From Gemmatimonas sp. (GTDB lineage: Bacteria; Gemmatimonadota; Gemmatimonadetes; Gemmatimonadales; Gemmatimonadaceae), in the NCBI GenBank assembly GCA_011390885.1, contig JAABRO010000062.1:62001-126000 (forward strand): a DNA stretch of 64,000 nt. The letters are read 5' to 3'. How positions within the stretch are numbered: the first letter of the stretch is position 1; each line of letters opens with the position of its first letter. Below, one piece after another: positions 1 through 64,000 of the stretch. Under the pieces are notes generated by a model. The model had not been told where the DNA came from. It did not search any database and saw only the letters and a program-made list of their open reading frames with translations. Both the position numbers and the translations under genes were made by a program.

Positions 1-384
1 ACGCTCGGCCGGCTGGCCTGGCACATCGCGCAGTCCATTCCCGAAATGCTCGCGCGCACCGGACTGCACGTGACGGGACCGGGCGAGCACGATCCCGTGC
101 CCGCGACCGCCGCCGAGATCGCCGGCGCCTACCGCACGGCCGCGGCCTCGCTCGCCGAGCAGCTCCGAACGCACTGGACCGACGCCACGCTCGAGGAGAC
201 CGACGACATGTACGGCGAGCGCTGGTCGCGCGGGCGCACGCTCGACGTGCTGCTCATGCACCAGGCGCACCACCGCGGGCAGCTCACCGTGCTCATGCGG
301 CAGGCCGGCCTGCCAGTGGCCGGCGTGTACGGCCCGTCGCTCGAGGAGTGGGACGAGACCGGGATGGAGCCGCCGGCGATCTGA
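1..384 (+). CDS. DinB-family protein (5'-truncated by window edge)
   Basis: The reading frame is open from the first base and ends with TGA at 382-384, so the start lies outside the window. The visible 127 residues carry the DinB/YfiT-type pattern of metal-ligand histidines: a WHIAQS segment at the start and an HQAHHRGQL segment near residue 88. DinB proteins are four-helix-bundle enzymes, several of them metal-dependent thiol (mycothiol or bacillithiol) transferases, but most members have no assigned substrate. It is followed by a convergent operon, so its function cannot be read from neighbours. The family call is good; the activity is unknown. Confidence 0.85.
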   Translation, partial: TLGRLAWHIAQSIPEMLARTGLHVTGPGEHDPVPATAAEIAGAYRTAAASLAEQLRTHWTDATLEETDDMYGERWSRGRTLDVLLMHQAHHRGQLTVLMRQAGLPVAGVYGPSLEEWDETGMEPPAI

Positions 385-404
385 CGACGGCCGGCAGGGC
401 CGCG

Positions 405-809
405 TCAGTCCGGCAGCACCGCCGTAACCTCCAGCTCCACGACCGCACCGGGCTCCACGAGTCCCGCCACCTGCACCGCGCTCATCGCGGGGTAGTGTCG
501 TCCCATGAGGTCGCGGTACACCTGCCCGATCTCGCGCCCCGACGCGCGATACGCGGCGAGGTCGGTGAGGTACCAGGTGAGGCGCACCACGTGCTCCGGG
601 CCTGCGCCTGCTTCTGCGAGCACGGCCAGCGCGTTGCGCAGCGCCTGTGCCGTCTGCTCCACGACACCGGGCCCCACCAGCCGCTGCTCGGCATCCCACC
701 CGATCTGACCGGCCACGAACAGCTGCGTGCCACGCGCGGCCATGCCGTTCGCGTAGCCGCGCGGCGGCGGCCAGCCGGCCGGCTGCAGGATCCGGTGGGG
801 CGTGCTCAT
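405..809 (-). CDS. RidA/YjgF-family protein of the aminobenzoyl-CoA operon
   Basis: 134 aa, the normal length of the RidA (YjgF/UK114) family. RidA proteins hydrolyse reactive enamine/imine intermediates, releasing ammonia. It is the last gene of the operon, and its ATG overlaps the stop of the CoA ligase by 4 nt (806-809), indicating translational coupling. The Arg that binds the substrate carboxylate in classical RidA (the R of a P-A-R motif) is Met here, in the [10 protein letters not shown] segment near residue 108. It is therefore probably not a general 2-aminoacrylate deaminase. A role in deamination or hydrolysis of the non-aromatic amino-CoA intermediate is inferred from position only. 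RidA-like proteins are known from the Azoarcus evansii 2-aminobenzoate clusters. Confidence 0.85.
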
Positions 810-2476
810 GCATCCTCCCGCAGGCGATAACGCTGCAGCTTGCCGGTGTCGGTCTTCGGCAGCGCCGCCACGAAGGCGACGAGCCGCGGGTACTTGTACG
901 GGGCGATCGTGGCCTTCACGTGGTCCTGCAGCGCGCGCACGAGCGCGTCCGACGGATCGTAGCCGGGGCGCAGCACCACGAACGCCTTCACGGCCTGCCC
1001 GCGCTCCTCGTCGGGCACGCCCACGACAGCGCACTCGGCCACCGCTTCGTGCGCGAGCACGGCCGCCTCCACCTCCGGCGCGCCGATGTTGTAGCCGCTC
1101 GAGATGATCAGGTCGTCCGTGCGCGCCTTGAAGTACACGTAACCGTCCGCGTCCATCACGGCGGCGTCCCCGGTGAGGTTCCAGCCCCGCTGCACGTAGG
1201 CGCGCTGCCGGTCGTCGGCGAGGTAGCGGCAACCCGTGGGGCCGCGCACCGCGAGGCGCCCCACCGTACCCGCCGGCACCGGCGCGAGCGCGTCATCGAG
1301 GATTGCCACCTCGTAGCCCGGCACCGCCCTGCCGATCGCCCCCGCGCGCACGTCGGCACCCGAGGCGGCGATGAAGATGTGGATGAGCTCCGTGGCCCCG
1401 ATGCCGTCGAGCATCTCGACACCCGTGGTCTCGCGCCAGAGCGTGCGCGTGGCATCGGGCAGCGCCTCGCCCGCCGACACGGACTGCCGCAGCGACGACG
1501 TGTCGAACGCGCCCGGCCGCTGCTGCAGCACGATCCCCATGTGCCGGTAGAACGTGGGTGCGGTGCAGGTGATCGTGGCGCGCGTGGCCGCGATCGCACC
1601 GAGCAGCTGCTCCGGCGTCACTTTCTCCACCAGCACCGTGGAGCCGCGCACCGCCATCGGGAAGCAGAGCAGCCCGCCCAGCCCGAAGGTGAACGCGAGT
1701 GGCGGCGTGCCAATGCACCGGTCGTCGCGGCCGATGCGCAGCACCTGCTTCGCGAAGCCGTCGCACATGATGAGCACGTCACGATGGAAGTGCAGGCATC
1801 CCTTGGGCTCGCCCGTCGTGCCGCTCGTGAACGCGATGAGGCACACGTCGTCCTGCGAGGTGGCCACCGCCGTGAACGGTGCGTCGTGCATCGTCATGCG
1901 CGCGTCGAGGTCGGCCGGGTGGTCACCGCCCCACGACAGCATCGCCACCGGCGGCGCATGCGCGCCCCGCTCGGCGTTCACCGCATGCACCGCCGTCTCG
2001 AGCTCGTCAGCGAGGCGCGCGTCGGTGAGCGCGTGGCTCACGCGTGCCTTGCGCATCACGACCGCCAGCTCCACCGCGCGCAGCATGGGCATGGTGGTGA
2101 CCGCGATCGCGCCGGCCTTGAGCACGGCGAACCACGCCGCCGCGAGCCGCGGACCGTTGTAGCCACGCAGCAGCACGCGCGTCCCGGGGCGCACGCCGTC
2201 GGCCACGAGCACATGCGCGATCGCATCGGCGTCACGCTGCAGCGCCGCGTACGTGACCTCGCGCCAGCCCCCGGCGCCATCGGGGCTCACGATCGCGACG
2301 CGATCGCCGTCGCCGTCCGCGACGGCGCGGTCGAGCAGCACCTCGGCGGCGTTGCAGCGCGGCGGGTACACATACGGCGGCTCGAGGCGCAGCACCGGCC
2401 ACTCGTGCGGCGGCGGCAGGTGATCGCGCGCGAACGAATCGGCGTGCGCGCTGGGCAGCAGCGACGGCGCACTCAT
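806..2476 (-). CDS. abmG: 2-aminobenzoate-CoA ligase-like acyl-CoA synthetase
   Basis: 556 aa ANL-superfamily (AMP-dependent) acyl-CoA ligase. It has the P-loop-like [12 protein letters not shown] motif near residues 235-246, a [12 protein letters not shown]5-type motif, a [19 protein letters not shown] segment (A8 hinge) and the C-terminal Lys in [11 protein letters not shown] (A10). The family makes acyl-adenylates and then aryl-CoA thioesters; benzoate-type ligases have this length. The call as 2-aminobenzoate (anthranilate) CoA ligase rests mainly on the fused monooxygenase/reductase gene in the same operon; a salicylate or related ligase is the main alternative. It lies 51 nt behind the acyl-CoA dehydrogenase gene and overlaps the RidA-like gene by 4 nt. 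Confidence 0.78.
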
Positions 2477-2527
2477 GGCCGGCGGCCCGACATGGCGAAC
2501 GTCCGCGTGATCACGCGCATGCCTGGC

Positions 2528-3733
2528 TCACTCCACGGTGCGGCGGGCCGCCTTCACGGCCTCGCGTCCGATGATGAGGCGCTGCACCTCACTGGCCCCC
2601 TCGTAGATGCGCAGCGCGCGAATCTCGCGGTACAGCCGTTCCACCACCTGTCCCTGCTGCACCCCGCGACCGCCGTGCATCTGCACGGCCTGGTCGATGA
2701 TGCGCTGCGCACCCTCGGTCGCCGCCAGCTTCGCCATGGCCGCCTCGCTCGTCGCGCGCGGGTCACCCGCGACATCGCGCTGCCACGCTGCACGCGCCGT
2801 GAGCAGCGCCGCGCCATCGAACTCCGTGCACAGGTCACCGAGCGTGGCCTGCGTGAGGGGCAGCTCCGACATGCTCGCACCGAACAGCTGGCGCGTGGTG
2901 ACATGGGCGAGCGCCTCGTCGAGGGCGCGGCGCGCGAAGCCGAGCGCTGCGGCCGCGACCGACGTGCGGAAGATGTCGAGCGTGCGCATCGCCAGCTTGA
3001 ACCCGTCGCCCTCGGGCCCCAGCCGGTGGCTATCGGGTACCCAGCACCCCTCGAATCGCAGCGTGGCCAGCGGATGCGGCGCGATGACGTCGAGCCGCTC
3101 GGCGATGACGAGACCGGGCGTGTCGGCCGGCACGAGGAACGCGCTCATGCCGCGCGCGCCGGTGGACGCGGCGTCACTGCGCGCGATCACGCAGTAGAAA
3201 TCGGCGATGCCGCCATTCGAGATCCACGTCTTGGTGCCGTCGAGCACCCACGCCTCGCCGTCGCGGCGCGCGCTCGTGCTGAGCGCGCCGACATCCGAAC
3301 CCGCATCGGGCTCCGAGAGCGCGAACGCGGCAATCGCCTCCCCACGCGACACGCGCGGCAGCCACGCGTCGCGCAGCGCGTCGCTTCCCGCGAGCATGAG
3401 CGGCCCCGAGCCGAGTCCCTGCATCGCGAAGGCGAAGTCGACGAGACCGTCGTGCCAGGCGAGCACCTCGCGAACCACGCACAGCGACCGGCTGTCGAGC
3501 ACCTCGCGTTCGCCGCCCCACGCGCGCGGCACCGCGTGGCGCAGCCACCCCGCCTCGCCCAGGCGCGCAACCCACGTGCGTGTGGCGGCATCGGCGTCGT
3601 GATGATCGACCGGCGGCTGCGCGGTACACCAGGCATCGAGCTCGCGAGCGAGCGCGCGATGTTCGTCGTCGAAGAACGGCAGCGCGAGGCGACGCGCGAA
3701 GGCCCGTGCGGTGCCGCGCGACCGTGTGCTCAC
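2528..3733 (-). CDS. Acyl-CoA dehydrogenase family protein
   Basis: 401 aa, a full-length acyl-CoA dehydrogenase with N-terminal helical domain, middle beta domain ([15 protein letters not shown] and [14 protein letters not shown], near residues 145 and 175) and C-terminal helical domain. The C-terminal [15 protein letters not shown] carries the Glu usually acting as catalytic base. These FAD enzymes introduce the alpha-beta double bond in acyl-CoAs, passing electrons to ETF. Start is GTG at 3733, one nucleotide after the stop of the upstream hydratase gene. In this operon it likely acts on the reduced, ring-opened or alicyclic CoA ester made after the monooxygenase/reductase step; the exact substrate is inference. 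Confidence 0.88.
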
Positions 3734-3734
3734 G

Positions 3735-4583
3735 TCAGTTGCCCTCGAACACGGGCGTGGTCCTCGCCGCGAACGCCTCGAAGGCGCGGCGGAAGTCGGC
3801 GGTCTGCATGCACAGCGCCTGCGCCTGCGCCTCCATCTCGATCGCCTGCTCCACCGACACGCTCCACTCCTGCTGCAGCATGGTCTTGGTCATGGCGTGT
3901 GCGAACGTGGGCCCCTTGGCGAGCGTCGTCGCGAGCGCGATGGCCTCGCCTTCGAGCGCGTCGGCGGACACGAGCCGGTTGAAGAAGCCCCACCGCTCCC
4001 CCTCCTCGGCACTCATGCTGCGGCCGGTGTAGAGCAGCTCGGCGGCGCGCCCCTGCCCGATGAGGCGCGGCAGGATGGCGCAGGCGCCCATGTCGCAGCC
4101 GGCCAGCCCCACGCGCGTGAACAGGAACGCCGTGCGCGCCGCCGGCGTAGCGAGCCGCAGGTCGGACGCCATGGCGAGAATGGCCCCCGCACCGGCCGCC
4201 ACGCCATCGACGGCGGCGATGATCGGCTGCGGACAGGCGCGCATGGCCTTCACGAGGTCGCCCGTGAGGCGGGTGAAGGCCAGCAGCTCCGGCGTGGCCA
4301 TGCGCGTGAGCGGCTCGATGATCTCGAACACGTCGCCGCCCGAGCAGAAGTTCCCACCGGCGCCGGTGAGCACGACGGCGCGCACATCCTCCGCGTACAC
4401 GAGGTCGCGAAAGAGGTCGCGCAGCTCCGCGTACGACGCGAAGGTGAGCGGGTTCTTGCGCTCGGGGCGATCGAGGGTGATCACGGCCACCGCGCCGTGC
4501 GCCTCGGTGCGCCAGCGCACGTGCACGGGCGTGCGCTCGGCCATGCGCGTGCGCATGGCGGTCATCGCGTCGGGCGGGGTCAC
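3735..4583 (-). CDS. Enoyl-CoA hydratase/isomerase family protein
   Basis: 282 aa crotonase-fold protein. It contains the oxyanion-hole segments [17 protein letters not shown] (near residue 95) and [19 protein letters not shown] (near residue 145), which polarise the CoA thioester carbonyl. Crotonases hydrate, isomerise or hydrolytically open CoA esters. Its ATG overlaps the stop of the MarR gene by 4 nt (4580-4583) and its stop nearly abuts the acyl-CoA dehydrogenase start, so it is clearly co-transcribed. The probable role is hydration or ring opening in the beta-oxidation-like lower part of the pathway. Confidence 0.88.
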
Positions 4584-5044
4584 GGTGAATCCTCCAGGTG
4601 GGCGACGTGCTGCTTGAGCGTGCCGAGATGCACGGCGAGCGCCTCACGCGCAGCCACCGGCATCCCGGCGAAGAGTTCGGCCACCCACTGCTCGTGCGCG
4701 CGCGCCATCTCGGCGAAGTGCGCGCGACCACGCGGCGTGAGGCGCACCACGATGCCGCGTCCGTCGTGCGTGGCCCGCGTGCGCGAGACGAGCCCCTCGC
4801 GCACGAGCGATGTCACGAGCCAGGTCACGTTGCCGTTCGTCACGAGCAGCCGGTCGGCGAGTTCGGTCATGCGCAGTCCGGCGGGCGCGCGGTCGAGCTG
4901 GGCCAGCAGGTCGAAGCGCGGCAGCGTGCTGCCGAAGTCGCGCTTGAGCGACGCGGCGAGCCGGCGCTCGATGCGCGCGCTCGTGGACACGAGCCGCAGC
5001 CAGAGTCGGAGCGCGTCCTGCGCGGGAGCAGCGACGTCAGCCAA
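4580..5044 (-). CDS. MarR-family transcriptional regulator
   Basis: 154 aa with a central winged helix-turn-helix (about residues 35-110), including [19 protein letters not shown] as recognition region and [14 protein letters not shown] as wing. MarR dimers usually repress a divergent or own operon and release DNA when an aromatic acid or its CoA ester binds. It is encoded inside the operon, overlapping the SDR gene by 8 nt and the hydratase by 4 nt, so it would be autoregulated together with the catabolic genes. The likely target is the 8257-8517 intergenic region, but I found no clear operator there. The ligand is inferred to be the aromatic acid or its CoA thioester. Confidence 0.88.
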
Positions 5045-5804
5045 GTTCGCCTCCGGCCACCGCGATGGCCTGCCCCGTGATCGCCGACGCTCCCGTGCTA
5101 CACAACCAGCGCACCGCGTCGGCCACCTCGTCGGGGCGCACGAGGCGTCCTTGCGGGTTCGACGCGGTCAGCGCGGCGACGGCCTGCTCCTCCGTGCGCC
5201 CCGTGGTGCGCACGATGCGCGCGACGCTGTCGGCCACGAGGTCGGTGTCGGTGAAGCCGGGGCAGACCGCGTTCACGGTGACGCCGCTCGCCGCCGTCTC
5301 GCGCGCGAGCGCACGCACGAGCCCCACCACCGCATGCTTGGCCGCCACGTACGCCGTCACGTACGGATAGCCCGTCAGCCCGGCGGTGCTGGCCACCATC
5401 ACCACGCGACCGGAACGCGCGGACACCATCGCCGGCAGCACGGCCTGCGTCACGTGCACCGCGCCCATCAGGTTCACGTCGAGCATGCGCTGCCAGAGCG
5501 ACGCATCGCTCTTCGCGAACGACGCACTCTCGGCGGCCCCCGCGTTGTTCACGGCCATGGTGACGGGACCGAAGGCCTGCACGGCCTCCGCGACCGCCTC
5601 GCGCACCGCGTCTGCATCGGTCACGGACGCGACCACGACCTGGGCGCGCCCCGGGAGCGCGGCGGCCGCCTGCTCGCCTGCGGCGCGATCACGGACGAGC
5701 AGCGTGACGTCGGCGCCGGCGACGGACAGCGTGTGTGCAATGGCCGCGCCGATGCCACGGTTCGCGCCGGTGACCAGCGCGTGCGAGCCCACGAGCGTGC
5801 TCAC
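5037..5804 (-). CDS. Short-chain dehydrogenase/reductase (3-hydroxyacyl-CoA dehydrogenase-like)
   Basis: 255 aa if the GTG at 5804 is the start; this gives the normal SDR length and places the TGANRGIG NAD(P)-binding motif at residues 12-19. NNAG lies near residue 86, and the catalytic Ser139-Tyr152-xxx-Lys156 triad is intact. Classical SDRs of this size oxidise hydroxyacyl-CoA or alcohol substrates with NAD(P). It sits 46 nt downstream of the monooxygenase/reductase gene and overlaps the MarR gene. In the aminobenzoyl-CoA setting it most likely oxidises the 3-hydroxyacyl-CoA made by the hydratase. Confidence 0.85.
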   Translation of the reverse strand: MSTLVGSHALVTGANRGIGAAIAHTLSVAGADVTLLVRDRAAGEQAAAALPGRAQVVVASVTDADAVREAVAEAVQAFGPVTMAVNNAGAAESASFAKSDASLWQRMLDVNLMGAVHVTQAVLPAMVSARSGRVVMVASTAGLTGYPYVTAYVAAKHAVVGLVRALARETAASGVTVNAVCPGFTDTDLVADSVARIVRTTGRTEEQAVAALTASNPQGRLVRPDEVADAVRWLCSTGASAITGQAIAVAGGELG

Positions 5805-5850
5805 CGCGCACCGCCTCGCGCATGATCGCGCGCCGAGCGCTTCGGCCCGC

Positions 5851-8256
<2,406 letters not shown>

Positions 8257-8517
8257 GCCCCGCCCCCGCCCGATGTGGCGCTGCCGGCGGTCGCGTGGCG
8301 GTGGGCCACGCGCCGGAGCCGGCGCTCCGGCAGACTTACCACGCGATTCTTCAAGTTGCAAGGAGTGCCGCGCCGACGCGGCGCGGGTTCGCCGCGGGTT
8401 CAGCATCCCTGCGCTGCGGTCGACACTGGGGTGTGCACCATTGCGACAGCCGGAGTCGGCCGTCCCGGACACCGAAGAGCCGGGCGCTGAATCGGCTCGC
8501 CACTCCCTCACCGATCG
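8257..8517. promoter_or_regulatory. Divergent intergenic region between the aromatic-CoA operon and the diguanylate cyclase
   Basis: 261 bp between two divergently transcribed genes, so it must hold both promoters. An AT-richer patch at 8330-8362 is the most promoter-like segment for the minus-strand operon. No convincing MarR palindrome was found by eye, so operator placement is left open. Confidence 0.5.
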
Positions 8518-9588
8518 ATGACCGCGATGCCGCTGTCTGCAGGATTGCCCGAGCGCCCCACCGAGTCGCGGCTGACCAGTCCGTCGCGCTTGGCGGCGCT
8601 CGAGGCCACCGGACTGCTCGACGGGCGCGCGAACGACGTGCTCGATCGCATCACGCGCCTCGCCACGCGCGTGCTCGGCGTGCCGGTCAGTCTGGCCTCG
8701 CTCGTGAGCGACCTCGCGCAGCACTTCCCGGGGCTGACGGGACTCGAGGGGTGGGCCGGCGCCGCGCGCTCCACGCCGCTGTCGCACTCGTACTGCCAGT
8801 ACGTGGTGCGGCACGGGGCACCGTTCATCGTGGAGGACGCGGCGCAGCACGCGCTCGTGCGGGACAATGGCGCGCGCGTCGACCTCGGCGTGACGGCGTA
8901 CGCCGGCGTGCCGCTGTGCACGGTCACGGGCGAGATCCTGGGCGCGTTCTGCGCGATCAGCACCGAGCCGCGCCGCTGGAGCACCGGCGACATCGAGACG
9001 CTCAGCGAGTTGGCGAGCATGGCGATGGCCGAAATCGAGCTGCGGCTCACCACGCGCGAGCTGCTCGCGGCCCACGACCGGCTGCTCGAGCAGCGTCGGC
9101 GCGACCCGCTCACCGGCCTGCGCAACCGCGAGGGATTTCTCGAGGCGAGCCACGACCGGCTGGCCGACGCGCGCCGCGACCGCACGCCGTGCGTGCTCGG
9201 CGTGTTCGAAGTCGACGACTTCCGGCTCGTGAACGCGGCGCACGGCTACGTCGCGGGTGATGCGGTGCTGCTCGAGGTCTCGACCATGCTCGCAGCGACG
9301 TTCCGCGACGACGACCTCGTGGCGCGCACTGGCAGCGACGAGTTCACCGTGCTCGTCTCGCACGCCACGACCGCCGACGTGCCGTTCATCGCGGCGCGGC
9401 TCGAGGCGGCGCTCGACGTACACAATGCCTCGCCGTCACGCGAGCACCGGCTGTCGCTCTCGACCGGCTACGCCGAGTGGGACCCGGCGATGCCCGTCTC
9501 GACCACGACGCTGCTGCAGCAGGCGGACGCCGAACTGCACGTGCAGCGCACCGCGGTCCGGAACGCCGACGGGGCCCGCCTCGCCTGA
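8518..9588 (+). CDS. GAF-domain diguanylate cyclase (GSDEF variant)
   Basis: 356 aa. Residues about 35-175 form a GAF sensory domain; residues about 190-350 form a GGDEF domain. The signature DPLTGLRNREGF starts at residue 196 and the substrate-site EVDDFRLVNAAHG starts at 231. The active-site loop reads GSDEF (272-276) instead of GGDEF, a conservative change tolerated in some active cyclases. An RxxD inhibitory I-site (residues 263-266) lies exactly five residues before it, so product inhibition by c-di-GMP is plausible. There is no signal peptide or membrane segment, so a cytoplasmic sensor is likely. It lies divergent to the aromatic-CoA operon; a functional link is not shown. The ATG at 8518 lacks a clear Shine-Dalgarno; ATG 8527 is an alternative. 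Confidence 0.88.
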   Translation: MTAMPLSAGLPERPTESRLTSPSRLAALEATGLLDGRANDVLDRITRLATRVLGVPVSLASLVSDLAQHFPGLTGLEGWAGAARSTPLSHSYCQYVVRHGAPFIVEDAAQHALVRDNGARVDLGVTAYAGVPLCTVTGEILGAFCAISTEPRRWSTGDIETLSELASMAMAEIELRLTTRELLAAHDRLLEQRRRDPLTGLRNREGFLEASHDRLADARRDRTPCVLGVFEVDDFRLVNAAHGYVAGDAVLLEVSTMLAATFRDDDLVARTGSDEFTVLVSHATTADVPFIAARLEAALDVHNASPSREHRLSLSTGYAEWDPAMPVSTTTLLQQADAELHVQRTAVRNADGARLA

Positions 9589-9604
9589 GCGAAGCGGGCC
9601 CCGT
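9569..9604 (+). terminator. GC-rich hairpin overlapping the diguanylate cyclase stop
   Basis: Perfect 11-bp inverted repeat (9569-9579 with 9594-9604) with a 14-nt loop that contains the TGA stop. It lies between two convergent genes, so it could terminate the plus-strand transcript. There is no run of T after it, so intrinsic termination is only plausible. Confidence 0.45.
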
Positions 9605-9643
9605 TGGTCTCGCGCGTGACGGATCGGCCGTGACCGCGGCGAC

Positions 9644-10810
9644 TCAGCGCCGCGCGACGGGCTCGAGGCGCACGATCGACGACGGGGTACCGTCGCGACT
9701 CTCGAACGCCACGTAGACGAAGCCGTCGGGCCCCTGGCGCACGTCGCGAATGCGCCCCTGTCCGCGCACGAGCACGTCGGCCAGTGCGACCTGCGTGCCG
9801 CTGCGCGTGAAGCGCGCGAGCTGCTCGCCTGCCAGCCCACCGGCGAAGATGCTGCCGTTCCACTCGGGGAACTTGTCGCCCGAGTACACCATGAGCCCCG
9901 AGACGGCGATCGACGGCACCCACACGTGGCGCGGCTGCTCCATGCCCTCGCGCATCGTGCCCGAATGGATGATCGCGCCGGTGCGGTAGTTCACGCCGTA
10001 GCCGATCACGGGCCAGCCGTAGTTCTTGCCGGCCTGGATCAGGTTGAGTTCGTCACCGCCCTGCGGGCCGTGCTCCGTGGCCCAGAGGTTGCCGTCGCGA
10101 TCGAAGGCGAGCCCCTGCGGGTTGCGATGGCCGAAGCTGAAGATCGAGCCCTTCGCGCCCACGCGGGCCACGAGCGGGTTGTCGGCCGGCACGCGTCCGT
10201 CGTCGTGGATGCGGTTGATCGTGCCGTGGTGGTTCGTCGGGTCCTGCGCCGGGTGCGCCTCGAGGTTGCCGGTGGGCGGCACCTGCCGGTCGCCGACGGT
10301 GATGTACAGCATGCCGTCGGGACCGAAGGCGAGGCGCGAACCGAAGTGGCCCGGCGCGCCGCGCGTATCGGCGAGGAACACCTCCGTCACGTCGGTGAGC
10401 TTGTCGTTCTCGAACTTGGCGCGGATCACCGCCGTGGTGGCCGCGTTGTTCTCACCGACCGGCTTGGAGAAGCTCAGGTACAGATAGCGATTCGTGGCGA
10501 ACTGCGGGTGCAGCACGATGTCGAGCAGGCCGCCCTGGCCGCGCGCGACCACCGCCGGCACACCGTCCACGGGCGTGGGGAGCAGCTGACCGCCACGCAC
10601 GATGCGCAGCCGGCCCGGGCGCTCGGTGACCAGCATGTCGCCACCGGGCAGGAAGGCCATGCCCCACGGGTTCACGAAGCCGCTGGCCACGGGGACCACG
10701 CGATAATCGTGCACGGTGGACTTGTAGACCGTGCCCTGCGCCGCCACGGGCTGAGCCAGCGGCACGGCCACCACGAACGCCGCCGCTGCGGCGAGAAAAT
10801 GACGCATCAT
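9644..10810 (-). CDS. PQQ-dependent soluble aldose sugar dehydrogenase-like protein, exported
   Basis: 388 aa with a clear Sec signal peptide (residues 1-25, ending ...PVAAQ). The mature part is a six-bladed GDH/YliI-type beta-propeller, with repeated segments such as NPWGMAFLPGGDMLVTERPG near residue 47, RGAPGHFGSRLAFGPDGMLY near 150 and SFGHRNPQGLAFDRDGNLW near 225. The His of GHFGSRL and the RNPQG motif are typical of PQQ-type aldose sugar dehydrogenases. Such periplasmic enzymes oxidise sugars and pass electrons to the respiratory chain, though many family members have no proven substrate. It stands alone between convergent and co-directional neighbours. Confidence 0.85.
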   Translation of the reverse strand: MMRHFLAAAAAFVVAVPLAQPVAAQGTVYKSTVHDYRVVPVASGFVNPWGMAFLPGGDMLVTERPGRLRIVRGGQLLPTPVDGVPAVVARGQGGLLDIVLHPQFATNRYLYLSFSKPVGENNAATTAVIRAKFENDKLTDVTEVFLADTRGAPGHFGSRLAFGPDGMLYITVGDRQVPPTGNLEAHPAQDPTNHHGTINRIHDDGRVPADNPLVARVGAKGSIFSFGHRNPQGLAFDRDGNLWATEHGPQGGDELNLIQAGKNYGWPVIGYGVNYRTGAIIHSGTMREGMEQPRHVWVPSIAVSGLMVYSGDKFPEWNGSIFAGGLAGEQLARFTRSGTQVALADVLVRGQGRIRDVRQGPDGFVYVAFESRDGTPSSIVRLEPVARR

Positions 10811-10904
10811 GTCCGGTTCCTCTCGATCGGGGATGAGCAGGAAACGTAGCAGGATCGGGAGGGGGTTTCACGGCCACGGGCCCCGGCCCCGGATGGCGCG
10901 CTCC

Positions 10905-11351
10905 TCAGTGCGCCGGACGCGTCTTCGCGAGCAGTGCCGGATCGAGCTCCAGCGCCTGCGCCAGCTCGCTGATCAGCGCCGTCTCGGCGTCATCGACGCT
11001 GCCGTCGGCCAGCGCCACCTCCCAGAGCAGCTCGGCCACCACCGTGCGCTGCGCCACGTCGTACTCCTGCACGAGCTGCGACGTGAAGACGAAGGCGCCG
11101 GCCGCATCGCGGCGCGCGCTGGCGGCCTCGGCCAGCAGGTGCTCGGCGTCGGCCGCGTGCACGCCGAACCACCGCTGGAGCATGCCGGTGATGCGGGAGC
11201 GCTCGAGCGCACTGAAGTGCCCGTCGGCGTTGGCGAGCTCGAGCAGCAGCGCACAGGCGGCCACCCGCACGTCGTGCGGATGGACGCGCGAATGGGCGCC
11301 CGGCGTGCCGGGCAGGCTGTCCTGAACGAGATGACGGAGGGCGTCGAGCAT
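10905..11351 (-). CDS. TerB-like (tellurite-resistance TerB fold) protein
   Basis: 148 aa all-helical protein. Two related segments carry the TerB-type acidic metal-site pattern: ANADGHFSALERSRI near residue 40 and ALADGSVDDAETALI near residue 115 (D-G-x-x-x-x-x-E). No other ter genes are nearby, so a tellurite phenotype should not be assumed. TerB-fold proteins are widespread helical, often membrane-stress-associated proteins. Function is unknown. Confidence 0.72.
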   Translation of the reverse strand: MLDALRHLVQDSLPGTPGAHSRVHPHDVRVAACALLLELANADGHFSALERSRITGMLQRWFGVHAADAEHLLAEAASARRDAAGAFVFTSQLVQEYDVAQRTVVAELLWEVALADGSVDDAETALISELAQALELDPALLAKTRPAH

Positions 11352-11413
11352 CGCGGCGCGGCGAGAGGTGGCGGGTCGGCGTCACGACGTCCTCGTCGTC
11401 GCGCCGCCGAATA

Positions 11414-12673
11414 TTACTCGCGCACCTGACCGGTTCCCACGACCACCCACTTGGCACACGTCAGCTCGTCGGCGCCCATGGGCCCGCGGGCGTGCAGCTT
11501 GTCGGTGCTGATGCCGATCTCGGCGCCCAGCCCATACTCGCCGCCGTCGGCCAGCCGCGTGGACGCGTTCCAGAGCACGCTGGCCGAGTCCACTTCGGTG
11601 AGGAAGCGCGCCGCTGTTTCCTCGTCCGAGGTCACGATGGCGTCGGAATGGCGCGATCCATGCGTGTTGATGTGTCGAATTGCTTCATCGGCGCTGTCCA
11701 CCACCTTCACGCCAAGGATGAGGTCGAGGTACTCCTCGTCCCAGTCGGCGTCGGTGGCGTGGGCGGCGTGGGGAAGGAGGGAACGGGCTCGTCCATCGGC
11801 GCGGAGCTCCACGCCGGCCTCGATCAGGCGCGCCCCGAGACGCGGCAGCAGGGAGCCGGCCACGTCGGCGTGCACGAGCAGGTGCTCCATGGCGTTGCAC
11901 ACCCCGGGGCGCTGCACCTTCGCGTTGAAGGCGATCTGCTCGGCCATGTCGAGGTCGGCCGCGGCGTCCACGTAGACGTGGCAGTTGCCGCGATAGTGCT
12001 TGAGCACGGGAATGCGGCTCTGCTCCACCACGGCACGAATGAGCCGCTCGCCGCCGCGCGGAATGACGAGATCGATCTCGCCGTCTCGCTGCAGCAGCTC
12101 GCCCACCACGGCGTGCTCCGGGCTGGTGATGACCTGCACCGCCGCCGCCGGCAGCGCGGAGCGCTCGAGGGCGGTGGTGAGCGCCACGCCCACCGCCGCG
12201 TTGGTGTGGCGCGCCTCCGAGCCGCCGCGCAGCAGCACCGCATTGCCGGCGCGCAGGCAGAGCGCGGCGGCCTCGGCGGTCACGTTGGGGCGCGCCTCGA
12301 AGATCATGAGGATCACGCCCAGCGGCACGCGCACGCGGGACACGGAGATGCCCGACGGCCCGGTGCGGTGGTCGAGCACGCGCCCCACCGGATCGGGGAG
12401 CATGGCGATGTGGTCGAGCCCGCGGGCCACGGCCTCGATGCGTGGCGCGTCGAGCAGCAACCGGTCGAGCTTCGACGCAGGCAGGCCGGCGGCGCGCGCG
12501 GCGTCGAGGTCGCGCGCGTTGGCGGCGGCGATGTCGGCCGATGCGTCGCGGATCGCGGCGGCCATGGCGGCGATGGCGCGCGTGCGGTCGGCGGCGCTGC
12601 TCCGCCGCAGCACGGTCGCAGCGTCGCGGGCGGCGTGCGCGAGGGCGGCGGTGTCCGTCCGGGTGTCCGTCAT
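11414..12673 (-). CDS. proA: Glutamate-5-semialdehyde dehydrogenase (gamma-glutamyl phosphate reductase)
   Basis: 419 aa, the usual ProA length. It catalyses NADPH-dependent reduction of gamma-glutamyl phosphate, the second step of proline synthesis. The catalytic Cys lies in VQRPGVCNAMEHLLVH (near residue 260), and the aldehyde-dehydrogenase-like N-terminal RVPLGVILMIFEARPNV is present. A GGAG ribosome site six bases before the ATG at 12673 supports the start. It follows proB by 31 nt and is co-transcribed with it. Confidence 0.97.
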   Translation of the reverse strand: MTDTRTDTAALAHAARDAATVLRRSSAADRTRAIAAMAAAIRDASADIAAANARDLDAARAAGLPASKLDRLLLDAPRIEAVARGLDHIAMLPDPVGRVLDHRTGPSGISVSRVRVPLGVILMIFEARPNVTAEAAALCLRAGNAVLLRGGSEARHTNAAVGVALTTALERSALPAAAVQVITSPEHAVVGELLQRDGEIDLVIPRGGERLIRAVVEQSRIPVLKHYRGNCHVYVDAAADLDMAEQIAFNAKVQRPGVCNAMEHLLVHADVAGSLLPRLGARLIEAGVELRADGRARSLLPHAAHATDADWDEEYLDLILGVKVVDSADEAIRHINTHGSRHSDAIVTSDEETAARFLTEVDSASVLWNASTRLADGGEYGLGAEIGISTDKLHARGPMGADELTCAKWVVVGTGQVRE

Positions 12674-12704
12674 GCGATCTCCAGGGCGCGCGCGTGGCGT
12701 GCGC

Positions 12705-13823
12705 TCATGTGCTGGTGCCGTTCAGGGTCACGAGGTTGTCGCGATGGATGACCTCCTCGTACTCCCGGCGGCCAAGAATGGATTCCACCTCGCTGCTGCG
12801 CTTGCCCATGATGCGGCGCACGTCGGCGGCGGCGTAGTTCACGAGCCCCTTGGCGATGGTGCGGCCGTCGGGGGCGCGCACGAGCACCGCGTCGCCGGCC
12901 AGGAAGTCGCCGGTGCAGGCGGTGATGCCGGGCGGCAGCAGGCTGCGGCCGCGCCGCTCGAGCGCCTCGACGGCGCCGGCGTCCACGTCGAGCGTGCCGG
13001 CCTCGCGCACCGACCAGGCAATCCAGCGCTTGCGGTGATCGAGCGTGCCGCCGGCCGGCATGAAGAGGGTGCCCACCGTCTCGCCGGCGAGGATGGCGTC
13101 GAGCGTGTCCTCCTTGCCGTGCGCGACCACGAGCGCGCCGCCGCGCCGCGTGACCTGCCGGGCCGCCTCGAGCTTGCTGCGCATGCCGCCGCTGCCGTAG
13201 CCCTGCGTCTTGCCACCGCGAATGAGCCCTTCCACCTCGGGCGTGATGCCGGTGACCTCGTCGAGCTTGGTGTCGCCGTCGTAGAGGCCGTGCACGTCGG
13301 TGAAGAGTACGGTGAGGTCGGCGTCGACGGCGTTGGCCACGAGGGCCGCGAGCAGGTCGTTGTCGCCGAAGCGGATCTCGTCCACCGAGACCGTGTCGTT
13401 CTCGTTGATGATGGGGAGCGCACCGGCCTCGCGCAGTGCGTGCAGGGCATTGCGCAGGTTGAGGTAGCGGCGGCGGTCCTGGAAGTCGCCGTGCGTGAGC
13501 AGCACCTGGGCCGCATGCACGCCGAGGGGGGCGAGCAGGCTGATGTACTGCTGCATGAGATGGCTCTGGCCCACGGCGGCGGCGGCCTGCAGCTGCGGAA
13601 TGGTGCTGGGGCGGTCGGTGTAGCCGAGCCGCGGCCAGCCGAGTCCGATGGCGCCGGAGCTGACGAGCACGACGAAGCGGCCGGCGCGCTGGGCGCGCAC
13701 GAGTTCATCGACGCGCTGGGCGAGGCGGTCGCGGTCGATCTCGCGCGGGTTCGCGAGCAGCGCGCGCGTGCCGAGCTTGACGACGATGGTGCGGGCGTTC
13801 GACAGGGAGGTGCGGCCGCTCAT
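12705..13823 (-). CDS. proB: Glutamate 5-kinase with PUA domain
   Basis: 372 aa: amino-acid kinase domain (about 10-260) followed by a C-terminal PUA domain, as in E. coli ProB. Recognisable motifs are VVKLGTRAL near residue 14, LVSSGAIGLGW near 53, INENDTVSVDEIRFGDND near 138 and KTQGYGSGGMRSKLEAA near 205. It phosphorylates glutamate to start proline synthesis; in characterised enzymes proline feedback-inhibits it. It is the first gene of proBA. Its upstream flank (13824 onward) abuts the cassette array described at 14120-18497. Confidence 0.97.
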   Translation of the reverse strand: MSGRTSLSNARTIVVKLGTRALLANPREIDRDRLAQRVDELVRAQRAGRFVVLVSSGAIGLGWPRLGYTDRPSTIPQLQAAAAVGQSHLMQQYISLLAPLGVHAAQVLLTHGDFQDRRRYLNLRNALHALREAGALPIINENDTVSVDEIRFGDNDLLAALVANAVDADLTVLFTDVHGLYDGDTKLDEVTGITPEVEGLIRGGKTQGYGSGGMRSKLEAARQVTRRGGALVVAHGKEDTLDAILAGETVGTLFMPAGGTLDHRKRWIAWSVREAGTLDVDAGAVEALERRGRSLLPPGITACTGDFLAGDAVLVRAPDGRTIAKGLVNYAAADVRRIMGKRSSEVESILGRREYEEVIHRDNLVTLNGTST

Positions 13824-14119
13824 GCGGCGGGTCCTGGGAGCGAGGGGATCGTGATGGCGGCGCCGGCGGCGGCGGGTCTGCTATTACGCGGCGGGAGGGG
13901 CGGGTGCTGGCGGGTGCGGGCAGGCCTCGAGACGAGGCGTTTCGAGTGGAGGGATCCGCATGCGGCGCTGCTCGGCGGCGATCGGCCTTATGCCGCGATA
14001 TGTGCAGCATAGCGCGGTGCAACGGAGTCGGGCGCTTGCCGCGGAAGTCGTTGAACGTAGCTTGGTTGCGGGGCGGCGGATGACGTGCGGGACGGCGCGT
14101 TATGCCGCAGCGATGCGTG
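13824..14119. other. Non-coding stretch upstream of proB, with a possible decayed attC-like remnant
   Basis: No gene is supported here. It must carry the proBA promoter on the minus strand. Bases 14007-14105 begin with GCATAGCGCGG and end with CGCGTTATGC, roughly inverted, with a GGCGCTTGCCG in between that resembles the L'' box of the sites downstream. The inner arms do not pair well, so this may be a worn-out attC or a former attachment site rather than a working one. Confidence 0.35.
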
Positions 14120-14169
14120 ACATAACACCTCGCTTGCAGTGATTCCCTGCAGTCCAGTTCACGTTATGC
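14120..14169 (+). other. attC-like site a (short), upstream boundary of cassette 1
   Basis: Only 50 bp. CATAAC at 14121-14126 pairs with GTTATG at 14163-14168, and TGCAG at 14135-14139 pairs with CTGCA at 14147-14151 around a 7-nt loop. R' reads GTTATGC. The site has no long central extension, unlike the others. Confidence 0.65.
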
Positions 14170-14317
14170 GGACCAGATCGCATCGTATCACGACACGTTT
14201 CACCCGCACGGTCCAGCCATCGTGGACGGAACGCCGCGCGCCACTGGCGTGGAGCCCGCGTGGAGCAGAGCCGTGCGGAATTCGACCATGTTGCGAACGC
14301 CAACCTTCGGAGCGCGT

Positions 14318-14827
14318 GTGGATTGGAACGCCGTAAGTGCGATTGGAAGCATTGCCGGTGCAATTGGGGTCATCGCAACCCTGGTTTATGTATCCAGGCA
14401 GATCCGAGACCAGAACCGCGCGCTGCAAACCACCATCCGCGACTCCGCCTTTCAGCAGTTGCAGTCGTGGAACTACCAGCTCATTGCCGACCGCGAATTG
14501 GCGCACCTGTTCCAGCGCGGGGCCATGCAGGCAGACTGGAGTACCCTAGACGAACAGGACCGCGCCCGTCTTGTCCACGTGCTCTACAGCTTCTTCAAAG
14601 TCTTTGAAAACATCTACCTCCACGCCGTCGACGGTTCCGTCGATCGACAGGTATGGGACCGTAACTGCACGGTGTTCTTTGCCTACGCTAAGCAGCCGGG
14701 TTGCCGGTTCTACTGGCAACAGCGCAAGGACACCTTTGACCCGCGTTTTCGTGCGGTCCTCGAAGGGGACCTGAGGACCGAGGTGCTTCCAGGATCGCAG
14801 TTCATCGGTATGGCTGTTCAGTCCTAA
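14318..14827 (+). CDS. Cassette 1: membrane-anchored protein of unknown function
   Basis: 169 aa from the GTG at 14318, chosen because CGGAG ends five bases before it and because it puts the hydrophobic segment (SAIGSIAGAIGVIATLVYV) at the very N-terminus, right after VDWN. An in-frame ATG at 14288 is the alternative. The single N-terminal membrane helix is followed by a soluble helical domain with no catalytic motif I recognise. Short proteins with an N-terminal WNAxSAIG-type helix followed by a QIRxQNRAL-like coil are familiar as unassigned proteins of environmental bacteria. It is the sole gene of its cassette and ends 42 bp before site b. Confidence 0.75.
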   Translation: MDWNAVSAIGSIAGAIGVIATLVYVSRQIRDQNRALQTTIRDSAFQQLQSWNYQLIADRELAHLFQRGAMQADWSTLDEQDRARLVHVLYSFFKVFENIYLHAVDGSVDRQVWDRNCTVFFAYAKQPGCRFYWQQRKDTFDPRFRAVLEGDLRTEVLPGSQFIGMAVQS

Positions 14828-14869
14828 CGCGGTGCGTTGGCAGTGAGCATCAGATGCTCGGCTTTCGCC

Positions 14870-14966
14870 GCATAACGAAGCTTGCTGCCGACGGCCACTA
14901 TTTGGCAGCGCGGGCTGCGCCCGCGCGTTCTATCTGGAGTGTCCGCAGCAGAAGCACACGTTATGC
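14870..14966 (+). other. attC site b (end of cassette 1)
   Basis: 97 bp. R'' GCATAAC (14870-14876) is the exact complement of R' GTTATGC (14960-14966). L'' GCTTGCTGC (14880-14888) pairs with L' GCAGCAGAAGC (14945-14955), leaving two unpaired bases. A perfect 8-bp apical hairpin lies at 14908-14915/14919-14926. This is the best preserved site of the array. Confidence 0.85.
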
Positions 14967-15004
14967 GAACGCCGCCGGCATTGACGCGTGTCACGTTACG
15001 CGTT

Positions 15005-15016
15005 ACACTCCAGTGT
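15005..15016 (+). promoter_or_regulatory. Candidate HigA operator overlapping the higB start
   Basis: ACACT-cc-AGTGT, a perfect 5-bp inverted repeat overlapping the GTG start of higB, preceded by a repeated GTTACGC/GTTACAC stretch (14994-15008). HigA-type antitoxins autorepress through palindromes at the promoter. The assignment is by position only. Confidence 0.4.
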
Positions 15017-15296
15017 GATCAAGACCTTCGCTGACCGGCAGACCGAGGAGCTGTTCCGCACGGGCAAGGCCAAGAAGGTGCCTGCCGATGTCGCCCGGCG
15101 TGCACTTCGGAAGCTCGAGGCCGTCGATGCGGCGGTACAGGTCTCCGACCTCAAGGTACCCCCTGGCAATCGTCTGCACGCGCTCAAAGGCGATCGCGCC
15201 GGGCAGCACGCCATCTCCGTGAACGACCAATGGCGCATCTGCTTTCGGTTCACCGAGGGAGATGCCTACGATGTCGAGTTCTGCGATTACCACTAG
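15015..15296 (+). CDS. higB: Cassette 2: HigB-type RelE-superfamily toxin
   Basis: 93 aa from the GTG at 15015, which begins MIKTFADRQTEELF, the typical N-terminus of the family. An in-frame GTG at 14988 would add nine residues. HigB toxins are small RelE-fold ribosome-dependent mRNA endonucleases. The family core RLHALKGDRAGQHAISVNDQ (about residues 52-71), WRICFRF and the C-terminal DVEFCDYH are present. Its stop is 12 nt before higA, in the reverse toxin-antitoxin order typical of higBA. It is carried on its own cassette (14961-15748). Toxin-antitoxin cassettes are a known feature of large chromosomal integrons, where they are thought to stabilise arrays. The toxin appears intact. Confidence 0.93.
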   Translation: MIKTFADRQTEELFRTGKAKKVPADVARRALRKLEAVDAAVQVSDLKVPPGNRLHALKGDRAGQHAISVNDQWRICFRFTEGDAYDVEFCDYH

Positions 15297-15308
15297 CTGG
15301 AGCGTACC

Positions 15309-15623
15309 ATGAGCATCCCCCACACCAAGCCGCTCGAGCGGCGCCCGATTCACCCCGGGGAGATCCTGCGCGAGGATTTCCTTCCCGAGTACGAGCTCTC
15401 GGTCAAGACACTCGCGGAGGCGCTCGGCGTGTCACGGCAGTCCGTCAACGAGTTGCTCCGCGAGCGGCGCGCGGTGAGCCCCGAGATGGCACTGCGCTTG
15501 GGCAAGCTCTTCGGCACCTCGCCGGAGTTCTGGCTCAACCTGCAGCGCAATGTCGACCTCTGGGACGCGGCACGCGGGCTCAAGCGCGAGATTGCGCACA
15601 TTCACCCCCTGCAAGTCGCATAA
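15309..15623 (+). CDS. higA: Cassette 2: HigA-type XRE antitoxin
   Basis: 104 aa HigA/VapI-type antitoxin. A conserved N-terminal RRPIHPGEILREDFLPE (near residue 11) is followed by a helix-turn-helix of the XRE class (LAEALGVSRQSVNELLRERR, about 35-54) and the tail SPEFWLNLQRNVDLWDA. It neutralises HigB and represses the operon. CTGGAG lies six bases before the ATG at 15309. The TAA stop sits inside the R'' box of site c (15618-15624), so the gene runs directly into its attC, as in a compact cassette. A decayed second copy lies at 18143-18476. Confidence 0.95.
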   Translation: MSIPHTKPLERRPIHPGEILREDFLPEYELSVKTLAEALGVSRQSVNELLRERRAVSPEMALRLGKLFGTSPEFWLNLQRNVDLWDAARGLKREIAHIHPLQVA

Positions 15624-15754
15624 CGACGCTTGCTGCTGATGAACGCGGTGCGGTCGCAGTGGTGGGGCGGCCGCATTATCGACCATAAGATGGTCTAGCG
15701 GCCGCCCCACCACTGCTTTCTATTGAAGCGTTCACGCAGAAGCAAACGTGCGAC
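15618..15754 (+). other. attC site c (end of the higBA cassette), with long perfect hairpin
   Basis: R'' GCATAAC at 15618-15624 overlaps the higA stop. L'' GCTTGCTG is at 15628-15635, L' CGCAGAAGC at 15735-15743 and R' GTGCGAC at 15748-15754, where GTT would be expected. The centre holds a perfect 19-bp inverted repeat (15656-15674 with 15698-15716) enclosing a second perfect 6-bp hairpin (15681-15686/15690-15695). GAACGC/GCGTTC (15641-15646/15728-15733) pair between the two levels. Confidence 0.82.
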
Positions 15755-15770
15755 ATGCGACAAATACTAG

Positions 15771-15974
15771 ATGCTTGACCCACGCGTACGAGAGACGTTG
15801 TTGGCGCTTCGTGCGGAGCGAATGACCGTTGAGGAGGCCGCGCAGTCGCTCCTCGCGGTGCGGCGTGAGACCGGTTGTCTGTCCCTCATGGTGTCCGCCG
15901 GCAGTAGCGCCACCGAGCGAGCGCTGGTCGATCGGTACACCGCGTTGGCAACAGCCGAGTTCGGCACCCCGTAG
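15771..15974 (+). CDS. Cassette 3: small protein of unknown function
   Basis: 67 aa, starting 23 bp after the cassette boundary at 15748 and ending just before site d. The sequence (MLDPRVRETLLALRAERMTV... to ...VDRYTALATAEFGTP) looks soluble and helical, with no motif I recognise. The only support is position: it is the sole plausible plus-strand gene of a 334-bp cassette. There is no clear Shine-Dalgarno. It could be a real small cassette protein or a spurious frame. Confidence 0.5.
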   Translation: MLDPRVRETLLALRAERMTVEEAAQSLLAVRRETGCLSLMVSAGSSATERALVDRYTALATAEFGTP

Positions 15975-15985
15975 CGCGGTGCGAT

Positions 15986-16088
15986 GTCGAACAGGGCGCT
16001 GGTGCTGTCGAACGCGGATGAAGGGAGCAGCGGCAGCGCCGCCGCGTTCTATTCGGAGCGTTCGCAGCACACCGCCAGCACGTAAGCC
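15986..16088 (+). other. attC-like site d (end of cassette 3)
   Basis: R'' GTCGAAC (15986-15992), L'' GCTGGTGCTG (15998-16007), L' CAGCAC...CCAGC (16065-16079) and R' GTAAGCC (16082-16088). L'' and L' pair along 10 bp once five bulged bases in L' are skipped. GAACGC (16010-16015) pairs with GCGTTC (16058-16063), and a short GCGGC/GCCGC hairpin caps the site. It differs in sequence from sites b, c, e and f but has the same layout. Confidence 0.7.
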
Positions 16089-16114
16089 GGCAACAGATTC
16101 TTAGGAGCGATCCC

Positions 16115-16579
16115 ATGGACGCACGGCTCTGCCTAGCGTTACTCGTCGTGATTCCCATTGCCACTGGGAGCGCTCAGCAGCCTGCCTCGAGTGACAGCAG
16201 TGTGATTGCGGCTCTTGAACACCGCGTCGAACGCGCGACAATGGAACGCGACGCGGCTTTCCTCGATAGCGCGTACGCTCCCTCGTTCCGATTCAAGCAT
16301 TCGACGGGATTAATCGAGGAACGCGGCCCACTCCTCGCCACAATGCGCCTCCCCGCAGCGAGCGCGATACTCGAACGGAGCGTCGACTCGCTCGATGTCG
16401 AAGTCCACGGCGACATCGCGCTCACGACCGGTCGCATTCACGTTCGCAGGGACGTGGCGAATCCTCGCTGGCGGGAGTACACCGTCCGTTATGCGCGCGT
16501 CTACGTGCGGTCGGCCGGCCGGTGGCAGCTCCTCACGCATCATTCCACCGGAGAGACCACGGGACCGCTGGAGCGGTGA
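16115..16579 (+). CDS. Cassette 4: secreted NTF2-like (DUF4440-type) protein
   Basis: 154 aa. AGGAG lies seven bases before the ATG at 16115. A signal peptide (MDARLCLALLVVIPIATGSAQ) is followed by an NTF2-like alpha+beta fold: an N-terminal helix with AALEHRVERATMERDAAFLD, and C-terminal strands including EYTVRYARVYVRSAGRWQLL. This matches the DUF4440/SnoaL-like pattern common in exported proteins of unknown role. Ligand or enzymatic function is unknown. Its signal peptide ends in ...SAQ like those of chromosomal genes in this window, which suggests the cassette is at home in this lineage. Confidence 0.8.
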   Translation: MDARLCLALLVVIPIATGSAQQPASSDSSVIAALEHRVERATMERDAAFLDSAYAPSFRFKHSTGLIEERGPLLATMRLPAASAILERSVDSLDVEVHGDIALTTGRIHVRRDVANPRWREYTVRYARVYVRSAGRWQLLTHHSTGETTGPLER

Positions 16580-16616
16580 GCCGCCGAAACCTCGCAGGTG
16601 CCAGGTCGCGCTTGCC

Positions 16617-16756
16617 GGCTAACGACGCTTGCTGACTGATGGCCGTTCGTCGGAAGCAGCGGCGGGGCCGCCGCTCTATTGCCCAGGGCAGGGTGTTTGC
16701 GGCGGCCCCGCCGACGCGTCTTATCTGAACGGCCACAGCAGAAGCAAACGTATTTT
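16617..16756 (+). other. attC site e (end of cassette 4)
   Basis: R'' GGCTAAC (16617-16623), L'' GCTTGCTG (16627-16634), L' CAGCAGAAGC (16736-16745) and R' GTATTTT (16750-16756). The centre has perfect 8-bp (16641-16648/16727-16734) and 15-bp (16660-16674/16699-16713) inverted repeats. Its R'' extended to GCCGGCTAAC matches the complement of the cassette's first bases GTAAGCCGGC at 9 of 10 positions. Confidence 0.82.
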
Positions 16757-16765
16757 CGACGCGCG

Positions 16766-18016
16766 ATGGTCTCCGCCAGCACTTCTTCCCCCACGCACCC
16801 AACCAAAGCGAGGCGTCGGTTGCGGCAGCTACCGCTGGTGATCATTGCACTCCTGCTCCCTGCCGTCGCTGCCGTCGGGCAGCAGTCGCCGACCAGGGAC
16901 ACCAGCTTCTGGGCCCGTCGTGACACCGTACTCTCGCCGCTGACCAGCACCCGGTCGGTCCGGATCGCCATCTGGGACAGCGGCGTCGACACGACGCTGT
17001 TCCCGGGAAGGCTCGCGCGCGACGAACGTGGGCGGGTGCTCCTGCGAGGGTACGACGCACACAAGAGGCGCCAAGACCTGCCGATGGCGGTCTTGCCGCC
17101 GCACCTGCTGGGTCGCACCGACGAGCTGAACGGATACCTGATCGCATACGACGATGCCGAAGCTGGCATCGAGTCGGAACGGGTGGTGGCGCTTGCTGCG
17201 CGTGTTGACGCGCTCGCGCCAGATGATCGGCGGAAGCTCGAGGATGCAATCGGTGAGTGGAGCGGCTTCGCCCACGGCACCGGCGTCACCGACATCGCGC
17301 TCACCGGCGGGACGCCCGCGGAGGTCGTCATTGCACGGATGGAGTGGTGGCACGGCTCCCCACCGGTCCCCTGCTGGAGCCGTGAGCTGGCGGTGCGTGA
17401 GGCGGAGTCGATCGGCGACCTGCTCGCATTCGTGGTCGGCGCCGGTGCGCGAGTCGTCAACATGTCGTGGAACCGCGCCGAGCACTCGTACCTCGGCAAT
17501 CTCGCGGAGTGTGCACCGGAGATGCCCGCCGAGGAACGCCGCGCGCTCGCCCGCTTTACCGTGGACACGATTCGTGCGGTGTTGCAGCAGGGCATGCGCA
17601 GCGCGCCCCAAGTGCTGTTCGTGGGCGCGGCGGGCAATGCGGGCACATCCCTCGAAGCCGCGAATCCCGCCACGCGCTTCTCGCTACCGAACTTTCTGCT
17701 CGTCGGCGCGGTGGACAGCGCAGGGGCGCGCGCGCGCTTCACCAACACCGGCCCGGAGGTGACGCTGTTCGCCAATGGGTTCCGCGTTCCAGCGCGGTTG
17801 CCTGGTGGGACCTTCTCGTTCCCGTCAGGGACATCGATGGCAGCACCCCTTGTCACGAGAGCTGCGGCGATGGTGCTCGCAGTGAACCCTGCACTGACGG
17901 GAGCAGAGCTTCGCCGGCTCCTCGAGGCCACCAGCAGTGCCAACGCGACGGGGGACCGTCTCCTGCACACGGCGCGCGCGGTACGCGCCGCGCGGGGAAC
18001 CGTGCCTGGCAGATGA
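16766..18016 (+). CDS. Cassette 5: secreted S8 (subtilisin-family) serine peptidase
   Basis: 416 aa from the ATG at 16766, which begins a basic N-terminus and a hydrophobic signal segment (LPLVIIALLLPAVAAVGQQ, residues 22-40). The subtilase triad is complete: Asp71 in IWDSGVD, His170 in FAHGTGV, Ser357 in PSGTSMAAP, with the oxyanion Asn291 in GAAGNAGT. A long insertion of about 100 residues separates Asp and His. There is no obvious propeptide and no C-terminal extension after the catalytic domain. It is exported, probably periplasmic or extracellular. At 1.4 kb this is a large cassette cargo, and it is the sole gene between sites e and f. Confidence 0.9.
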   Translation: MVSASTSSPTHPTKARRRLRQLPLVIIALLLPAVAAVGQQSPTRDTSFWARRDTVLSPLTSTRSVRIAIWDSGVDTTLFPGRLARDERGRVLLRGYDAHKRRQDLPMAVLPPHLLGRTDELNGYLIAYDDAEAGIESERVVALAARVDALAPDDRRKLEDAIGEWSGFAHGTGVTDIALTGGTPAEVVIARMEWWHGSPPVPCWSRELAVREAESIGDLLAFVVGAGARVVNMSWNRAEHSYLGNLAECAPEMPAEERRALARFTVDTIRAVLQQGMRSAPQVLFVGAAGNAGTSLEAANPATRFSLPNFLLVGAVDSAGARARFTNTGPEVTLFANGFRVPARLPGGTFSFPSGTSMAAPLVTRAAAMVLAVNPALTGAELRRLLEATSSANATGDRLLHTARAVRAARGTVPGR

Positions 18017-18041
18017 ACGTAGCGGGGTCAGGCGTGCCGCG

Positions 18042-18142
18042 AGATCACGACGCTTGCTGCCGACGAGCGCAGGTATTGAAGTTCGCCGAGGCCCCACAAC
18101 CGCATTTCATGGGAGCGCCCGCTGCAGAAGCCGGCGTTGGGC
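18042..18142 (+). other. attC site f (end of the S8 peptidase cassette)
   Basis: R'' AGATCAC (18042-18048, CAC instead of AAC), L'' GCTTGCTGC (18052-18060), L' GCTGCAGAAGC (18121-18131) and R' GTTGGGC (18136-18142), which fits the GTTRRRY consensus exactly. The centre is not strongly palindromic. Confidence 0.72.
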
Positions 18143-18476
18143 GCCATCGCAGAGAAGAACGCATTCCAGAAGCTCGTTTCGGCGTTCCGGCTGACGCTTA
18201 CGTTCGAGGTCGAGTTCTGCGACGACCACGAGCTGGAGTACGGCGCGATGAGCATCCCGAATACGCGGCCTCGTGAACGGCGACCGATTCACCCTGGCGA
18301 GATTCTTCGCGAGGAGTTCCTGCCCGAGTAGGGGCTCTCGGTCACTGCGGCTCGGCAAGCTCTTCGGAAACACGCCCGAGTTCTGGCTCAACGTGTAGCG
18401 CAACGTCGACGTGGGGGAGGCGGCGCGCGGTCTCGAACGCGAAATCGCGCAGATCCAGCCGCTACAGGTCGCATGA
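18143..18476 (+). pseudogene. Cassette 6: decayed second higBA copy
   Basis: From ATG 18248 the frame reads MSIPNTRPRERRPIHPGEIL and on to FLPE, nearly identical to the intact HigA at 15309, then hits a TAG at 18329. The region coding for the helix-turn-helix is missing (roughly 29 codons) and the frame shifts. From about 18347 it resumes as LRLGKLFGNTPEFWLNV, then has a second TAG at 18396, and continues to ...IQPLQVA and TGA. Just upstream, VEFCDDH then ELE matches the HigB C-terminus with its stop codon changed to Glu. This is clearly a dead paralogue of the higBA cassette in the same array. Confidence 0.85.
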
Positions 18477-18497
18477 CGAAAGTTGGTGCCGATGGCC
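18471..18497 (+). other. attC half-site at the distal end of the array
   Basis: GCATGACGAAAGTTGGTGCCGATGGCC follows the dead higA stop and resembles the R''-L'' half of the other sites (GCATAACGACGCTTGCTG...). No L'/R' partner is found before the lipoprotein gene at 18550, so the array seems truncated here. Confidence 0.5.
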
Positions 18498-18549
18498 GGG
18501 CTGTCGAACGCGACCGCACCGCGGCTTCCAGCCGCCCTCGTCGCGCCCC

Positions 18550-19005
18550 TCACGGCACCGCGAGTCCCCGGTAGTCGAGGCGCCCTTCCCCCGGGCGCTG
18601 GATCCAGCCGGTGAACCCGCGCCCGCCGGTGCCGCCCGGCTGGTCGCGGAAGAAGAAGTCGGAGGTGAGGGTACTGTGAAACGTGACCTCGCCGTTGGTC
18701 GTGTTGCCATCGGCGATCTGCCAGCGCAGCACCGCCGCCACCGAGTCGTACGTGAGCGCGCGCAACTCGGTGCCGGCGACCGTCACCACGCCGGTCGGCG
18801 CCACGGCCAGTCGAAAGGTCCCGCCGTTCCCCCAGGTACCGTTGGCGGCGCCGAAGCGCGCCTCACCAGTGTACGTGCCGATCCACCGCGAAACCGCGGG
18901 GGCCGCCGGTTCGACCGGACCGGCATCGTCGTCGCCGCAAGCGCCGACGCAGAGGGCAAGCAGGAAGAGCCAGGGGAGCCGGGAGCGGAAACGATGAGCG
19001 GACAT
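18550..19005 (-). CDS. Lipoprotein of unknown function
   Basis: 151 aa from the ATG at 19005, with GAGG five bases upstream; an in-frame GTG six bases earlier is less likely. The signal sequence ends in a lipobox LCVGAC at about residues 19-24, so the mature protein should be lipid-anchored. The remainder is a beta-rich domain (WIGTYTGEARFG, GTFRLAVAPTGVVTV, LTSDFFFRDQPGG) resembling small exported lipocalin-like domains, but I cannot assign a family. It follows the sigma/kinase pair on the same strand with a 141-bp gap. Confidence 0.8.
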   Translation of the reverse strand: MSAHRFRSRLPWLFLLALCVGACGDDDAGPVEPAAPAVSRWIGTYTGEARFGAANGTWGNGGTFRLAVAPTGVVTVAGTELRALTYDSVAAVLRWQIADGNTTNGEVTFHSTLTSDFFFRDQPGGTGGRGFTGWIQRPGEGRLDYRGLAVP

Positions 19006-19146
19006 GGACACCTCGGAATGGGAGGAAACAGGGTCTTCCTCCTCTGAGGCGTGATCCGTCGACGAAACACATCATGGGGCCGGCACATCGCGGCGACCAG
19101 CCCCGCACCCCCTCGCGCACGCACGCCATGAACGCCCGTCCCGCGC

Positions 19147-21906
19147 TCAGGACGCACCAGCGACCGAGTCCGCCGCGGCGGCGTCACCGGTCGACCGCAA
19201 CGCCTGCACGAAGCGCGCGCGCGCCCCGCCCAAGCCCTTCGCATCACCCGCGAACCGCGCCTCGACGGCCGTCCAGTAGGTGCGATACAGGCGCACGACC
19301 TCCGCCGGGTCCTCGCGATCGAGCGCGAGTGCCACGAGCGCCTCCACCGGGTGCCCCACCCGGTAGTGCGCCGGCCCGTGAATTCGCTCGAGCCGCTCAA
19401 GTGCCGTGGTGTAGAGCGCGGCCGCGTCGCGCACCCGTCCCTGACCGCGGGCCGATTCGCCCAGCACGAACTGCGTCATCGGCGCCGTGTGTGCGTCCGC
19501 CCCGCCGGATTCCTCGGCAATGCGCAGCGCCTCGCGCAGGATCGGCTCGGCCTCGGCGTGCCGCCGGAGGCTGTTGAGTGCCAACCCCAGGTTGAAGCGC
19601 GGATAGTACGCACTGCGGTGCAGCGGCGGCAGCACCGCGTCGTACACCGCGATCGCCTCGCGATACCACGGCACGGCCTCGGACCAGGCGCCAGCGTAGT
19701 TGTGGGCGTTGCCGATCGTCATCAGCGTGTTGGCGACCGGCCCGCTCTGCGGACCGAAGCGGGCCCGACGGATCGCCAGCGCGCGTTCCAGCAGGGCGAG
19801 CGAGCTGTCCCGTTCGCCGAGCGCCTGCACTGCGGTCGCGAGGTTGTGCAGCGCCGCGGCGGTCTCCGCGTGATCGGGGCCGAAGACGCGCTCGGCGAGG
19901 GTCAGTGCCTCCGTGTAATACACGCGCGCGCTGTCGTGGCGGTCGAGTTGCGCCCACGCCACCGCGAGCATGTTCGCGGTCTGTCCGCGCTGCGGATCGT
20001 CGGGCGGCAGCACGCGCCCTTGCGCGGCATGCACGTCGGCGAGCTGCTCGATGGCGGCCGGCACGCGCCCCTGGCGCATCGCGACCATGGCGAGCGAATA
20101 GCGCGTGGTGAGCACATCCCGGTGCTCGTCGCCGAGCGCCGCCCGCTGCAGCGCGAGTGCCCGCTCGTATGTGCGCCCCGCACTGTCGAGCGCGGATTGC
20201 AGCTGGAACGCGGCGACCGACATCAGCGCGCCGGCGAGCGGCACCGGATCGCCCGCCGCCTCCCGCAGAGCGACCGCCCGATCCGCGAAGGCGCGCCCCT
20301 CGTCGAATCGTCCCTCAGCGCCCGTGCGCTCCACCTGCAGCCGCGCGAGGCGTTCCAGCACCGACGCCGCGGTCACCGTTCCCGTCCCGCCCTCGGAATC
20401 GGCGAGCGCCAGCGCCTCGCGCAGCACCGTGTCGGCCACGGCGAACAGGGAGAGATTGGCGTAGGTGGCCCCCATCGTGAGCAGCAGGCGCGCCCGCACC
20501 GCGGGCTGCTCCACCAGCTCGGTGGCCATCCGGGTCCGCGCCACATCGAGTGCCTCGCGCACCGTGAGTGTCGCGCCCCTCGCCGCCGTCGGGTCGGCGC
20601 TGCGGAACATCGTCGTGAGGAACGCCGCCGTCTGCTCCGCCGTCGCCCGTTCGCGCTCCGCGACGTCGCGCGCCCGCGCCAGCGACCACGTGTAGTACGC
20701 GGTCACGCCGGCCAGCAGCACCACGCCCGCCGTCGTGGCGAGGGCGGCGGCGCGATGACGCGCGAGGAACTTGCGCAGCACGTAGCCGGCCGTGGACGGT
20801 CGGGCCAGCACGGGTCGCCCCTCGAGATGGCGCCGCACGTCGTCGGCCAATCGGTCGACGCTTGCGTAGCGCTCGGCCGGGTCCTTGCGCAGGGCCGTGC
20901 GCACGATGGTGTCGAGATCGCCCGCGAGCAGGTGCGGTGGCACGCGCGCGCCCGGCGGTGCCTCCGCCGCTCGTCCGGCCTGCGACAGCGGTGGCGGCTC
21001 CGTCTCGAGGATGCGGCGCTGCGACGAGGCCGCGTCGTCGTCCGCGTCGCGGAAGGGCTGGTGTCCCGTGAGCAGCTCGTACAGCACGACCCCGAGCGAG
21101 AAGACGTCGGTCGCCACCGTGATGCGCTCGCCGCGCACCTGTTCCGGACTCGCGTACGCGGGCGTCATCGGCCGCGAGTCGGCCGTCTCGTCCGCGCCGG
21201 TCGCGTGCAGCAGCTTCGCGATGCCGAAGTCCACGAGCTTCGGCACGCCCTCCGGTGTCACCAGAATGTTGGACGGCTTGAGGTCGCGGTGCACCACGAG
21301 CGCGCGATGTGCGTACGCCACCGCGTCGCACACCGACAGGAAGAGCCGCAGCCGGGCCGCAAGGTCGAGCGACCGCGTGGCGGCCCACGCCGTGATCGTG
21401 GTCCCCGGCACGTACTCCATGGCCAGGTACGGCGTGCCGTCCGGCGCCGCCCCCCCGTCCACGAGGCGCGCGATATGCGGATGCGAGAGGCCGGCCAGGA
21501 TCTGCCGCTCGGTCACGAACCGTCGCATCAGCTCCTCGCTGACGAGCGCGCCGCGCAGCTGCTTGATCGCCACCTGCGCGTCGTAGGCCCCGTCCGCCCG
21601 CTCGGCCAGCCACACCACCCCCATGCCACCGCGCCCGATCTCGCGCACCAGTCGCCAGGGCCCGATTCGCCGGCCGGACGCCCCGTCCGTCTCTGCGAGT
21701 GCCACCTGCCGGGCCGCCGCCTGCACGGCGTCGTGGATGACCGGCGCGGCGGCGAGCTGCGCGTCCGCCGCGACCAGGCGAGCCACCTCCGCGCGCACTG
21801 CCGAATCGTCACAGTGGGCGGCCAGCCACGCCGCGCGGTCCGACTCCGGCAGCGCCACGACCTCGTGAAACAGTGCCTCGATCGCCTGCCAGCGCGCATC
21901 GCTCAT
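19147..21906 (-). CDS. Transmembrane Ser/Thr protein kinase with periplasmic TPR domain
   Basis: 919 aa. A short N-terminal helical segment is followed by a Hanks-type kinase (about 84-360): glycine loop REIGRGGMGVV, Lys115 in VAIKQL, HRDLKPSN at 206-213, DFG at 226-228 and APE-like ASPEQ. One membrane helix lies at about 387-406. The rest (about 420-900) is tetratricopeptide-like repeats, e.g. AETAAALHNLATAVQALGER. The kinase is predicted to be intact and cytoplasmic, with the repeats outside. It starts 4 nt after the ECF sigma factor gene, so the two are translated from one message; the kinase probably regulates the sigma factor or shares its signal. Confidence 0.93.
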   Translation of the reverse strand: MSDARWQAIEALFHEVVALPESDRAAWLAAHCDDSAVRAEVARLVAADAQLAAAPVIHDAVQAAARQVALAETDGASGRRIGPWRLVREIGRGGMGVVWLAERADGAYDAQVAIKQLRGALVSEELMRRFVTERQILAGLSHPHIARLVDGGAAPDGTPYLAMEYVPGTTITAWAATRSLDLAARLRLFLSVCDAVAYAHRALVVHRDLKPSNILVTPEGVPKLVDFGIAKLLHATGADETADSRPMTPAYASPEQVRGERITVATDVFSLGVVLYELLTGHQPFRDADDDAASSQRRILETEPPPLSQAGRAAEAPPGARVPPHLLAGDLDTIVRTALRKDPAERYASVDRLADDVRRHLEGRPVLARPSTAGYVLRKFLARHRAAALATTAGVVLLAGVTAYYTWSLARARDVAERERATAEQTAAFLTTMFRSADPTAARGATLTVREALDVARTRMATELVEQPAVRARLLLTMGATYANLSLFAVADTVLREALALADSEGGTGTVTAASVLERLARLQVERTGAEGRFDEGRAFADRAVALREAAGDPVPLAGALMSVAAFQLQSALDSAGRTYERALALQRAALGDEHRDVLTTRYSLAMVAMRQGRVPAAIEQLADVHAAQGRVLPPDDPQRGQTANMLAVAWAQLDRHDSARVYYTEALTLAERVFGPDHAETAAALHNLATAVQALGERDSSLALLERALAIRRARFGPQSGPVANTLMTIGNAHNYAGAWSEAVPWYREAIAVYDAVLPPLHRSAYYPRFNLGLALNSLRRHAEAEPILREALRIAEESGGADAHTAPMTQFVLGESARGQGRVRDAAALYTTALERLERIHGPAHYRVGHPVEALVALALDREDPAEVVRLYRTYWTAVEARFAGDAKGLGGARARFVQALRSTGDAAAADSVAGAS

Positions 21907-21910
21907 CGGA

Positions 21911-22474
21911 TCACTCGGCCGAGAGTTCGGCCGCCAGCCACGAGGTCGCGAAGCGCAGGTCGCGATGCACCGTCGCGATCGAGACGTCGAGCACCTCGGC
22001 GATCTCCTCCAGCGTCAGCCCGGCGAAGTGGCGCAGCTCGACCATGCGCGCCTTGCGCTCGTCGCGTTCAGCGAGTCTCGCCAGTGCGACATCGACGGCC
22101 AGCACGTCGATCGGATCGGCCTGTGGCGCCGCGAGCGACGGCATGGTCACCTGCACCGCCCCGCCGCCCCGACGATCGGCGTGGCGGCGACGTGCCTCGT
22201 CCACGAGAATGCGTCGCATGGTGCGCGCGGCCACGGCGAGCACGTGCGTTCGCCCCGCCCACGCTAGGTCGGCGCCGGCGAGACGCAGGTATGCCTCGTG
22301 CGCGAGCGCCGTGGGCTGCAGCGTGATCGCCGCGTGCTCACCACGCAGCTGTCGCTCCGCGATCTCGCGCAACTCGGCGTAGACGAGCGGGAGCAGCTGC
22401 TCGAGGCGCTCGCCGTCGCCGTCCGGCCCCGGCTTGGGCTGACGGCTCACGTCGTCGTCGAACTGCGGCGGCAT
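21911..22474 (-). CDS. ECF-type RNA polymerase sigma factor
   Basis: 187 aa from the ATG at 22474. Region 2 includes YLRLAGADLAWAGRTHVLAVAARTMRRILVDEARRR (contiguous at about residues 63-98); region 4 includes the helix-turn-helix GLTLEEIAEVLDVSIATVHR near residues 148-168. The HVLAVAARTMRRILVDEARRR-type segment is typical of the ECF sigma group that is encoded beside TPR-kinases. No anti-sigma gene is present; instead a transmembrane kinase gene follows by 4 nt, suggesting control by phosphorylation. Target promoters are unknown. Confidence 0.93.
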   Translation of the reverse strand: MPPQFDDDVSRQPKPGPDGDGERLEQLLPLVYAELREIAERQLRGEHAAITLQPTALAHEAYLRLAGADLAWAGRTHVLAVAARTMRRILVDEARRRHADRRGGGAVQVTMPSLAAPQADPIDVLAVDVALARLAERDERKARMVELRHFAGLTLEEIAEVLDVSIATVHRDLRFATSWLAAELSAE

Positions 22475-22966
22475 GGACGGCCCTCGATCGGATGGGCGGC
22501 GCAACGGCATGATTCGGACCGCGCGCTCACGGGCATGGCGCGCGCCGTCCCGGACGGCCGCACCGCAACGGCGAATATGCGGCCGGGCGCCGGGGTCGGC
22601 CAACGGCCGCGGGTGGAGGATCGTGGGCGGTCGGTCCGTGAACGGCAGTGGCATGGGCGCCTCCGATGCAAGTGCGGCGGCACCCACCGTGGTGCCGCCT
22701 TACAAGGCGAAGCGCACTTTTCGGGCGATTCTTTCGCCGCCGATGGCCGGCGCATGCGCCAGCGCGGCGATGAAGGGGCCCGTCCGTCAGCTTCTCCGAA
22801 GGCCTCTCGCTCTCCGTCGGCGGCGAGGACCCGAGCAAGGTCAAGGCCGTGATGGACGCCCTGAAGACGATGGTGCAGGGCTGGCCGGCGACTCCGGACG
22901 AGGTGCATATCTACGGCAGCGATGTGGACCCACTCGTCGATCGAGCCCTTGCCGCTGGAGCCCACG
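22475..22966. other. 492-bp divergent intergenic region with a hairpin and a possible gene remnant
   Basis: No intact gene is supported. It must hold the promoters of the ECF sigma factor (leftward) and the START-domain gene (rightward). Bases 22774-22966 keep a codon-like open frame reading SFSEGLSLSVGGEDPSKVKA and then MDALKTMVQGWPATPDEVHI, which looks like real protein but has a stop upstream and no start; it may be the end of a lost gene. Confidence 0.45.
22676..22699. terminator. Perfect 9-bp GC hairpin
   Basis: GGCGGCACC (22676-22684) pairs with GGTGCCGCC (22691-22699) around a 6-nt loop. No T run follows on either strand. It sits between the sigma factor and the possible remnant, so it may be a leftover terminator. 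Confidence 0.3.
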
Positions 22967-24727
22967 ATGACCGCCCTCGACCTGGTCCTGCCCACCCCGC
23001 GCAAGCTCGAACTCTCCGCGGTGGAGCTGGCGCTGAACGAGGCCGACGCCTGGGCGCTCGTCCGCCACGGGGATCTCGCACGCTCGCAGCTGGTGAAGGC
23101 GCTCTTCGCGATCCGTACGCTGCCGTCACGCCTCACCGGCACGGTGGACGACGTGCAGCTGCGCATCGACGCACTCGCCTCCTCGCCCGAGCACCCCGGT
23201 TTCCAGATCCTCGTCGATGATCCGCGCGAGGTGGTGGTCGGCGCGATCGGGCAGGTGTGGCAGTTCGACATTCCGTTCGTGCATGTCCCCGACGCCGCCG
23301 CCTACGCCGCCTTCCACGAGGCGGGTTGGGTGAAGGTGGCGTGGGCCCTGCGCGTGTCGCCATGGGGCACCAGCGGCAGTCGCGTCGAGCTGGAGGTGCG
23401 CGTCGACGCGACCGACGACGCCTCGTGGGAGCGCTTCCGTCGCTATTGGCTCGTCGTCGGTCCGGGGTCGCACCTGATCCGCCGCACCGTGCTCGGCGCC
23501 CTCGTGCGTGAGCACGGGACGCCCGAGGATCGCGAGGACGGGCGACCCCTGCCCGGCGACGCCCTGCTGCCGGACGCGAGCGGACGGGTCTCGCACGGCA
23601 TCACCATCGCCGCGTCGCCGGAGCGCATCTGGCCGTGGCTCGTGCAGATGGGGGGCGGGCGCGCCGGGTTCTACTCCCTCGATGCCCTCGACAACGCCGG
23701 CGTGCCCAGCGCGCGCGAGATCCACCCCGAACTGCAGCATCTGGCCGTGGGACAGGTCATCCCGGCAACGCCGGACGGCACCGACGGCTTCGAGGTCCTG
23801 GCGATCGAGACCAACCGGGCGCTCGTGCTCGGCGGCCTGTTCGACCCCGAGGCGAAGCAACAGCTCCCCTTTGCGGGACCGAGGCCCGAGCGCTTCTGGC
23901 ACGTGACCTGGGCGTTCGCGCTGGAGCCCCTCGATGCTCACCACACGCGCCTCCACGTCCGGGCGCGCGCGGCGTTCTCGCCGCAGCTCACGCTCCACGC
24001 GGCCTGGATGATGCCGGCCCACCAGCTCATGGAGACCACGCAACTCCACAACCTGAAGCGGCGTGCCGAGGGGCGCGCACGGGACGGGTGGCGCGACATC
24101 GCCGAAGGGATCGGCGGCGCGGCCGTCGCGACCGCGGCCCTGTTGACGCCCTTCCTGCGGGCCGGGCAGCGGCGCTGGGGCGTGGACGACGCGATCGCGG
24201 CGCGCCCATATCCGGGCGACGAGCGGGTGTCCGCGCCGAGCTCCTCGTGGACCCACGGCATCGAGATCGACGCGCCCGCCGAGGCGGTGTGGCCGTGGAT
24301 CGCGCAGATCGGCGCCGACAGGGGCGGCTTCTACAGCTACCAGTGGCTCGAGAACCTGGTGGGGTGCGACGTGCGCAACGCCGAGCGCGTGCATCCGGAG
24401 TGGGAAGTGCAGGTCGGCGACGGTCTCCGGCTCCACCCGGAGATGCCGGCGATTCCCGTGGTCGAGGTCGAGCGCGGTCGGCACTGGCTCGCCCACGGCG
24501 CTCCCGACCCGGCCGCGCAGGCCGAGGGGAAGCCGTGGGTCGACACCACGTGGCTCTTCTTCCTGGAGCCGCTTGGACCGGGGCGCTGCCGCTTCATCAG
24601 CCGATACCGCACGGCGACCTCCGAGGATCTCGCGACCCGGATCACCTACGGCGTGGCCATCGAGTCGATCGGCTTCGCGATGGACCGGCGGATGCTTCTC
24701 GGCGTGAAGGAGCGAGCCGAGCGCTGA
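22967..24727 (+). CDS. Protein with tandem START/SRPBCC-type domains
   Basis: 586 aa from the ATG at 22967 (GGAG nine bases upstream); an in-frame ATG at 22922 would add 15 residues. Three modules are visible. The N-terminal part (about 1-190) includes FRRYWLVVGPGSHLIRRT. Two mutually similar SRPBCC modules follow: ITIAASPERIWPWLVQMGGG near 210 and IEIDAPAEAVWPWIAQIGAD near 440. Both are followed by GFYS and a DN/EN segment, and later by a WAFALEP / WLFFLEP strand. SRPBCC domains bind hydrophobic ligands. A weakly hydrophobic stretch (IGGAAVATAALLTPFLRAG) lies between the two. No signal peptide is seen, and the ligand is unknown. The internal repeat suggests domain duplication. Confidence 0.82.
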   Translation: MTALDLVLPTPRKLELSAVELALNEADAWALVRHGDLARSQLVKALFAIRTLPSRLTGTVDDVQLRIDALASSPEHPGFQILVDDPREVVVGAIGQVWQFDIPFVHVPDAAAYAAFHEAGWVKVAWALRVSPWGTSGSRVELEVRVDATDDASWERFRRYWLVVGPGSHLIRRTVLGALVREHGTPEDREDGRPLPGDALLPDASGRVSHGITIAASPERIWPWLVQMGGGRAGFYSLDALDNAGVPSAREIHPELQHLAVGQVIPATPDGTDGFEVLAIETNRALVLGGLFDPEAKQQLPFAGPRPERFWHVTWAFALEPLDAHHTRLHVRARAAFSPQLTLHAAWMMPAHQLMETTQLHNLKRRAEGRARDGWRDIAEGIGGAAVATAALLTPFLRAGQRRWGVDDAIAARPYPGDERVSAPSSSWTHGIEIDAPAEAVWPWIAQIGADRGGFYSYQWLENLVGCDVRNAERVHPEWEVQVGDGLRLHPEMPAIPVVEVERGRHWLAHGAPDPAAQAEGKPWVDTTWLFFLEPLGPGRCRFISRYRTATSEDLATRITYGVAIESIGFAMDRRMLLGVKERAER

Positions 24728-24825
24728 CGCGCACCCGCCGTCCGCGTCGGACGACTTGACGGTTCGGAAATGCCGCTGCCTACTTCACCGCAACGTTCGA
24801 ACGGCACGCCCGCGGGAGGAACATC

Positions 24826-25065
24826 ATGGCACTCGGACTTCTCACGCTGGTCGTCGGCCTCGTCATCTTTCCGCCGATCATCCGGCGCGTGGTGCGCGAC
24901 CGCGATCACGATCCCGGATCCTTCGCCCTCGGCTGGGGAGTCTCGCTGCTCTGGTTCACCGGGTCGGTCGCACGGTTTGCCGCGCTGCGCATCAGCGTCG
25001 TGTGTCTGGTGCTCGCCGCGGTGGGCATGATCGTCCTCACGACCCGACTCCGCAGCGGCACGTAA
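24826..25065 (+). CDS. Small two-helix membrane protein
   Basis: 79 aa with a strong GGGAGG seven bases before the ATG at 24826. Hydrophobic segments: residues 2-20 (ALGLLTLVVGLVIFPPII) and about 55-72 (ISVVCLVLAAVGMIVLTT), with a weaker one around 35-50. No family recognised. It follows the START-domain gene by 98 nt on the same strand and may be co-transcribed. Confidence 0.7.
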   Translation: MALGLLTLVVGLVIFPPIIRRVVRDRDHDPGSFALGWGVSLLWFTGSVARFAALRISVVCLVLAAVGMIVLTTRLRSGT

Positions 25066-25295
25066 GCCAGCCTCGCGCACACCGACGGGCACGAGCCCGA
25101 CGTGCGTGGCGGATCGCCGTCACCGCCCGACGGCGTCGATTCGAGCGAGAACGCGCGCCACCGGTCGGCGGTCGACTGGCGTGGCGTATCGCAATCGCGC
25201 CCCCGGGCACATCTTGGGCCGAGCACCTCCGTCGCCTGACGCGGCCGCCACGGTCGCCAGGCCTGCTCCCTCGTCCAGCATCCGCCGAGTCGCTC

Positions 25296-26708
25296 ATGGC
25301 CCCGTTCCGCACCTCGGTCGCCGTCGGTACCGCCCTGCTGTGCCTCGCCACCCTGCAGCCATGCGCGCCGCTGCACGCGCAGCCCGCCGACCAGTGGCGC
25401 GGGTTTCCCGCCAGTCCCCCGCCCCTCCCCACGCTGCGGCCCGGGGAGATCCAGCTGCGCTACCTGGGCAACGCCGGTTGGGAGATCACCGACGGGCGCA
25501 CCGTGGTGCTCGTGGACCCGTTCCTCACGCAGTTCGCGCGGTGGGCGGAGAACGGCCCGGATGCAACACCCGACTACGGCGACCTGTACCCGGCCGACAC
25601 GGCGCGCATCAACCAGTACATCGGCCGCGCCGACTACATCGTGATCACCCACGGACACTCGGATCACGCGCTCGATGCGGGGTACATCGCGCGACGCACC
25701 GGCGCCGTGGTGCTCGGCCACGAAACGGCCGCCAACCTGGCGCGCGCGTACGGGGTGCCCGACAGCTCGCTCATCACGGTGCTCGGCGGGGAGGACTACG
25801 CCTTCGACGACGGCATTTCCATTCGCGTGGTGCCGAACATCCACAGTGCGCTCGACGACAAGCGGTACTTCAACAATGGACGCGGCATTGCCGGCACCGC
25901 GCCGCGCGGTCTCAAGGCACCGCTCCGCCGCGTGGACTATCAGGAGGGCGGCAACCTGGCCTACATCATCCGCATTGGCGGGCACGAGGTGCTGGCCATG
26001 GGCTCCATGAACTACCTGGAGCGCGAGATGGAAGGGCTGCGTCCGGACGTGGCGCTCATCGGTGCCAACAGCCAGCGGCTGGAGATCTTCGACTACACCG
26101 GCCGCCTCCTGCGCGCGATGGGATATCCCCCGGTGGTGATCCCCACGCACGCCGACGGCTACGGCAATCCGCGCCCCAATGCCGCGGCACTGTCCGACCG
26201 CGACCGCTTCCGCGCCGAGGTGGCGGCCGTCTCACCGAACAGCCGCTTCATCCAGCCCACCTGGTTCGAGCCCATCGTGCTGCCCGCGCGCGCCACGCTG
26301 GTCGCCGGCGGTGCTGCGGGAGGCGAACGACGCCAGATCAACCCGCCGGGCATCTCGCCGCTCGTGCCCGCGTACTCCGTGGGCATGGCCACCGGCAACG
26401 ATGTGTTCGTCTCGGGGATGACGGGCTTCAAGCCGGGCACGCAGGACATCGTCGAAGGGGGCATCGCGGCGCAGACGCGGCAGACGCTCGAGAACATCCG
26501 CACCACGCTCGAGGCCGCCGGCGCCACCATGGCCGACGTGGTCGAGTGCACCGTGTTCCTGCGCGACATGGCCGACTACGCCGCGATGAACCGGGTGTAC
26601 CTGGAGTTCTTCCCCACCGACCCCCCGGCTCGCGCCACGCTCGCCGTGTCGGCGCTGCCGCGACCGGCGGCGCTGGTGGAGATCAAGTGCAGCGCGCGGC
26701 GGCGGTAG
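25296..26708 (+). CDS. Exported metallo-beta-lactamase-fold protein fused to a RidA domain
   Basis: 470 aa. A signal peptide (residues 1-29, ...PLHAQ) is followed by an UlaG-like metallo-beta-lactamase fold (about 50-335), with THGHSDH at 118-124, a further metal-type His183 in NIHSALDD and His285 in THADGYGNP. A linker leads to a complete RidA/YjgF domain (about 352-469): VFVSGMTGFKPGTQD, LEAAGATMADVVECTVFLRD and PPARATL, which keeps the Arg (446) that binds the substrate carboxylate. One uninterrupted frame covers both. A hydrolase paired with an imine/enamine deaminase in the periplasm is unusual. The chemistry is not known; a two-step amide or lactam/enamine breakdown is only a guess. Confidence 0.85.
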   Translation: MAPFRTSVAVGTALLCLATLQPCAPLHAQPADQWRGFPASPPPLPTLRPGEIQLRYLGNAGWEITDGRTVVLVDPFLTQFARWAENGPDATPDYGDLYPADTARINQYIGRADYIVITHGHSDHALDAGYIARRTGAVVLGHETAANLARAYGVPDSSLITVLGGEDYAFDDGISIRVVPNIHSALDDKRYFNNGRGIAGTAPRGLKAPLRRVDYQEGGNLAYIIRIGGHEVLAMGSMNYLEREMEGLRPDVALIGANSQRLEIFDYTGRLLRAMGYPPVVIPTHADGYGNPRPNAAALSDRDRFRAEVAAVSPNSRFIQPTWFEPIVLPARATLVAGGAAGGERRQINPPGISPLVPAYSVGMATGNDVFVSGMTGFKPGTQDIVEGGIAAQTRQTLENIRTTLEAAGATMADVVECTVFLRDMADYAAMNRVYLEFFPTDPPARATLAVSALPRPAALVEIKCSARRR

Positions 26709-26829
26709 CGCAGGCGGAAGCCCGCGTCACGTTTTCATGAAGGCGACATGATTCCCGGCGAGCTTGCCGTTCGCATCTGCCTCGAGGCGCCACCGGCCGA
26801 CGTCGCGTGGGCGCTGCGCGAATCCGCGC

Positions 26830-28830
26830 TCAGGGCACGCCGATCTGCTCGAGACGCCACCCCGACGCCGTGCGCTGCAGCGTCACCGGCAGCACGTCGT
26901 CCGCAGGCGGAATGGTCCCGCCGCCCACGGGGATCAGCTCGAACGTCACGTCGGCCGTGAGGTAGGTGCGCGACCCGACCGCGGCATCGTACGCGGCCCC
27001 GTTCACCACGCGAATCTCACCGATGCGCATGCGCACGGCGGTGGTGCTGCGGAACATGTTGTCGAACGTCTCCACGTTGCCCGCGGAGAGCCCGGCATAC
27101 ACCGCGCGCACCCGCGCCAGCTGGCGTGTCTCGACCGCCGAGGCGAACGACTCGATCACCGTGCGCGCCTCGCGCGCGAGACGGCTCTGCTCCTCGCGCT
27201 GCGCGGCCAGCGCCTCGGCCGAGGCACTCGGCACCGCCGCGGGCGCGGCGCGGGTGGGTGTCGGCGACGCTGCCGGCCGCTGGACGGGCGCCCGCGCGGG
27301 GGCCTGATCGGGGGCCGGATCTGAGACCTGATCGGAGGCCTCACTCGGCGGCTCGGCAGCGGTCGCATCAGGCGCTTCCGTGACGGCAGGCGGGATGACG
27401 TCCGGAACGGCCGTGCTGTCGGCCGCGAGCGCAGCGCCTGGACGGATTTCCGCATCGGCGGGGCCCGCATTCGCACCCTCGCCGCCGCCGAACCACGCCA
27501 CCGCGCCGGCGCCGCCGGCGGCCACGACCACCACGAGCGCCGCCACGCCGTACCACAAGGCCAAGCGACCGCGCGTCGGCTCGGTGGCCACGCCCCCATC
27601 GGGGCGCGGCGCCTGGGCGGCAGCGGTCGGGGGTACCTCGCGACCGGGCGCGTGGCTCGAGCGCGCGCCGCTCGAGACGCCGCTGCGCCGGCTCGTGCCG
27701 CCACCCGGCGTGGCCGACGGGTTGGGCGTATGCAGCAACTCGCCCAGCATCGTGCGGCGCTCCTCCACTGCCGCCAGTCGCACGAGCTCACCACGGAGCG
27801 GATCGCCCTCGCCCACCGCCGTGGCCCCCATCGCCGCGAGTGCCTCGGCGAAGCCGGGGAAGCGGTCGCCAGGCTCCTTGCTCAGCATGCGCATGATCGC
27901 CGCCTCCATCTCCGGCGGCAGGTCCGGCCGATACACGCCGAGCGGTGGCGCCGGCTCGGTGGTGTGCCCGCGCATGATCTCGAACGCCGAGCCCGTGAAC
28001 GGCGGCACGCCGGCGAGCAGCTCGTACGCCACGACACCGAGCGAGTACTGGTCGCTCCGTCCGTCGAGCGGCTGCGCGTAGCACTGCTCCGGACTCATGT
28101 ACGTGGGCGTGCCCACCACCATGCCCGTCTGCGTCTGCGTCGGGCCCTCGGCCACCTTGGCGATGCCGAAGTCGGTCACGAGCGCATCCCCGTCGCCGCT
28201 CATGAGGATGTTGCCCGGCTTGATGTCGCGGTGCACCACACCACGCCGATGGGCGTAGGCGAGCGCCGAACCCACCTGGAACAGGATTGCGCGCACGGCG
28301 GGAATGGCGAGGCGTCCGTGCGAGCGCAGCACCGCGTCGAGCGCCTGGCCCGCCACGAACTGCATCACGAAGTAGTGCAGGTCGTCGTACTGCCGCACCG
28401 CATAGATCGACACGATGTGCGCGTGCTGCAGGTTGGCGATCGTGATCGCCTCCTGCCGGAAGCGCTCCACCATGCCTTCGCCCATCATGATGCCCGGCGC
28501 CATCACCTTGATCGCGACGCGGCGATTGAGCGCGAGGTCGCGCCCCAGGAAGACGGCCGCCATGCCGCCACGCCCAAGCTCGCGACCGATCTCGAACTCG
28601 CCCTGCGTGGCCTCGCGCAGCCGTTCGAGCACGGTCTCCCAGGGGGATGGGACGGCATCGCTGGGGGCAGGCGTCGTCGAGTCCATCGATGGCGCGGGCG
28701 ACGAAGACGGTGCGAAGAGCTCCGTGGCGGATAGGCCGGGGACCGCGCCTCCGCACTGCGGGCACACGCGGTCGGCCTCGCCGAGCGGTGCACTGCAGCT
28801 GGCGCAGAAAGTGGGGCGCGGCGGGATCAT
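26830..28830 (-). CDS. Zinc-ribbon Ser/Thr protein kinase with C-terminal NTF2-like periplasmic domain
   Basis: 666 aa from the ATG at 28830. An N-terminal zinc ribbon (Cys9/Cys12 and Cys23/Cys26) precedes a Hanks kinase (about 82-345): GRELGRGGMAAVFLG, VAIKVM, HRDIKPGN, DFGIAKV and TPTYMSPEQ are all present. A single membrane helix (YGVAALVVVVAAGGAGAVAW) near residue 455 is followed by a Pro/Ala/Asp-rich linker and an exterior domain of about 120 residues (from ARTVIESFASAVETRQL) that resembles an NTF2/SnoaL-like fold. The active site looks complete. Upstream starts at 28860 and beyond are possible. It is divergent from the EEP lipoprotein gene. Confidence 0.92.
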   Translation of the reverse strand: MIPPRPTFCASCSAPLGEADRVCPQCGGAVPGLSATELFAPSSSPAPSMDSTTPAPSDAVPSPWETVLERLREATQGEFEIGRELGRGGMAAVFLGRDLALNRRVAIKVMAPGIMMGEGMVERFRQEAITIANLQHAHIVSIYAVRQYDDLHYFVMQFVAGQALDAVLRSHGRLAIPAVRAILFQVGSALAYAHRRGVVHRDIKPGNILMSGDGDALVTDFGIAKVAEGPTQTQTGMVVGTPTYMSPEQCYAQPLDGRSDQYSLGVVAYELLAGVPPFTGSAFEIMRGHTTEPAPPLGVYRPDLPPEMEAAIMRMLSKEPGDRFPGFAEALAAMGATAVGEGDPLRGELVRLAAVEERRTMLGELLHTPNPSATPGGGTSRRSGVSSGARSSHAPGREVPPTAAAQAPRPDGGVATEPTRGRLALWYGVAALVVVVAAGGAGAVAWFGGGEGANAGPADAEIRPGAALAADSTAVPDVIPPAVTEAPDATAAEPPSEASDQVSDPAPDQAPARAPVQRPAASPTPTRAAPAAVPSASAEALAAQREEQSRLAREARTVIESFASAVETRQLARVRAVYAGLSAGNVETFDNMFRSTTAVRMRIGEIRVVNGAAYDAAVGSRTYLTADVTFELIPVGGGTIPPADDVLPVTLQRTASGWRLEQIGVP

Positions 28831-29015
28831 GCGATGGGTCCAGCGTGGGGAGGCCCGCATCGGAGCGGCGTTCGACGGGAAGGTCGCACCCCGGCGGCGC
28901 GCGGAGCAAGCGGCGACGCGCCGCGCGTCGCGGCCACGGGCACCGCCGCGCCGACGTGGTCTTCGGTCACCCTCGCCACCCGTGACATCCGGACTCCTGA
29001 CGGTACGTTCCTCGC

Positions 29016-30671
29016 ATGACGCCACGCCGCATGTCACCGTCCCCGCCGCTCCATCGCGCGACTCGCGACGCCACGGCGCTCGCACGCGGCGCGTGCATCG
29101 CACTGCTCACGCTGGCCGCATGCCGGCCACCCGCATCAGTGCCCATGGTCGCTGAGCAGCCACGCGGCCACACCATCACGCTCGACGGCCACTTCACCGA
29201 CTGGCACTCCGTATCGGAGCCACTCGCGATCGGCTCGACGACCGAGATCGGCAGCGCGGTCCGGCTCGACACGCTCTGGGCCACCGACGATCCGGCGTGG
29301 CTGTACCTGTCGTTCGCCGTGCGCGACACGATCACGGCGCAGGGACTGCCCGGCACGCTGCACATCCTGCTCGACACCGACGACGACACGTCCACGGGCA
29401 ACACGGTGTTCGGACTGGCCGGCGTGGACGCCGTGCTCGACCTCTCGCGCACGAATGCCGGACCTGCGGGCACGCGAGGCGCCGGCTTCTCGCTGCGCGC
29501 GCCCGACGGGACCGCCGCCACGCAGGGCCTCGGCGCGCACCGCAACGCCCACGACGTGGGGCTGCTCGTGTTGCCCACCTGGAGCGCCACGCGCTTCGAG
29601 CTGCGCACCGCGCGCGCCGGCGCCGACGACGGATTCGCACGGCTCGGCGAGCGTGTGCGCGTGCAGCTGGTGTTCGCCGACCAGGGCGCGGTACGCAGCC
29701 GCACGGAGCCGGTGCGCCACACCATGCGCACGCGACGCGGCCCGGATCCGTTCCCGCGCTGGGCCGACGCGATTCCCGCGCGCCCCGCGGGCAGCGTGCG
29801 CATGGCGCACTGGAACGTGGCGCACGAGCGCTTTCGCACGCCGGAGCGCCATGCCCGGCTGCTCGCCGCGGTGCGCCCCGACGTGGTGCTGCTCGACGAG
29901 GTGTACGAGAACGTCTCCGACGCCGCGTTGGCCGCGTTCTTCGCCGAGCCAGGGCTGGCCGCACTCGGCCGGTGGCAGTGGGTGCGTGCCGAAAGCGGCG
30001 GGCGACAGAAGACCGTCGTCGCGACGCGCGACCGGGCCATCCGGCCGGCGGTGTCGATGCGGCGCGTGGAGTTCGCGCCAGGCGCGCTCGACAGCCTGCG
30101 CTCCATCGTTCCCGCAGACTTCCGTGGCACGCTCGACGTGGAGGAGAACGACCAGGTCTCGGCCACCGGGGCGTGGGTGGATGTCGACGGGCGCGAGGTC
30201 CTGTTCGTTCCGCTCGACCTGCGCAGTGCCGGTCACCACGGCAGTCCGCATGACGCCGTGCGCCTGCTGCAGGTGCGCACGCTGCGCGACGCCATCGCGC
30301 GTGAGTTGCAGGGACGTCGTGCACCCGTGGTGATCGCCGGCGACTTCAACCCGGTCGGCGCCTTCGCGCCCGTGGCCGAGCTCATGCGCGGCCTCGACGT
30401 GGACGGCAGCGACCTGCACCTCGCCGACACGCCGCGCCTGGGCGAGGCGACGTGGGCCACCTGGCGGAATCCATCCGCCGCGCTCTTCGGGCCCGGCCGC
30501 CTCGACCTGACGCTCTATCCCGACGCCGCGCTCGAACGCACCGGCGGCTTCGTGTTCGCGAGCGAAGACCTGACGGCCCCGCGAGCGGCCTCACTCGGAC
30601 TCGAGCGCGACGACTCGCAGCGGGCCTCCGATCACCTGATCGTGGTCACCGACCTGCGCGCGCGTCGGTGA
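29016..30671 (+). CDS. Lipoprotein of the endonuclease/exonuclease/phosphatase (EEP) superfamily
   Basis: 551 aa. A signal sequence with lipobox LTLAAC near residue 35 predicts lipid anchoring. An N-terminal beta-sandwich (about 50-240; ITLDGHFTDWHSVSEPLAIG) resembles carbohydrate-binding/CBM9-like domains. The C-terminal part (about 258-550) is an EEP domain: RMAHWNVAHE, DVVLLDEVYEN (metal Glu), VIAGDFNPVGAF and SDHLIVVTDL (catalytic His). The fold acts on phosphodiesters of nucleic acids, lipids or inositol phosphates; the substrate here is unknown. It is convergent with the following epimerase gene (22-nt gap). Confidence 0.85.
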   Translation: MTPRRMSPSPPLHRATRDATALARGACIALLTLAACRPPASVPMVAEQPRGHTITLDGHFTDWHSVSEPLAIGSTTEIGSAVRLDTLWATDDPAWLYLSFAVRDTITAQGLPGTLHILLDTDDDTSTGNTVFGLAGVDAVLDLSRTNAGPAGTRGAGFSLRAPDGTAATQGLGAHRNAHDVGLLVLPTWSATRFELRTARAGADDGFARLGERVRVQLVFADQGAVRSRTEPVRHTMRTRRGPDPFPRWADAIPARPAGSVRMAHWNVAHERFRTPERHARLLAAVRPDVVLLDEVYENVSDAALAAFFAEPGLAALGRWQWVRAESGGRQKTVVATRDRAIRPAVSMRRVEFAPGALDSLRSIVPADFRGTLDVEENDQVSATGAWVDVDGREVLFVPLDLRSAGHHGSPHDAVRLLQVRTLRDAIARELQGRRAPVVIAGDFNPVGAFAPVAELMRGLDVDGSDLHLADTPRLGEATWATWRNPSAALFGPGRLDLTLYPDAALERTGGFVFASEDLTAPRAASLGLERDDSQRASDHLIVVTDLRARR

Positions 30672-30693
30672 CCATGTTCTCGGGCGAGCGCCG

Positions 30694-31854
30694 CTAGCCG
30701 TTCTGCTGGTGCCAGCGCGTGAGCAGCTCCTGCTCGCGTGCGCGCGTCATCCCCGCGGCACGCTTGGCCCGCTCGGCCGCCGGTCGGGCCTTGTCCCACG
30801 CCAGCGTGTCACGCGCCGTGTCGGCCAGCGGGCGATACGTCAGTCCGGCCGCGACCGCGCGCGACACGTCCACGTACATGAGCGGATCGCCGGGAGCCCA
30901 CGCGGGGAGCTCGCTCCAGATCGCCACCTTCTGCGCCGCGAGGAAGTCCTCCGACACCCACGTGAAGCGCACCGGTGACGACGTGACCGCGCGACAGCCG
31001 GCCAGCATCTCGCCGAACGTGAGTCGCGTGGCCGGTCCGGTGGCGTTGAAGTCGCCCGTCGTGCCCGACTCGGCCAGGCGCACGATCCATTCGGTGAGGT
31101 CGCGCTGGTCGATGACCTGCGACGAATGATTCGGGTTGCCGGGCGCGAGCATCTCGCCCCCCTCGTCGATCCGCACTGGCCAGTAGGTCCAGCGGTCGGT
31201 CGGATCACCGGGGCCCACGATGAGCCCGGGGCGCACCACCGTCGCGCGTCCGCGGAACGCCTCGTGCACGATGTTCTCGGAGATCGCCTTGGTGAGTCCG
31301 TACGGCGCCTCGTCACCGTCCTTCCAGTTCGCCGGCGGCTCGAAGCGCTCGGTGCCTTCACCGAGCGGCTGCATGCGCACGTCGCCCGCCGTGGCGTAGC
31401 TCATGCCCGGCATGCGATACGCCGAGATCGACGAGACGAACAGGTAGTGATCGGTTGCGTTGCGCAGCGCCTTCGTGCTGCGCTGCACCCAGCGATAGTC
31501 GCGGGCGTTGTTGTCGAGCACCGCGTCCCACTTCCGCGTGGAGAGCACGCCCAGGTCCCCTTCCCGGTCGGCGATGATGTGCTCGACCCCATCCACCTTC
31601 GTCGCGCTGCGCCCGCGCGTGAGGATGGTGACCTCGTGCCCGCGCGCGAGCGCGTACTTGACCGTGTTGGGTCCGATGAATCCCGTGCCGCCGAGGATGA
31701 GCAGCTTCTTCGCGGCACCGGCGCGCGGCGTGTCCTGACGCGATGCGGCCAGCTGCGTCGCCGTGCCGGTCGCCCGGCCGAGTGAGGGGCGCAGCGCCAG
31801 CGCGGCGCCGAGCACGGCACCGGTGCGGAGGAAGTCTCGTCGGGAGTCGGTCAT
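30694..31854 (-). CDS. Tat-exported NAD(P)-dependent epimerase/dehydratase-like protein
   Basis: 386 aa. The N-terminus SRRDFLRTGAVLGAALAL is a twin-arginine signal. The mature part is an extended-SDR/Rossmann protein: LLILGGTGFIGPNTV for NAD(P) binding near residue 50, with SSISAYRMPGMSY and later YGLTKAISENI (YxxxK) as active-site segments. Exported epimerase-like proteins with Tat signals are thought to fold with bound cofactor before export. The substrate is unknown. It faces the EEP gene and is divergent from the next gene. Confidence 0.87.
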   Translation of the reverse strand: MTDSRRDFLRTGAVLGAALALRPSLGRATGTATQLAASRQDTPRAGAAKKLLILGGTGFIGPNTVKYALARGHEVTILTRGRSATKVDGVEHIIADREGDLGVLSTRKWDAVLDNNARDYRWVQRSTKALRNATDHYLFVSSISAYRMPGMSYATAGDVRMQPLGEGTERFEPPANWKDGDEAPYGLTKAISENIVHEAFRGRATVVRPGLIVGPGDPTDRWTYWPVRIDEGGEMLAPGNPNHSSQVIDQRDLTEWIVRLAESGTTGDFNATGPATRLTFGEMLAGCRAVTSSPVRFTWVSEDFLAAQKVAIWSELPAWAPGDPLMYVDVSRAVAAGLTYRPLADTARDTLAWDKARPAAERAKRAAGMTRAREQELLTRWHQQNG

Positions 31855-32066
31855 GACCGTGGTGTCGGGGAGGGGGCGGGAGGCGCACAGGCCGGCATCT
31901 GCGGATGCCGGTGGGGTCGTCTGTTCGCGCTGCGGTGGATTCTACGGCCTGGCGCCGTGAATGCACGACCGCAGCCGGGCGGGGACCGCGGGCGGACGGC
32001 GACCTCCGGGTGCCGTGTCAAGGAAACGCCGATGGTCGCCCGGCCGGCGTATTCTACTTTGGCGAT

Positions 32067-33083
32067 ATGCTCATACGGCGATCATCCGATCCCGGGCGGG
32101 GCGCTCGACGGCGGCGACTGCTCGCCGTCGCGTGCGCGTTCGTCGCGGTCACGACCCCGTCGACAGGCGCCGCGCAGCGTCCGGACGGCTGGCGCTTTCC
32201 CGACGCCAGCGGCGCTGCCGCGTGGTTCGCCGTGGTGCGGGACCTCGAGGTCCCGGCTCCCGGACCGCTCGCGTACTACGCGCCAGGGGCGGCGCGCGCC
32301 GAGCCCCTGCGCGGAATGCTGCGCGCCCCGGCGTTCGAGATCCTGCACTTCGGCCCGCTGTATGCCCCGACGGCCACGACCGACGACCTCGTCGCGACGC
32401 TGCGCGCGGCGGCCCGGCCGGCCGATCCGGCCCCGGCCTCCGGCCGCATCCTCGCGGCGGCACTGCGGGCCACCCTGGCGGCCGACACCCGCGCATCGCG
32501 ACTCCCCGCACTCGCCGACGCGATCGTGCGCCGCAAGACGTCCGAGCGTGGGCTGGACGCCGCGCGGCGCACCGCCCTGACGTCGCGATGGGAGACGAGC
32601 TTCGCGCCGGCCCTGCGCGCCTGGCTCGCGCAGCAGCGCCTGGTGGGCGGCACCGTGCTGGTCATTCCAGCCGTCGGACCCGAGGGACGCGCCTTCGCCG
32701 GCCGCCATGACGATCCCCTCGACAACGTGATCGCCGTCGGCACCTGGCCCGCGGCCGGCGAGCCGGACGCCCCTCTCCTGGCCATGCTCCGCGAACTCTG
32801 TTTCCCGGCCGTCACGCGTTCGCTCGGCGCAGCGGCGGCCGCCGACCGCGAGGCGGCCAGTCGCCTGGCGTCGAATGCAGCGATTCGCTGCGGCGCACGC
32901 CTCGCGGACGCCGTGAGCTCCGCCACGGGTGCCGCGTACCGTCGCCAGTGGGCCGCGGTCGGCGGCGGGCGCAGCGACGACTTCGAGGCACGCTTTCCAG
33001 TGGACGCCGAGGTCTGGCGTCCCATCGCCGCGCAACTCGACGCGGCCCTCGGTCCCGGGCGAACGCCCGCGGGCCTTCCCTGA
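32067..33083 (+). CDS. Exported protein of unknown function, paired with the porin gene
   Basis: 338 aa from the ATG at 32067, which starts a basic N-terminus and signal peptide (RRRLLAVACAFVAVTTPSTGAAQ). The mature part is mostly helical, Ala/Arg-rich, with two Cys (RELCFPAV near residue 248 and AAIRCGARL near 277) that could form a disulfide. No catalytic motif is recognised. It ends 16 nt before the FadL/OmpP1-like gene and likely forms an operon with it, so a role in uptake or envelope transport is possible but unproven. Confidence 0.78.
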   Translation: MLIRRSSDPGRGARRRRLLAVACAFVAVTTPSTGAAQRPDGWRFPDASGAAAWFAVVRDLEVPAPGPLAYYAPGAARAEPLRGMLRAPAFEILHFGPLYAPTATTDDLVATLRAAARPADPAPASGRILAAALRATLAADTRASRLPALADAIVRRKTSERGLDAARRTALTSRWETSFAPALRAWLAQQRLVGGTVLVIPAVGPEGRAFAGRHDDPLDNVIAVGTWPAAGEPDAPLLAMLRELCFPAVTRSLGAAAAADREAASRLASNAAIRCGARLADAVSSATGAAYRRQWAAVGGGRSDDFEARFPVDAEVWRPIAAQLDAALGPGRTPAGLP

Positions 33084-33099
33084 ACTCCGGAGCATGCCC

Positions 33100-34431
33100 A
33101 TGACTGCGTCGTTGCTTCGTCGGCTCACCCTCCCGGTGGCACTCGCGGCTGTCGCGGCGGCCCCTCGGCCAGCACTCGCCACCGACGGCCATTTCCTCCA
33201 CGGCGTCGGCGCCGTGAACTCCGCGCTCGGTGGTGCGGGCGTGGCCGGCAGCGCGTCGCTGCTCGGCGCGTTCTTCATGAACCCGGCGGCGCTCGCACAG
33301 TTCACCGGCACGCACGGCGAGCTGTCGATGGAGCTCTTCAAGCCTGATCGCACGGTGTCGAGCTCGGCCGGGCCGATGAGCGGGTCCACCCGCAGCAACT
33401 CCGAGTTCGTGCCGGTCCCCGCCTTTGGCTTCACGACCTCGTTCAAGGACGGTCGCGTCGTCGCCGGCCTTGCCGGCCTTGGGATCGGCGGCTTCGGTGT
33501 GCGCTATCGCGCCGACCCGACCAACCCGATCCTCGCGCCGCGGCCCAACGGCTTCGGGCAGGTGTACTCGAACTTCAGCCTGCTGAAGGTGGCCCCCGCG
33601 ATCGCGTGGAAGGCCGGCGAAAAGCTGATGCTCGGCGCCGCCGTGAACGTGGACTGGGCATCGCTCGCCGTCGATCCCATGCCGATCGGCTCGCCCGCCG
33701 TGGACCCGGGCCCGGACAACACGCCCTTTACCCAGGACGACCGCGCGTACTACTCGGGCGTGGCGCACACCGACGGGGCGTTCGGCTTCGGCGCGCAACT
33801 CGGGGTCCTGTACGCGGTGACACCGACCTTCCGCGTGGGCGCCTCGTACGCGACGCCGCAGGTGTTCGAGAAGTTCCGGTGGGACGCCGTGTACGAGAAC
33901 CCGAACCTGCCGAACTACAACACGGCGCGCACGATCGAGTTCGCGTTGGATGTTCCGGCGGTGTACGCGGTCGGTGTCGCGTACGCGCCCCGGCCGTCGC
34001 TCGAGCTCGTTGCCGACGTGAAGCACATGGCGTACGCGAGCACCCGCGGCTTCAAGGACGCCGGCTTCAACCCGGATGGATCCGTAGCCGGCTTCGGCTG
34101 GCAGGACATCCGCGTCGTCGCCCTCGGCGCCCAATGGAAGGCCAGCGACCGGCTGACGCTGCGCGGCGGCTACAACTACTCGGGCAACCCGATCCCCGAC
34201 GAGCAGTCGATGTTCAACATTCCGGCGCCGGCGGTGATCCAGCACCACGCCACAGCGGGCATCGGGTTTGCGGTGCGCCCCGACCTCGAGGTGAACGTGG
34301 CGTACTACAACGCGTTCGAGAACTCGATCACCGGTCCGATCGTCCGCCCGGGCGGTGCGCTGCCGGGCACGTCCGTCACGAACGCCCTGTCGGCGCAGTC
34401 GATCCTCATCGGGTTCGCACTGAAGCCGTAG
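33100..34431 (+). CDS. FadL/OmpP1/TodX-family outer-membrane transporter
   Basis: 443 aa from the ATG at 33100, which has CGGAG eight bases upstream; the ATG at 33094 is too close to it. The signal peptide ends ...PRPALA. The mature start TDGHFLHGVGAVNSALGGAG, then FMNPAALA, is the classic FadL-like N-terminal hatch pattern (NPA). Repeated aromatic beta-strands and a terminal ILIGFALKP close the barrel. FadL-type channels let hydrophobic compounds such as fatty acids or aromatic hydrocarbons cross the outer membrane. It sits downstream of an exported unknown protein. Confidence 0.9.
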   Translation: MTASLLRRLTLPVALAAVAAAPRPALATDGHFLHGVGAVNSALGGAGVAGSASLLGAFFMNPAALAQFTGTHGELSMELFKPDRTVSSSAGPMSGSTRSNSEFVPVPAFGFTTSFKDGRVVAGLAGLGIGGFGVRYRADPTNPILAPRPNGFGQVYSNFSLLKVAPAIAWKAGEKLMLGAAVNVDWASLAVDPMPIGSPAVDPGPDNTPFTQDDRAYYSGVAHTDGAFGFGAQLGVLYAVTPTFRVGASYATPQVFEKFRWDAVYENPNLPNYNTARTIEFALDVPAVYAVGVAYAPRPSLELVADVKHMAYASTRGFKDAGFNPDGSVAGFGWQDIRVVALGAQWKASDRLTLRGGYNYSGNPIPDEQSMFNIPAPAVIQHHATAGIGFAVRPDLEVNVAYYNAFENSITGPIVRPGGALPGTSVTNALSAQSILIGFALKP

Positions 34432-34752
34432 GGCGCGGACCGGCGCCCCGCTCGGCAGGTGGCCGGCACGCGCTGGCGCACGCGACGTCGTGCGCCAGCG
34501 CGACGCGGACCGCATGCCATGGGGTCGCGCCGCTGGTCATCGGCGGCTTCTCAGGAGTAGCGCCTGCACGCCGTGGTGTCTGGTAGGCACCACCAGCTGA
34601 CGTACCGCTTCTGGGCGCAGGGCGCCGTTCCCCCCCTCGGTCCGCGGCGAGCGCCTGGCAGTCATGTCGGGCGGCATCGGCGTGCGGCTGCACGGACGCG
34701 GAGCAGGTGCTCCGTGAGGTCCACTGCTGCAACCGAGGACGCCATCAGCACC
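34432..34752. other. Gene-free stretch after the porin gene
   Basis: 321 bp with no supported gene. It contains a strong hairpin at 34471-34500 near its left end and presumably the promoter of the GNAT gene near its right end. Nothing else is recognised. Confidence 0.5.
34471..34500 (+). terminator. Perfect 12-bp GC hairpin 39 bp after the porin gene
   Basis: CGCTGGCGCACG (34471-34482) and CGTGCGCCAGCG (34489-34500) form a perfect 12-bp stem with a 6-nt loop. There is no T run. Its place just behind the porin stop fits a transcription terminator or RNA 3'-end stabiliser. Confidence 0.5.
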
Positions 34753-35205
34753 ATGCACATCCGCCTCGCCACCGAACACGACCTGTCCGCCGTCGTCCGC
34801 CTGCTGGCCGACGATCCGCTCGGGGCGACCCGCGAGCGTGACGCGGATCCGCTCCCGCTCGAATACCACACGGCTTTCGCCGCGATGCAGGCGCAGACCG
34901 GCAACGAGCTGCTGGTCGCGGTGATCGACGACGAAGTCGTCGGGTGCCTGCAGCTCACCGTGATCCCTGGCATCAGTCGGCTGGGGGCATTCCGGGCGCA
35001 GATCGAGGGCGTTCGCGTTGCCGCGTCGCACCGTGGCGCCGGCGTGGGCGAGGCGCTCGTCCGGCACGCGATCGATCGCGCACGGCACGCCGGCTGCGCC
35101 CTCGTGCAGCTCACCACGGATGCCACCCGCGTCGAGGCGCGGCGCTTCTACGAGCGCCTCGGCTTCGAGGCCACCCACCTGGGAATGAAGCTGCGCCTCG
35201 ACTAG
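34753..35205 (+). CDS. GNAT-family N-acetyltransferase
   Basis: 150 aa from the ATG at 34753 (MHIRLATEHDL, a typical GNAT N-terminus). The acetyl-CoA-binding motif A, VRVAASHRGAGVGEALVRHA, starts near residue 92, and motif B ARRFYERLGFEATHLGMKL ends the protein. Single-domain acetyltransferase acting on an amine; the substrate is not predictable. Confidence 0.92.
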   Translation: MHIRLATEHDLSAVVRLLADDPLGATRERDADPLPLEYHTAFAAMQAQTGNELLVAVIDDEVVGCLQLTVIPGISRLGAFRAQIEGVRVAASHRGAGVGEALVRHAIDRARHAGCALVQLTTDATRVEARRFYERLGFEATHLGMKLRLD

Positions 35206-35335
35206 CGGCCCGAGGCGTCCCGTGCCGTGGACTCGACACGGTCCGCGTGCGGACCGACTATGTGCGGCAGACACCGACCACCTGACCGCGCGCGCCCGCG
35301 GTCAGCGTTCCGCCTCCTGCTCCGAGAGCCCTGCC

Positions 35336-37762
35336 ATGCCCGCCTTCCACCGTGCACTGTTCGCCCTCGCGGCCATCGCGCTCGCCGCCCCATCCGCGGA
35401 CGCGCAGTGGACGAACCGCTACCCGAAGGTGGCCGGCATGAGCCACCACGTGTACCTGGAGGGCTACGACCTGCCCACCATGAACGTGGGGCCGACCGAC
35501 CCGGCCGTGAGCCCCGACGGCACACGCGTGGCCTTCAGCGCGCGCGGGTGGATCTGGGTGCTCGACCTCGCGACCGGTCGCGCCCGACGTGTGACCGACG
35601 GTGCGGCGATGGACTTCCGGCCCGCCTGGTCGCCCGACGGCACGCAACTCGCCTTCGTGCGCGACGACACGCGCGACACGTGGATCGTGACGCGCACACT
35701 CGCCAGCGGGCAGGAGTCGCGCATCGACACGCCGACGCTCGAACTCGATCCCGCGTTCGGACCCGACGGCACGCTCTACTACAGCTCGGCGGCCGATGGC
35801 ACGCCCGATTTGTGGAAGGTGCGCGCGCCCGGCGCCGCGCCGGAGCGCGTCACGAGCAAGCGAGGCAACGAGTTCACACCCACGGTGAGCCGCGACGGCG
35901 CCACGCTGCTCTACATGCACAAGCTCGCCGGCGACCGCGTGACGGTGCGCAACCTCACCACCGGCAACGAACGTGAACTCGTGGCCGAGCGCATCGTGTC
36001 GCAGTCGCGACCGGCGATCAGCCCCGACGGGCGCACGGCCGTGTACGGCTGGGCACTTGATGAACGCTACGAACTGCGCCTCGTGTCCACCGACGATCCG
36101 TCCACGACGGTGCGCCTCACCACGGGCGCACGCGGACTGCCGCTCAGTCCTGCGTGGAGTCCGGATGGACGGCACGTGTACTTCACCGAGGCCGGTGCCG
36201 ATGAGGTGATGCGACTCTACCGCGTGCCGAGCGTGGGCGGTAACGCCGAGGAGGTGCGCGTGCTCGCCTGGGACTGGGGACAGCCCACCGGCACGGTGCG
36301 CATCACGACCCGCGAAGGCACGACGCCGGTCGCGTCGCGCATCGCGGTGAGCGATGGCGCGGGACATCCGGCCGTTCCCGCGAGTGGCTTCGCGCAGTTC
36401 GCGCTGCAGCACGGGCGCATCTTCTTCTACTCGCCCGGCGTGATCGATGTGATCGTGCCCGCCGGCCAGGTCACGGTGGGCGCGGTGCGCGGCCTCACCA
36501 CCGCCGAGGCGTCGCAGACGGTGACCGTGGGCGCGGGCGCCGTGGTGGAGGTGTCGCTGGCCCTGCAGCACGTGTGGGATTCGCGCGCGGCGGGCTTCCT
36601 CTCGGCCGATCACCACTTCCACCTCAACTACGGCGGCACGTACACGCTCGAGCCGGACGACCTCGTAGGCTTCATGCGCGGTGAGAACCTCGACGTCGCC
36701 ACGCCCGTGGTGGGCAACCTGCACAACCGCTTCGAGGAGCAGCGGCACTGGGGATTCACGCGCACCTCGGCGCCGCCGCTCATCCAGTTCGCGCAGGAGG
36801 TGCGCTCGCACTTCCTGGGTCACGTGAGCCTGCTCAACACGAAGACGCTGTTCTGGCCGTGGATCTGGGGACCGGGCTATCAGGTGTACGGCGCGGACGA
36901 TCGGCCGAACGGCGAACCACTGGCGTTCGCGCGCGCGCAGGGCGGGTTCGGGGGCTACGTCCATCCGTTTCCCGACCGCGACCCGTTCAGTGTGCAGGGA
37001 CGCAAGGAACTGCCCGTGATGCTCGCCGTGGACGGAATCCTCGGCAATCTCGACTGGCTCGAAGTGGCCTGCCTCTGGAGCGATGGCCTCGGCACGGCGG
37101 CGCTCTGGTACGAGTTCCTGAACCTCGGCCACGCCGTCGCGCTCGAGGCGGGCACCGACGTGATGACCAACTACTACCGCACGATGGCGGTGGGCACCAC
37201 ACGCCTCTATGTGGACACAAAGGGCGCGGCCAACTTCACCGACTACTACGCGAACATGCGCGCCGGCCGCTCGTTCGTGACGAGCGGTCCGATCCTGCTG
37301 TTCACCGCCGGTGGCCGGTCACCGGGTGACGCGCTCCCCGTGGGCGGCAACACGCCGTGGGAGCTCACGATGCACTCCGCCGTGCCGGTGGACACGGTGG
37401 ACATCCTCGTGAACGGCGAGGTGGTGTGGAGCGCGGCGGGGCTGTCGGCGCCGGGCACGAAGACGTACGCAGGCACGGTGGCACTGCCCGCCGGCGGCTG
37501 GATCGCGGCGCGCGCGCGCGGCGGCGAGCCGGTGTGGCCGTCGATGAGCGCGTACGCCTTCGCGCACACGAGTCCGGTGTGGATCGGGCGCGTCGGCAGC
37601 ACCGATCGCGCGGCGATGCGGCGTGCGGCAGCCCGCCTTGGCCCAGTGCTCGACGCGGCGCGCGACCAGGTGGTGATCGCGTACGGCGGCGAGGCCAACG
37701 CGCCCACGATCCTCGCGCAGTTCGCGGCGGCACATGCGCGGCTGGAGGCGGCGGCGCGCTGA
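35336..37762 (+). CDS. TolB-like propeller fused to a CehA/McbA-type (PHP) metallohydrolase, exported
   Basis: 808 aa. Signal peptide 1-24 (...PSADAQ). The first half (about 45-340) consists of WD40/TolB-like repeats, e.g. DPAVSPDGTRVAFSARG, FRPAWSPDGTQLAFVRDD, LSPAWSPDGRHVYFTEAG. The second half (from about 420) is a CehA/McbA-like PHP metallohydrolase: FLSADHHFHLNYGG provides the first metal-binding His pair, GGYVHPFPD another His, and VALEAGTDVMTN and MRAGRSFVTSGPILLF follow. CehA is known as a carbaryl hydrolase, but most members have no substrate. It starts a run with the membrane-protein gene 2 nt downstream. Confidence 0.86.
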   Translation: MPAFHRALFALAAIALAAPSADAQWTNRYPKVAGMSHHVYLEGYDLPTMNVGPTDPAVSPDGTRVAFSARGWIWVLDLATGRARRVTDGAAMDFRPAWSPDGTQLAFVRDDTRDTWIVTRTLASGQESRIDTPTLELDPAFGPDGTLYYSSAADGTPDLWKVRAPGAAPERVTSKRGNEFTPTVSRDGATLLYMHKLAGDRVTVRNLTTGNERELVAERIVSQSRPAISPDGRTAVYGWALDERYELRLVSTDDPSTTVRLTTGARGLPLSPAWSPDGRHVYFTEAGADEVMRLYRVPSVGGNAEEVRVLAWDWGQPTGTVRITTREGTTPVASRIAVSDGAGHPAVPASGFAQFALQHGRIFFYSPGVIDVIVPAGQVTVGAVRGLTTAEASQTVTVGAGAVVEVSLALQHVWDSRAAGFLSADHHFHLNYGGTYTLEPDDLVGFMRGENLDVATPVVGNLHNRFEEQRHWGFTRTSAPPLIQFAQEVRSHFLGHVSLLNTKTLFWPWIWGPGYQVYGADDRPNGEPLAFARAQGGFGGYVHPFPDRDPFSVQGRKELPVMLAVDGILGNLDWLEVACLWSDGLGTAALWYEFLNLGHAVALEAGTDVMTNYYRTMAVGTTRLYVDTKGAANFTDYYANMRAGRSFVTSGPILLFTAGGRSPGDALPVGGNTPWELTMHSAVPVDTVDILVNGEVVWSAAGLSAPGTKTYAGTVALPAGGWIAARARGGEPVWPSMSAYAFAHTSPVWIGRVGSTDRAAMRRAAARLGPVLDAARDQVVIAYGGEANAPTILAQFAAAHARLEAAAR

Positions 37763-37764
37763 GC

Positions 37765-38481
37765 GTGCGGATCGATCGGGCGCTCGGCATGCGCCTCGTG
37801 GTCGGGGCCATGGCGCTCCTGCTGTCGCTGCACACGGCGGTGTACTGTGTCGAGGCCGAGAAGGAGGCGCGGGTGTTGTGCGCCCTCAGCCGGGTCGGCA
37901 CGCACGGCTCGGAGATCGATCGGCTGTTCGGCACCGCGAACCTGCTCACGGTGCGGCGCGAGCGCCTCGACGCCGAGGAGCGGCTCACCGTTTCGAGCGC
38001 GCGCAACGCCCACCTGAGCGGCTGCACGCTCTCCCTGGCGCAGGGGCGGGTGACGGCATCCACGTACCACGAGCGCTTCCGCCTCGCCGAGCCAGCCGGC
38101 CTGCTGGCTCTCGTGCTCATGAGCGGCCTCGTGCTGCTGCACCTGCTGCTGGCCGCGGGTGTGCCGTTCGGACACCTGGCGTGGGGCGGACGCCACGAGC
38201 GCCTGCCGGCCGGCCTTCGCGTGGCGAGCGCGGGGTCCGCGATCGTGCTGGCCACCGGCGTGCTGTGCACCGCCCACCTCACGGGGCGACTTCGCCTGCC
38301 CGAGCCGCTCGGACGCGCCGCCGCACTGCTCGGGGAGCCATTGCTCGGCCTGCTGACGCTTGTGTTCCTGCTCGGCGTGTTCGGCAATCTCGCCTCGGGA
38401 AGCCGGCTCGAGCGCCGGATCGCCACGCCGGTGGCCTTCCTGCTCACCGTCGCCGGGGTCGTGCTGCTGCTCGGCGGCTAG
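37765..38481 (+). CDS. Multi-pass membrane protein of unknown function
   Basis: 238 aa from the GTG at 37765, two bases after the preceding stop; ATG at 37789 is the alternative (230 aa). About five hydrophobic helices: LVVGAMALLLSLHTAVYCV, AGLLALVLMSGLVLLHLLLA, AGSAIVLATGVLCTAHL, LLGLLTLVFLLGVFGNLA and PVAFLLTVAGVVLLLGG. The loop between helices 1 and 2 contains Cys residues (EARVLCALSRVG and LSGCTLSLA). No family recognised. Tight spacing suggests it is translated with the metallohydrolase gene. Confidence 0.72.
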   Translation: MRIDRALGMRLVVGAMALLLSLHTAVYCVEAEKEARVLCALSRVGTHGSEIDRLFGTANLLTVRRERLDAEERLTVSSARNAHLSGCTLSLAQGRVTASTYHERFRLAEPAGLLALVLMSGLVLLHLLLAAGVPFGHLAWGGRHERLPAGLRVASAGSAIVLATGVLCTAHLTGRLRLPEPLGRAAALLGEPLLGLLTLVFLLGVFGNLASGSRLERRIATPVAFLLTVAGVVLLLGG

Positions 38482-38498
38482 CCGGCGCGCGGACCGCG

Positions 38499-38514
38499 CG
38501 GAACCCAAGTTCCG
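38499..38514 (+). other. Short perfect inverted repeat before the L,D-transpeptidase gene
   Basis: CGGAAC-ccaa-GTTCCG, 6 bp per arm, 18 bp after the membrane-protein stop and 74 bp before the next start. It could be a small terminator or a protein-binding site; there is nothing to decide between them. Confidence 0.3.
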
Positions 38515-38587
38515 GACCGTGTGTACTAAGTTTGATGCTGCGTCCGGCGGGTCCCGTCGCCGCCCCGGTTCCTTCGGCCACTCTCTC

Positions 38588-39250
38588 ATGCGTCCATCCG
38601 GTCTGGCCCGCGTGTCGCTCCTTGGCGTGGCGCTCGTGGCGTTCGCCGTACCCGTCCCGGAGCTCGGGGCCACCCCGGAGCACGTCACGGTCGCCGCGCC
38701 GAGCCCGTCCCCGGCCGACCTGCTGTACGACGCGCTCGACCTCGACGGCCTGCTCGATCGCGAGGCGTTCGCCGCGGCGCACGAGCGGCTGGTGCAGGAG
38801 GGCGTGGACGCCCCCGCGCTCGCCATCGCGGACATGCGGCGGCCCAGCACCGAGCAGCGGCTCGTGGTGATCGACCTGGAGCGCAAGCGCGTCGCGCTCA
38901 AGACCTGGGTGGCGCACGGCTCGGGCTCCGGCGGCCTCATGGCCGAACGCTTCGGCAACACGCACAACTCGCACCAGACGAGCCTCGGCCTGTATCGCGT
39001 GGGCGAGCGCATCCGAAGCCCCAAGCACGGGCCGGCCCTCCTGCTCGAGGGGCTCGACCGCGGGCTGAACGACCAGGCGCGCGCCCGTGAAGTCATCATC
39101 CACGGCGCCGACTACGTGAGCGAGGCGTTCATCGCCAGCACAGGGCGCCTCGGCCGCAGCTGGGGGTGTCCCGCAGTGCCGCGCGACCAGATGGCCGCGG
39201 TGATCGAGACGCTGGCCGACGGCGGCTACCTGTACGTGTACGGGGCGTAG
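38588..39250 (+). CDS. YkuD_2-type murein L,D-transpeptidase catalytic domain protein, exported
   Basis: 220 aa with an N-terminal signal sequence (ARVSLLGVALVAFAVPVPELGA). The catalytic domain (about 75-220) contains the family pattern: IIHGADYVSEAFI with His172 and LGRSWGCPAVPRDQM with the nucleophile Cys194 in SWGCPAV. Proteins of this family are thought to crosslink or remodel peptidoglycan (3-3 crosslinks or lipoprotein attachment) in the periplasm. The protein appears complete. Confidence 0.9.
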   Translation: MRPSGLARVSLLGVALVAFAVPVPELGATPEHVTVAAPSPSPADLLYDALDLDGLLDREAFAAAHERLVQEGVDAPALAIADMRRPSTEQRLVVIDLERKRVALKTWVAHGSGSGGLMAERFGNTHNSHQTSLGLYRVGERIRSPKHGPALLLEGLDRGLNDQARAREVIIHGADYVSEAFIASTGRLGRSWGCPAVPRDQMAAVIETLADGGYLYVYGA

Positions 39251-39269
39251 GCGGCAGCGGTCGGACGCG

Positions 39270-39701
39270 CTACAGCACCACCAGATTCGCCGCCGTGGCC
39301 CCGATGACGGCGTCCACCGCGATCGATCGGTCGAAGGTCACCAGTCGGCCGCCACGAGCGACCGCCAGCCCCAGCAGCCAGACGTCCGTCAGCTGCCGCG
39401 GCCCGTGAATGCGACTGGTGTCGAAACGCGCGGTGTCGAGCACACTTACCGCATCGGCCCAGAACTCGTGCACCGGCTGCATCGTCGCGGCGCGCAGTCG
39501 CGCCGCGACCTCCGATACCGATCGCGGAGTCGGGTAGCCGGGATGCGACATGATGCGCACGCACCCGTTCTGCGTGATCGCGCACGACGCCCACCCTTCG
39601 GCCACGTGCGCCGCGAACCACGACCACGCCGTCTGGTGGGACACATGATCGGCGTCGAGCAGCGCGATCAGCACATTCACGTCGAGCAGGGCGCGCATCA
39701 A
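39270..39701 (-). CDS. vapC: PIN-domain toxin of a VapBC-type system
   Basis: 143 aa PIN-domain protein. The first acidic residue lies in ALLDVNVLIALLDADH (Asp7); conserved later acidic residues are in QLTDVWLLGLAV and LVTFDRSIAV. VapC toxins are Mg-dependent ribonucleases that cleave tRNA or rRNA. Its start overlaps the antitoxin stop by 4 nt (39698-39701), the normal antitoxin-toxin order. A second in-frame ATG immediately follows the first. Confidence 0.92.
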   Translation of the reverse strand: MMRALLDVNVLIALLDADHVSHQTAWSWFAAHVAEGWASCAITQNGCVRIMSHPGYPTPRSVSEVAARLRAATMQPVHEFWADAVSVLDTARFDTSRIHGPRQLTDVWLLGLAVARGGRLVTFDRSIAVDAVIGATAANLVVL

Positions 39702-39940
39702 TACGCGTCGTCGTGACGCAACTCGTCGATGACCTCATTCGTGACCAGCCGACCGCTCGGCGGGAACGGCTGGAAGCCGTACACCGACGGTGTCTCGCGC
39801 ACCATGGCCGGGGCTGCCGACGCCGTGAGCGCGCGCCGCAGCAGCTCGGAGATGACCTGACCGGCCGTCCTCCGCTCCCGACGGGCCCGCTCCTTGGCCG
39901 CCTGAAGAACGTCGTCGTCGATGTCGAGCGTGGTGCGCAT
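39698..39940 (-). CDS. Ribbon-helix-helix antitoxin (VapB-like)
   Basis: 80 aa. The N-terminal MRTTLDIDDDVLQAAKERAR, followed by TAGQVISELLRRAL, is a typical ribbon-helix-helix DNA-binding domain (about 1-45). The C-terminal tail (SVYGFQPFPPSGRLVTNEVI) would wrap the toxin. It pairs with the PIN toxin immediately downstream. Two palindromic operators lie right at its start codon, consistent with autorepression. Confidence 0.92.
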   Translation of the reverse strand: MRTTLDIDDDVLQAAKERARRERRTAGQVISELLRRALTASAAPAMVRETPSVYGFQPFPPSGRLVTNEVIDELRHDDAY

Positions 39941-39966
39941 GCATCAGATGCTACTGCATCAGATGC
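39940..39966 (-). promoter_or_regulatory. Two palindromic operators at the start of the vapBC-type operon
   Basis: TGCATCAGATGC occurs twice, at 39940-39951 and 39955-39966, spaced 15 bp. Each contains a perfect GCATC-A-GATGC palindrome. The first touches the antitoxin start codon. This is the pattern expected for a ribbon-helix-helix antitoxin operator. Confidence 0.72.
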
Positions 39967-40084
39967 AGCGCGTCAATCGACCGGATACCTCCGTGGACCG
40001 GCGGCATCCCGCCGCGTCGCGACATAGACTCCGCATACGCCCCGCCACCGCGGCCGGGCCTCAACCTCGCGACCGGAGCGTGCC

Positions 40085-40387
40085 GTGTACGGACTGATCG
40101 GACAGATGCGGGTGGTGCCGGGGCACCGGGACGAGCTCATCGCCATCCTGCTCGAAGGGGTGAGCGGGATGCCGGGGTGCCTGAGCTACGTGGTGGCCGA
40201 GGATCCCACGGACGCCCACGCCCTCTGGGTCACCGAGGTGTGGGACCGCGCGGAAAGCCATCAGGCCTCACTGTCGCAGCCCTCGGTGCAGCAGGCGATC
40301 GCGCGCGGGCGCCCACTGATTGCCGGTTTCGGCGCGCGCCACGAGACGCGGCCGATCGGGGGGCACGGTCTGGCGACCGGTGAATGA
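40085..40387 (+). CDS. Antibiotic biosynthesis monooxygenase (ABM)-family protein
   Basis: 100 aa from the GTG at 40085, with CGGAG upstream. The sequence GLIGQMRVVPGHRDELIAIL, then GMPGCLSYVVAEDPTDAHAL and WVTEVWDRAESHQASL, matches the small ABM ferredoxin-like fold. Family members include quinol monooxygenases and heme-degrading enzymes, but many are unassigned. It appears monocistronic. Confidence 0.9.
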   Translation: MYGLIGQMRVVPGHRDELIAILLEGVSGMPGCLSYVVAEDPTDAHALWVTEVWDRAESHQASLSQPSVQQAIARGRPLIAGFGARHETRPIGGHGLATGE

Positions 40388-40426
40388 TTTGATGCCACGC
40401 GAGCGCGATTGGTGACGGCGTACTGA

Positions 40427-40467
40427 GCGGTGGGTGGCAACGTGGGGCATGCCCACTTGCCCACCGC
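40427..40467 (+). terminator. Multi-segment hairpin between the ABM and Uma2 genes
   Basis: Three nested paired segments: GCGGTG/CACCGC, GGCAA/TTGCC and GTGGG/CCCAC, around a GCATG loop. It lies 40 bp after the ABM stop and 20 bp before the Uma2 start. It may terminate the ABM transcript or shape the Uma2 leader. Confidence 0.4.
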
Positions 40468-40486
40468 CCCCTGGCGCCCTCAGACT

Positions 40487-41056
40487 ATGGCCATGCCCGC
40501 CCTCGCCGATCGCCTCTGGACTGCCGCCGAGGTCCAGGCGCTCCCTGACGACCCCTCGCACCGCGTCGAGTGCGTGGATGGGGTGCTGCTCGTGAGCCCG
40601 ACGCCACGACTCGCGCATCAGGGTGCGGTGTCGGCACTCAACGTGCTGCTGGAGGGTATCGTACGCCCCGCGGGCGTCGGCACCGTGTTCGTGGCGCCCT
40701 CGGAGTGGGTGCTCGATCCGCGCACGCTCGTGCAGCCGGACCTGTACGTGGTGCCGCTGGTGGAGGGGCGGCGGCCGCGCACGTACGAAGAGCGGACGCA
40801 CGCGCTGCTCTTCGTGGAGGTGCTGTCGCCCGGCACCGCCCGGTTCGATCGCGTGGTGAAGCGCGATCGCTACCTGCGCGCCGGCATCGAGTACTGGATC
40901 GTGGATCTCGACTCGCGCCTCGTGGAGCGGTGGGTGCCGGGGGAGGACCGCCCGAGCATCCACGCCGAGGAACTGGTGTGGCAGCCGGTGGGCGCGAGTG
41001 CGCCGTTCGTGCTCGCGCTGGAGCCGTTCTTCGTCGAGGTGCTGGGGCCGGCGTAG
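40487..41056 (+). CDS. Uma2-family (DUF820, restriction-endonuclease fold) protein
   Basis: 189 aa from the ATG at 40487. The core is PD-(D/E)XK-like: HRVECVDGVLLVSPTP near residue 25, VQPDLYVVP near 83, ALLFVEVLSPGTARFDRVVKRDRY near 106 and YWIVDLDSRLVERW near 136. Uma2 proteins share the nuclease fold with restriction enzymes, but biological roles are mostly unknown. It is a stand-alone gene with a hairpin just upstream. Confidence 0.9.
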   Translation: MAMPALADRLWTAAEVQALPDDPSHRVECVDGVLLVSPTPRLAHQGAVSALNVLLEGIVRPAGVGTVFVAPSEWVLDPRTLVQPDLYVVPLVEGRRPRTYEERTHALLFVEVLSPGTARFDRVVKRDRYLRAGIEYWIVDLDSRLVERWVPGEDRPSIHAEELVWQPVGASAPFVLALEPFFVEVLGPA

Positions 41057-41112
41057 TTTTGTCAGGCACACCGGCGCGCGTCCGCACGCCGGCGAAGGTC
41101 GCACCCTCGTCC

Positions 41113-41499
41113 ATGCCTGCCCGCCCGCTGCCCCGTCGCCCCGTGGTCGTCGCCATCTGCCTGCTGGTGGCGGCCCTGCACCTCGTCACCGGGCCGCAGT
41201 ACCGCGGACCGTTCCGCGCGTTCGTCACCGGCTACCTCATCGATCTTGCGCTGCCCTTCTCCATGGTCCTGCTGCTCGGCGTGGGGCTCGCGACGGTGCG
41301 TGGGCTGCGGTCGTCGTTCGCGCGCGCGGGGCTCATCGTGCTGGCGGGGGTGGTCGTGGAGGGCGCGCAGTACTTCGGCGTGCCGCTCTTCGGGCACACG
41401 TTCGATCCACTCGACGTGCTGGCGTACGCGGCCGGTGCGCTCGCGGCGGTGGGGTTCGAGCGGGTGGTGTTCACGGACGCGCGCGCGCCCGAGCGTTGA
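41113..41499 (+). CDS. VanZ-like small membrane protein
   Basis: 128 aa with about four hydrophobic helices: PVVVAICLLVAALHLVTG, GYLIDLALPFSMVLLLGVGL, AGLIVLAGVVVEGAQYF and LDVLAYAAGALAAVGFE. The sequence EGAQYFGVPLFGHTFDPLDV resembles the VanZ-family motif (E-x-x-Q...D-x-x-D). VanZ-like proteins are small membrane proteins, rarely linked to resistance outside van clusters. Function is unknown. Confidence 0.72.
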   Translation: MPARPLPRRPVVVAICLLVAALHLVTGPQYRGPFRAFVTGYLIDLALPFSMVLLLGVGLATVRGLRSSFARAGLIVLAGVVVEGAQYFGVPLFGHTFDPLDVLAYAAGALAAVGFERVVFTDARAPER

Positions 41500-41535
41500 C
41501 GGCCGTGTCCCGCTGTCGCGCCGGGCGTCGAGCGG

Positions 41536-42216
41536 TCAGCCCGCACCGCTCGGCCGTGGCCTCGGCGGCGCGAGCGGGGTGATCACGTCGAAGCGCGAGA
41601 TGTGCAGGTTGAGGCCGGGTCCCACGCGCAGCCCCGGCACGGCGCGCGGGTTCGCGCCACCGGTGGGGACCGCGAGCACTTCCGTGCCGTCCACGGAAAA
41701 CGCGAGCGTCCCGGACTCGTGCAGCACCCGCAGCACGTGCCGTTCCACGCCGCCCTTGTGGGCCGCGATCGTGCTGTCGCGCTTCCACGGCACCAGCACC
41801 TGCTCGGTGTTTCCGTGGCGCGCCGTGGCGGACACCATGCCGTCCTGCCGCATCAGGAAGCGCAGCGCGGCGCCGCCGTCCGGCCCGCTCGGATCGTTCG
41901 ACTCCACCACGATGCCGAACGGCTCATCGCTTGGCTTCGGGAAGAGGAACAGCTCCACCTCGATGCCCCAGCGCCCCTGCACCATGACGTCGCGCGGGAA
42001 GGTGGACACGCCCTGGTCGGTGGTCGTGAGGTGCCAGCCGGGGGGCATGCGCGTGTAGAGCCAGTCGCCGGCGCGCACGCTGTCACCGGTGACGAGGCGC
42101 TGCGGACCGTCGAGGCGATGGATCCAGTCCGAAGGGCCGGCGTCCTGCGCGGAGAGCAGCGCGGGCGTGGGCACCGTGAGCGCGAGACACGCGACGAGAC
42201 GAAGGGCGAGGCGCAT
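41536..42216 (-). CDS. Exported protein, probable concanavalin-like (DUF1080-type) fold
   Basis: 226 aa with a clear signal peptide ending ...PALLSAQ. The mature sequence includes WLYTRMPPGWHLTTTDQGVS, then WGIEVELFLFPKPSDEPFGI, a RHVLRVLHESGTLAFSVDGT segment and GLNLHISRFDVI. This is a beta-sandwich pattern seen in exported DUF1080 (3-keto-disaccharide hydrolase-like) domains. No catalytic residue can be named with confidence. Confidence 0.65.
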   Translation of the reverse strand: MRLALRLVACLALTVPTPALLSAQDAGPSDWIHRLDGPQRLVTGDSVRAGDWLYTRMPPGWHLTTTDQGVSTFPRDVMVQGRWGIEVELFLFPKPSDEPFGIVVESNDPSGPDGGAALRFLMRQDGMVSATARHGNTEQVLVPWKRDSTIAAHKGGVERHVLRVLHESGTLAFSVDGTEVLAVPTGGANPRAVPGLRVGPGLNLHISRFDVITPLAPPRPRPSGAG

Positions 42217-42328
42217 GGCGGGAGCCGGGAGGGCGCGTTGAGGTGGGCCTGCCTGGAAAAACCTGCGCTGGCCGGTCTACCAACGCAATGCCGCCGCCAT
42301 GCTGCCGCGCTGCTGCGCTGCTGCGCGT

Positions 42329-42814
42329 CTAGCGGCTCACCGTCCAGGACACCGGCCGGCCGCCGTCGTACGGCATCACGCCATGGAACGGCCGCGGATC
42401 ATCGTCGAACACCAGCGGCAGGAAGTGGCGGTCGCCCTCCCACATCGGCAGCTCGAGCAGCCGGTCCCGCGGCACCCACGAGAGCGTGCCCTCGGCGTTC
42501 CGCGCCGGCGGTTCGCCGGTGAACGCATCGATCACGAACACGAAGCCGAACCAGTCCTCCCCATGCTTGCCGAAACCGGGCCATGAGATGGTGCCGCGCA
42601 GCCGCATGGCCGTGGCCTCGAGGCCCGCTTCCTCGTGCAGTTCGCGCCGCATCCCCGCTGCCACGTCCTCGTGCGGCTCGAGCTTGCCGCCAAGTCCGTT
42701 GTACTTGCCGAGCTGCTGGTCGTCGGCGCGCGCGATGCGGTGCACCATGAGCACGTGCGTGCCATCGGGCGAGAGCACGTAGCCGAGCGTGGCGAGGATC
42801 GGGGTGTAGGGCAT
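42329..42814 (-). CDS. NUDIX hydrolase (MutT/8-oxo-dGTPase-like)
   Basis: 161 aa. The complete Nudix box (G-x5-E-x7-REUXEEXGU) spans about residues 43-65: GGKLEPHEDVAAGMRRELHE followed by EAGL. The N-terminal TLGYVLSPDGTHVLMVHR and YNGLGGKL, plus the C-terminal half with HFLPLVFDDDPRPFHGV, look like bacterial 8-oxo-dGTP diphosphatase-type NUDIX proteins. Hydrolysis of a nucleoside diphosphate derivative is expected; the exact substrate is not proven. It is divergent from phhA. Confidence 0.93.
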   Translation of the reverse strand: MPYTPILATLGYVLSPDGTHVLMVHRIARADDQQLGKYNGLGGKLEPHEDVAAGMRRELHEEAGLEATAMRLRGTISWPGFGKHGEDWFGFVFVIDAFTGEPPARNAEGTLSWVPRDRLLELPMWEGDRHFLPLVFDDDPRPFHGVMPYDGGRPVSWTVSR

Positions 42815-42906
42815 GTCAGTAGAAGTACGGACACGTTCGTCGGATCACCAGCAGGGAGTCGTCCGTTAGAATCGGAGACGTCACCTTCGCATTCACGGAC
42901 ACGCGC

Positions 42907-43842
42907 ATGGCATCCTCGCAGCAGCTCTTCGCCGGCATGGGCCTCACCACCACGAAGGCCCCGTACATCGAACAGGCGGTGGCCGCCGGCACGATGTACA
43001 TCGAGCAGCCCTACGAGCTCTACTCGACCGACAATCACCAGACCTGGCAGCGACTGTACGCGCGCATGCAGGAGCGCTGGTACCGCCACGCGAACCGTCG
43101 CTTCCTCGACGGCCTCGACACGCTCTGCTTCGAGGCCACGCGCGTGCCGAAGCTCGAGGAGGTGAACCGCTTCATGGCGCCGCGCACGGGCTTTCGTGCG
43201 AAGGCCGTGAGCGGCTTCGTGCCCGCGTTCGACTTCTTCGACTGCCTGAGCCGGCGCGAGTTTCCCACCACGATCACCATCCGCGACGGCGCCTCGCTCG
43301 ATTACCTGCCCGAGCCGGACATCTTCCACGACATCGCCGGCCATGTGCCCATGCACACCGACCCGGCGTTCGCGGATACGCTCGTGCGCTTCGGCGCGTG
43401 CGCGCACCTCGCGGCCGACATGGTGCGCGGCATGACCGATCGCGCCGAGCAGCGGCGCCGGCTGTCGAGCATCCAGAACGCGCTGCAGCGCTTCTTCTGG
43501 TTCACGGTGGAGTTCGGGCTCATGCGCGGCATGAAGCCCGACGAGGTCACCGTGTACGGCTCGGGGCTGCTGTCGAGCTATGGCGAGCTGGCGCACAGCG
43601 TGTCGAGCGACGCGGTGCAGCGCTACCCGCTGCAGCTCGCGTGGGTGATCAACCAGCACTTCGAGATCGACCACTACCAGCCGCTGCTCTTCATCGTGGA
43701 CGATTTCGAGCAGCTGTACGAGCACGTGGGCGTGCTCGAGACCTGGATGAAAAACGGCAAGCTCGACAACGTCACGCCCGGCTGGCGCGACATGAGCGAG
43801 GCGGACGTGGAGAGCTTCCTGCAAGCGAGCGAGCGCGCGTAG
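42907..43842 (+). CDS. phhA: Phenylalanine 4-monooxygenase (phenylalanine hydroxylase)
   Basis: 311 aa aromatic amino acid hydroxylase. The iron triad is His141 and His146 in DIFHDIAGHVPMH and Glu202 in FTVEFGLM. It converts phenylalanine to tyrosine using tetrahydrobiopterin and O2. The catalytic domain is single and lacks the ACT regulatory domain of animal enzymes, as usual in bacteria. It is slightly longer than the Pseudomonas enzyme. No pterin carbinolamine dehydratase gene is beside it in this window. Confidence 0.95.
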   Translation: MASSQQLFAGMGLTTTKAPYIEQAVAAGTMYIEQPYELYSTDNHQTWQRLYARMQERWYRHANRRFLDGLDTLCFEATRVPKLEEVNRFMAPRTGFRAKAVSGFVPAFDFFDCLSRREFPTTITIRDGASLDYLPEPDIFHDIAGHVPMHTDPAFADTLVRFGACAHLAADMVRGMTDRAEQRRRLSSIQNALQRFFWFTVEFGLMRGMKPDEVTVYGSGLLSSYGELAHSVSSDAVQRYPLQLAWVINQHFEIDHYQPLLFIVDDFEQLYEHVGVLETWMKNGKLDNVTPGWRDMSEADVESFLQASERA

Positions 43843-43870
43843 TCTCGCCGCGCGTCGCCGCGCCCCTCCG

Positions 43871-44332
43871 TCACACCCCGAACTGCCGCAGGTGGTGGTC
43901 GAGGTGCTTGGCGAAGAGCACGTTCCACTCGCTCGCCGTGAGCGGGCCGAACGACAGCGATTCGCGCCCCTCGAAGGCGGCGCGACCTTCGGCGGCGACG
44001 CGCCGCAGGTACGCGATGAGCCGCTCGCGCTCGGCGCCGAACTCGCGCGCATCGGCAATGCGGAACGCCGGCGCCGTGGGGGCGCTGCGCGGATAGGGCT
44101 TGGGCCCGATCACGCCCTGTTTCACGAAGCGGCGGAGCACCCAGCGCATGAGCGCGTTCGGGCGCGCGTGCGTCGTGGTGTAGAGCATCTCGTAGGGCAC
44201 GCAGCAGTGCGCGAGCATCTGCGCCACGGTCATGCGGCCCCACTGCGGCGTCGACTCGGGCGTGAGCGCCTGCACACGCGTGATCGTGCGCGCGAGATCC
44301 TCGACGTCGAAGAGATCAGGGAGGGCGGACAT
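43871..44332 (-). CDS. DUF1569-family protein (DinB-like fold)
   Basis: 153 aa. Pattern WGRMTVAQMLAHCCVPYEML near residue 31 and FAKHLDHHLRQFGV at the C-terminus, with His residues placed like the metal ligands of DinB-like four-helix bundles; this matches DUF1569. Function unknown. It is convergent with phhA (28-nt gap). Confidence 0.85.
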   Translation of the reverse strand: MSALPDLFDVEDLARTITRVQALTPESTPQWGRMTVAQMLAHCCVPYEMLYTTTHARPNALMRWVLRRFVKQGVIGPKPYPRSAPTAPAFRIADAREFGAERERLIAYLRRVAAEGRAAFEGRESLSFGPLTASEWNVLFAKHLDHHLRQFGV

Positions 44333-44347
44333 CGTGCCGAGGATGTG

Positions 44348-45358
44348 TCAGGGCGGCTGCACGACGATCGTCAGCCCCGCCGTGTCCACCATGCTGCCGG
44401 TGCCGCGCAGTTCGGTGCGAATCATGTACGTGGCCGGCACCACCGTGGGCGCCGCGGACACGGTGATGAGCGCACGGTCGGGCACCGAATCGGGGACCAG
44501 CGTGACATCGAAGCCGGCCGGCGGCGTGAGCAGCCGGAAGGTGACGGGGCCCGTGTAGCCGCCGGTCTCGCGCTCCACGAACAGGCGCGACTCGCGCGTC
44601 TCGCCGCCGCGCATGATGATCGGGGTGCGATCGAAGGCGAACAGGAAGCGCGGCGCCGCGCGCACGTCGAGCTGCAGCTGCGTGGTCACCGTCGCGGTGG
44701 ACGGATGACTGGCCGCAAACACGACGAAGAGTCGGATGTCGGGCGTGTTTCGGCCGGTCAGGAACCGCACGGTGCCGGTGCGCTCACCGTCGCGCAGCTC
44801 GATGGGTGGCACCTCGAGCCCATCGGGCAGCACGCTGATCGCGGCGACCGTGATCGGCCCCTCGACACGACCGATGCGTTCGACCGTCGCTTGCACCGAC
44901 AGCGAGTCCCCGCCGGTCCCGCTGACCAGCGCGCGACTGAAGGACAGCTGCAAGGCCGGCGGCGGTGCGGCGGTGACCTCGAGCTCCAGCGAGGTGGTCC
45001 GGTCGGCCACGCCAGGCGCGCGGGCGCGGATGGGAATGGTGAGACGCCCCACCGGCACGTCGAAGTCGAGCGTGACCGTGAGGCTCGCGGACGTGGTGCC
45101 CGCAGGCACGTCGACCGGGGCGAGGGTGACACCCGCCGGCAGCGCGACCGCGTCGATGGCAACCGGCGCGTCGAATCCGCCGCTGCGCGCGACCGTGACC
45201 TGGAGCGGCGCGGACTGCCCCTGCGTGACCGCGAGCGCCGGTGGCGAGAGCGCGAGCGTGAACCCGGGTTCGGGCGCGATGGGCTCAGCGTCCCCACCGC
45301 CACACGCGCTGCTCAACGCGAGGCAAGCCGCGAGCAACGCGACGCGATACCATGACAT
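44348..45358 (-). CDS. Lipoprotein with tandem Ig-like beta-sandwich domains
   Basis: 336 aa. Signal with lipobox ALSSAC near residue 19. The mature part is about three similar 90-100 aa beta-sandwich units (FTLALSPPALAVTQGQSAPL; LQLSFSRALVSGTGGDSLSV; FLFAFDRTPIIMRGGETRES). The repeated GVTL/GLEV/GFDV positions suggest Ig- or bacterial surface-type folds. Function is unknown, likely surface display or adhesion. Confidence 0.85.
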   Translation of the reverse strand: MSWYRVALLAACLALSSACGGGDAEPIAPEPGFTLALSPPALAVTQGQSAPLQVTVARSGGFDAPVAIDAVALPAGVTLAPVDVPAGTTSASLTVTLDFDVPVGRLTIPIRARAPGVADRTTSLELEVTAAPPPALQLSFSRALVSGTGGDSLSVQATVERIGRVEGPITVAAISVLPDGLEVPPIELRDGERTGTVRFLTGRNTPDIRLFVVFAASHPSTATVTTQLQLDVRAAPRFLFAFDRTPIIMRGGETRESRLFVERETGGYTGPVTFRLLTPPAGFDVTLVPDSVPDRALITVSAAPTVVPATYMIRTELRGTGSMVDTAGLTIVVQPP

Positions 45359-45490
45359 CCGCAGACGCTAGCCCGACATGTCGGTGGTCGCAAGTCGCGT
45401 GTACACTATGACGTCGGCGTGGTGATGACGCAGTATTCATGCGTCACTGTTCCGTCCGCTTCCTTGTCTCCACATGCAGCCGTGGTGTTC

Positions 45491-47254
45491 ATGTCTCCTG
45501 CTTGCCTTGCCGTCCACTCGCGCGAACGCACCACCGCTGATCGGTTGTTCGCCAACGTGACTTCGCGCCGCGCGTTGCCTGCGTTGCGCGGCGTCGTGTG
45601 GCCAGCGGTGGCTCTCTTCGCCGGACTCCTGTCAGCCAGCACCCTGACCGCCCAGCGTCCCACCACGCTCGCCGGCCGCTCCACCGTGTACGCGCCGCAG
45701 GGCATGGTGGCCACCAGCCAGCCGCTCGCCTCCAGCGCCGCGCTCGAGGTGCTGCGCACCGGCGGCAACGCGGTGGACGCGGCCGTGGCCGCGGCCGCGG
45801 TGCTCGGCGTGACCGAGCCGCACATGACGGGCATCGGCGGCGACATGTTCGCCATCGTGTGGCTCGCGAAGGAGCAGAAGCTCGTGGCGATCAACGCCAG
45901 CGGTCGCGCCGGCTCGCGCATGCTGCGCGACACGTTGCGGGCGCGCGGTTTCCGCGCCGGTTCGCAGCAGGGCGCCATGTCGGTCACGGTGCCAGGTGCG
46001 CTCGCCGGATGGGACCTGCTGCTGCGCACGCACGGACGCCGCACGCTGCGCGACGCCCTCGCCCCCGCGATCGCGTACGCGCGCGACGGGTTCCCCGTCA
46101 CGCCGATCATCTCGGCGCAGTGGGCCGAGCAGACCGAGCTGCTGCAGCGCGACTCGGCAGCCGCGGCCACGTACCTGCCCGGCGGTCGTGCACCGCGCGC
46201 CGGCGAGTGGTTCACCAACCCGGACCTGGCGCGCACCATGCAGGCCATCGCGGACAGCGGGGTGGGCCACTTCTACGGCGGCGCACTCGGCCAGCGCCTC
46301 GTGCAGCACGTGGAGCGACTCGGCGGCTTCCTCACGCTCGACGACCTTCGCGCGAACGCGCCCACCTGGGTGACACCGATCTCGGTGCCCTTCCGCGGCT
46401 ATCGCGTGTGGGAGCTGCCGCCCAGCAACCAGGGGATCGCCGCGCTCGAAATGCTGCGCATCCTCGAGCCGTACGACCTCGCGGCGATGGGGCACAACTC
46501 GCCCACGTACCTGCACCACCTCATCGAGGCCAAGAAGCTCGCCTACGCCGACCTCGACCGCTTCGTGGGCGACGCGGATCACCTCGAACTCTCCCCCGAC
46601 GAGATGCTGGGCGATGCGTTCATCTCCGCGCGCCGTCAGCTGCTGAACCCCACGCGCGCGCAGGAGCGCGTGGATCCCGGGCCGGCGCGCACGCGCAGCG
46701 AGACCGTGTACCTCGCGACGGCTGACGCCGAGGGGAACATGGTGTCGTTCATCAACTCGATCTACGACTACTTCGGCTCGGGGGTCGTGGTGCCGGGCAC
46801 GGGCTTCGCGCTGCACAACCGCGGCGCCGGCTTCACGCTCACGCCCGGGCTGCCCAACACGGTCGCGCCCGGCAAGCGGCCGTTCCACACCCTCATCCCG
46901 GGCTTCGTCACGCGCACGGTGAACGGGCGCGACGAGCCGTACATGAGCTTCGGCCTCATGGGCGGCGGCGTGCAGGCACAGGGGCACGTGCAGTTCCTGC
47001 TCAATCACTTCGTGTTCGGCATGGACCTGCAGGCGTCCATCGACGCGCCCCGCTTCCGCCACTACGACGGCTATCGCGTGGCGCTCGAGGCGCCCTTCAG
47101 CGATGCCGTGCGCGCTGGCCTCGAAGCCATGGGACACCGGCTCATCGAGCAGCCGCCCATCGCATTCGGCGGCGCGCAGGCGATCATCCGCCTCACGCGC
47201 GGCTACTCGGCGGGCAGTGATCCGCGCAAGGACGGGATGGCGGTGGGGCACTGA
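45491..47254 (+). CDS. Gamma-glutamyltransferase-family (Ntn hydrolase) protein, exported
   Basis: 587 aa from the ATG at 45491. The signal segment VVWPAVALFAGLLSASTLTAQ (about residues 38-58) is far from this start; GTG at 45557 or upstream GTG/ATG 45419-45425 are alternatives. GGT-like features are TGGNAVDAAVAAAAVLGVTE, GIGGDMFAIVW, YFGSGVVVPGTGFALHNRG and MSFGLMGGGVQAQGHVQFLL. The expected nucleophile Thr aligns with the Thr of SETVYLATADAEGN. The TVYLATAD form is closer to YwrD/HpxW-type members than to classical GGT (TTHYSV). It should self-cleave into two subunits; the substrate is unclear. Confidence 0.87.
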   Translation: MSPACLAVHSRERTTADRLFANVTSRRALPALRGVVWPAVALFAGLLSASTLTAQRPTTLAGRSTVYAPQGMVATSQPLASSAALEVLRTGGNAVDAAVAAAAVLGVTEPHMTGIGGDMFAIVWLAKEQKLVAINASGRAGSRMLRDTLRARGFRAGSQQGAMSVTVPGALAGWDLLLRTHGRRTLRDALAPAIAYARDGFPVTPIISAQWAEQTELLQRDSAAAATYLPGGRAPRAGEWFTNPDLARTMQAIADSGVGHFYGGALGQRLVQHVERLGGFLTLDDLRANAPTWVTPISVPFRGYRVWELPPSNQGIAALEMLRILEPYDLAAMGHNSPTYLHHLIEAKKLAYADLDRFVGDADHLELSPDEMLGDAFISARRQLLNPTRAQERVDPGPARTRSETVYLATADAEGNMVSFINSIYDYFGSGVVVPGTGFALHNRGAGFTLTPGLPNTVAPGKRPFHTLIPGFVTRTVNGRDEPYMSFGLMGGGVQAQGHVQFLLNHFVFGMDLQASIDAPRFRHYDGYRVALEAPFSDAVRAGLEAMGHRLIEQPPIAFGGAQAIIRLTRGYSAGSDPRKDGMAVGH

Positions 47255-47306
47255 GGCTCCGCGGCGCGTCGGCGAGGTCTCGAGCGGTCGGCGCAGATCG
47301 GCGTGT

Positions 47307-48545
47307 TCACGGCGGCGACGACGACACCAGGCGGTAGCGCACGAGGTGCTCGACATCGAGCGCGTCCTTCTCCACGGCGAGGATCTCGCTGTCTCGGACG
47401 CGCAGCAGTTGCAGCGCCGCCGCGTGCTCGAGCCGCGCCGTGAACGCGCGGCCGTCGCGCGACAGCCGCGTCCAACGGCGCACGCCGTCGTCCTCGTGCT
47501 CGCGCACGTGGTCACGCAGCCAGAGCGCGCCATCGTCCCCGACCAGCAACGTGTCGAACGCCGGAAACTGCGCGGCGCGCGGGTGCGTGGCGGCATACCG
47601 CGCTATGGCGTCGCGCTGCGCCTGCGTGCGTGACTCGGCGAGCCAGATCCCGGTCACGGCGTCCACGTCGGCCGATGTCACCGCGCGATCCTCACCGCGC
47701 CAGCGCACGATGCGCCGGTCACCGTTCAGCCCCACGCGCTGCAGCTGCGTGAACTCGGGGTCACCGATCCAGTAGCCGTCACCCGCCGGTGCGAAGCGCA
47801 CGAACTCGGCGAAGATGGCCGGCGAGAAGGCCCCGTCGGGATCGTTCCCCTCCTGGTATTGCAGCGTCTGCGGTGGACTGCCCAGCTCCGTCACCACCGA
47901 ACGCGACGCATCCGCGCGCAGGAGCGTGGTGGGCGTGCGCAGCGCCTCGCGCGCGCCCTCGGTGGTGCGTTCGAACGCGCGCTGCTCGAACAGCGCCTCA
48001 CGGCCGTCGAGCAGGCCGAGCCACGCGGCACGCCCCGCCAGCGTGGGGAGCTGCGCCTCACCGACGAGCCCGACCGACTCCACGAACAGGCTGAAGCGAC
48101 CGTGCCGGATGTCCCACACGAGCAGCGTGTCGGGTGCGGTGCCCGCCGCCGCGAGCGCCTCCACGCGAAGCGGCGCGCGGAACTCGCCGGGGCCGTCACC
48201 CGATCGCCCCGTGGTCCATCGCAGCGTCCCGGTGCTGTCGAACACGCGCAGCGTGCGCGACGCGTCGAGCACGGCGATCGACCCATCGGCGCGCAGCGTC
48301 GCATCGGCAATGCGGTTGAACTGGTACGCCTCGTCGCCGTCGGTCACGCCGATGCGCACGAGGGGCGCTTCGGCGACGCGCAGTTGCGGCAGCGCGGCGA
48401 GGTCGACGAGGCCGTGGTCCACGATCGACACACCCGCACTGTCGCGCACCGACGCCAGCGCGGGGCGTTCGGGCACGGTGTCGCGACAGGCCACCAGGGA
48501 GAGCAGCAGCATGATGCCCGTGGCGCTGGTTCTGATGACTGGCAT
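47307..48545 (-). CDS. 6-bladed beta-propeller lipoprotein
   Basis: 412 aa. Signal with lipobox LLSLVAC near residue 15. The mature protein has NHL/6-bladed-propeller-like repeats (FNRIADATLRADGSIAVLDA; LRVFDSTGTLRWTTGRSGDG; and later DTLLVGDDGALWLRDHVR). This family is common in Gemmatimonadota and Bacteroidota as exported proteins of unknown ligand. Confidence 0.87.
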   Translation of the reverse strand: MPVIRTSATGIMLLLSLVACRDTVPERPALASVRDSAGVSIVDHGLVDLAALPQLRVAEAPLVRIGVTDGDEAYQFNRIADATLRADGSIAVLDASRTLRVFDSTGTLRWTTGRSGDGPGEFRAPLRVEALAAAGTAPDTLLVWDIRHGRFSLFVESVGLVGEAQLPTLAGRAAWLGLLDGREALFEQRAFERTTEGAREALRTPTTLLRADASRSVVTELGSPPQTLQYQEGNDPDGAFSPAIFAEFVRFAPAGDGYWIGDPEFTQLQRVGLNGDRRIVRWRGEDRAVTSADVDAVTGIWLAESRTQAQRDAIARYAATHPRAAQFPAFDTLLVGDDGALWLRDHVREHEDDGVRRWTRLSRDGRAFTARLEHAAALQLLRVRDSEILAVEKDALDVEHLVRYRLVSSSPP

Positions 48546-48581
48546 GGTGACGGTCGGGAGGCGATGAGACCGACGCAGCGG

Positions 48582-49493
48582 TCAGGGCGCGCGCGACCGC
48601 GCCGGTTCGGTGGCGGCGGACCGGAGCAGCCGCTCGAGCGCCGACGCCGTGCCGGCAGCGCCGTTCGCGCCGTTCGCGCCGGTCGTCGGCTCCGCGCGCG
48701 TGGCTGGCGCCGCCACCTCGTCCGTGAGCAGGAACGGGGCCTTGCCGTCGGTCACGATCACCTTCGCGTTCGGGCTGCGCGCCAGCTCGCGGAACGCCTC
48801 GATCGACTGGTAGGTGAGGATCGCCGGCGAGAGTCCTTGCGCGATGATCGCCCACGAATCGCGGATGCCGGTCGCCTCGATCGTGCGACGCTCCGCCTCC
48901 TGGCGCTCGCGATCGAGCACGAAGCGCATCTGCTCGGACCGCTGCTCCGCCTCCAGCTTCTCCTCGATCGCGCGCGCGAGGTCGACTGGCAGCCGGATGC
49001 TCTTGAGCAGCACGTTCTGGACCTCGAAGCCGCGTGCCTCGAGCACCGTCATCATCTGGGTGCGGATCTCGGACTCGATCCCCGAGCGCGTGCCGGAGTG
49101 CATGTCCTTGGCCATGTAGCGCGCCGACACGTCGGCCGCCGCCGAGCGGAAGACGGGAATGATGATGTCCTCCTCGTACGCCGTGCCGCTCGTGGCGAGG
49201 ATGTTCGCGACCTGGTCCGGCTTGACGCGATAGAGGATCGAGACTTCGGCGGAGACGTTGAGTCCCTCGCGCGTGGGCATCTCGAGGCGCACCTCGCGGT
49301 TGACGACGCGCGCGGGCACGCGCACCACGGAGTTCACGCCGGGCACGATGAGCTGGGCGCCCGGCTGCAGGGGCCCGCTCGTCACGCGACCGAAGCGGGT
49401 CTTCACGCCCAACTCGTCCTGGCGGACGATGGCGCAGGCACCGAGGGGAAGCAGCAGACCGAACACGACCAGGGGGCGAGCAACGCGTCGCAT
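48582..49493 (-). CDS. Prohibitin/SPFH-domain lipoprotein
   Basis: 303 aa from the ATG at 49493, chosen because AGGAG lies six bases before it; the ATG at 49499 directly abuts that box. The signal sequence (VARPLVVFGLLLPLGAC) ends in a lipobox, which is unusual for SPFH proteins. The SPFH core (about 22-200) includes ELGVKTRFGRVTSGPLQPGA, TREGLNVSAEVSILYRVKP and IESEIRTQMMTVLEARGFEV, and a helical EEKLEAEQRSEQMRFVLDRE region follows. A low-complexity TTGANGANGAAGTAS tail precedes the end. SPFH proteins form ring-shaped membrane scaffolds. Confidence 0.88.
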   Translation of the reverse strand: MRRVARPLVVFGLLLPLGACAIVRQDELGVKTRFGRVTSGPLQPGAQLIVPGVNSVVRVPARVVNREVRLEMPTREGLNVSAEVSILYRVKPDQVANILATSGTAYEEDIIIPVFRSAAADVSARYMAKDMHSGTRSGIESEIRTQMMTVLEARGFEVQNVLLKSIRLPVDLARAIEEKLEAEQRSEQMRFVLDRERQEAERRTIEATGIRDSWAIIAQGLSPAILTYQSIEAFRELARSPNAKVIVTDGKAPFLLTDEVAAPATRAEPTTGANGANGAAGTASALERLLRSAATEPARSRAP

Positions 49494-49742
49494 GACCATC
49501 TCCTGAACCACCGTGCGCAGGGCGCACGCATCTCGAGGTCTCGTGGCGGGCCCGCCTTGGGACACCGAGGCGCCCGCACCCCGGAGGCTAGGATCCGCGC
49601 GCGCCACGGGACAGCGGCGACCGCATCGATCCTCTCTATGGCCGCGTGTGGGAGATGATGGGGCACGAAAGGGAACTTCCGCGTATCGTGAGGTGTCCGC
49701 GTTCGGTCGCCGTCATCAGCCGCCCCCCGCTGCCGCTCCCCC

Positions 49743-50807
49743 ATGCGCCTCCTCCTCGCCCTCCTGTTCCTCGTCGCCACGCTCGGCGCCCCGCTTGGTG
49801 CCCAGCCCATGGGTCGCGAGGGCGACTTCCTCATGCGGAACGTGACGCTCGCCGGCGGCACGCTCGACACGCTGCGCCTGCACTACACCACCCTCGGCAC
49901 ACCCCGTCGTGATGCGCAGGGCGTGGTGCGCAACGCCGTGCTCATCCTGCACGGCACCACCGGCAACGGGCGCGGCTTCCTGTCGCGCAACTTCGCGGGT
50001 ACGCTGTTCGGGCCGGGACAGCTGCTCGACACGGCCACGCACTACGTGATCCTCCCCGACGGCATCGGCACCGGCCGCTCGAGCAAGCCGAGCGATGGCC
50101 TGAAGGGCGCGTTTCCCGGCTACGGCTACGACGACATGGTCACCGCGCAGTACCGCCTTGTGACCGAAGGGCTCGGCGTGAACCACCTGCGTCTCGTGAT
50201 GGGCACGTCGATGGGCGGCATGCAGACGTGGATGTGGGGGTACCGCTACCCCGACTTCATGGACGGCCTCGTGCCGCTGGCCAGCGTGCCCACGCAGATC
50301 GCCGGCCGCAACCGCATGATGCGCCAGATCATCGCCGACGCCATCCGCCAGGACCCGGCGTTCAATGGCGGCCACTACGCCACCACGCCGGCCGGCCTGC
50401 GCACGGCCCTCAGCATGCTGTTCATGATGACGTCGAGCCCCATCGCGCAGCAGCAGCAGGCGCCCACGCGCGACAGCGCCGAGTCGTACATCACGAACTG
50501 GATGACGCAGCGGCTCGCGAGCACCGACGCCAACGACTTCCTGCTGCAGTTCGAGGCCTCGCGCGACTATGACCCGTCGCCGCACCTCGAGCGGATCACG
50601 GCGCCGGTGCTGGCCATCAACTCGGCCGACGACCTCGTGAACCCGCCGGAACTCGGCCTCATGGAGCGGCTCGTGCCGCGCGTGCGGAACGGACGCTACG
50701 TGCTGATACCCACGAGCGAGCGCACGCGCGGACACGGCACGCACTCGCTGCCGGCGATCTGGAAGGACGAACTGGCGGCATTCCTGCGGTCGCTGCCGCA
50801 GCGGTAG
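49743..50807 (+). CDS. Exported MetX-like alpha/beta hydrolase
   Basis: 354 aa. A signal peptide (LLLALLFLVATLGAPLGAQ) is followed by a MetX-type alpha/beta hydrolase fold: LILHGTTGNGRGFLSRNF oxyanion loop, nucleophile Ser in VMGTSMGGMQTW (about residue 155), Asp in INSADDLVNPPE and His in RGHGTHSLP. Homoserine/serine O-acetyltransferase-like hydrolases share this layout, but an exported member is probably an esterase or acylase rather than a methionine-pathway enzyme. It precedes proC by about 70 nt on the same strand. Confidence 0.87.
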   Translation: MRLLLALLFLVATLGAPLGAQPMGREGDFLMRNVTLAGGTLDTLRLHYTTLGTPRRDAQGVVRNAVLILHGTTGNGRGFLSRNFAGTLFGPGQLLDTATHYVILPDGIGTGRSSKPSDGLKGAFPGYGYDDMVTAQYRLVTEGLGVNHLRLVMGTSMGGMQTWMWGYRYPDFMDGLVPLASVPTQIAGRNRMMRQIIADAIRQDPAFNGGHYATTPAGLRTALSMLFMMTSSPIAQQQQAPTRDSAESYITNWMTQRLASTDANDFLLQFEASRDYDPSPHLERITAPVLAINSADDLVNPPELGLMERLVPRVRNGRYVLIPTSERTRGHGTHSLPAIWKDELAAFLRSLPQR

Positions 50808-50876
50808 AATCGACCCGCATCCATCGCGCTATCTTCCGGGTGAACGCAGCACTTCCCCCTTCACCGGACGACAGCG

Positions 50877-51701
50877 ATGAGCACGACCCCCACACGCAGC
50901 GTGGCGATCCTCGGCGGCGGCAACCTCGGCGTGGCCCTCGCCAAGGGCTGGGTGCGCGCCGGCCGCTTCACGCCGTCGCAGGTCGCGATCACGCGGCGCC
51001 TCGCCAGCCGGCTCTCGGCGATGACGCAGGAGGGATACGCCGTCGGCACGAGCAGTGCCGCGGCCGTGCAGGCCGCCGACCTCATCGTGATCGCCGTGCA
51101 GCCGCAGCAGCTCGATGCGCTCTTCGCCGAGATCGCGCCGCACATCGATCCGGCGCGTCATCGCGTGATCTCGGTGGTGTCGGGCGCAAGCATCGCCGAC
51201 ATCCGCCGCGCGTTGGGCGAGTCGGTGGACGTGGTGCGCGCCATGCCCAACACCGCCGTCGTCATCGGTGAGAGCATGACGTGCCTCGCCGGCGACGAGC
51301 GCCCCGGCGGCGCGCTCGAGCAGGCGCGCGACCTGTTCGACCTCGTGGGGCGTACGCTCGTGATCCCGGAGGACATGATCGTGCCGGCCACCGCGCTGTG
51401 CGCGTGCGGCATCGCGTTCTTCCTGCGCGTGATTCGCGCCGCGATGCAGGGCGGCATCGAGATCGGCTTTCATCCGGAGGACGCGGCGCTGCTCGCCGCG
51501 CAGACCGCGCGCGGCGCCGCGGCGCTCAGCCTGCAGGAGGGCGCGCACCCGGAACGCGAGATCGACCGCGTGACCACCCCGCGCGGCTGCACGATCGCCG
51601 GCCTCAACGAGATGGAGCACCAGGGGCTCAGCTCGGCGATGATCAAGGGCATCGTGGTGTCGGCGAAGGCGGCGGCCGGACTGTACGACAGCGATCGGTG
51701 A
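50877..51701 (+). CDS. proC: Pyrroline-5-carboxylate reductase
   Basis: 274 aa, standard ProC length. NAD(P) binding at VAILGGGNLGVALAKGWVRA (residue 9 on), VRAMPNTAVVIGESMTCLAG near 121, and the C-terminal VTTPRGCTIAGLNEMEHQGL substrate/dimer motif. It performs the final reduction of proline synthesis. The partner genes proBA lie at 11414-13823 in this window, so the pathway is split. Confidence 0.96.
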   Translation: MSTTPTRSVAILGGGNLGVALAKGWVRAGRFTPSQVAITRRLASRLSAMTQEGYAVGTSSAAAVQAADLIVIAVQPQQLDALFAEIAPHIDPARHRVISVVSGASIADIRRALGESVDVVRAMPNTAVVIGESMTCLAGDERPGGALEQARDLFDLVGRTLVIPEDMIVPATALCACGIAFFLRVIRAAMQGGIEIGFHPEDAALLAAQTARGAAALSLQEGAHPEREIDRVTTPRGCTIAGLNEMEHQGLSSAMIKGIVVSAKAAAGLYDSDR

Positions 51702-51780
51702 GCGCCGGGCGCACACGTCACGATCGCGTGACGCGCGAGGGGCGCATAGGTACGCGCGCGCACTGACGGGTACGCGAGAT

Positions 51781-52365
51781 ATGCCTCGCCTCCTGATCCG
51801 GCTCGCCTTCGGCTGCGCGCTCGCGCTCCCCGCGGTTCCATCGCTCGCCGCGCAGTCCGCCGCACACGTCGGCCTGCAGGGTGTGCTGCACGAGAGTCGT
51901 TCGGCGGTCGGTGACCCTCTCGGCGTGAGCGCCCAACTCGACATCACGGCACGCGAGTGGCTCGACGTGCGCTTTTCCTACGGCGTGAGCCGCGGTGCAG
52001 GGCAGCGATTCGCGCCCTGCGGCGATCCCGCGATCAACTGCGCACCGCGCCAGGTGAACATCGACACCCGCCTCACCACCGCGGGCGTGGCCCTGCCCAT
52101 GCGCCTCGGGCGCCGCGGCCCGCTCGAGTGGCGGCTCGTGCCCCGGCTCGACGGGCACGGCGTCGACGGGACCGCGCTGCTCGGCGCCTCGCTCGGGCTC
52201 GAGGCCCGGTACCGTCGCTCCCCCGACAGTCGCCTCGAGTGGCTCGCCGCAGCCGACGTGAGCGGCACGAGCGAACTGCCGGCCACCGCCGACCGTCCAT
52301 CGTACGACGGCGCGCTGCGGCGCTTCTCCCTCGGCGTGCGGTACCGGTTCTACACGCGGCGCTGA
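51781..52365 (+). CDS. Exported small outer-membrane beta-barrel-like protein
   Basis: 194 aa with a signal peptide (LAFGCALALPAVPSLAAQ). Alternating hydrophobic/polar strands and aromatic residues (EWLDVRFSYGVSRGAG; LEWRLVPRLDGHG; LSLGVRYRFYTRR at the end) suggest a small beta-barrel or autotransporter-like surface protein. One CGDPAINC segment could hold a disulfide. No family name is assigned. Confidence 0.68.
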   Translation: MPRLLIRLAFGCALALPAVPSLAAQSAAHVGLQGVLHESRSAVGDPLGVSAQLDITAREWLDVRFSYGVSRGAGQRFAPCGDPAINCAPRQVNIDTRLTTAGVALPMRLGRRGPLEWRLVPRLDGHGVDGTALLGASLGLEARYRRSPDSRLEWLAAADVSGTSELPATADRPSYDGALRRFSLGVRYRFYTRR

Positions 52366-52526
52366 GCGCGGCGGGGCCGCCAGCCGGCCGCACCCACTCC
52401 TACGCTCCGCCGGGCGTCGGCTACGTCACTTCGATCACGCGGCTACGTCACACGGCTCATGTTGACGGGGGTCGGCCCGACCGAGCTTGAGGGTGTTCAC
52501 TGCACTCCCTCTCGACGGAGGTCGTC

Positions 52527-53198
52527 ATGCCCCGCTTCGCCAATCCGCTCGCCGCTGCCCTGGTCTCCCTCGCGACCCTGACCAGCGCCGCTGCGCTCGC
52601 GGCCCAGTCGCCCGTCCAGACCGCCACCACAAGTTCGAGCCCGGCCGTGAATGCGGCGCCGTCCGACGCAGCCGCCCGCCCTACCCTCCTTGTGTCGCCC
52701 GCCGTGGGGAGCCTCGTGCGCGTCACCCTGCCCGCCCCGTCAGCCAACGCGCCGCGGCGTCGCCACCTAGGCACCGTCATCATGCTCGAGCGCGACTCGA
52801 TGCGCGTCTACTGGCGCGACGGCGACTCGTCCACCACGATCGCCCTCGCCGACGTGCAGCGGCTGGAGGTGAGCCTGGGCCGGCACCGTCGAGTGCTCCG
52901 GTCGATCGGCATGGGCACCGTGATCAGCGCGGGCGGGTTCGCCCTGCTCACGGCCCTCACGCACGGCGACAGCTGCCCGTCCACCGGCTGCGACTGGTTC
53001 TACTTGAGCCGCGGCGAGGCCGCCACGCTCGCCGGCATCATGGGCGCGATCGGTGGCGCGGTGGTGGGCGGCATCGTGGGTGCCGTGCGCACCAGCGAGC
53101 GCTGGCACACCCTCACCCGCGGCGACGTGACGGCGCGCCTCGCGATCACCCCGCAGCTGGGCCGGTCGAACGGCGTGCACGTACGCGTGGCGTTCTGA
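52527..53198 (+). CDS. Exported protein with a C-terminal hydrophobic region, unknown function
   Basis: 223 aa with GGAGG before the ATG at 52527 and a signal peptide ending ...LAAQ. A central segment LGTVIMLERDSMRVYWRDGD resembles a small beta-rich domain, followed by membrane-compatible stretches (GMGTVISAGGFALLTALTHG; LAGIMGAIGGAVVGGIVGAV) as in glycine-zipper-like proteins. Function unknown. Confidence 0.75.
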   Translation: MPRFANPLAAALVSLATLTSAAALAAQSPVQTATTSSSPAVNAAPSDAAARPTLLVSPAVGSLVRVTLPAPSANAPRRRHLGTVIMLERDSMRVYWRDGDSSTTIALADVQRLEVSLGRHRRVLRSIGMGTVISAGGFALLTALTHGDSCPSTGCDWFYLSRGEAATLAGIMGAIGGAVVGGIVGAVRTSERWHTLTRGDVTARLAITPQLGRSNGVHVRVAF

Positions 53199-53255
53199 CG
53201 CGTCTCGCGGTCGTCACCTGCCGCATGGCGACCGACCGACGGCGTCAGGCGCCCG

Positions 53256-54560
53256 TCACCCGCCGAGTTCGTTGAGCCGCGGGTTCACGAACGTGTTGTA
53301 GATCGAGCCGAAGGTGAAGCTGAGCCCCACCGAGCCGCGCAGGCGATAGGCCGTGGCCAGCGCGCGCTGACGCGTCAGCACTTCGTCATCGCTCGCATCA
53401 CCGCGCGCGAGGTACAGCTGGTCCTGCACCTTGGCCGCCTCGGCGCTCAGCTCGAGCGACAGCCCGCGCGAAATGCGCAGCGTGGTGCGGCCGTTGAACG
53501 ACACGTTGTACCGTTCCGCATCGTGCAGGTACTGCGTGTAGCGGAGCGCGGCGTCGATCTGCCCCCATGTCTGGCGCGACTCGCCGGCCACCACGACACG
53601 AGCCACCGGACGGGTCTCGCTCGTCTGCTCGTAGATCGTGATCTCGCGGTAATCGAAGAACTGTCCGCCCAGCGACACGATGCCCACGAGCTGGCGACTC
53701 GTGGCCTCCCGCCACGGGAAGACGTTGTACTCCGCCGACAGCTCGGCATTCGCGTACGCGTCCTCGTTGCGGAACTCGTTGAGCCCCGTGCGCAGTCGCG
53801 TGCCCACCGACCAGTGATCGCTCAGGCTGCGCACGATGCGCGCGGTGGCTTGCGCGGAGCGCAGGATGAACGTGCGCTCGGCGCCATCGGAGAGCTCGAA
53901 CCGCCGCGCGCGGTACTCGTTGTCGGCGTTGAACTCGAGCCGCCACTCCTCGGTGACCCGGTTGGCGCCGAGCGATCCGGAGAGGCGGTACTCGCCGGAT
54001 CGGCTCTCCGACTCCGCGTTGCCGTTCAGGCGCACGCGGTACACCCAGAGGTTCCACGGGTCCTTGGGTTGCTGCGTCGACACGGCCTGGTCCCCCACCA
54101 GCGGGTCGTACTGCACGAGCAGGCGCTCGAGCAGCTGCGCCCCGCGTGAGCCGCGCGCGACGCGGGTGGCGAGCCCCACGTGGATCATGCGCGACAGCGT
54201 GCGCCGCCGTGTGTCCTCGGCGATGTTGGGCGGCGTCGTGGCCACGAGCGTGTCCGTGCGCCCCGCGAAGGCCCGCTGCCCGATGAACTGCAGCGTGTAC
54301 TCGCCGCCCCCCGAGCCCGTGCCGATGCGCGTGATCAGGAGGTGCACGTCGGCGTCGAGCCGGTCCTGCGTGAAGACCGCGTACGGGTGCTCGGTGATCA
54401 GGAAGTTCCGGTCACAGCCGCCCGTGGGGCAGTCGAGAAAGACCTTGACGCGCGGATCGTCGTCATCGGGCTGCGCGGCAAGCGTCACCGGCAGCATCGC
54501 CAGGAAGCAGGCCCCGACGGCGATCGCCAGCCGGGCCATTGGGGAGGGGAGCGAGGGCAT
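53256..54560 (-). CDS. Exported beta-barrel-type outer-membrane protein
   Basis: 434 aa from 54560; a second in-frame ATG seven codons later (MARLAIAVG) starts the signal peptide equally well. The signal ends ...TLAAQ. The N-terminal part has two Cys (DCPTGGCDRNF), then a long series of amphipathic strands (WRLEFNADNEYRARRFEL; SVGTRLRTGLNEFRNED; FFDYREITIYEQTS) ends near LRGSVGLSFTFGSIYNTF. It looks like a barrel with an N-terminal soluble domain; ligand unknown. Confidence 0.78.
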   Translation of the reverse strand: MPSLPSPMARLAIAVGACFLAMLPVTLAAQPDDDDPRVKVFLDCPTGGCDRNFLITEHPYAVFTQDRLDADVHLLITRIGTGSGGGEYTLQFIGQRAFAGRTDTLVATTPPNIAEDTRRRTLSRMIHVGLATRVARGSRGAQLLERLLVQYDPLVGDQAVSTQQPKDPWNLWVYRVRLNGNAESESRSGEYRLSGSLGANRVTEEWRLEFNADNEYRARRFELSDGAERTFILRSAQATARIVRSLSDHWSVGTRLRTGLNEFRNEDAYANAELSAEYNVFPWREATSRQLVGIVSLGGQFFDYREITIYEQTSETRPVARVVVAGESRQTWGQIDAALRYTQYLHDAERYNVSFNGRTTLRISRGLSLELSAEAAKVQDQLYLARGDASDDEVLTRQRALATAYRLRGSVGLSFTFGSIYNTFVNPRLNELGG

Positions 54561-54588
54561 AGAACAAGTCTATGCGCGTGCACGCGGG

Positions 54589-57500
54589 TCAGGGCGTCGC
54601 GAGCGCCTCCGTCACCGCGGTCGGCAGCAAGCCGAAGGCCGCGGACGCGAGGTTGAGCGACGTGCTCGGACTGCCGTCGGGATTCCACACATCCACCTCC
54701 GTGAACGCGCCCGCTGCCGTGGTGGCCTCGGGCACCGGCGGACGCAGCCGCTCGGCGGCCAGACGGCCGAATCCACCACGCGCGACCAGCGCGCGCGCCG
54801 CGGCCACGAGGTCGGCCGGATCGTCGGGCACCTCGGCGAGCGAGACACCGAGCCGGTCGGCGCACAGCTGTCGCCGGAAGGCGAGGAGCTCCTGCGGCCG
54901 GCCGTTCTCCAGCCGGTCGTCGAACACCGACACCGCGTACGAGCTGTCGTACGACAGGCCGCGCCGCCAGAGGTGCGTGGTCCCCACCATCGCCCATGCA
55001 TCGTCCACGATCACCGTGGTGGTGGCCAGCTTGAGCGTACGCGCCGGCCCCGCCGACGGAGAGATCACGGCCACGCGCGCGGCCCGTGTCTCGGCGCCCA
55101 GCCGGTCGAGCGCTGCACGGGTCACCTGGTCGCGAATGCGCTGATACGCCTTCGGAATGCCCGCGTCGAAGAAGACGGGCACGCAGGCCAGCACGCGCAG
55201 CCCCGGGCGCTCCGTCATGCGCGTGAAGAGGGTGTCGAGCAGATGCACGCGGTCGTCCGTCTCGCCGAACGCGAGGTCGTCGAGCGCCGGCGTCTCGAGG
55301 TAGATGAAGTCCTCGGCCCGCTCGATGGCGCGCACGAGCGCCGTCGCCCCCTCGCGCGCCCCTTTCGCGGCGGCGAGGAAGCGGCGGTCGAGCGCGCGCG
55401 CGATGCGGTCGGCGCTGTCGCTGATACCCGCCGGAATCGTGATGCCGGTGCCGCTGAGCGCCGAGCGGATGCTCGCCAGCCCCTCGCCGAACGGGTAGCC
55501 GCTGCCGCCCACGAGCGCCGCGAGCTCGCTGAGCCCCACCTCGGCCTCCATGCCGGCGGCCACGGTGCGCAGGCCGGCCACCCAGAGGCTGTCGGCGGCG
55601 GGCGCCGTGGGCACGGCGAGGTCGCCGGCCTCCACGGTGGTGGCAAGGTCGATCGTGCTCGTGGCCACGCGGTCGCGCACGTACTCGGCAACCCCGCGCA
55701 CGGCAGGTCCCTCCACGCGGGCGCCCACGGCAATCACATCGGGGCCCGCCGGACAGAGCGGGTGTCCATTGTGGTGCGGCAGGAGCCCGTGCCGGTCGCC
55801 AAGCGCGGGTCCACCGCCCACCGCGGCGCGCGAGGCACCGGCCGCCGTGGCCGCCACCACCAGTTCGCGTCGCTCGAGCCCGGGGAACGGCTGACCGGCG
55901 GCCCAGGCGTTGGGGAGCGTGCGCGGCGTGCGCCGCACCGTCGCACCGGTGGCGGCGAGCGGCGCGTCGCCGTCGCCGGTGGGCGCGCCCTTGAAGGCGG
56001 GCGGGGTGAGGCGAAGGGTGAGCGTGGCGCTCGCGGCCGCAGCGAAGGTGCCGAGGGCGCGCATGACCGCCGTGATCGTGGCCGGGTCCACCAGCGTGAG
56101 GCTGCCGCCACCGAGCGCGACCACCTGCGTGCCGGAGGCGATGTTCGCGCCGGCGCCGAGCGTGGCGACCTCGCGCCCCTCCTCGCAGAGCAGGAACGGG
56201 CCGGCGGCACTCGCGGCGCTGGCCACCGTGCCGCCTACCGGCGCCGGCCGGTCGAAGCGCTGGTCGGCGAAGAACCGCTGCCCGCGCGCCGTGACCACCA
56301 GCACGCTCACGCCCATGGGCGTCTCCGGGGTCGCGTCCCCGTCGGCGAGCGGTGCGACCACCCGGGCCACGCCGCTGGCGTCGGCCAGCCCGGCACCACC
56401 GTCGAGCTGGTACCGCGTGCCGGTGGTGTGGTTGAAGCCCTGCGTCCAGCAGCGTACCCACGCACCGGCCGCCTCCGTGCCAAGCTCCACGGTGAAGAGC
56501 ACGCGCTGGCCGGCCACCGTGCCGCCGACCTCCGCACCGCCCCCCACGAGGGCGGCGGCGGTGAGGGTGATCGACGCCGGCACCGGCACGTCGGGGAGGG
56601 CGCCGCCGAGCGGCCCCCAGTCGAGGGACACGGCCGAGGCGGCGAGGCGCGACGGAACCGCGGCGCCCCCGTCCTGCAGGCGCAGCGCCTCGAGCGCGGT
56701 CGTGGCGACATCGTCGGTGGTGCGGAGCAGGCAGGGGCGCGTGGCCCGATCCACGAGCTGGCGCGTGGTGGCCCGCTCCTGGTCGGCGGCGCGCCGCTGC
56801 GCGGGGGCGGCCGCCGCGCCGTCAGCGTGCCGCGGCTGCCCGGTGAGATGATGCTCGATGCTCAGCACCGCCACGCACACGTGGTCGCGCTGCAGGATGG
56901 GGTCCACCGGGCCGTCGGCGAACAGCGACACCGTGTCGCCGAAACGGCCGTCGGGGAGCACGGCCATGCGAGGGATCGGCAGGTCGTCGGGCGCGCCGGA
57001 GGGCGCCGCCGAAAAGGCCAGGTCGAGCGCCCCGGAGCCGGAGCCACGAAATCGGTTCGCTCCTGAACCATCAGCGTTTCCGCTCACCGCGACCCGCGCC
57101 AACTCCTCGGCCGTCAGCGCGCCGCCGAATGCGTTCACGAGCTGCACGGACAGCCGGTCCGCCCCGGACGCAACCGGGGCGGTGCGCGTGTCCACGCCTT
57201 CCGCGAACAACTCCTCGAAGCCGTTGTCGGCGTGCGTGGCGAGGTAGCGCCACCAGCAGGCCACCGCGCCGGGGTCCACGGCGTGCCCGCGCTGGTCGAA
57301 GGCCCACAGGCGCACCGAGGTGCTGGTGGGAAACTTGAGCAGGAACTGCGACTCGCCGCCGGTCACGCCGGGGCGGAACGGGTCGCGCATGGGCGCGGCG
57401 CCGTTGGCGAGCGCGCCACCGTCGGCGGCGAGGCCCAGGTAGGTGAGTTTCTTCTCGTCGGTGTCGACGGTGGCTGGAAACGGGAACGGGAGTCGTCCGT

Positions 57501-57921
57501 CAAACCACGACACATCAGAAACAGCATCGACAATCTCGAGAGCCAGTGATCGTACGATTGGCCTCGTCGCCCGGTTCGTGACCGATGGCGCACCGAGCGT
57601 TGGAATGGCACGCATGAGCGCCCCGAGCCGCTCCGAGGCCTGCGGGAGCAGTTCGTACACCGCCACCAGGCGGTCGTCGGTGAAGGCCAGGCCGTCGGGT
57701 CCGCGCAGGTGGGCGAGCCCCAGCGGACGCGGATCGGTGGCCATGTAGAACGAGAGGATCCCGGCCACGGGCGGCCGCCACTCGACGTCGCCGTCGAGGG
57801 TGAGGGGGACCGCGAAATCGGCCTCAGGGAGAGGCAGCTGCACCGTGTCCGCCGAGAACCACGGACCGAGCACCGGGCTGTGCAGCCCGAGGCTGCGGGG
57901 GGAGGGCGTGAGGGTGATCAT
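54589..57921 (-). CDS. Giant beta-rich protein with degenerate phospholipase-D-like C-terminal domain
   Basis: 1110 aa from the ATG at 57921, 5 nt behind the previous gene. No signal peptide or membrane helix is seen. The first part (1 to about 860) is rich in beta strands with many ADG/GDG turns and no family I recognise. From about residue 866 (IERAEDFIYLETPALDDLAF) it follows the phospholipase D superfamily. The HKD-type region reads ATTTVIVDDAWAMVGTTH (966-983), and SYDSSYAVSVFDD follows. The usual His and Lys of HxKxxxxD are Ala and Thr, and the Asn of GSxN is His, so catalysis is unlikely. It is the third gene of a three-gene operon of giant proteins. Function unknown. Confidence 0.88.
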   Translation of the reverse strand: MITLTPSPRSLGLHSPVLGPWFSADTVQLPLPEADFAVPLTLDGDVEWRPPVAGILSFYMATDPRPLGLAHLRGPDGLAFTDDRLVAVYELLPQASERLGALMRAIPTLGAPSVTNRATRPIVRSLALEIVDAVSDVSWFDGRLPFPFPATVDTDEKKLTYLGLAADGGALANGAAPMRDPFRPGVTGGESQFLLKFPTSTSVRLWAFDQRGHAVDPGAVACWWRYLATHADNGFEELFAEGVDTRTAPVASGADRLSVQLVNAFGGALTAEELARVAVSGNADGSGANRFRGSGSGALDLAFSAAPSGAPDDLPIPRMAVLPDGRFGDTVSLFADGPVDPILQRDHVCVAVLSIEHHLTGQPRHADGAAAAPAQRRAADQERATTRQLVDRATRPCLLRTTDDVATTALEALRLQDGGAAVPSRLAASAVSLDWGPLGGALPDVPVPASITLTAAALVGGGAEVGGTVAGQRVLFTVELGTEAAGAWVRCWTQGFNHTTGTRYQLDGGAGLADASGVARVVAPLADGDATPETPMGVSVLVVTARGQRFFADQRFDRPAPVGGTVASAASAAGPFLLCEEGREVATLGAGANIASGTQVVALGGGSLTLVDPATITAVMRALGTFAAAASATLTLRLTPPAFKGAPTGDGDAPLAATGATVRRTPRTLPNAWAAGQPFPGLERRELVVAATAAGASRAAVGGGPALGDRHGLLPHHNGHPLCPAGPDVIAVGARVEGPAVRGVAEYVRDRVATSTIDLATTVEAGDLAVPTAPAADSLWVAGLRTVAAGMEAEVGLSELAALVGGSGYPFGEGLASIRSALSGTGITIPAGISDSADRIARALDRRFLAAAKGAREGATALVRAIERAEDFIYLETPALDDLAFGETDDRVHLLDTLFTRMTERPGLRVLACVPVFFDAGIPKAYQRIRDQVTRAALDRLGAETRAARVAVISPSAGPARTLKLATTTVIVDDAWAMVGTTHLWRRGLSYDSSYAVSVFDDRLENGRPQELLAFRRQLCADRLGVSLAEVPDDPADLVAAARALVARGGFGRLAAERLRPPVPEATTAAGAFTEVDVWNPDGSPSTSLNLASAAFGLLPTAVTEALATP

Positions 57922-57926
57922 CGCCG

Positions 57927-60900
57927 TCAGCTCCGGGTCACGGGGGTGGAGGGCGCGCTCAGGCGACCGCCGGGATCGAGGGTCACGACGCGCCAGCTCG
58001 TGCCGACCGGCGGGTCTTCGCCCACGGCATCGATCAGGCGGAAGGTGCGCGCCACACCGCTGCCGATGGACGCCGTCGGGTCGTCGGCCAGCACCGTGCC
58101 TACCCGGCTCTCTCGGCCACCCGGCAGGCGCCGGTACACGTCGAACCGGTATCCGCCCATGGCACCACGGCGCAAAATCTCTGTATGCTGCCAGGTTACT
58201 GTCGCGTTGGCGCCGCTCACAGCAAGCGTGAGACCGATAGGCGCGGCCGGCGGATCGGGCGGGATGAATGCCGAACTGACTGGGCCACTCGCCGGACTCC
58301 ATTCACCCGGGAGCGTGGTGCCGGGGGGCGAGGGGGCCTGCACCTCCACCCGCCAGGCCATGCGCGTCCACGGCGGAAGCGCACCGTCCGCGAACCGGTC
58401 GGTGCCGGCGTCCACCAGCTCGAACACCTGTGGCCCGTCCGTGGCGGGATCGCTCGCCGGGTCGACCGGCGGCACGTCGCCCTCGGCCACGATCGGCATC
58501 CGCAGCGGATCCGAATCGGCCACGCTCCGGCGCAGCCGGTACCGGGCCGCCGGCTGCGGACCGCGCACCACCGTCACCGACAGACGAGCGGCTCCGGTGT
58601 CGGTGAAGCCGGCGAAGTCGAGCAGTGGCCGCGGTGGCGGACCGCCCGAGGGCACCGCCACCGGCAGCAATGTGGCAGCGGTGAAGTCGCTTTCCACATT
58701 CTGGGCACTGAGCGCCACGATCTTGAAGAAGGCGAGCACGCGCAGCGAGCCGGACAGGTCGTGCGCGTAGCGCAGGTCGGTGCCTGCCAGCGGCTCCGCG
58801 GTGAGGTTGGTGAACAGGTCGCGCGTGAACACGGCCGCGTGCGCCGGGTCGCTCCAGACGGCACCGCGGTGCGCGGCGTCGGGCGCCGCGTCCACGGCGG
58901 CCACCACGGCGGCCACCGCGGCGTTGCCCGCCGCGCCCCGCTCGGCGAGCGCCGAACGCAGACGCGTCTCGTCGGTGGTGTACACGCGGTAGCGCGCGTT
59001 CGGCGTGCCGGTCCAAGTGAGCACCACGCGCGCGCGCCCCACGGCGTCGGGGCGCGCGCTGTAGCGCAGCGTGGGGTCGAGCACGACCGCGGCCGGCGGA
59101 CGCGGGTCGACCAGGTCGCGGCGCACCACCTCGCACGGGTCACCGTAACCATTGGCGTCGTACCACTGCGCGTCGAGCTTCGCCTCCACGCTGCCGGCGC
59201 GCGCGATTACACCCGCTGGCGGCGTGATCGTGATGGCGAACTTCGGCGCGAACACGGCCGGCAGCGCGACCTCCTCGCTCACACTGAGCCCGCCCACCGT
59301 GCCGGACACGCGCGCGCCGAGCAGTGGCAGGCTGCCGGCCGCGAGGTCGTCCACGCGCGGCACGGTGAGCACGGCGCGCAGCGCGCCGAAGCGTGGCGCA
59401 TCGTCGAGCGGTGCAGCGTTGGCGAGGTCGTATTCGAGCGACATCACCGGCGTGGGCGGCTTCGTGCGCGCCTTCGCCCCCACGGCGCGGGTGCCCCAGT
59501 CGCTCCAGCGCCCCCACCAGTCGGCCTGCGCGATGCGATAGGTCACCGCATCGGGCGGCGCGACGCCATCGGCGAAGCGTCCGGTGCCGGTCTCGGTGGC
59601 TCCGTCGGGCACGGTGGGCACCAGCGCGAGCGCGCGTCCCGTGTCGTCGTGTCGCTCGTTGAGGCCGGTGAGGCGGCCACCGCTCTCGCGCGCCACCGCC
59701 AGCGTGGGCGCCGCGGTGAGCCGGGTCAGCGGTATCGTGATCTCGCGCAGCGCGGCCGGCGGCAGCACGTCGGCCACCCACGTGCCGAGCGCGTCGCCGG
59801 TGGGGAGCGCCTGCGTGGTGCCCGTGGCGCCCACCTGCTCTTCGGGGAGCAGCGGCGCGCCGAGCAGCGGCGGCAGCGGACGCGACGGCGGCGCCCCGCG
59901 AAACACCAGCACGGGCACCGTGAAGTCGAACACGGGCAGTCCGTCGGCGGAGCGGTGCGGCACATCGAACGGGAGCCCGGGCACCGCACGCGGCGCGCTC
60001 AGCCACCCGCCGGACAGCGCCAGCGAGAGCACCTGCGACACGTCGAGCACCGAGAAGTCCACCGCCACGAAGCCGCGAATGAAGTACAACTCGTACGGCA
60101 GCGATGACGGCGGCGACGGGTCCACGTCCATGAAGCCGAGCCAGCGCGCCATGCCGGGGTCGGCGGTGGCGGAGAGCACGGCGTTCAGGCTGCTCACGTC
60201 GGCGGTGGCCACGGTGGCACCGGCCGTGACGCCCTCGTCGAGCGGTACGGTGAGGCCGAGCGCGGGGGGACGCGCACTGAGGTCGACGAGCACGTGGTCG
60301 AGGTGCGGCGCGATCTCCCGCGCGAGCGGCTCGACGCGCGTCCACTCGTCGTCGTCGGTGGCGGGCGGCGCGGCGGCGGCCGAGGCCACGGTGGGATCGT
60401 CGTGCAGCCCCAGGCGCCGCGGCGCACCGCGGCGCACCCGCTTCTCGGCGCGCACCTTCGCGTCGGGCAGGCCGAGGTAGCGCGGGGCCGCTTCGTACGG
60501 CAGGTCGAGCACGTTCACCGGCTTGAACTCGAGCACCGAGCGCACGTTGGCGGGCACCCACGCTGCCGCGCGCACGATGCCCTGCCCCGAGATCACGATG
60601 CCGTCGATGTGCGAGCCGGTGAGTGTGTACGGTGACGCCGAGCGCTCGCCGATGGTGCGGCGTCCCTCGGAGGTGTCGATGTACGCGGACACGACGAGCG
60701 CCTCCTTGCCCGTCACGATCGTGGGCTCGCGGCGCGTGAGCACCGGCGGCTGGCGATCGCGTCCGCCCTGCACGTGCACCGCGATCGCGACCTCGCCCGC
60801 GTTGCGCAGCAGGTGCCCGGTGACCGGGTTGTCGGGGGTGACGGCGAAGGGCAGCGTGAGCACGCGCCCGAAGGAATCCACCCACGCGATGTCGGTGCGC

Positions 60901-61085
60901 GCGTTGCCGGTCACGAGTCCCTGCGCAACGGTTTCCGGCACGCGGTACACGAGGAACGGGCACACCGGCAGCCCGATCTCGGGCGCGACGTACACGCGCA
61001 GGTGGATGCCGTCGGTGAGGTGAGGATCACCGGCACCGTCGATGCCGGCGGCACCCATGGCCCAGCGTGGAGGCAACGCGCTCAT
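57927..61085 (-). CDS. Giant beta-rich protein with C-terminal fibronectin-III-like domain
   Basis: 1052 aa from the ATG at 61085, which overlaps the upstream stop by 4 nt. No signal peptide. Many beta-strand segments are spread over the length; the last part (about 945-1050) is fibronectin type III-like (DPPAAPIGLTLAVSGANATV, TWQHTEILRRGAMGGYRFDV, FRLIDAVGEDPPVGTSWRVV). An earlier region LTWTGTPNARYRVYTTDETR also looks FN3-like, which suggests repeated sandwich domains. No enzymatic motif is seen. Translational coupling to both neighbours (4-nt overlap and 5-nt gap) argues for a complex of the three products. Confidence 0.88.
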   Translation of the reverse strand: MSALPPRWAMGAAGIDGAGDPHLTDGIHLRVYVAPEIGLPVCPFLVYRVPETVAQGLVTGNARTDIAWVDSFGRVLTLPFAVTPDNPVTGHLLRNAGEVAIAVHVQGGRDRQPPVLTRREPTIVTGKEALVVSAYIDTSEGRRTIGERSASPYTLTGSHIDGIVISGQGIVRAAAWVPANVRSVLEFKPVNVLDLPYEAAPRYLGLPDAKVRAEKRVRRGAPRRLGLHDDPTVASAAAAPPATDDDEWTRVEPLAREIAPHLDHVLVDLSARPPALGLTVPLDEGVTAGATVATADVSSLNAVLSATADPGMARWLGFMDVDPSPPSSLPYELYFIRGFVAVDFSVLDVSQVLSLALSGGWLSAPRAVPGLPFDVPHRSADGLPVFDFTVPVLVFRGAPPSRPLPPLLGAPLLPEEQVGATGTTQALPTGDALGTWVADVLPPAALREITIPLTRLTAAPTLAVARESGGRLTGLNERHDDTGRALALVPTVPDGATETGTGRFADGVAPPDAVTYRIAQADWWGRWSDWGTRAVGAKARTKPPTPVMSLEYDLANAAPLDDAPRFGALRAVLTVPRVDDLAAGSLPLLGARVSGTVGGLSVSEEVALPAVFAPKFAITITPPAGVIARAGSVEAKLDAQWYDANGYGDPCEVVRRDLVDPRPPAAVVLDPTLRYSARPDAVGRARVVLTWTGTPNARYRVYTTDETRLRSALAERGAAGNAAVAAVVAAVDAAPDAAHRGAVWSDPAHAAVFTRDLFTNLTAEPLAGTDLRYAHDLSGSLRVLAFFKIVALSAQNVESDFTAATLLPVAVPSGGPPPRPLLDFAGFTDTGAARLSVTVVRGPQPAARYRLRRSVADSDPLRMPIVAEGDVPPVDPASDPATDGPQVFELVDAGTDRFADGALPPWTRMAWRVEVQAPSPPGTTLPGEWSPASGPVSSAFIPPDPPAAPIGLTLAVSGANATVTWQHTEILRRGAMGGYRFDVYRRLPGGRESRVGTVLADDPTASIGSGVARTFRLIDAVGEDPPVGTSWRVVTLDPGGRLSAPSTPVTRS

Positions 61086-64000
61086 GTCCGCTCCTGCGCA
61101 ACGACCAGCGGGATGGAGTTGATGCTGCGGGACGCGATGCGCGTCCCGACCGGTTCGGTGAGGCGCAACTGCAGCGTGGCCAGGTCGGGCACCGCGATGC
61201 CGGGCGATGCTGCGAGCAGCACGCGCGTGGCCGACACGTTCGAGCGCACCGGCACGAGCGTGGACGGCTCGGGCGCGGGAATGCCCGGAATGCTCGCGTC
61301 GAGAATCGCGAGGCGCGGCGGGTTGCTGACCGGATCGACGAGCCGCGGCGCGCGCAGCAGCGCTTCGTCGCTGTCGAGCAGCAGTCCCACCAGGCGCCAC
61401 TCGGTGCCCACCTCCTGCCAGAGCGCGACAGTGCGCGGGCCGGTGGCCGGTGCGAACGGGTCGAGCCCGAGCGCCGACAGCGCCGCGTCGAGCAGCTCGT
61501 CGTCGGCCAGCCGTTCGTCGGTGGGCGGCGCGGCGGCCACGAGCACGTCGAGTGGATAGAACGGATTCGGCGTGGTGAAGCCGAAGCCGGTGGCCTCGAT
61601 GAGCTCCGTCACATCGCGGTAGCGCGACGCGCGGAAGTGCGAGAGCCCGATGTCGATCGCGTCTCCGCCTCCGGTGGGCACGGCCTGCACCACGAGGTCG
61701 TAGCGCGCCTGCGGCACGAGATCGGCGCGCACCTGCAGCGTGGCACCGTCCACGGGCGCGGGTTCGAGACACGGCGGCGCTTCACTCTCGGGACGCAACG
61801 TGCCGGTCGCGGCCTGGATGAGGCGCTGGTCGGCGAGCGTGCGCAGCTCGAACGGCAGGCCACCCCATTCGAACGCCTCCAGCAGCGGGAAGATCGCCGG
61901 CACGTCACCCGACGGTGGCGTGGGCGGCGGATCGGTGCGCCGCACGATCACGCCGAGCGTGTAGCCGTAGCGATCGAGCAGGTCCTCGATCCACTCCACG
62001 TCGAACCACACGAGCAGGGGATCGTCGCGCAGGTGCGACGGCACCTCGGCCACCGGATCGAAGCCGCGCAGGTAGCGCGCGAGCGCGCGCGGATCGAACC
62101 GCTGCTGCTTCGCGTAATCGCGCAGCTCGGCGTCGGGGAGCGTGCCGTCGTCGGCCGTGAGGAAGTGGAAGCGTTGCTCGTGCGTGGTGACCGTCACGTC
62201 CGTGGGCGGTGCGCCGAAGTCGAGCGTGCTGGCCGGCGGTGGCGTCTCGGTGGACTCCGCACCCACCCACACCGCCGCGCGATACGACACCTGCACCACG
62301 TAGCGCGAGTCGGGATCGAGCAGGTGGTAGCGATCGATCGCGTTCGCGGCGACCGTCGCGTCGTTCCAGGCATCGCGCAGCTCGTCACGCGCGGTATCGT
62401 CGTTGTCGGCCGCCACGAGCGCGTCATGGCGAATGCCGCACACGCGCACGAGTCCGATGTCGAAGTACCGATACGGCAGCACCTGGAACGCCGTCCACGG
62501 CCCGGCGACGCGCGGACGGTAGCGCACGTACACGCACCCATGCCGTCCCTCCACTGCCACGTGCTCGACCGTGCCAGGCCACGCCTGCTCCTGTCCACCG
62601 ATCGTGCCGCGCACCAGCGGGAGCCCCAGGCGCGGCCGCTTGCGATCGACCGTCGCGTGTGAACCCGGCGCGAGCTCCGGTCCCTGCGCCGGCCCGAACA
62701 GCGACATGATGTGCTGCACGATCTCCGACTCGCCCGTGAACGTGTCCAGGTCGTAGCAGAAGCGGATGAGGTGTCCCACGCCCTCGGACAGCTGCACACG
62801 CACCGCGACGATGCCGGGCGCGCGCAGCTCGAGCGAGTGGATCGTGCCCGATCGGCCGCGGCTCATCACCTCCGCCACCACCTTGCCATCGTTGTCGAGG
62901 CCATACGCCGTGACGGCGTCGGCACTCATCGCGCCCACCTGCATCGACACGCGATCGGTCGCCACCGGCAGCAGCGCCTCGAGCGCGTCCTTCGTGAAGG
63001 TGAGCTCGTAGTTGCCGTCGGGCGCGCTGGCCACGGGGAACCGATCGGCCACGCCAAGTGCGCCGCGGCGCGTGCGGAAGCGCACCGTGCCCAGCGTGAT
63101 CTCACGACCGGGTGCGCGCTCGTACTGCTTGAGCGCCGACATGTCGAGGCACACCGTTTCGCGGCCGCCGATGTCCGGCACCGTGAGGCACACCGCGAGC
63201 AGCAGCTCCGGCTCCGACACCTCGGGCGCGAAGGTGCCCTTGATGCCCAGGCTCATCGCCGTCATCGAGGCACGCGTGTAGCGTGGCAGCCGCCACGCGT
63301 GCGTGAGCGCGACCGACTCGCCCGCCGGCGTGTACGGCGCCGGCAGCGCGCCGCGTACGCCGGGCTCGAAGGTGAGCCCGAAGGTGGGCGCGAGCGCGGC
63401 CAGCGCCGACACCGTGAACATGGGCGGCGCGCCTTCCACGCCGTCCACGAAGAAGTCGGGCGGGTACGGCGTCTGCCCGCTCGGCGGCGCAGCGAATCGC
63501 ACGCGTCCCTGCGCGAGGCGGGCGCCGGCCCCGCCGAGCACGCAGTAGCGCGAGGGACGCGGCGCCGGATCGCAGACGCGTCCGAGGTTGTCGGCGGGGT
63601 CGCTCGAGAGTCCGTCGCCGCCTTCGGTGTGCGCGCGCGCCCACGGCGCGGGGTCCCAGCGCAGCAGCGCGAGGTCCCACCCTTCGTGCGTGGAAGCCGG
63701 CGTGCTGCCGTCCTCGGGCACGGCGGGGCGGAAGGTGGGCATCCACCAGGTGGCCGGCCACGTCGTCGTGTCCACCGGTGTCTCGGTGCCGTTGCTGGCG
63801 ATCTGCCGCAGCTCCACGCCCTGCAGTTCGTAGAGGTAGCGCACGCGGTTCGTGCCCGACCAGTCCACGCCGCCCCATCCCTGCGATGGCGTCGGCACGA
63901 AGCCGGTGGTGGTGGCCGGAATGTTCGAGCGCACGCGATGCGCGAAGCGCAGCACGGGCACGGTGTCGGGCCACGCCGTGTGCGCGTCGCCAAGGCCGGC
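61082..64000 (-). CDS. Giant beta-rich protein, partial (5' end beyond the window)
   Basis: At least 972 aa. The frame stays open to the window edge through 64000, and the GTG at 63961 reads inside a continuing protein (...AHTAWPDTV before PVLRFAHRV), so the true start is probably outside the window. It has no known catalytic motif. Segments such as ARYLRGFDPVAEVPSHLRDD and VWFDVEWIEDLLDRYGYTLG suggest mixed helix and strand in the middle, and strand-rich ends. It is the first visible gene of the three-gene unit and overlaps the next gene by 4 nt. Confidence 0.85.
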   Translation of the reverse strand, partial: AGLGDAHTAWPDTVPVLRFAHRVRSNIPATTTGFVPTPSQGWGGVDWSGTNRVRYLYELQGVELRQIASNGTETPVDTTTWPATWWMPTFRPAVPEDGSTPASTHEGWDLALLRWDPAPWARAHTEGGDGLSSDPADNLGRVCDPAPRPSRYCVLGGAGARLAQGRVRFAAPPSGQTPYPPDFFVDGVEGAPPMFTVSALAALAPTFGLTFEPGVRGALPAPYTPAGESVALTHAWRLPRYTRASMTAMSLGIKGTFAPEVSEPELLLAVCLTVPDIGGRETVCLDMSALKQYERAPGREITLGTVRFRTRRGALGVADRFPVASAPDGNYELTFTKDALEALLPVATDRVSMQVGAMSADAVTAYGLDNDGKVVAEVMSRGRSGTIHSLELRAPGIVAVRVQLSEGVGHLIRFCYDLDTFTGESEIVQHIMSLFGPAQGPELAPGSHATVDRKRPRLGLPLVRGTIGGQEQAWPGTVEHVAVEGRHGCVYVRYRPRVAGPWTAFQVLPYRYFDIGLVRVCGIRHDALVAADNDDTARDELRDAWNDATVAANAIDRYHLLDPDSRYVVQVSYRAAVWVGAESTETPPPASTLDFGAPPTDVTVTTHEQRFHFLTADDGTLPDAELRDYAKQQRFDPRALARYLRGFDPVAEVPSHLRDDPLLVWFDVEWIEDLLDRYGYTLGVIVRRTDPPPTPPSGDVPAIFPLLEAFEWGGLPFELRTLADQRLIQAATGTLRPESEAPPCLEPAPVDGATLQVRADLVPQARYDLVVQAVPTGGGDAIDIGLSHFRASRYRDVTELIEATGFGFTTPNPFYPLDVLVAAAPPTDERLADDELLDAALSALGLDPFAPATGPRTVALWQEVGTEWRLVGLLLDSDEALLRAPRLVDPVSNPPRLAILDASIPGIPAPEPSTLVPVRSNVSATRVLLAASPGIAVPDLATLQLRLTEPVGTRIASRSINSIPLVVAQERT

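Follow-up and report, generated by a model that had tools for sequence, protein, structure and literature searches.

The window, the whole 64,000-nucleotide stretch of Gemmatimonas sp. DNA analysed here, encodes a protein in which an apparent signal peptide, a metallo-beta-lactamase (MBL) fold and a Rid domain follow one another, and this raises the question of what a Rid protein might do outside the cytosol when joined to a metallo-hydrolase. Rid proteins have mostly been studied as cytosolic guards of PLP enzymes. Each of the two folds is already known and it is their exported combination that appears to be new; no paper on an MBL-Rid fusion was found in the open-access literature searched, coverage of which was partial. 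The principal Rid survey (PMC4433059) uses none of the words 'lactamase', 'signal peptide' or 'periplasm' in its main text, and 'lactamase' is likewise absent from a survey of gene fusions (PMC4921024).

The fusion gene and its two predicted catalytic sites

The frame at 25296-26708 (+) begins with ATG at 25296, stops at 26706-26708 and contains no internal stop. The earlier note had claimed that an MBL fold and a complete RidA domain share one signal-peptide-bearing frame, that the former keeps a THGHSDH metal motif and that the latter keeps a carboxylate-binding Arg446, and each of these claims was borne out. Pfam analysis of 25296-26705 placed Lactamase_B_3 at residues 53-259 (E 1.9e-9), with Lactamase_B and Lactamase_B_2 likewise above gathering score, and Ribonuc_L-PSP at residues 359-467 (E 7.3e-32); the metal motif lies at residues 118-124 (H119, H121, D123, H124), R446 is at the position given, and the N-terminus (MAPFRTSVAVGTALLCLATLQPCAPLHA, followed by Q) has the appearance of a Sec signal peptide. 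Here and throughout, signal peptides and lipoboxes were judged by eye. The features of the gene are as follows.

25296..26708, + strand: MBL-RidA fusion gene, 470 aa, putatively exported (frame translation, Pfam, relatives)
25296..25379, + strand: Sec-type signal peptide, residues 1-28 (by eye; relatives have similar N-termini)
25452..26282, + strand: MBL-fold domain, UPF0173/UlaG-like, residues 53-329 (Pfam, structure models, fold searches)
25650..25667, + strand: HGHSDH metal motif, H119-H124 (H/H/D/H wherever a row of the 43 loci is ungapped)
25842..25844, + strand: H183, third metal-site histidine (43/43 rows)
26004..26006, + strand: S237, at the position of the UPF0173 bridging Asp (GSMN here, GDT there; alignment to 3x2y/3x2z)
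26148..26150, + strand: H285, last metal histidine (43/43 rows)
26283..26369, + strand: variable linker joining the MBL and Rid domains (site of the stop and new start in split relatives)
26370..26696, + strand: complete RidA-type domain, residues 359-467 (Pfam, PDB sequence matches, RutC fold match)
26631..26633, + strand: R446, putative carboxylate-binding Arg, with T448 two residues further (alignment)

Membership of the MBL superfamily is indicated by PF13483, PF00753 and PF12706, all above gathering score, together with HxHxDH. Metal ligands were assigned by alignment. Our alignment of 43 MBL loci showed that no row reaching H119, H121, D123, H124, H183 or H285 has lost them and that N239 is present in 43/43, while the bridging Asp (GD) of UPF0173 and typical dinuclear MBL hydrolases is missing from the family: the fourth-motif position, GDT in TM1162, holds Ser in 42 loci and Gly in one. 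Scores fell below the cut-off for the UPF0173 equivalog NF001911 (55.6 bits, or 57.7 for the domain alone, vs 144), subclass B3 NF033105 (14 bits vs 240) and the UlaG lactonase NF008688 (14.0 bits vs 306), and a general B3 model matched 16 of 24 relatives weakly, at E up to 0.01.

The structure model of the whole protein had a pLDDT of 73 and that of the MBL domain a pLDDT of 85 (pTM 0.88). Among the VIA matches listed, the predicted MBL domain was closest to TM1162 (3x2y; Z 22.9, rmsd 2.6, 215 residues, 24% identity), and Igni18 (Z 21.3, rmsd 3.3, 217 aligned) and 7e3w (Z 20.6, rmsd 3.1, 217 aligned) also appeared. No named beta-lactamase is among the 50 VIA matches listed, which does not imply absence, and the best 50 Foldseek matches include a single one, the B3 enzyme 7luu (rank 38). 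B3 lactamases bind their metals through HxHxDH and two further His, and their fourth motif has Ser rather than Asp or Cys. In the B3 enzyme L1 this is Ser221 (PMC10148155). As far as sequence allows, the MBL domain resembles UPF0173/UlaG in fold and yet resembles B3 lactamases in having Ser or Gly at the bridging-Asp position.

The Rid domain scored 110.4 bits against PF01042 (gathering 27.3), covering profile positions 10-119 of 121; it lies just below the cut-off for the RidA subfamily TIGR00004 (103.7 vs 106.25 bits) and below that for the RutC equivalog TIGR03610 (84.8 vs 169.1 bits). RutC (3v4d) was the only match to the Rid part of the model among the VIA matches listed (Z 19.0, rmsd 1.9, 125 residues, 38% identity). 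R446 aligns with the conserved Rid arginine (Arg105 of S. enterica RidA) that marks the imine-hydrolysing subfamilies (RidA, Rid1-3), and within the window's own clade of the MBL tree (clade A, below) an equivalent Arg is found in 22/22 non-gap rows, the 23rd row ending at a contig end. Across these 23 rows the Asn is retained in 23, the Glu in 22 (one cut) and the Tyr in 22 (Phe in one), and the T448 position holds Thr in 17 and Ala in five (one cut). In AtRidA the equivalent pair, R165 and T167, is described as binding pyruvate (PMC4960622). A PADLOC match to PD-T4-2_B was limited to the Rid part and was set aside.

Conserved neighbours of the fusion gene were not seen. Elsewhere in the window, a minus-strand cluster at 405-8256 encodes a cytosolic-looking Rid and a benzoate-CoA-ligase-like protein, alongside a bifunctional protein of the salicylyl-CoA 5-hydroxylase/OYE type that scored 1257 bits against NF006101, above its cut-off, and the cluster is probably devoted to aromatic-CoA degradation; three consecutive proteins of 970-1110 aa encoded at 54589-64000 (-) had no Pfam or PHROGs matches.

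Recurrence and separate origins of the pairing

A search of genome contigs returned 65 loci, among which L009-L025 match both parts at 65-77% identity; their hosts are Gemmatimonadota MAGs, one Sphingomonas record and one Sphingomonadales MAG. The match ends at contig ends in three of these (L018, L019, L022), and MBL and Rid are separate adjoining genes in four (L021, L023, L024, L025). The search for this architecture in other genomes that the earlier note had advised thus found the fusion again, in Gemmatimonadota contigs and two sphingomonad records, and because it recurs in separate assemblies we regard the fusion as real, neither chance nor frame error. An assembly or frame artefact fusing two genes is practically ruled out by that recurrence and by the frame without a stop, nothing having been found in its favour, although MBL and Rid do occur as separate genes in related genomes.

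The two sphingomonad sequences cluster on the MBL tree (support 100/99), and wide occurrence in the family of the Sphingomonas record was rejected, as only 1/298 of its genomes had an MBL match (E up to 1e-20). Plasmid spread was likewise rejected, with matches in only 6 of 72,556 plasmid records, all below 60% identity. An MBL relative on the Streptantibioticus cattleyicolor megaplasmid pSCAT (L140:7794-8825; 37.5%) was considered as a link to beta-lactam biosynthesis and discarded, the stretch being without Rid and showing no signs of a lactam cluster; the start of this protein looks twin-arginine-like, its fourth motif reads GTAN, and its gene adjoins one for a DmpA-type-aminopeptidase-like protein (by eye).

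Within Gemmatimonadota the MBL-domain query matched in 43/395 genomes (E up to 1e-10). The 43 MBL loci examined comprise the window, L104-L139, L009, L015, L018, L025, L017 and L019; of the 45 MBL places in the Gemmatimonadota search, the wider stretches fetched left out G153, G229, G302, G340, G370 and G032, while G336 and G358 probably correspond to L015 and L025. Gene calls came from a codon-bias script that missed some genes at some loci, and neighbours were instead counted from six-frame HMM scans; Pfam confirmed the domain names for L117, L118, L122, L104, L105, L126 and L111.

Rid lies in the same frame as MBL at 21/43 loci, as a C-terminal RidA in 18 and an N-terminal PF14588-type domain in three (L111, L117, L119), and is encoded by the next gene at a further seven, namely L124, L130, L131, L132 and L025, with 3x-Rid in L104 and L122. 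Rid is therefore fused or adjacent at 28/43 MBL loci vs 0/20 control stretches; six-frame scans detected no nearby Rid at the other 15. The controls, twenty 16-kb stretches from the same genomes, also lacked VCBS of this family above 100 bits (0/20) and gave one weak FG-GAP match (97 bits).

The neighbour search that the earlier note had also proposed was productive for the family, though not for the window gene itself: an FG-GAP/VCBS propeller often accompanies MBL as a third partner (20/43 loci), lying in the MBL frame at six, within 650 nt at 14 and absent at 23. Neither this partner nor the missing bridging Asp featured in the earlier note. Where Rid is also fused, the order is MBL-Rid-VCBS (L126, L136, L137, L015) or VCBS-MBL-Rid (L128, L129). 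The propeller was rejected as an obligate partner, given that 20/20 stretches around VCBS matches away from MBL had neither Rid nor MBL and that genera g70/g75 hold VCBS and 3x-Rid without the MBL. Two other settings of the propeller were observed: in the window's own genome (L143, start of contig C33) a same-family VCBS/FG-GAP is fused to Peptidase_M28 and PDZ and cut by the contig start, and at L105:3737-7138 it forms the C-terminus of a PQQ-dependent dehydrogenase-like protein whose gene is convergent with the MBL gene.

A tree of the MBL domain (41 rows, the partial L138 and L018 being left out) resolved three main clades, with L106 as a long single row. RidA is present throughout clade A, which includes the window (21/21; fused in 16, next gene in five); in clade B an exported 3x-Rid is the next gene in 2/8 rows, and the clade B genomes G085, G103 and G280 encode 3x-Rid, 64-66% identical, elsewhere; in clade C a PF14588-type Rid is fused at the N-terminus in 3/11. 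At least eight changes of state are required on this tree, and Rid has joined MBL in three separate ways on it: as a C-terminal RidA, as an N-terminal PF14588-type domain and as 3x-Rid next door. The order of gain and split within clade A, where many internal forks are open, is left unclaimed. For the clade C domain an identity as 'Rid7' was ruled out by the presence of the Arg, hence the term PF14588-type; all three retain both Arg and Glu (alignment read by eye).

Where the clade A Rid is a separate gene it has its own start signal by eye, lipobox-like in L124 and L130-L132 and a signal peptide in L025, and in L130-L132 the MBL stop and Rid start lie within a 4-nt overlap of the two genes. 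Signal-peptide-like starts (by eye) likewise open the 3x-Rid genes of L104 and L122; the third domain of the L104 protein lacks the Arg.

Exported Rid proteins elsewhere in Gemmatimonadota

The earlier note took RidA to be normally a stand-alone, intracellular deaminase. For this phylum that premise needs amending, as exported Rid proteins are common in Gemmatimonadota and so not unusual there. 3x-Rid was found in 36/395 genomes; among the 13 loci fetched, creatininase is the next gene in three (L226-L228, one genus) and an amidase is adjacent or near in five (L229, L230, L232, L233, L237; two genera). In L031 an exported Rid follows a gene for Peptidase_M19 (PF01244, E 1e-116) on the same strand, M19 being the family of dehydropeptidase I. 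Among the best 20 of 205 genomes matching the L031-type Rid, seven loci carry a same-strand M19 gene no more than about 1.5 kb away, these loci being top-scoring relatives and not a random draw. The same-strand pair, an M19 dipeptidase and a Rid that are both exported, was observed in L031, L239, L243, L244, L245, L247, L250 and L255, usually with a small protein between.

Creatininase, amidase and M19, searched with HMMs built from 1-4 sequences, were each found in 0/20 control stretches. They are also sparse around MBL (n=42; creatininase only two, amidase two, both distant, and a weak M19 in one) and around VCBS (n=20; creatininase one, amidase one). L122 combines VCBS and MBL with a 3x-Rid-Amidohydro_2 protein and has a creatininase-like gene nearby, and in L017 a creatininase is divergent from the MBL-Rid fusion.

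Two further Rid loci were observed in the window's own genome. In L003 (C11:97893-101477) the genes for an exported Rid and for a DAO-family FAD oxidoreductase, whose start looks twin-arginine-like, are divergent, likely an imine hydrolase and an imine maker both placed outside the cytosol. In L008 (C27) an aldo-keto-reductase-like protein carries a C-terminally fused Rid (by eye).

Proposed function, alternatives and known systems

The MBL and Rid parts very probably work on one route, because they are exported, the catalytic-site residues of both are conserved and separate pairings are repeated. That the same pairing was built several times in the phylum suggests a two-step reaction outside the cytosol, and since a hydrolase feeds Rid only if an enamine or imine is exposed, the bond cut would be the C-N bond of an enamide or similar. 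The earlier note had proposed just such a two-step breakdown of an extracellular compound; the results lend it support without settling it, its enamine/imine step drawing support from the Arg, Asn and Glu that are retained and from exported Rids elsewhere that adjoin amide or peptide hydrolases. These neighbours involve other Rid types in related genera and are therefore indirect, not independent counts.

It is quite possible, by analogy with RutB-RutC and from the residues retained, that the fusion joins an exported enamide hydrolase (MBL) to an enamine/imine deaminase (Rid); the reading stops short of certainty because 15/43 MBL loci lack a nearby Rid. The protein would be an exported, probably trimeric, two-step hydrolase. 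In the first step the MBL, whose presumed two-metal site has no bridging Asp, would cut a C-N bond whose nitrogen sits on a C=C bearing a carboxylate, candidate substrates being an N-acyl-dehydroamino acid, a ureido-acrylate or a lactam-like ring. In the second the freed enamine or imine carboxylate would be held by R446/T448 of Rid and hydrolysed to a keto compound and ammonia (or a ring-opened amine). The whole would be the counterpart, outside the cytosol, of the relay from RutB to RutC within it.

It is unlikely, though worth serious attention, that the two domains instead have separate jobs, with Rid quenching imines from other exported enzymes such as FAD amine oxidases, MBL hydrolysing an unrelated lactone or phosphoester and the fusion merely co-localising them. 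Rid genes are described as clustering with FAD amine oxidases (PMC4433059), another exported Rid of the window's own genome adjoins a DAO-family FAD oxidoreductase, and a lactonase and a structure with bound cAMP are among the UPF0173/UlaG relatives; however, the same MBL family is joined by different Rid types at either end or next door, and among the subset of neighbours scanned with Pfam an amine oxidase lies near an MBL locus only at L104. That Rid might be a non-catalytic scaffold, for trimerisation or ligand sensing, strikes us as distinctly improbable. Rid proteins do form trimers (PMC4960622) and the Arg-less third domain of the L104 partner would suit such a role, but every non-gap row of clade A retains N, R and E, together with Y or F, and a carboxylate-binding Arg would be dispensable for a mere scaffold.

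We consider it very unlikely that the fusion is a beta-lactamase-like enzyme, with lactams of carbapenem or cephem type opened at a B3-type site and the enamine or imine product cleared by Rid, even though carbapenem and cephem hydrolysis is reported to yield enamine/imine carboxylates (PMC10148155; PMC6754457) and the family has Ser at the B3 Ser221 position with weak B3 matches. The bit score is far below the B3 cut-off, the nearest folds among the matches listed are UPF0173 and UlaG, and neither a resistance nor a biosynthesis context was seen. Hardly any credence can be given to a secreted nuclease made of an RNase-J-like MBL and an L-PSP 'endoribonuclease': RNase J chains do occur among the structural matches (Z about 20) and the Rid family bears the old endoribonuclease name, but UPF0173 outscores RNase J, the Arg/Glu set indicates imine chemistry and the 282-aa MBL domain is too short for the beta-CASP part of RNase J.

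Returning to the enamide hydrolase-deaminase reading, the joining of an exported Rid to a metallo-hydrolase several times over, each time drawing on one of several Rid types, suggests a substrate that gives an extracellular enamine or imine. Were that substrate found, Rid chemistry would be seen to serve catabolism or detoxification in the envelope, an unassigned MBL clade with a lactamase-like metal site would gain a function, and there would be a means to trace environmental turnover of dehydroamino-acid compounds. The M19 and amidase genes that accompany other exported Rids fit the same enamide rule. A broader conjecture, which we regard as somewhat doubtful, is that Gemmatimonadota routinely run enamine/imine chemistry outside the cytosol, with exported Rids paired, through fusion or a shared operon, with exported amide or peptide hydrolases (B3-like MBL, M19, amidase, creatininase, Amidohydro_2) that strip dehydroamino-acid amides (dehydropeptides, or lactam antibiotics that give an enamine carboxylate once opened), the reactive product being deaminated on the spot and FG-GAP/VCBS being optional.

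The closest functional parallel is the E. coli rut operon of uracil catabolism, in which an amide-type hydrolase, RutB, releases the enamine 3-aminoacrylate and a Rid protein, RutC, deaminates it (PMC8113886). The window Rid nevertheless scores far below the RutC model cut-off. RutB belongs to a hydrolase family other than MBL, and RutB and RutC are separate cytosolic proteins. Compared with the RidA subfamily (TIGR00004), the window Rid is a whole domain with the Tyr/Asn/Arg/Thr/Glu set but is putatively exported, fused and just under cut-off. UPF0173/PRK00685 (TM1162, Igni18) provides the best fold matches for the MBL domain among those listed, although the Asp of GDT is replaced by Ser and the score is below cut-off, whereas B3 lactamases (L1) share HxHxDH, two His and the fourth-motif Ser with it, while its scores against B3 models are trivial. 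Finally, 3x-RidA (Niehaus 2015; PMC4433059) has three tandem Rid domains and is presumed to be a covalent trimer; exported versions adjoin MBL in L104 and L122, in contrast to the window protein, which has one Rid domain and one MBL domain.

Follow-up and report, generated by a model that had tools for sequence, protein, structure and literature searches.

The repeating beta-groove lipid-transfer proteins, which include TamB, YhdP and VPS13, have been reviewed (PMC7613979) and serve here as a point of comparison for long amphipathic beta-sheets. The other described groups that bear on the locus reported here are the phospholipase D (PLD) superfamily, the OmpA-like domain (PF00691), the contractile injection systems and tailocins, and DUF6603 (PF20248). 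For the last of these, a search confined to open-access rather than subscription papers returned no publication, and a combined-term search of the same scope was also empty.

The window, by which we mean the whole 64,000-nt stretch of Gemmatimonas sp. DNA that was analysed, holds three very large adjoining genes on the minus strand, here called A, B and C (Table 1). The A and B genes overlap by 4 nt and a gap of 5 nt separates B from C, exactly as an earlier sequence-only reading had it, and the window edge falls inside A. That reading counted at least 3130 residues in total; with A followed beyond the edge, the three proteins come to 4682 residues, encoded by ~14 kb of DNA. Third-position GC is 0.83-0.91 in the three frames and the frames are kept in homologues, so they are coding. 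Long antisense ORFs, for example 53836..57066, were rejected as genes, being shadow frames of a sequence with 72% GC. Hydropathy revealed no signal peptide in A, B or C, in line with the earlier reading. Its companion statement, that membrane helices are absent, is correct inside the window but not for the whole of A, which has a pair of hydrophobic helices upstream of the window edge.

Table 1. Coordinates of the features discussed. Positions are those of the window unless given as protein residues or with a contig label.
Feature	Position	Strand	Description	Basis
Gene A	61082..64000 in window; start at position-equivalent 68644	(-)	2520 aa, C-terminal 972 residues inside window	
Gene B	57927..61085	(-)	1052 aa; directly after A	
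Gene C	54589..57921	(-)	1110 aa; third gene, non-catalytic PLD-like C-terminal lobe	
PLD-like lobe of C	54850..55386	(-)	Residues 846-1024	hhalign to active PLD
Degenerate HKD motif of C	54973..55026	(-)	Residues 966-983; H->A, K->T, D973 and G980 kept	
OmpA-like region of A	Residues about 640-710		Outside window	Pfam and family profile
Hydrophobic helix pair of A	Residues about 925-975		Outside window	Hydropathy and model
DUF6603-related beta-meander of A	Residues about 966-1517		Outside window	hhalign
R. tropici CIAT 899 plasmid ABC	L077 11073-18515, 18515-22192, 22203-25466			Profile tally

The window proteins gave no usable match in Pfam, NCBIfam, PADLOC or PHROGs, and taken singly they had zero sequence matches in the PDB. 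No known family showed strong homology to all three. The claim that this composition is found in no described system holds against every one of these libraries and the open-access literature searched. What is new about A-B-C is its composition, which is not the same as a demonstrated new mechanism.

The C-terminal lobe of C has the fold of the PLD superfamily. An AlphaFold2 model of C (pTM 0.70) matched PLD catalytic domains in Foldseek (E 2.5e-8, probability 1.00), and hhalign aligned the last lobe to an active PLD with a probability of 98.5 (E 3.8e-15), or 94.5 (E 7.8e-8) in a second test. Besides the fold, C shares with the superfamily the Asp and Gly of the HKD motif and the YIExP strand. 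Unlike PLD enzymes, it lacks the catalytic HxK. Its first HKD lobe was not recognised by profile: hhalign gave a probability of 0.5% and aligned a single short stretch, located where the lobe would be expected. The motif HxKxxxxDxxxxxxGSxN corresponds in C to A966, T968, D973, G980, T981 and H983; the replacement of HxK by Ala and Thr, as called from the letters, is therefore exact. The catalytic His and Lys are absent from all 27 of the C relatives, in which T mostly stands in for the Lys, and R, D, A, P, M, N or E for the His. The Asp, the Gly and, in YIExP, the Glu do not vary. With catalysis lost and the fold kept across phyla, the lobe fits the expectation for a selected pseudo-enzyme. 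L012, first picked up as a C relative, turned out to be an ordinary active PLD and was set aside.

For A, which had appeared to contain no recognised domain, the picture changes at the level of the family, where both a domain of the OmpA type and a region related to DUF6603 emerge. Pfam matches to OmpA were obtained in 8 of 20 A relatives (best 2.3e-7), and the A family profile matched solved OmpA domains in the PDB (best E 2.6e-5); the window A by itself remained below the PF00691 cut-off (14.8 of 27.2 bits). In PF00691 domains an Asp and an Arg bind diaminopimelate; of the motif that binds peptidoglycan, the A family keeps the Asn and the Arg, and the Asp is not clearly kept. A further difference from the OmpA-like domain as described is its setting, embedded within a 2500-aa leaderless protein. 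As for DUF6603, PF20248 was matched by 2 of the 20 relatives (E up to 0.5, best 6.6e-11) and not by the window A in Pfam, and hhalign placed the central region of A against DUF6603 at 97.6% (E 2.6e-12, 339 columns), a distant homology. Two cysteines, C1495 and C1508, are invariant in 43 of 43 aligned relatives and flank an FFFFSxKGC motif that closes the A centre; they are candidates for a disulphide or a metal site.

DUF6603 proteins and A also share their setting, each being encoded in an operon whose products are giant and beta-rich. Three Gemmatimonadota genomes (L019, L020, L021, L102, L103) have DUF6603 proteins in separate operons that encode giant proteins without a leader, and one of these operons includes a tyrosinase-like gene. 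As far as can be told, these operons are likewise undescribed. They differ from the present locus in that the giant proteins tested there do not match B, which we had considered as their possible kin.

B itself is beta-rich and an obligate neighbour of A. It contains motifs, such as LGLPxxPFxVWRR, that look like FN3 strands by eye only; neither fn3 and related profiles nor any other profile in the libraries searched matched B, and the FN3-like domain proposed at its end has no profile behind it. B offers no clue.

The structure of the A centre was modelled with AlphaFold on a Sphingobium relative, the window's own A centre lying outside the window. Confidence in the model is moderate (pLDDT 67.7, pTM 0.52). 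Just before the centre is a hydrophobic stretch whose hydropathy, not its sequence, is conserved across relatives, and the model shows it as two helices. The modelled centre contains 29 strands that are 7 residues or longer, with a mean length of 11.9. On the Kyte-Doolittle scale, the hydrophobic face of these strands averages +2.32 against -0.80 for the other face, a difference of 3.12, compared with 1.60 for the strands of C as an internal control. Ordinary globular beta proteins also have amphipathic strands. We read the A beta-meander as strongly amphipathic in its predicted form. Foldseek returned weak matches of this model to amphipathic beta structures (ApoB100, ushers, LptD), with a TM-score by query length of at most 0.22 and poor superposition among the matches listed. 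Because the model is moderate and the Foldseek matches are weak, we use the strand pattern as evidence and the Foldseek matches not. The long amphipathic sheet predicted for A is a resemblance only to TamB, YhdP and VPS13: A has no sequence match to them and no N-terminal membrane anchor, and the model is too uncertain for membership. Profiles of the AsmA, TamB or VPS13 type were not among the matches listed for the 20 A relatives at E 0.5. An outer-membrane barrel is unlikely, given that A has no signal peptide and that the family also occurs in actinobacteria.

Scanning genome contigs with the window A sequence alone gave zero matches, and a two-sequence profile of the A centre led to 49 loci. 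Altogether, 52 distinct loci in at least seven bacterial phyla carry A-B(-C) in the same order (53 rows in the profile tally). The rows divide into 30 with ABC, 19 with AB and 4 with A, and since all four of the A-only rows stop at a contig edge, B comes directly after A in every row whose contig reaches far enough (49 of 49). C comes next after B in 30 of the 53 rows. Among the rows with AB, three break off early, one is partial, two are from Paracoccus and 13 belong to an actinobacterial clade of type II (Cellulomonas, Phycicoccus, Microbacterium, Arthrobacter and relatives). A genome-wide search for C in 14 of the 15 C-less genomes or records found only ordinary PLD lobes; Paracoccus and this one actinobacterial clade truly lack C. 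C is present in Reyranella, Tateyamaria, Herbidospora and one Streptosporangiaceae locus. A supposed internal TGA in the Tateyamaria C was dismissed, as it is the terminal stop only.

Across loci, the module gene junctions mostly range from -4 to +19 nt. When the neighbourhoods of 51 loci were clustered, no neighbour cluster other than A, B and C occurred in more than four loci. It is secure that A, B and C are a tightly coupled, self-contained module, and their conservation across seven phyla strengthens the original description of an operon of giants. The genes around the module in the present genome can be described briefly. ORF D (319 aa; L008:16646-17605), upstream of A and outside the window, stops 1 nt before A; no homologue of D was found in any module locus or library searched, and it was rejected as a part of the module on that ground. 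Further upstream, a DUF4249 protein is encoded along with a TonB-plug receptor; both look unrelated to the module. On the other side, 53256..54560 (-) encodes a 434-aa protein with a signal-peptide-like start; its gene lies downstream of C at a distance of 28 nt, reads the same way and is possibly co-transcribed with it. This protein has no Pfam match and is not conserved at other module loci.

Within the Gemmatimonadota, clear A is present in 2 of 395 genomes, and single-sequence searches of 150 genomes gave two clear C relatives. One of the two, from the MAG Gemmatimonadetes AG11 (G071, L052), lies in a set with the same gene order, A'-B'-C'. Identity between the AG11 and window proteins is 26-31% over the best stretches of A and C, with B weakly alike. 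The AG11 gene A' is split by a frameshift (L013, around 7100-7355), which reflects an error of assembly or else a copy that is broken. Another genome (G127; L014:11418-14246) has an N-terminally truncated C near a PIN-like gene, with A and B absent from the stretch read; it is probably the leftover of a lost module.

The A tree has two subfamilies. Type I unites the window A with Sphingobium, Planotetraspora, Halomonas and Anaeromyxobacter, and AG11 falls in type II. In this quick tree with long branches, accounting for the phylum labels takes 12 changes when 7 could be enough, which we read as horizontal transfer. This suggests that the module has moved between phyla and is apparently mobile. 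Paracoccus aminophilus has a plasmid copy of AB, and Rhizobium tropici CIAT 899 has one of ABC. Carriage by phages was rejected: there was no relative in 50,697 phage records and none was found in 2.9 million viral contigs.

The reading we favour, at a probability of roughly one in three, is that A-B(-C) forms one large leaderless assembly acting at lipid or membrane surfaces, with the pseudo-PLD reading phospholipid. We prefer it because of three features of A, namely the amphipathic sheet, the OmpA-like region and the hydrophobic helices, and because of the non-catalytic PLD of C. We infer complex formation and lipid contact from these features. A would be the membrane- or lipid-binding core, whose hydrophobic sheet face and helix pair could contact lipid, and B a structural scaffold that would have to bind A. 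C may be an accessory sensor or targeting part: it would recognise, and leave uncleaved, the head groups of phospholipids or a phosphate ligand. Candidate cellular jobs would be envelope maintenance, lipid sequestration or the response to membrane damage. Against this model, the 13 actinobacterial and two Paracoccus loci manage without C.

Of the roles put forward by the sequence-only reading, a large assembly is plausible. A structural scaffold of the cell itself, be it part of the cytoskeleton, a surface layer or an envelope anchor, would hold the wall through its OmpA-like and beta domains, with the PLD lobe only a fold reused for binding. Such a scaffold would accommodate the Asn and Arg retained in the peptidoglycan-binding motif, the large size and beta-richness of the proteins and the obligate presence of B. 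However, there is no signal peptide to bring them to the wall compartment, the OmpA Asp is in doubt, and the rarity of clear A among Gemmatimonadota genomes is unlike a housekeeping scaffold; we consider this reading rather doubtful. The same patchiness, together with transfer between phyla and the plasmid carriage in Paracoccus and Rhizobium, would suit a defence or antagonism module that kills or arrests the infected cell, with the pseudo-PLD as sensor and A, which has predicted membrane-active-looking segments, acting on membranes. A few neighbours do match defence families (JetB/JetD, PrrC, PDC-S06), although these counts come without a background rate, so that no enrichment is claimed, and nearly every defence-type family occurs in only 1 of 106 neighbours. 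The proteins themselves have no PADLOC match, nuclease, NADase, protease or other effector domains were not found in them, and the defence or toxin role is without positive evidence; it is unlikely.

Least probable is a leaderless extracellular particle of the injection-system or tail-like kind, freed by lysis, for which we see very little room. Large, beta-rich proteins with no signal peptides would fit such a particle, and the OmpA-like domain could bind peptidoglycan. Yet in contractile injection systems and tailocins the sheath, tube, baseplate and AAA+ genes stand together, and none of these, nor a spike gene, accompanies A-B-C as a conserved neighbour across the 51 loci. The 25 Pfam families listed for the 106 neighbours (100 further families lie beyond them) include no sheath, tube, baseplate or spike, and AAA_13 is represented by one protein, next to a single locus. 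PHROGs gave no meaningful match, and the phage-record and viral-contig searches found no relative.

The lipid- or membrane-surface assembly can be extended to a bolder proposal, that A, together with the DUF6603 group at large, makes up a new class of bacterial lipid-belt or lipid-carrier proteins, which would work from the cytosol with no signal peptide, and that A-B-C is a mobile machine directed by a dead PLD that reads phospholipids. This is speculative, and we would not expect it to hold in full.

A module of ~14 kb and ~4,700 residues is costly to make, is kept as a unit and has apparently moved between phyla, yet its proteins are annotated as hypothetical or as 'outer membrane protein'. 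The conservation of the pseudo-PLD implies that binding without catalysis would be the selected trait. Because R. tropici CIAT 899 has an intact plasmid ABC and the cultured Sphingobium, Halomonas and Planotetraspora also carry the module, its function is directly testable, and work on it would give a first handle on DUF6603.
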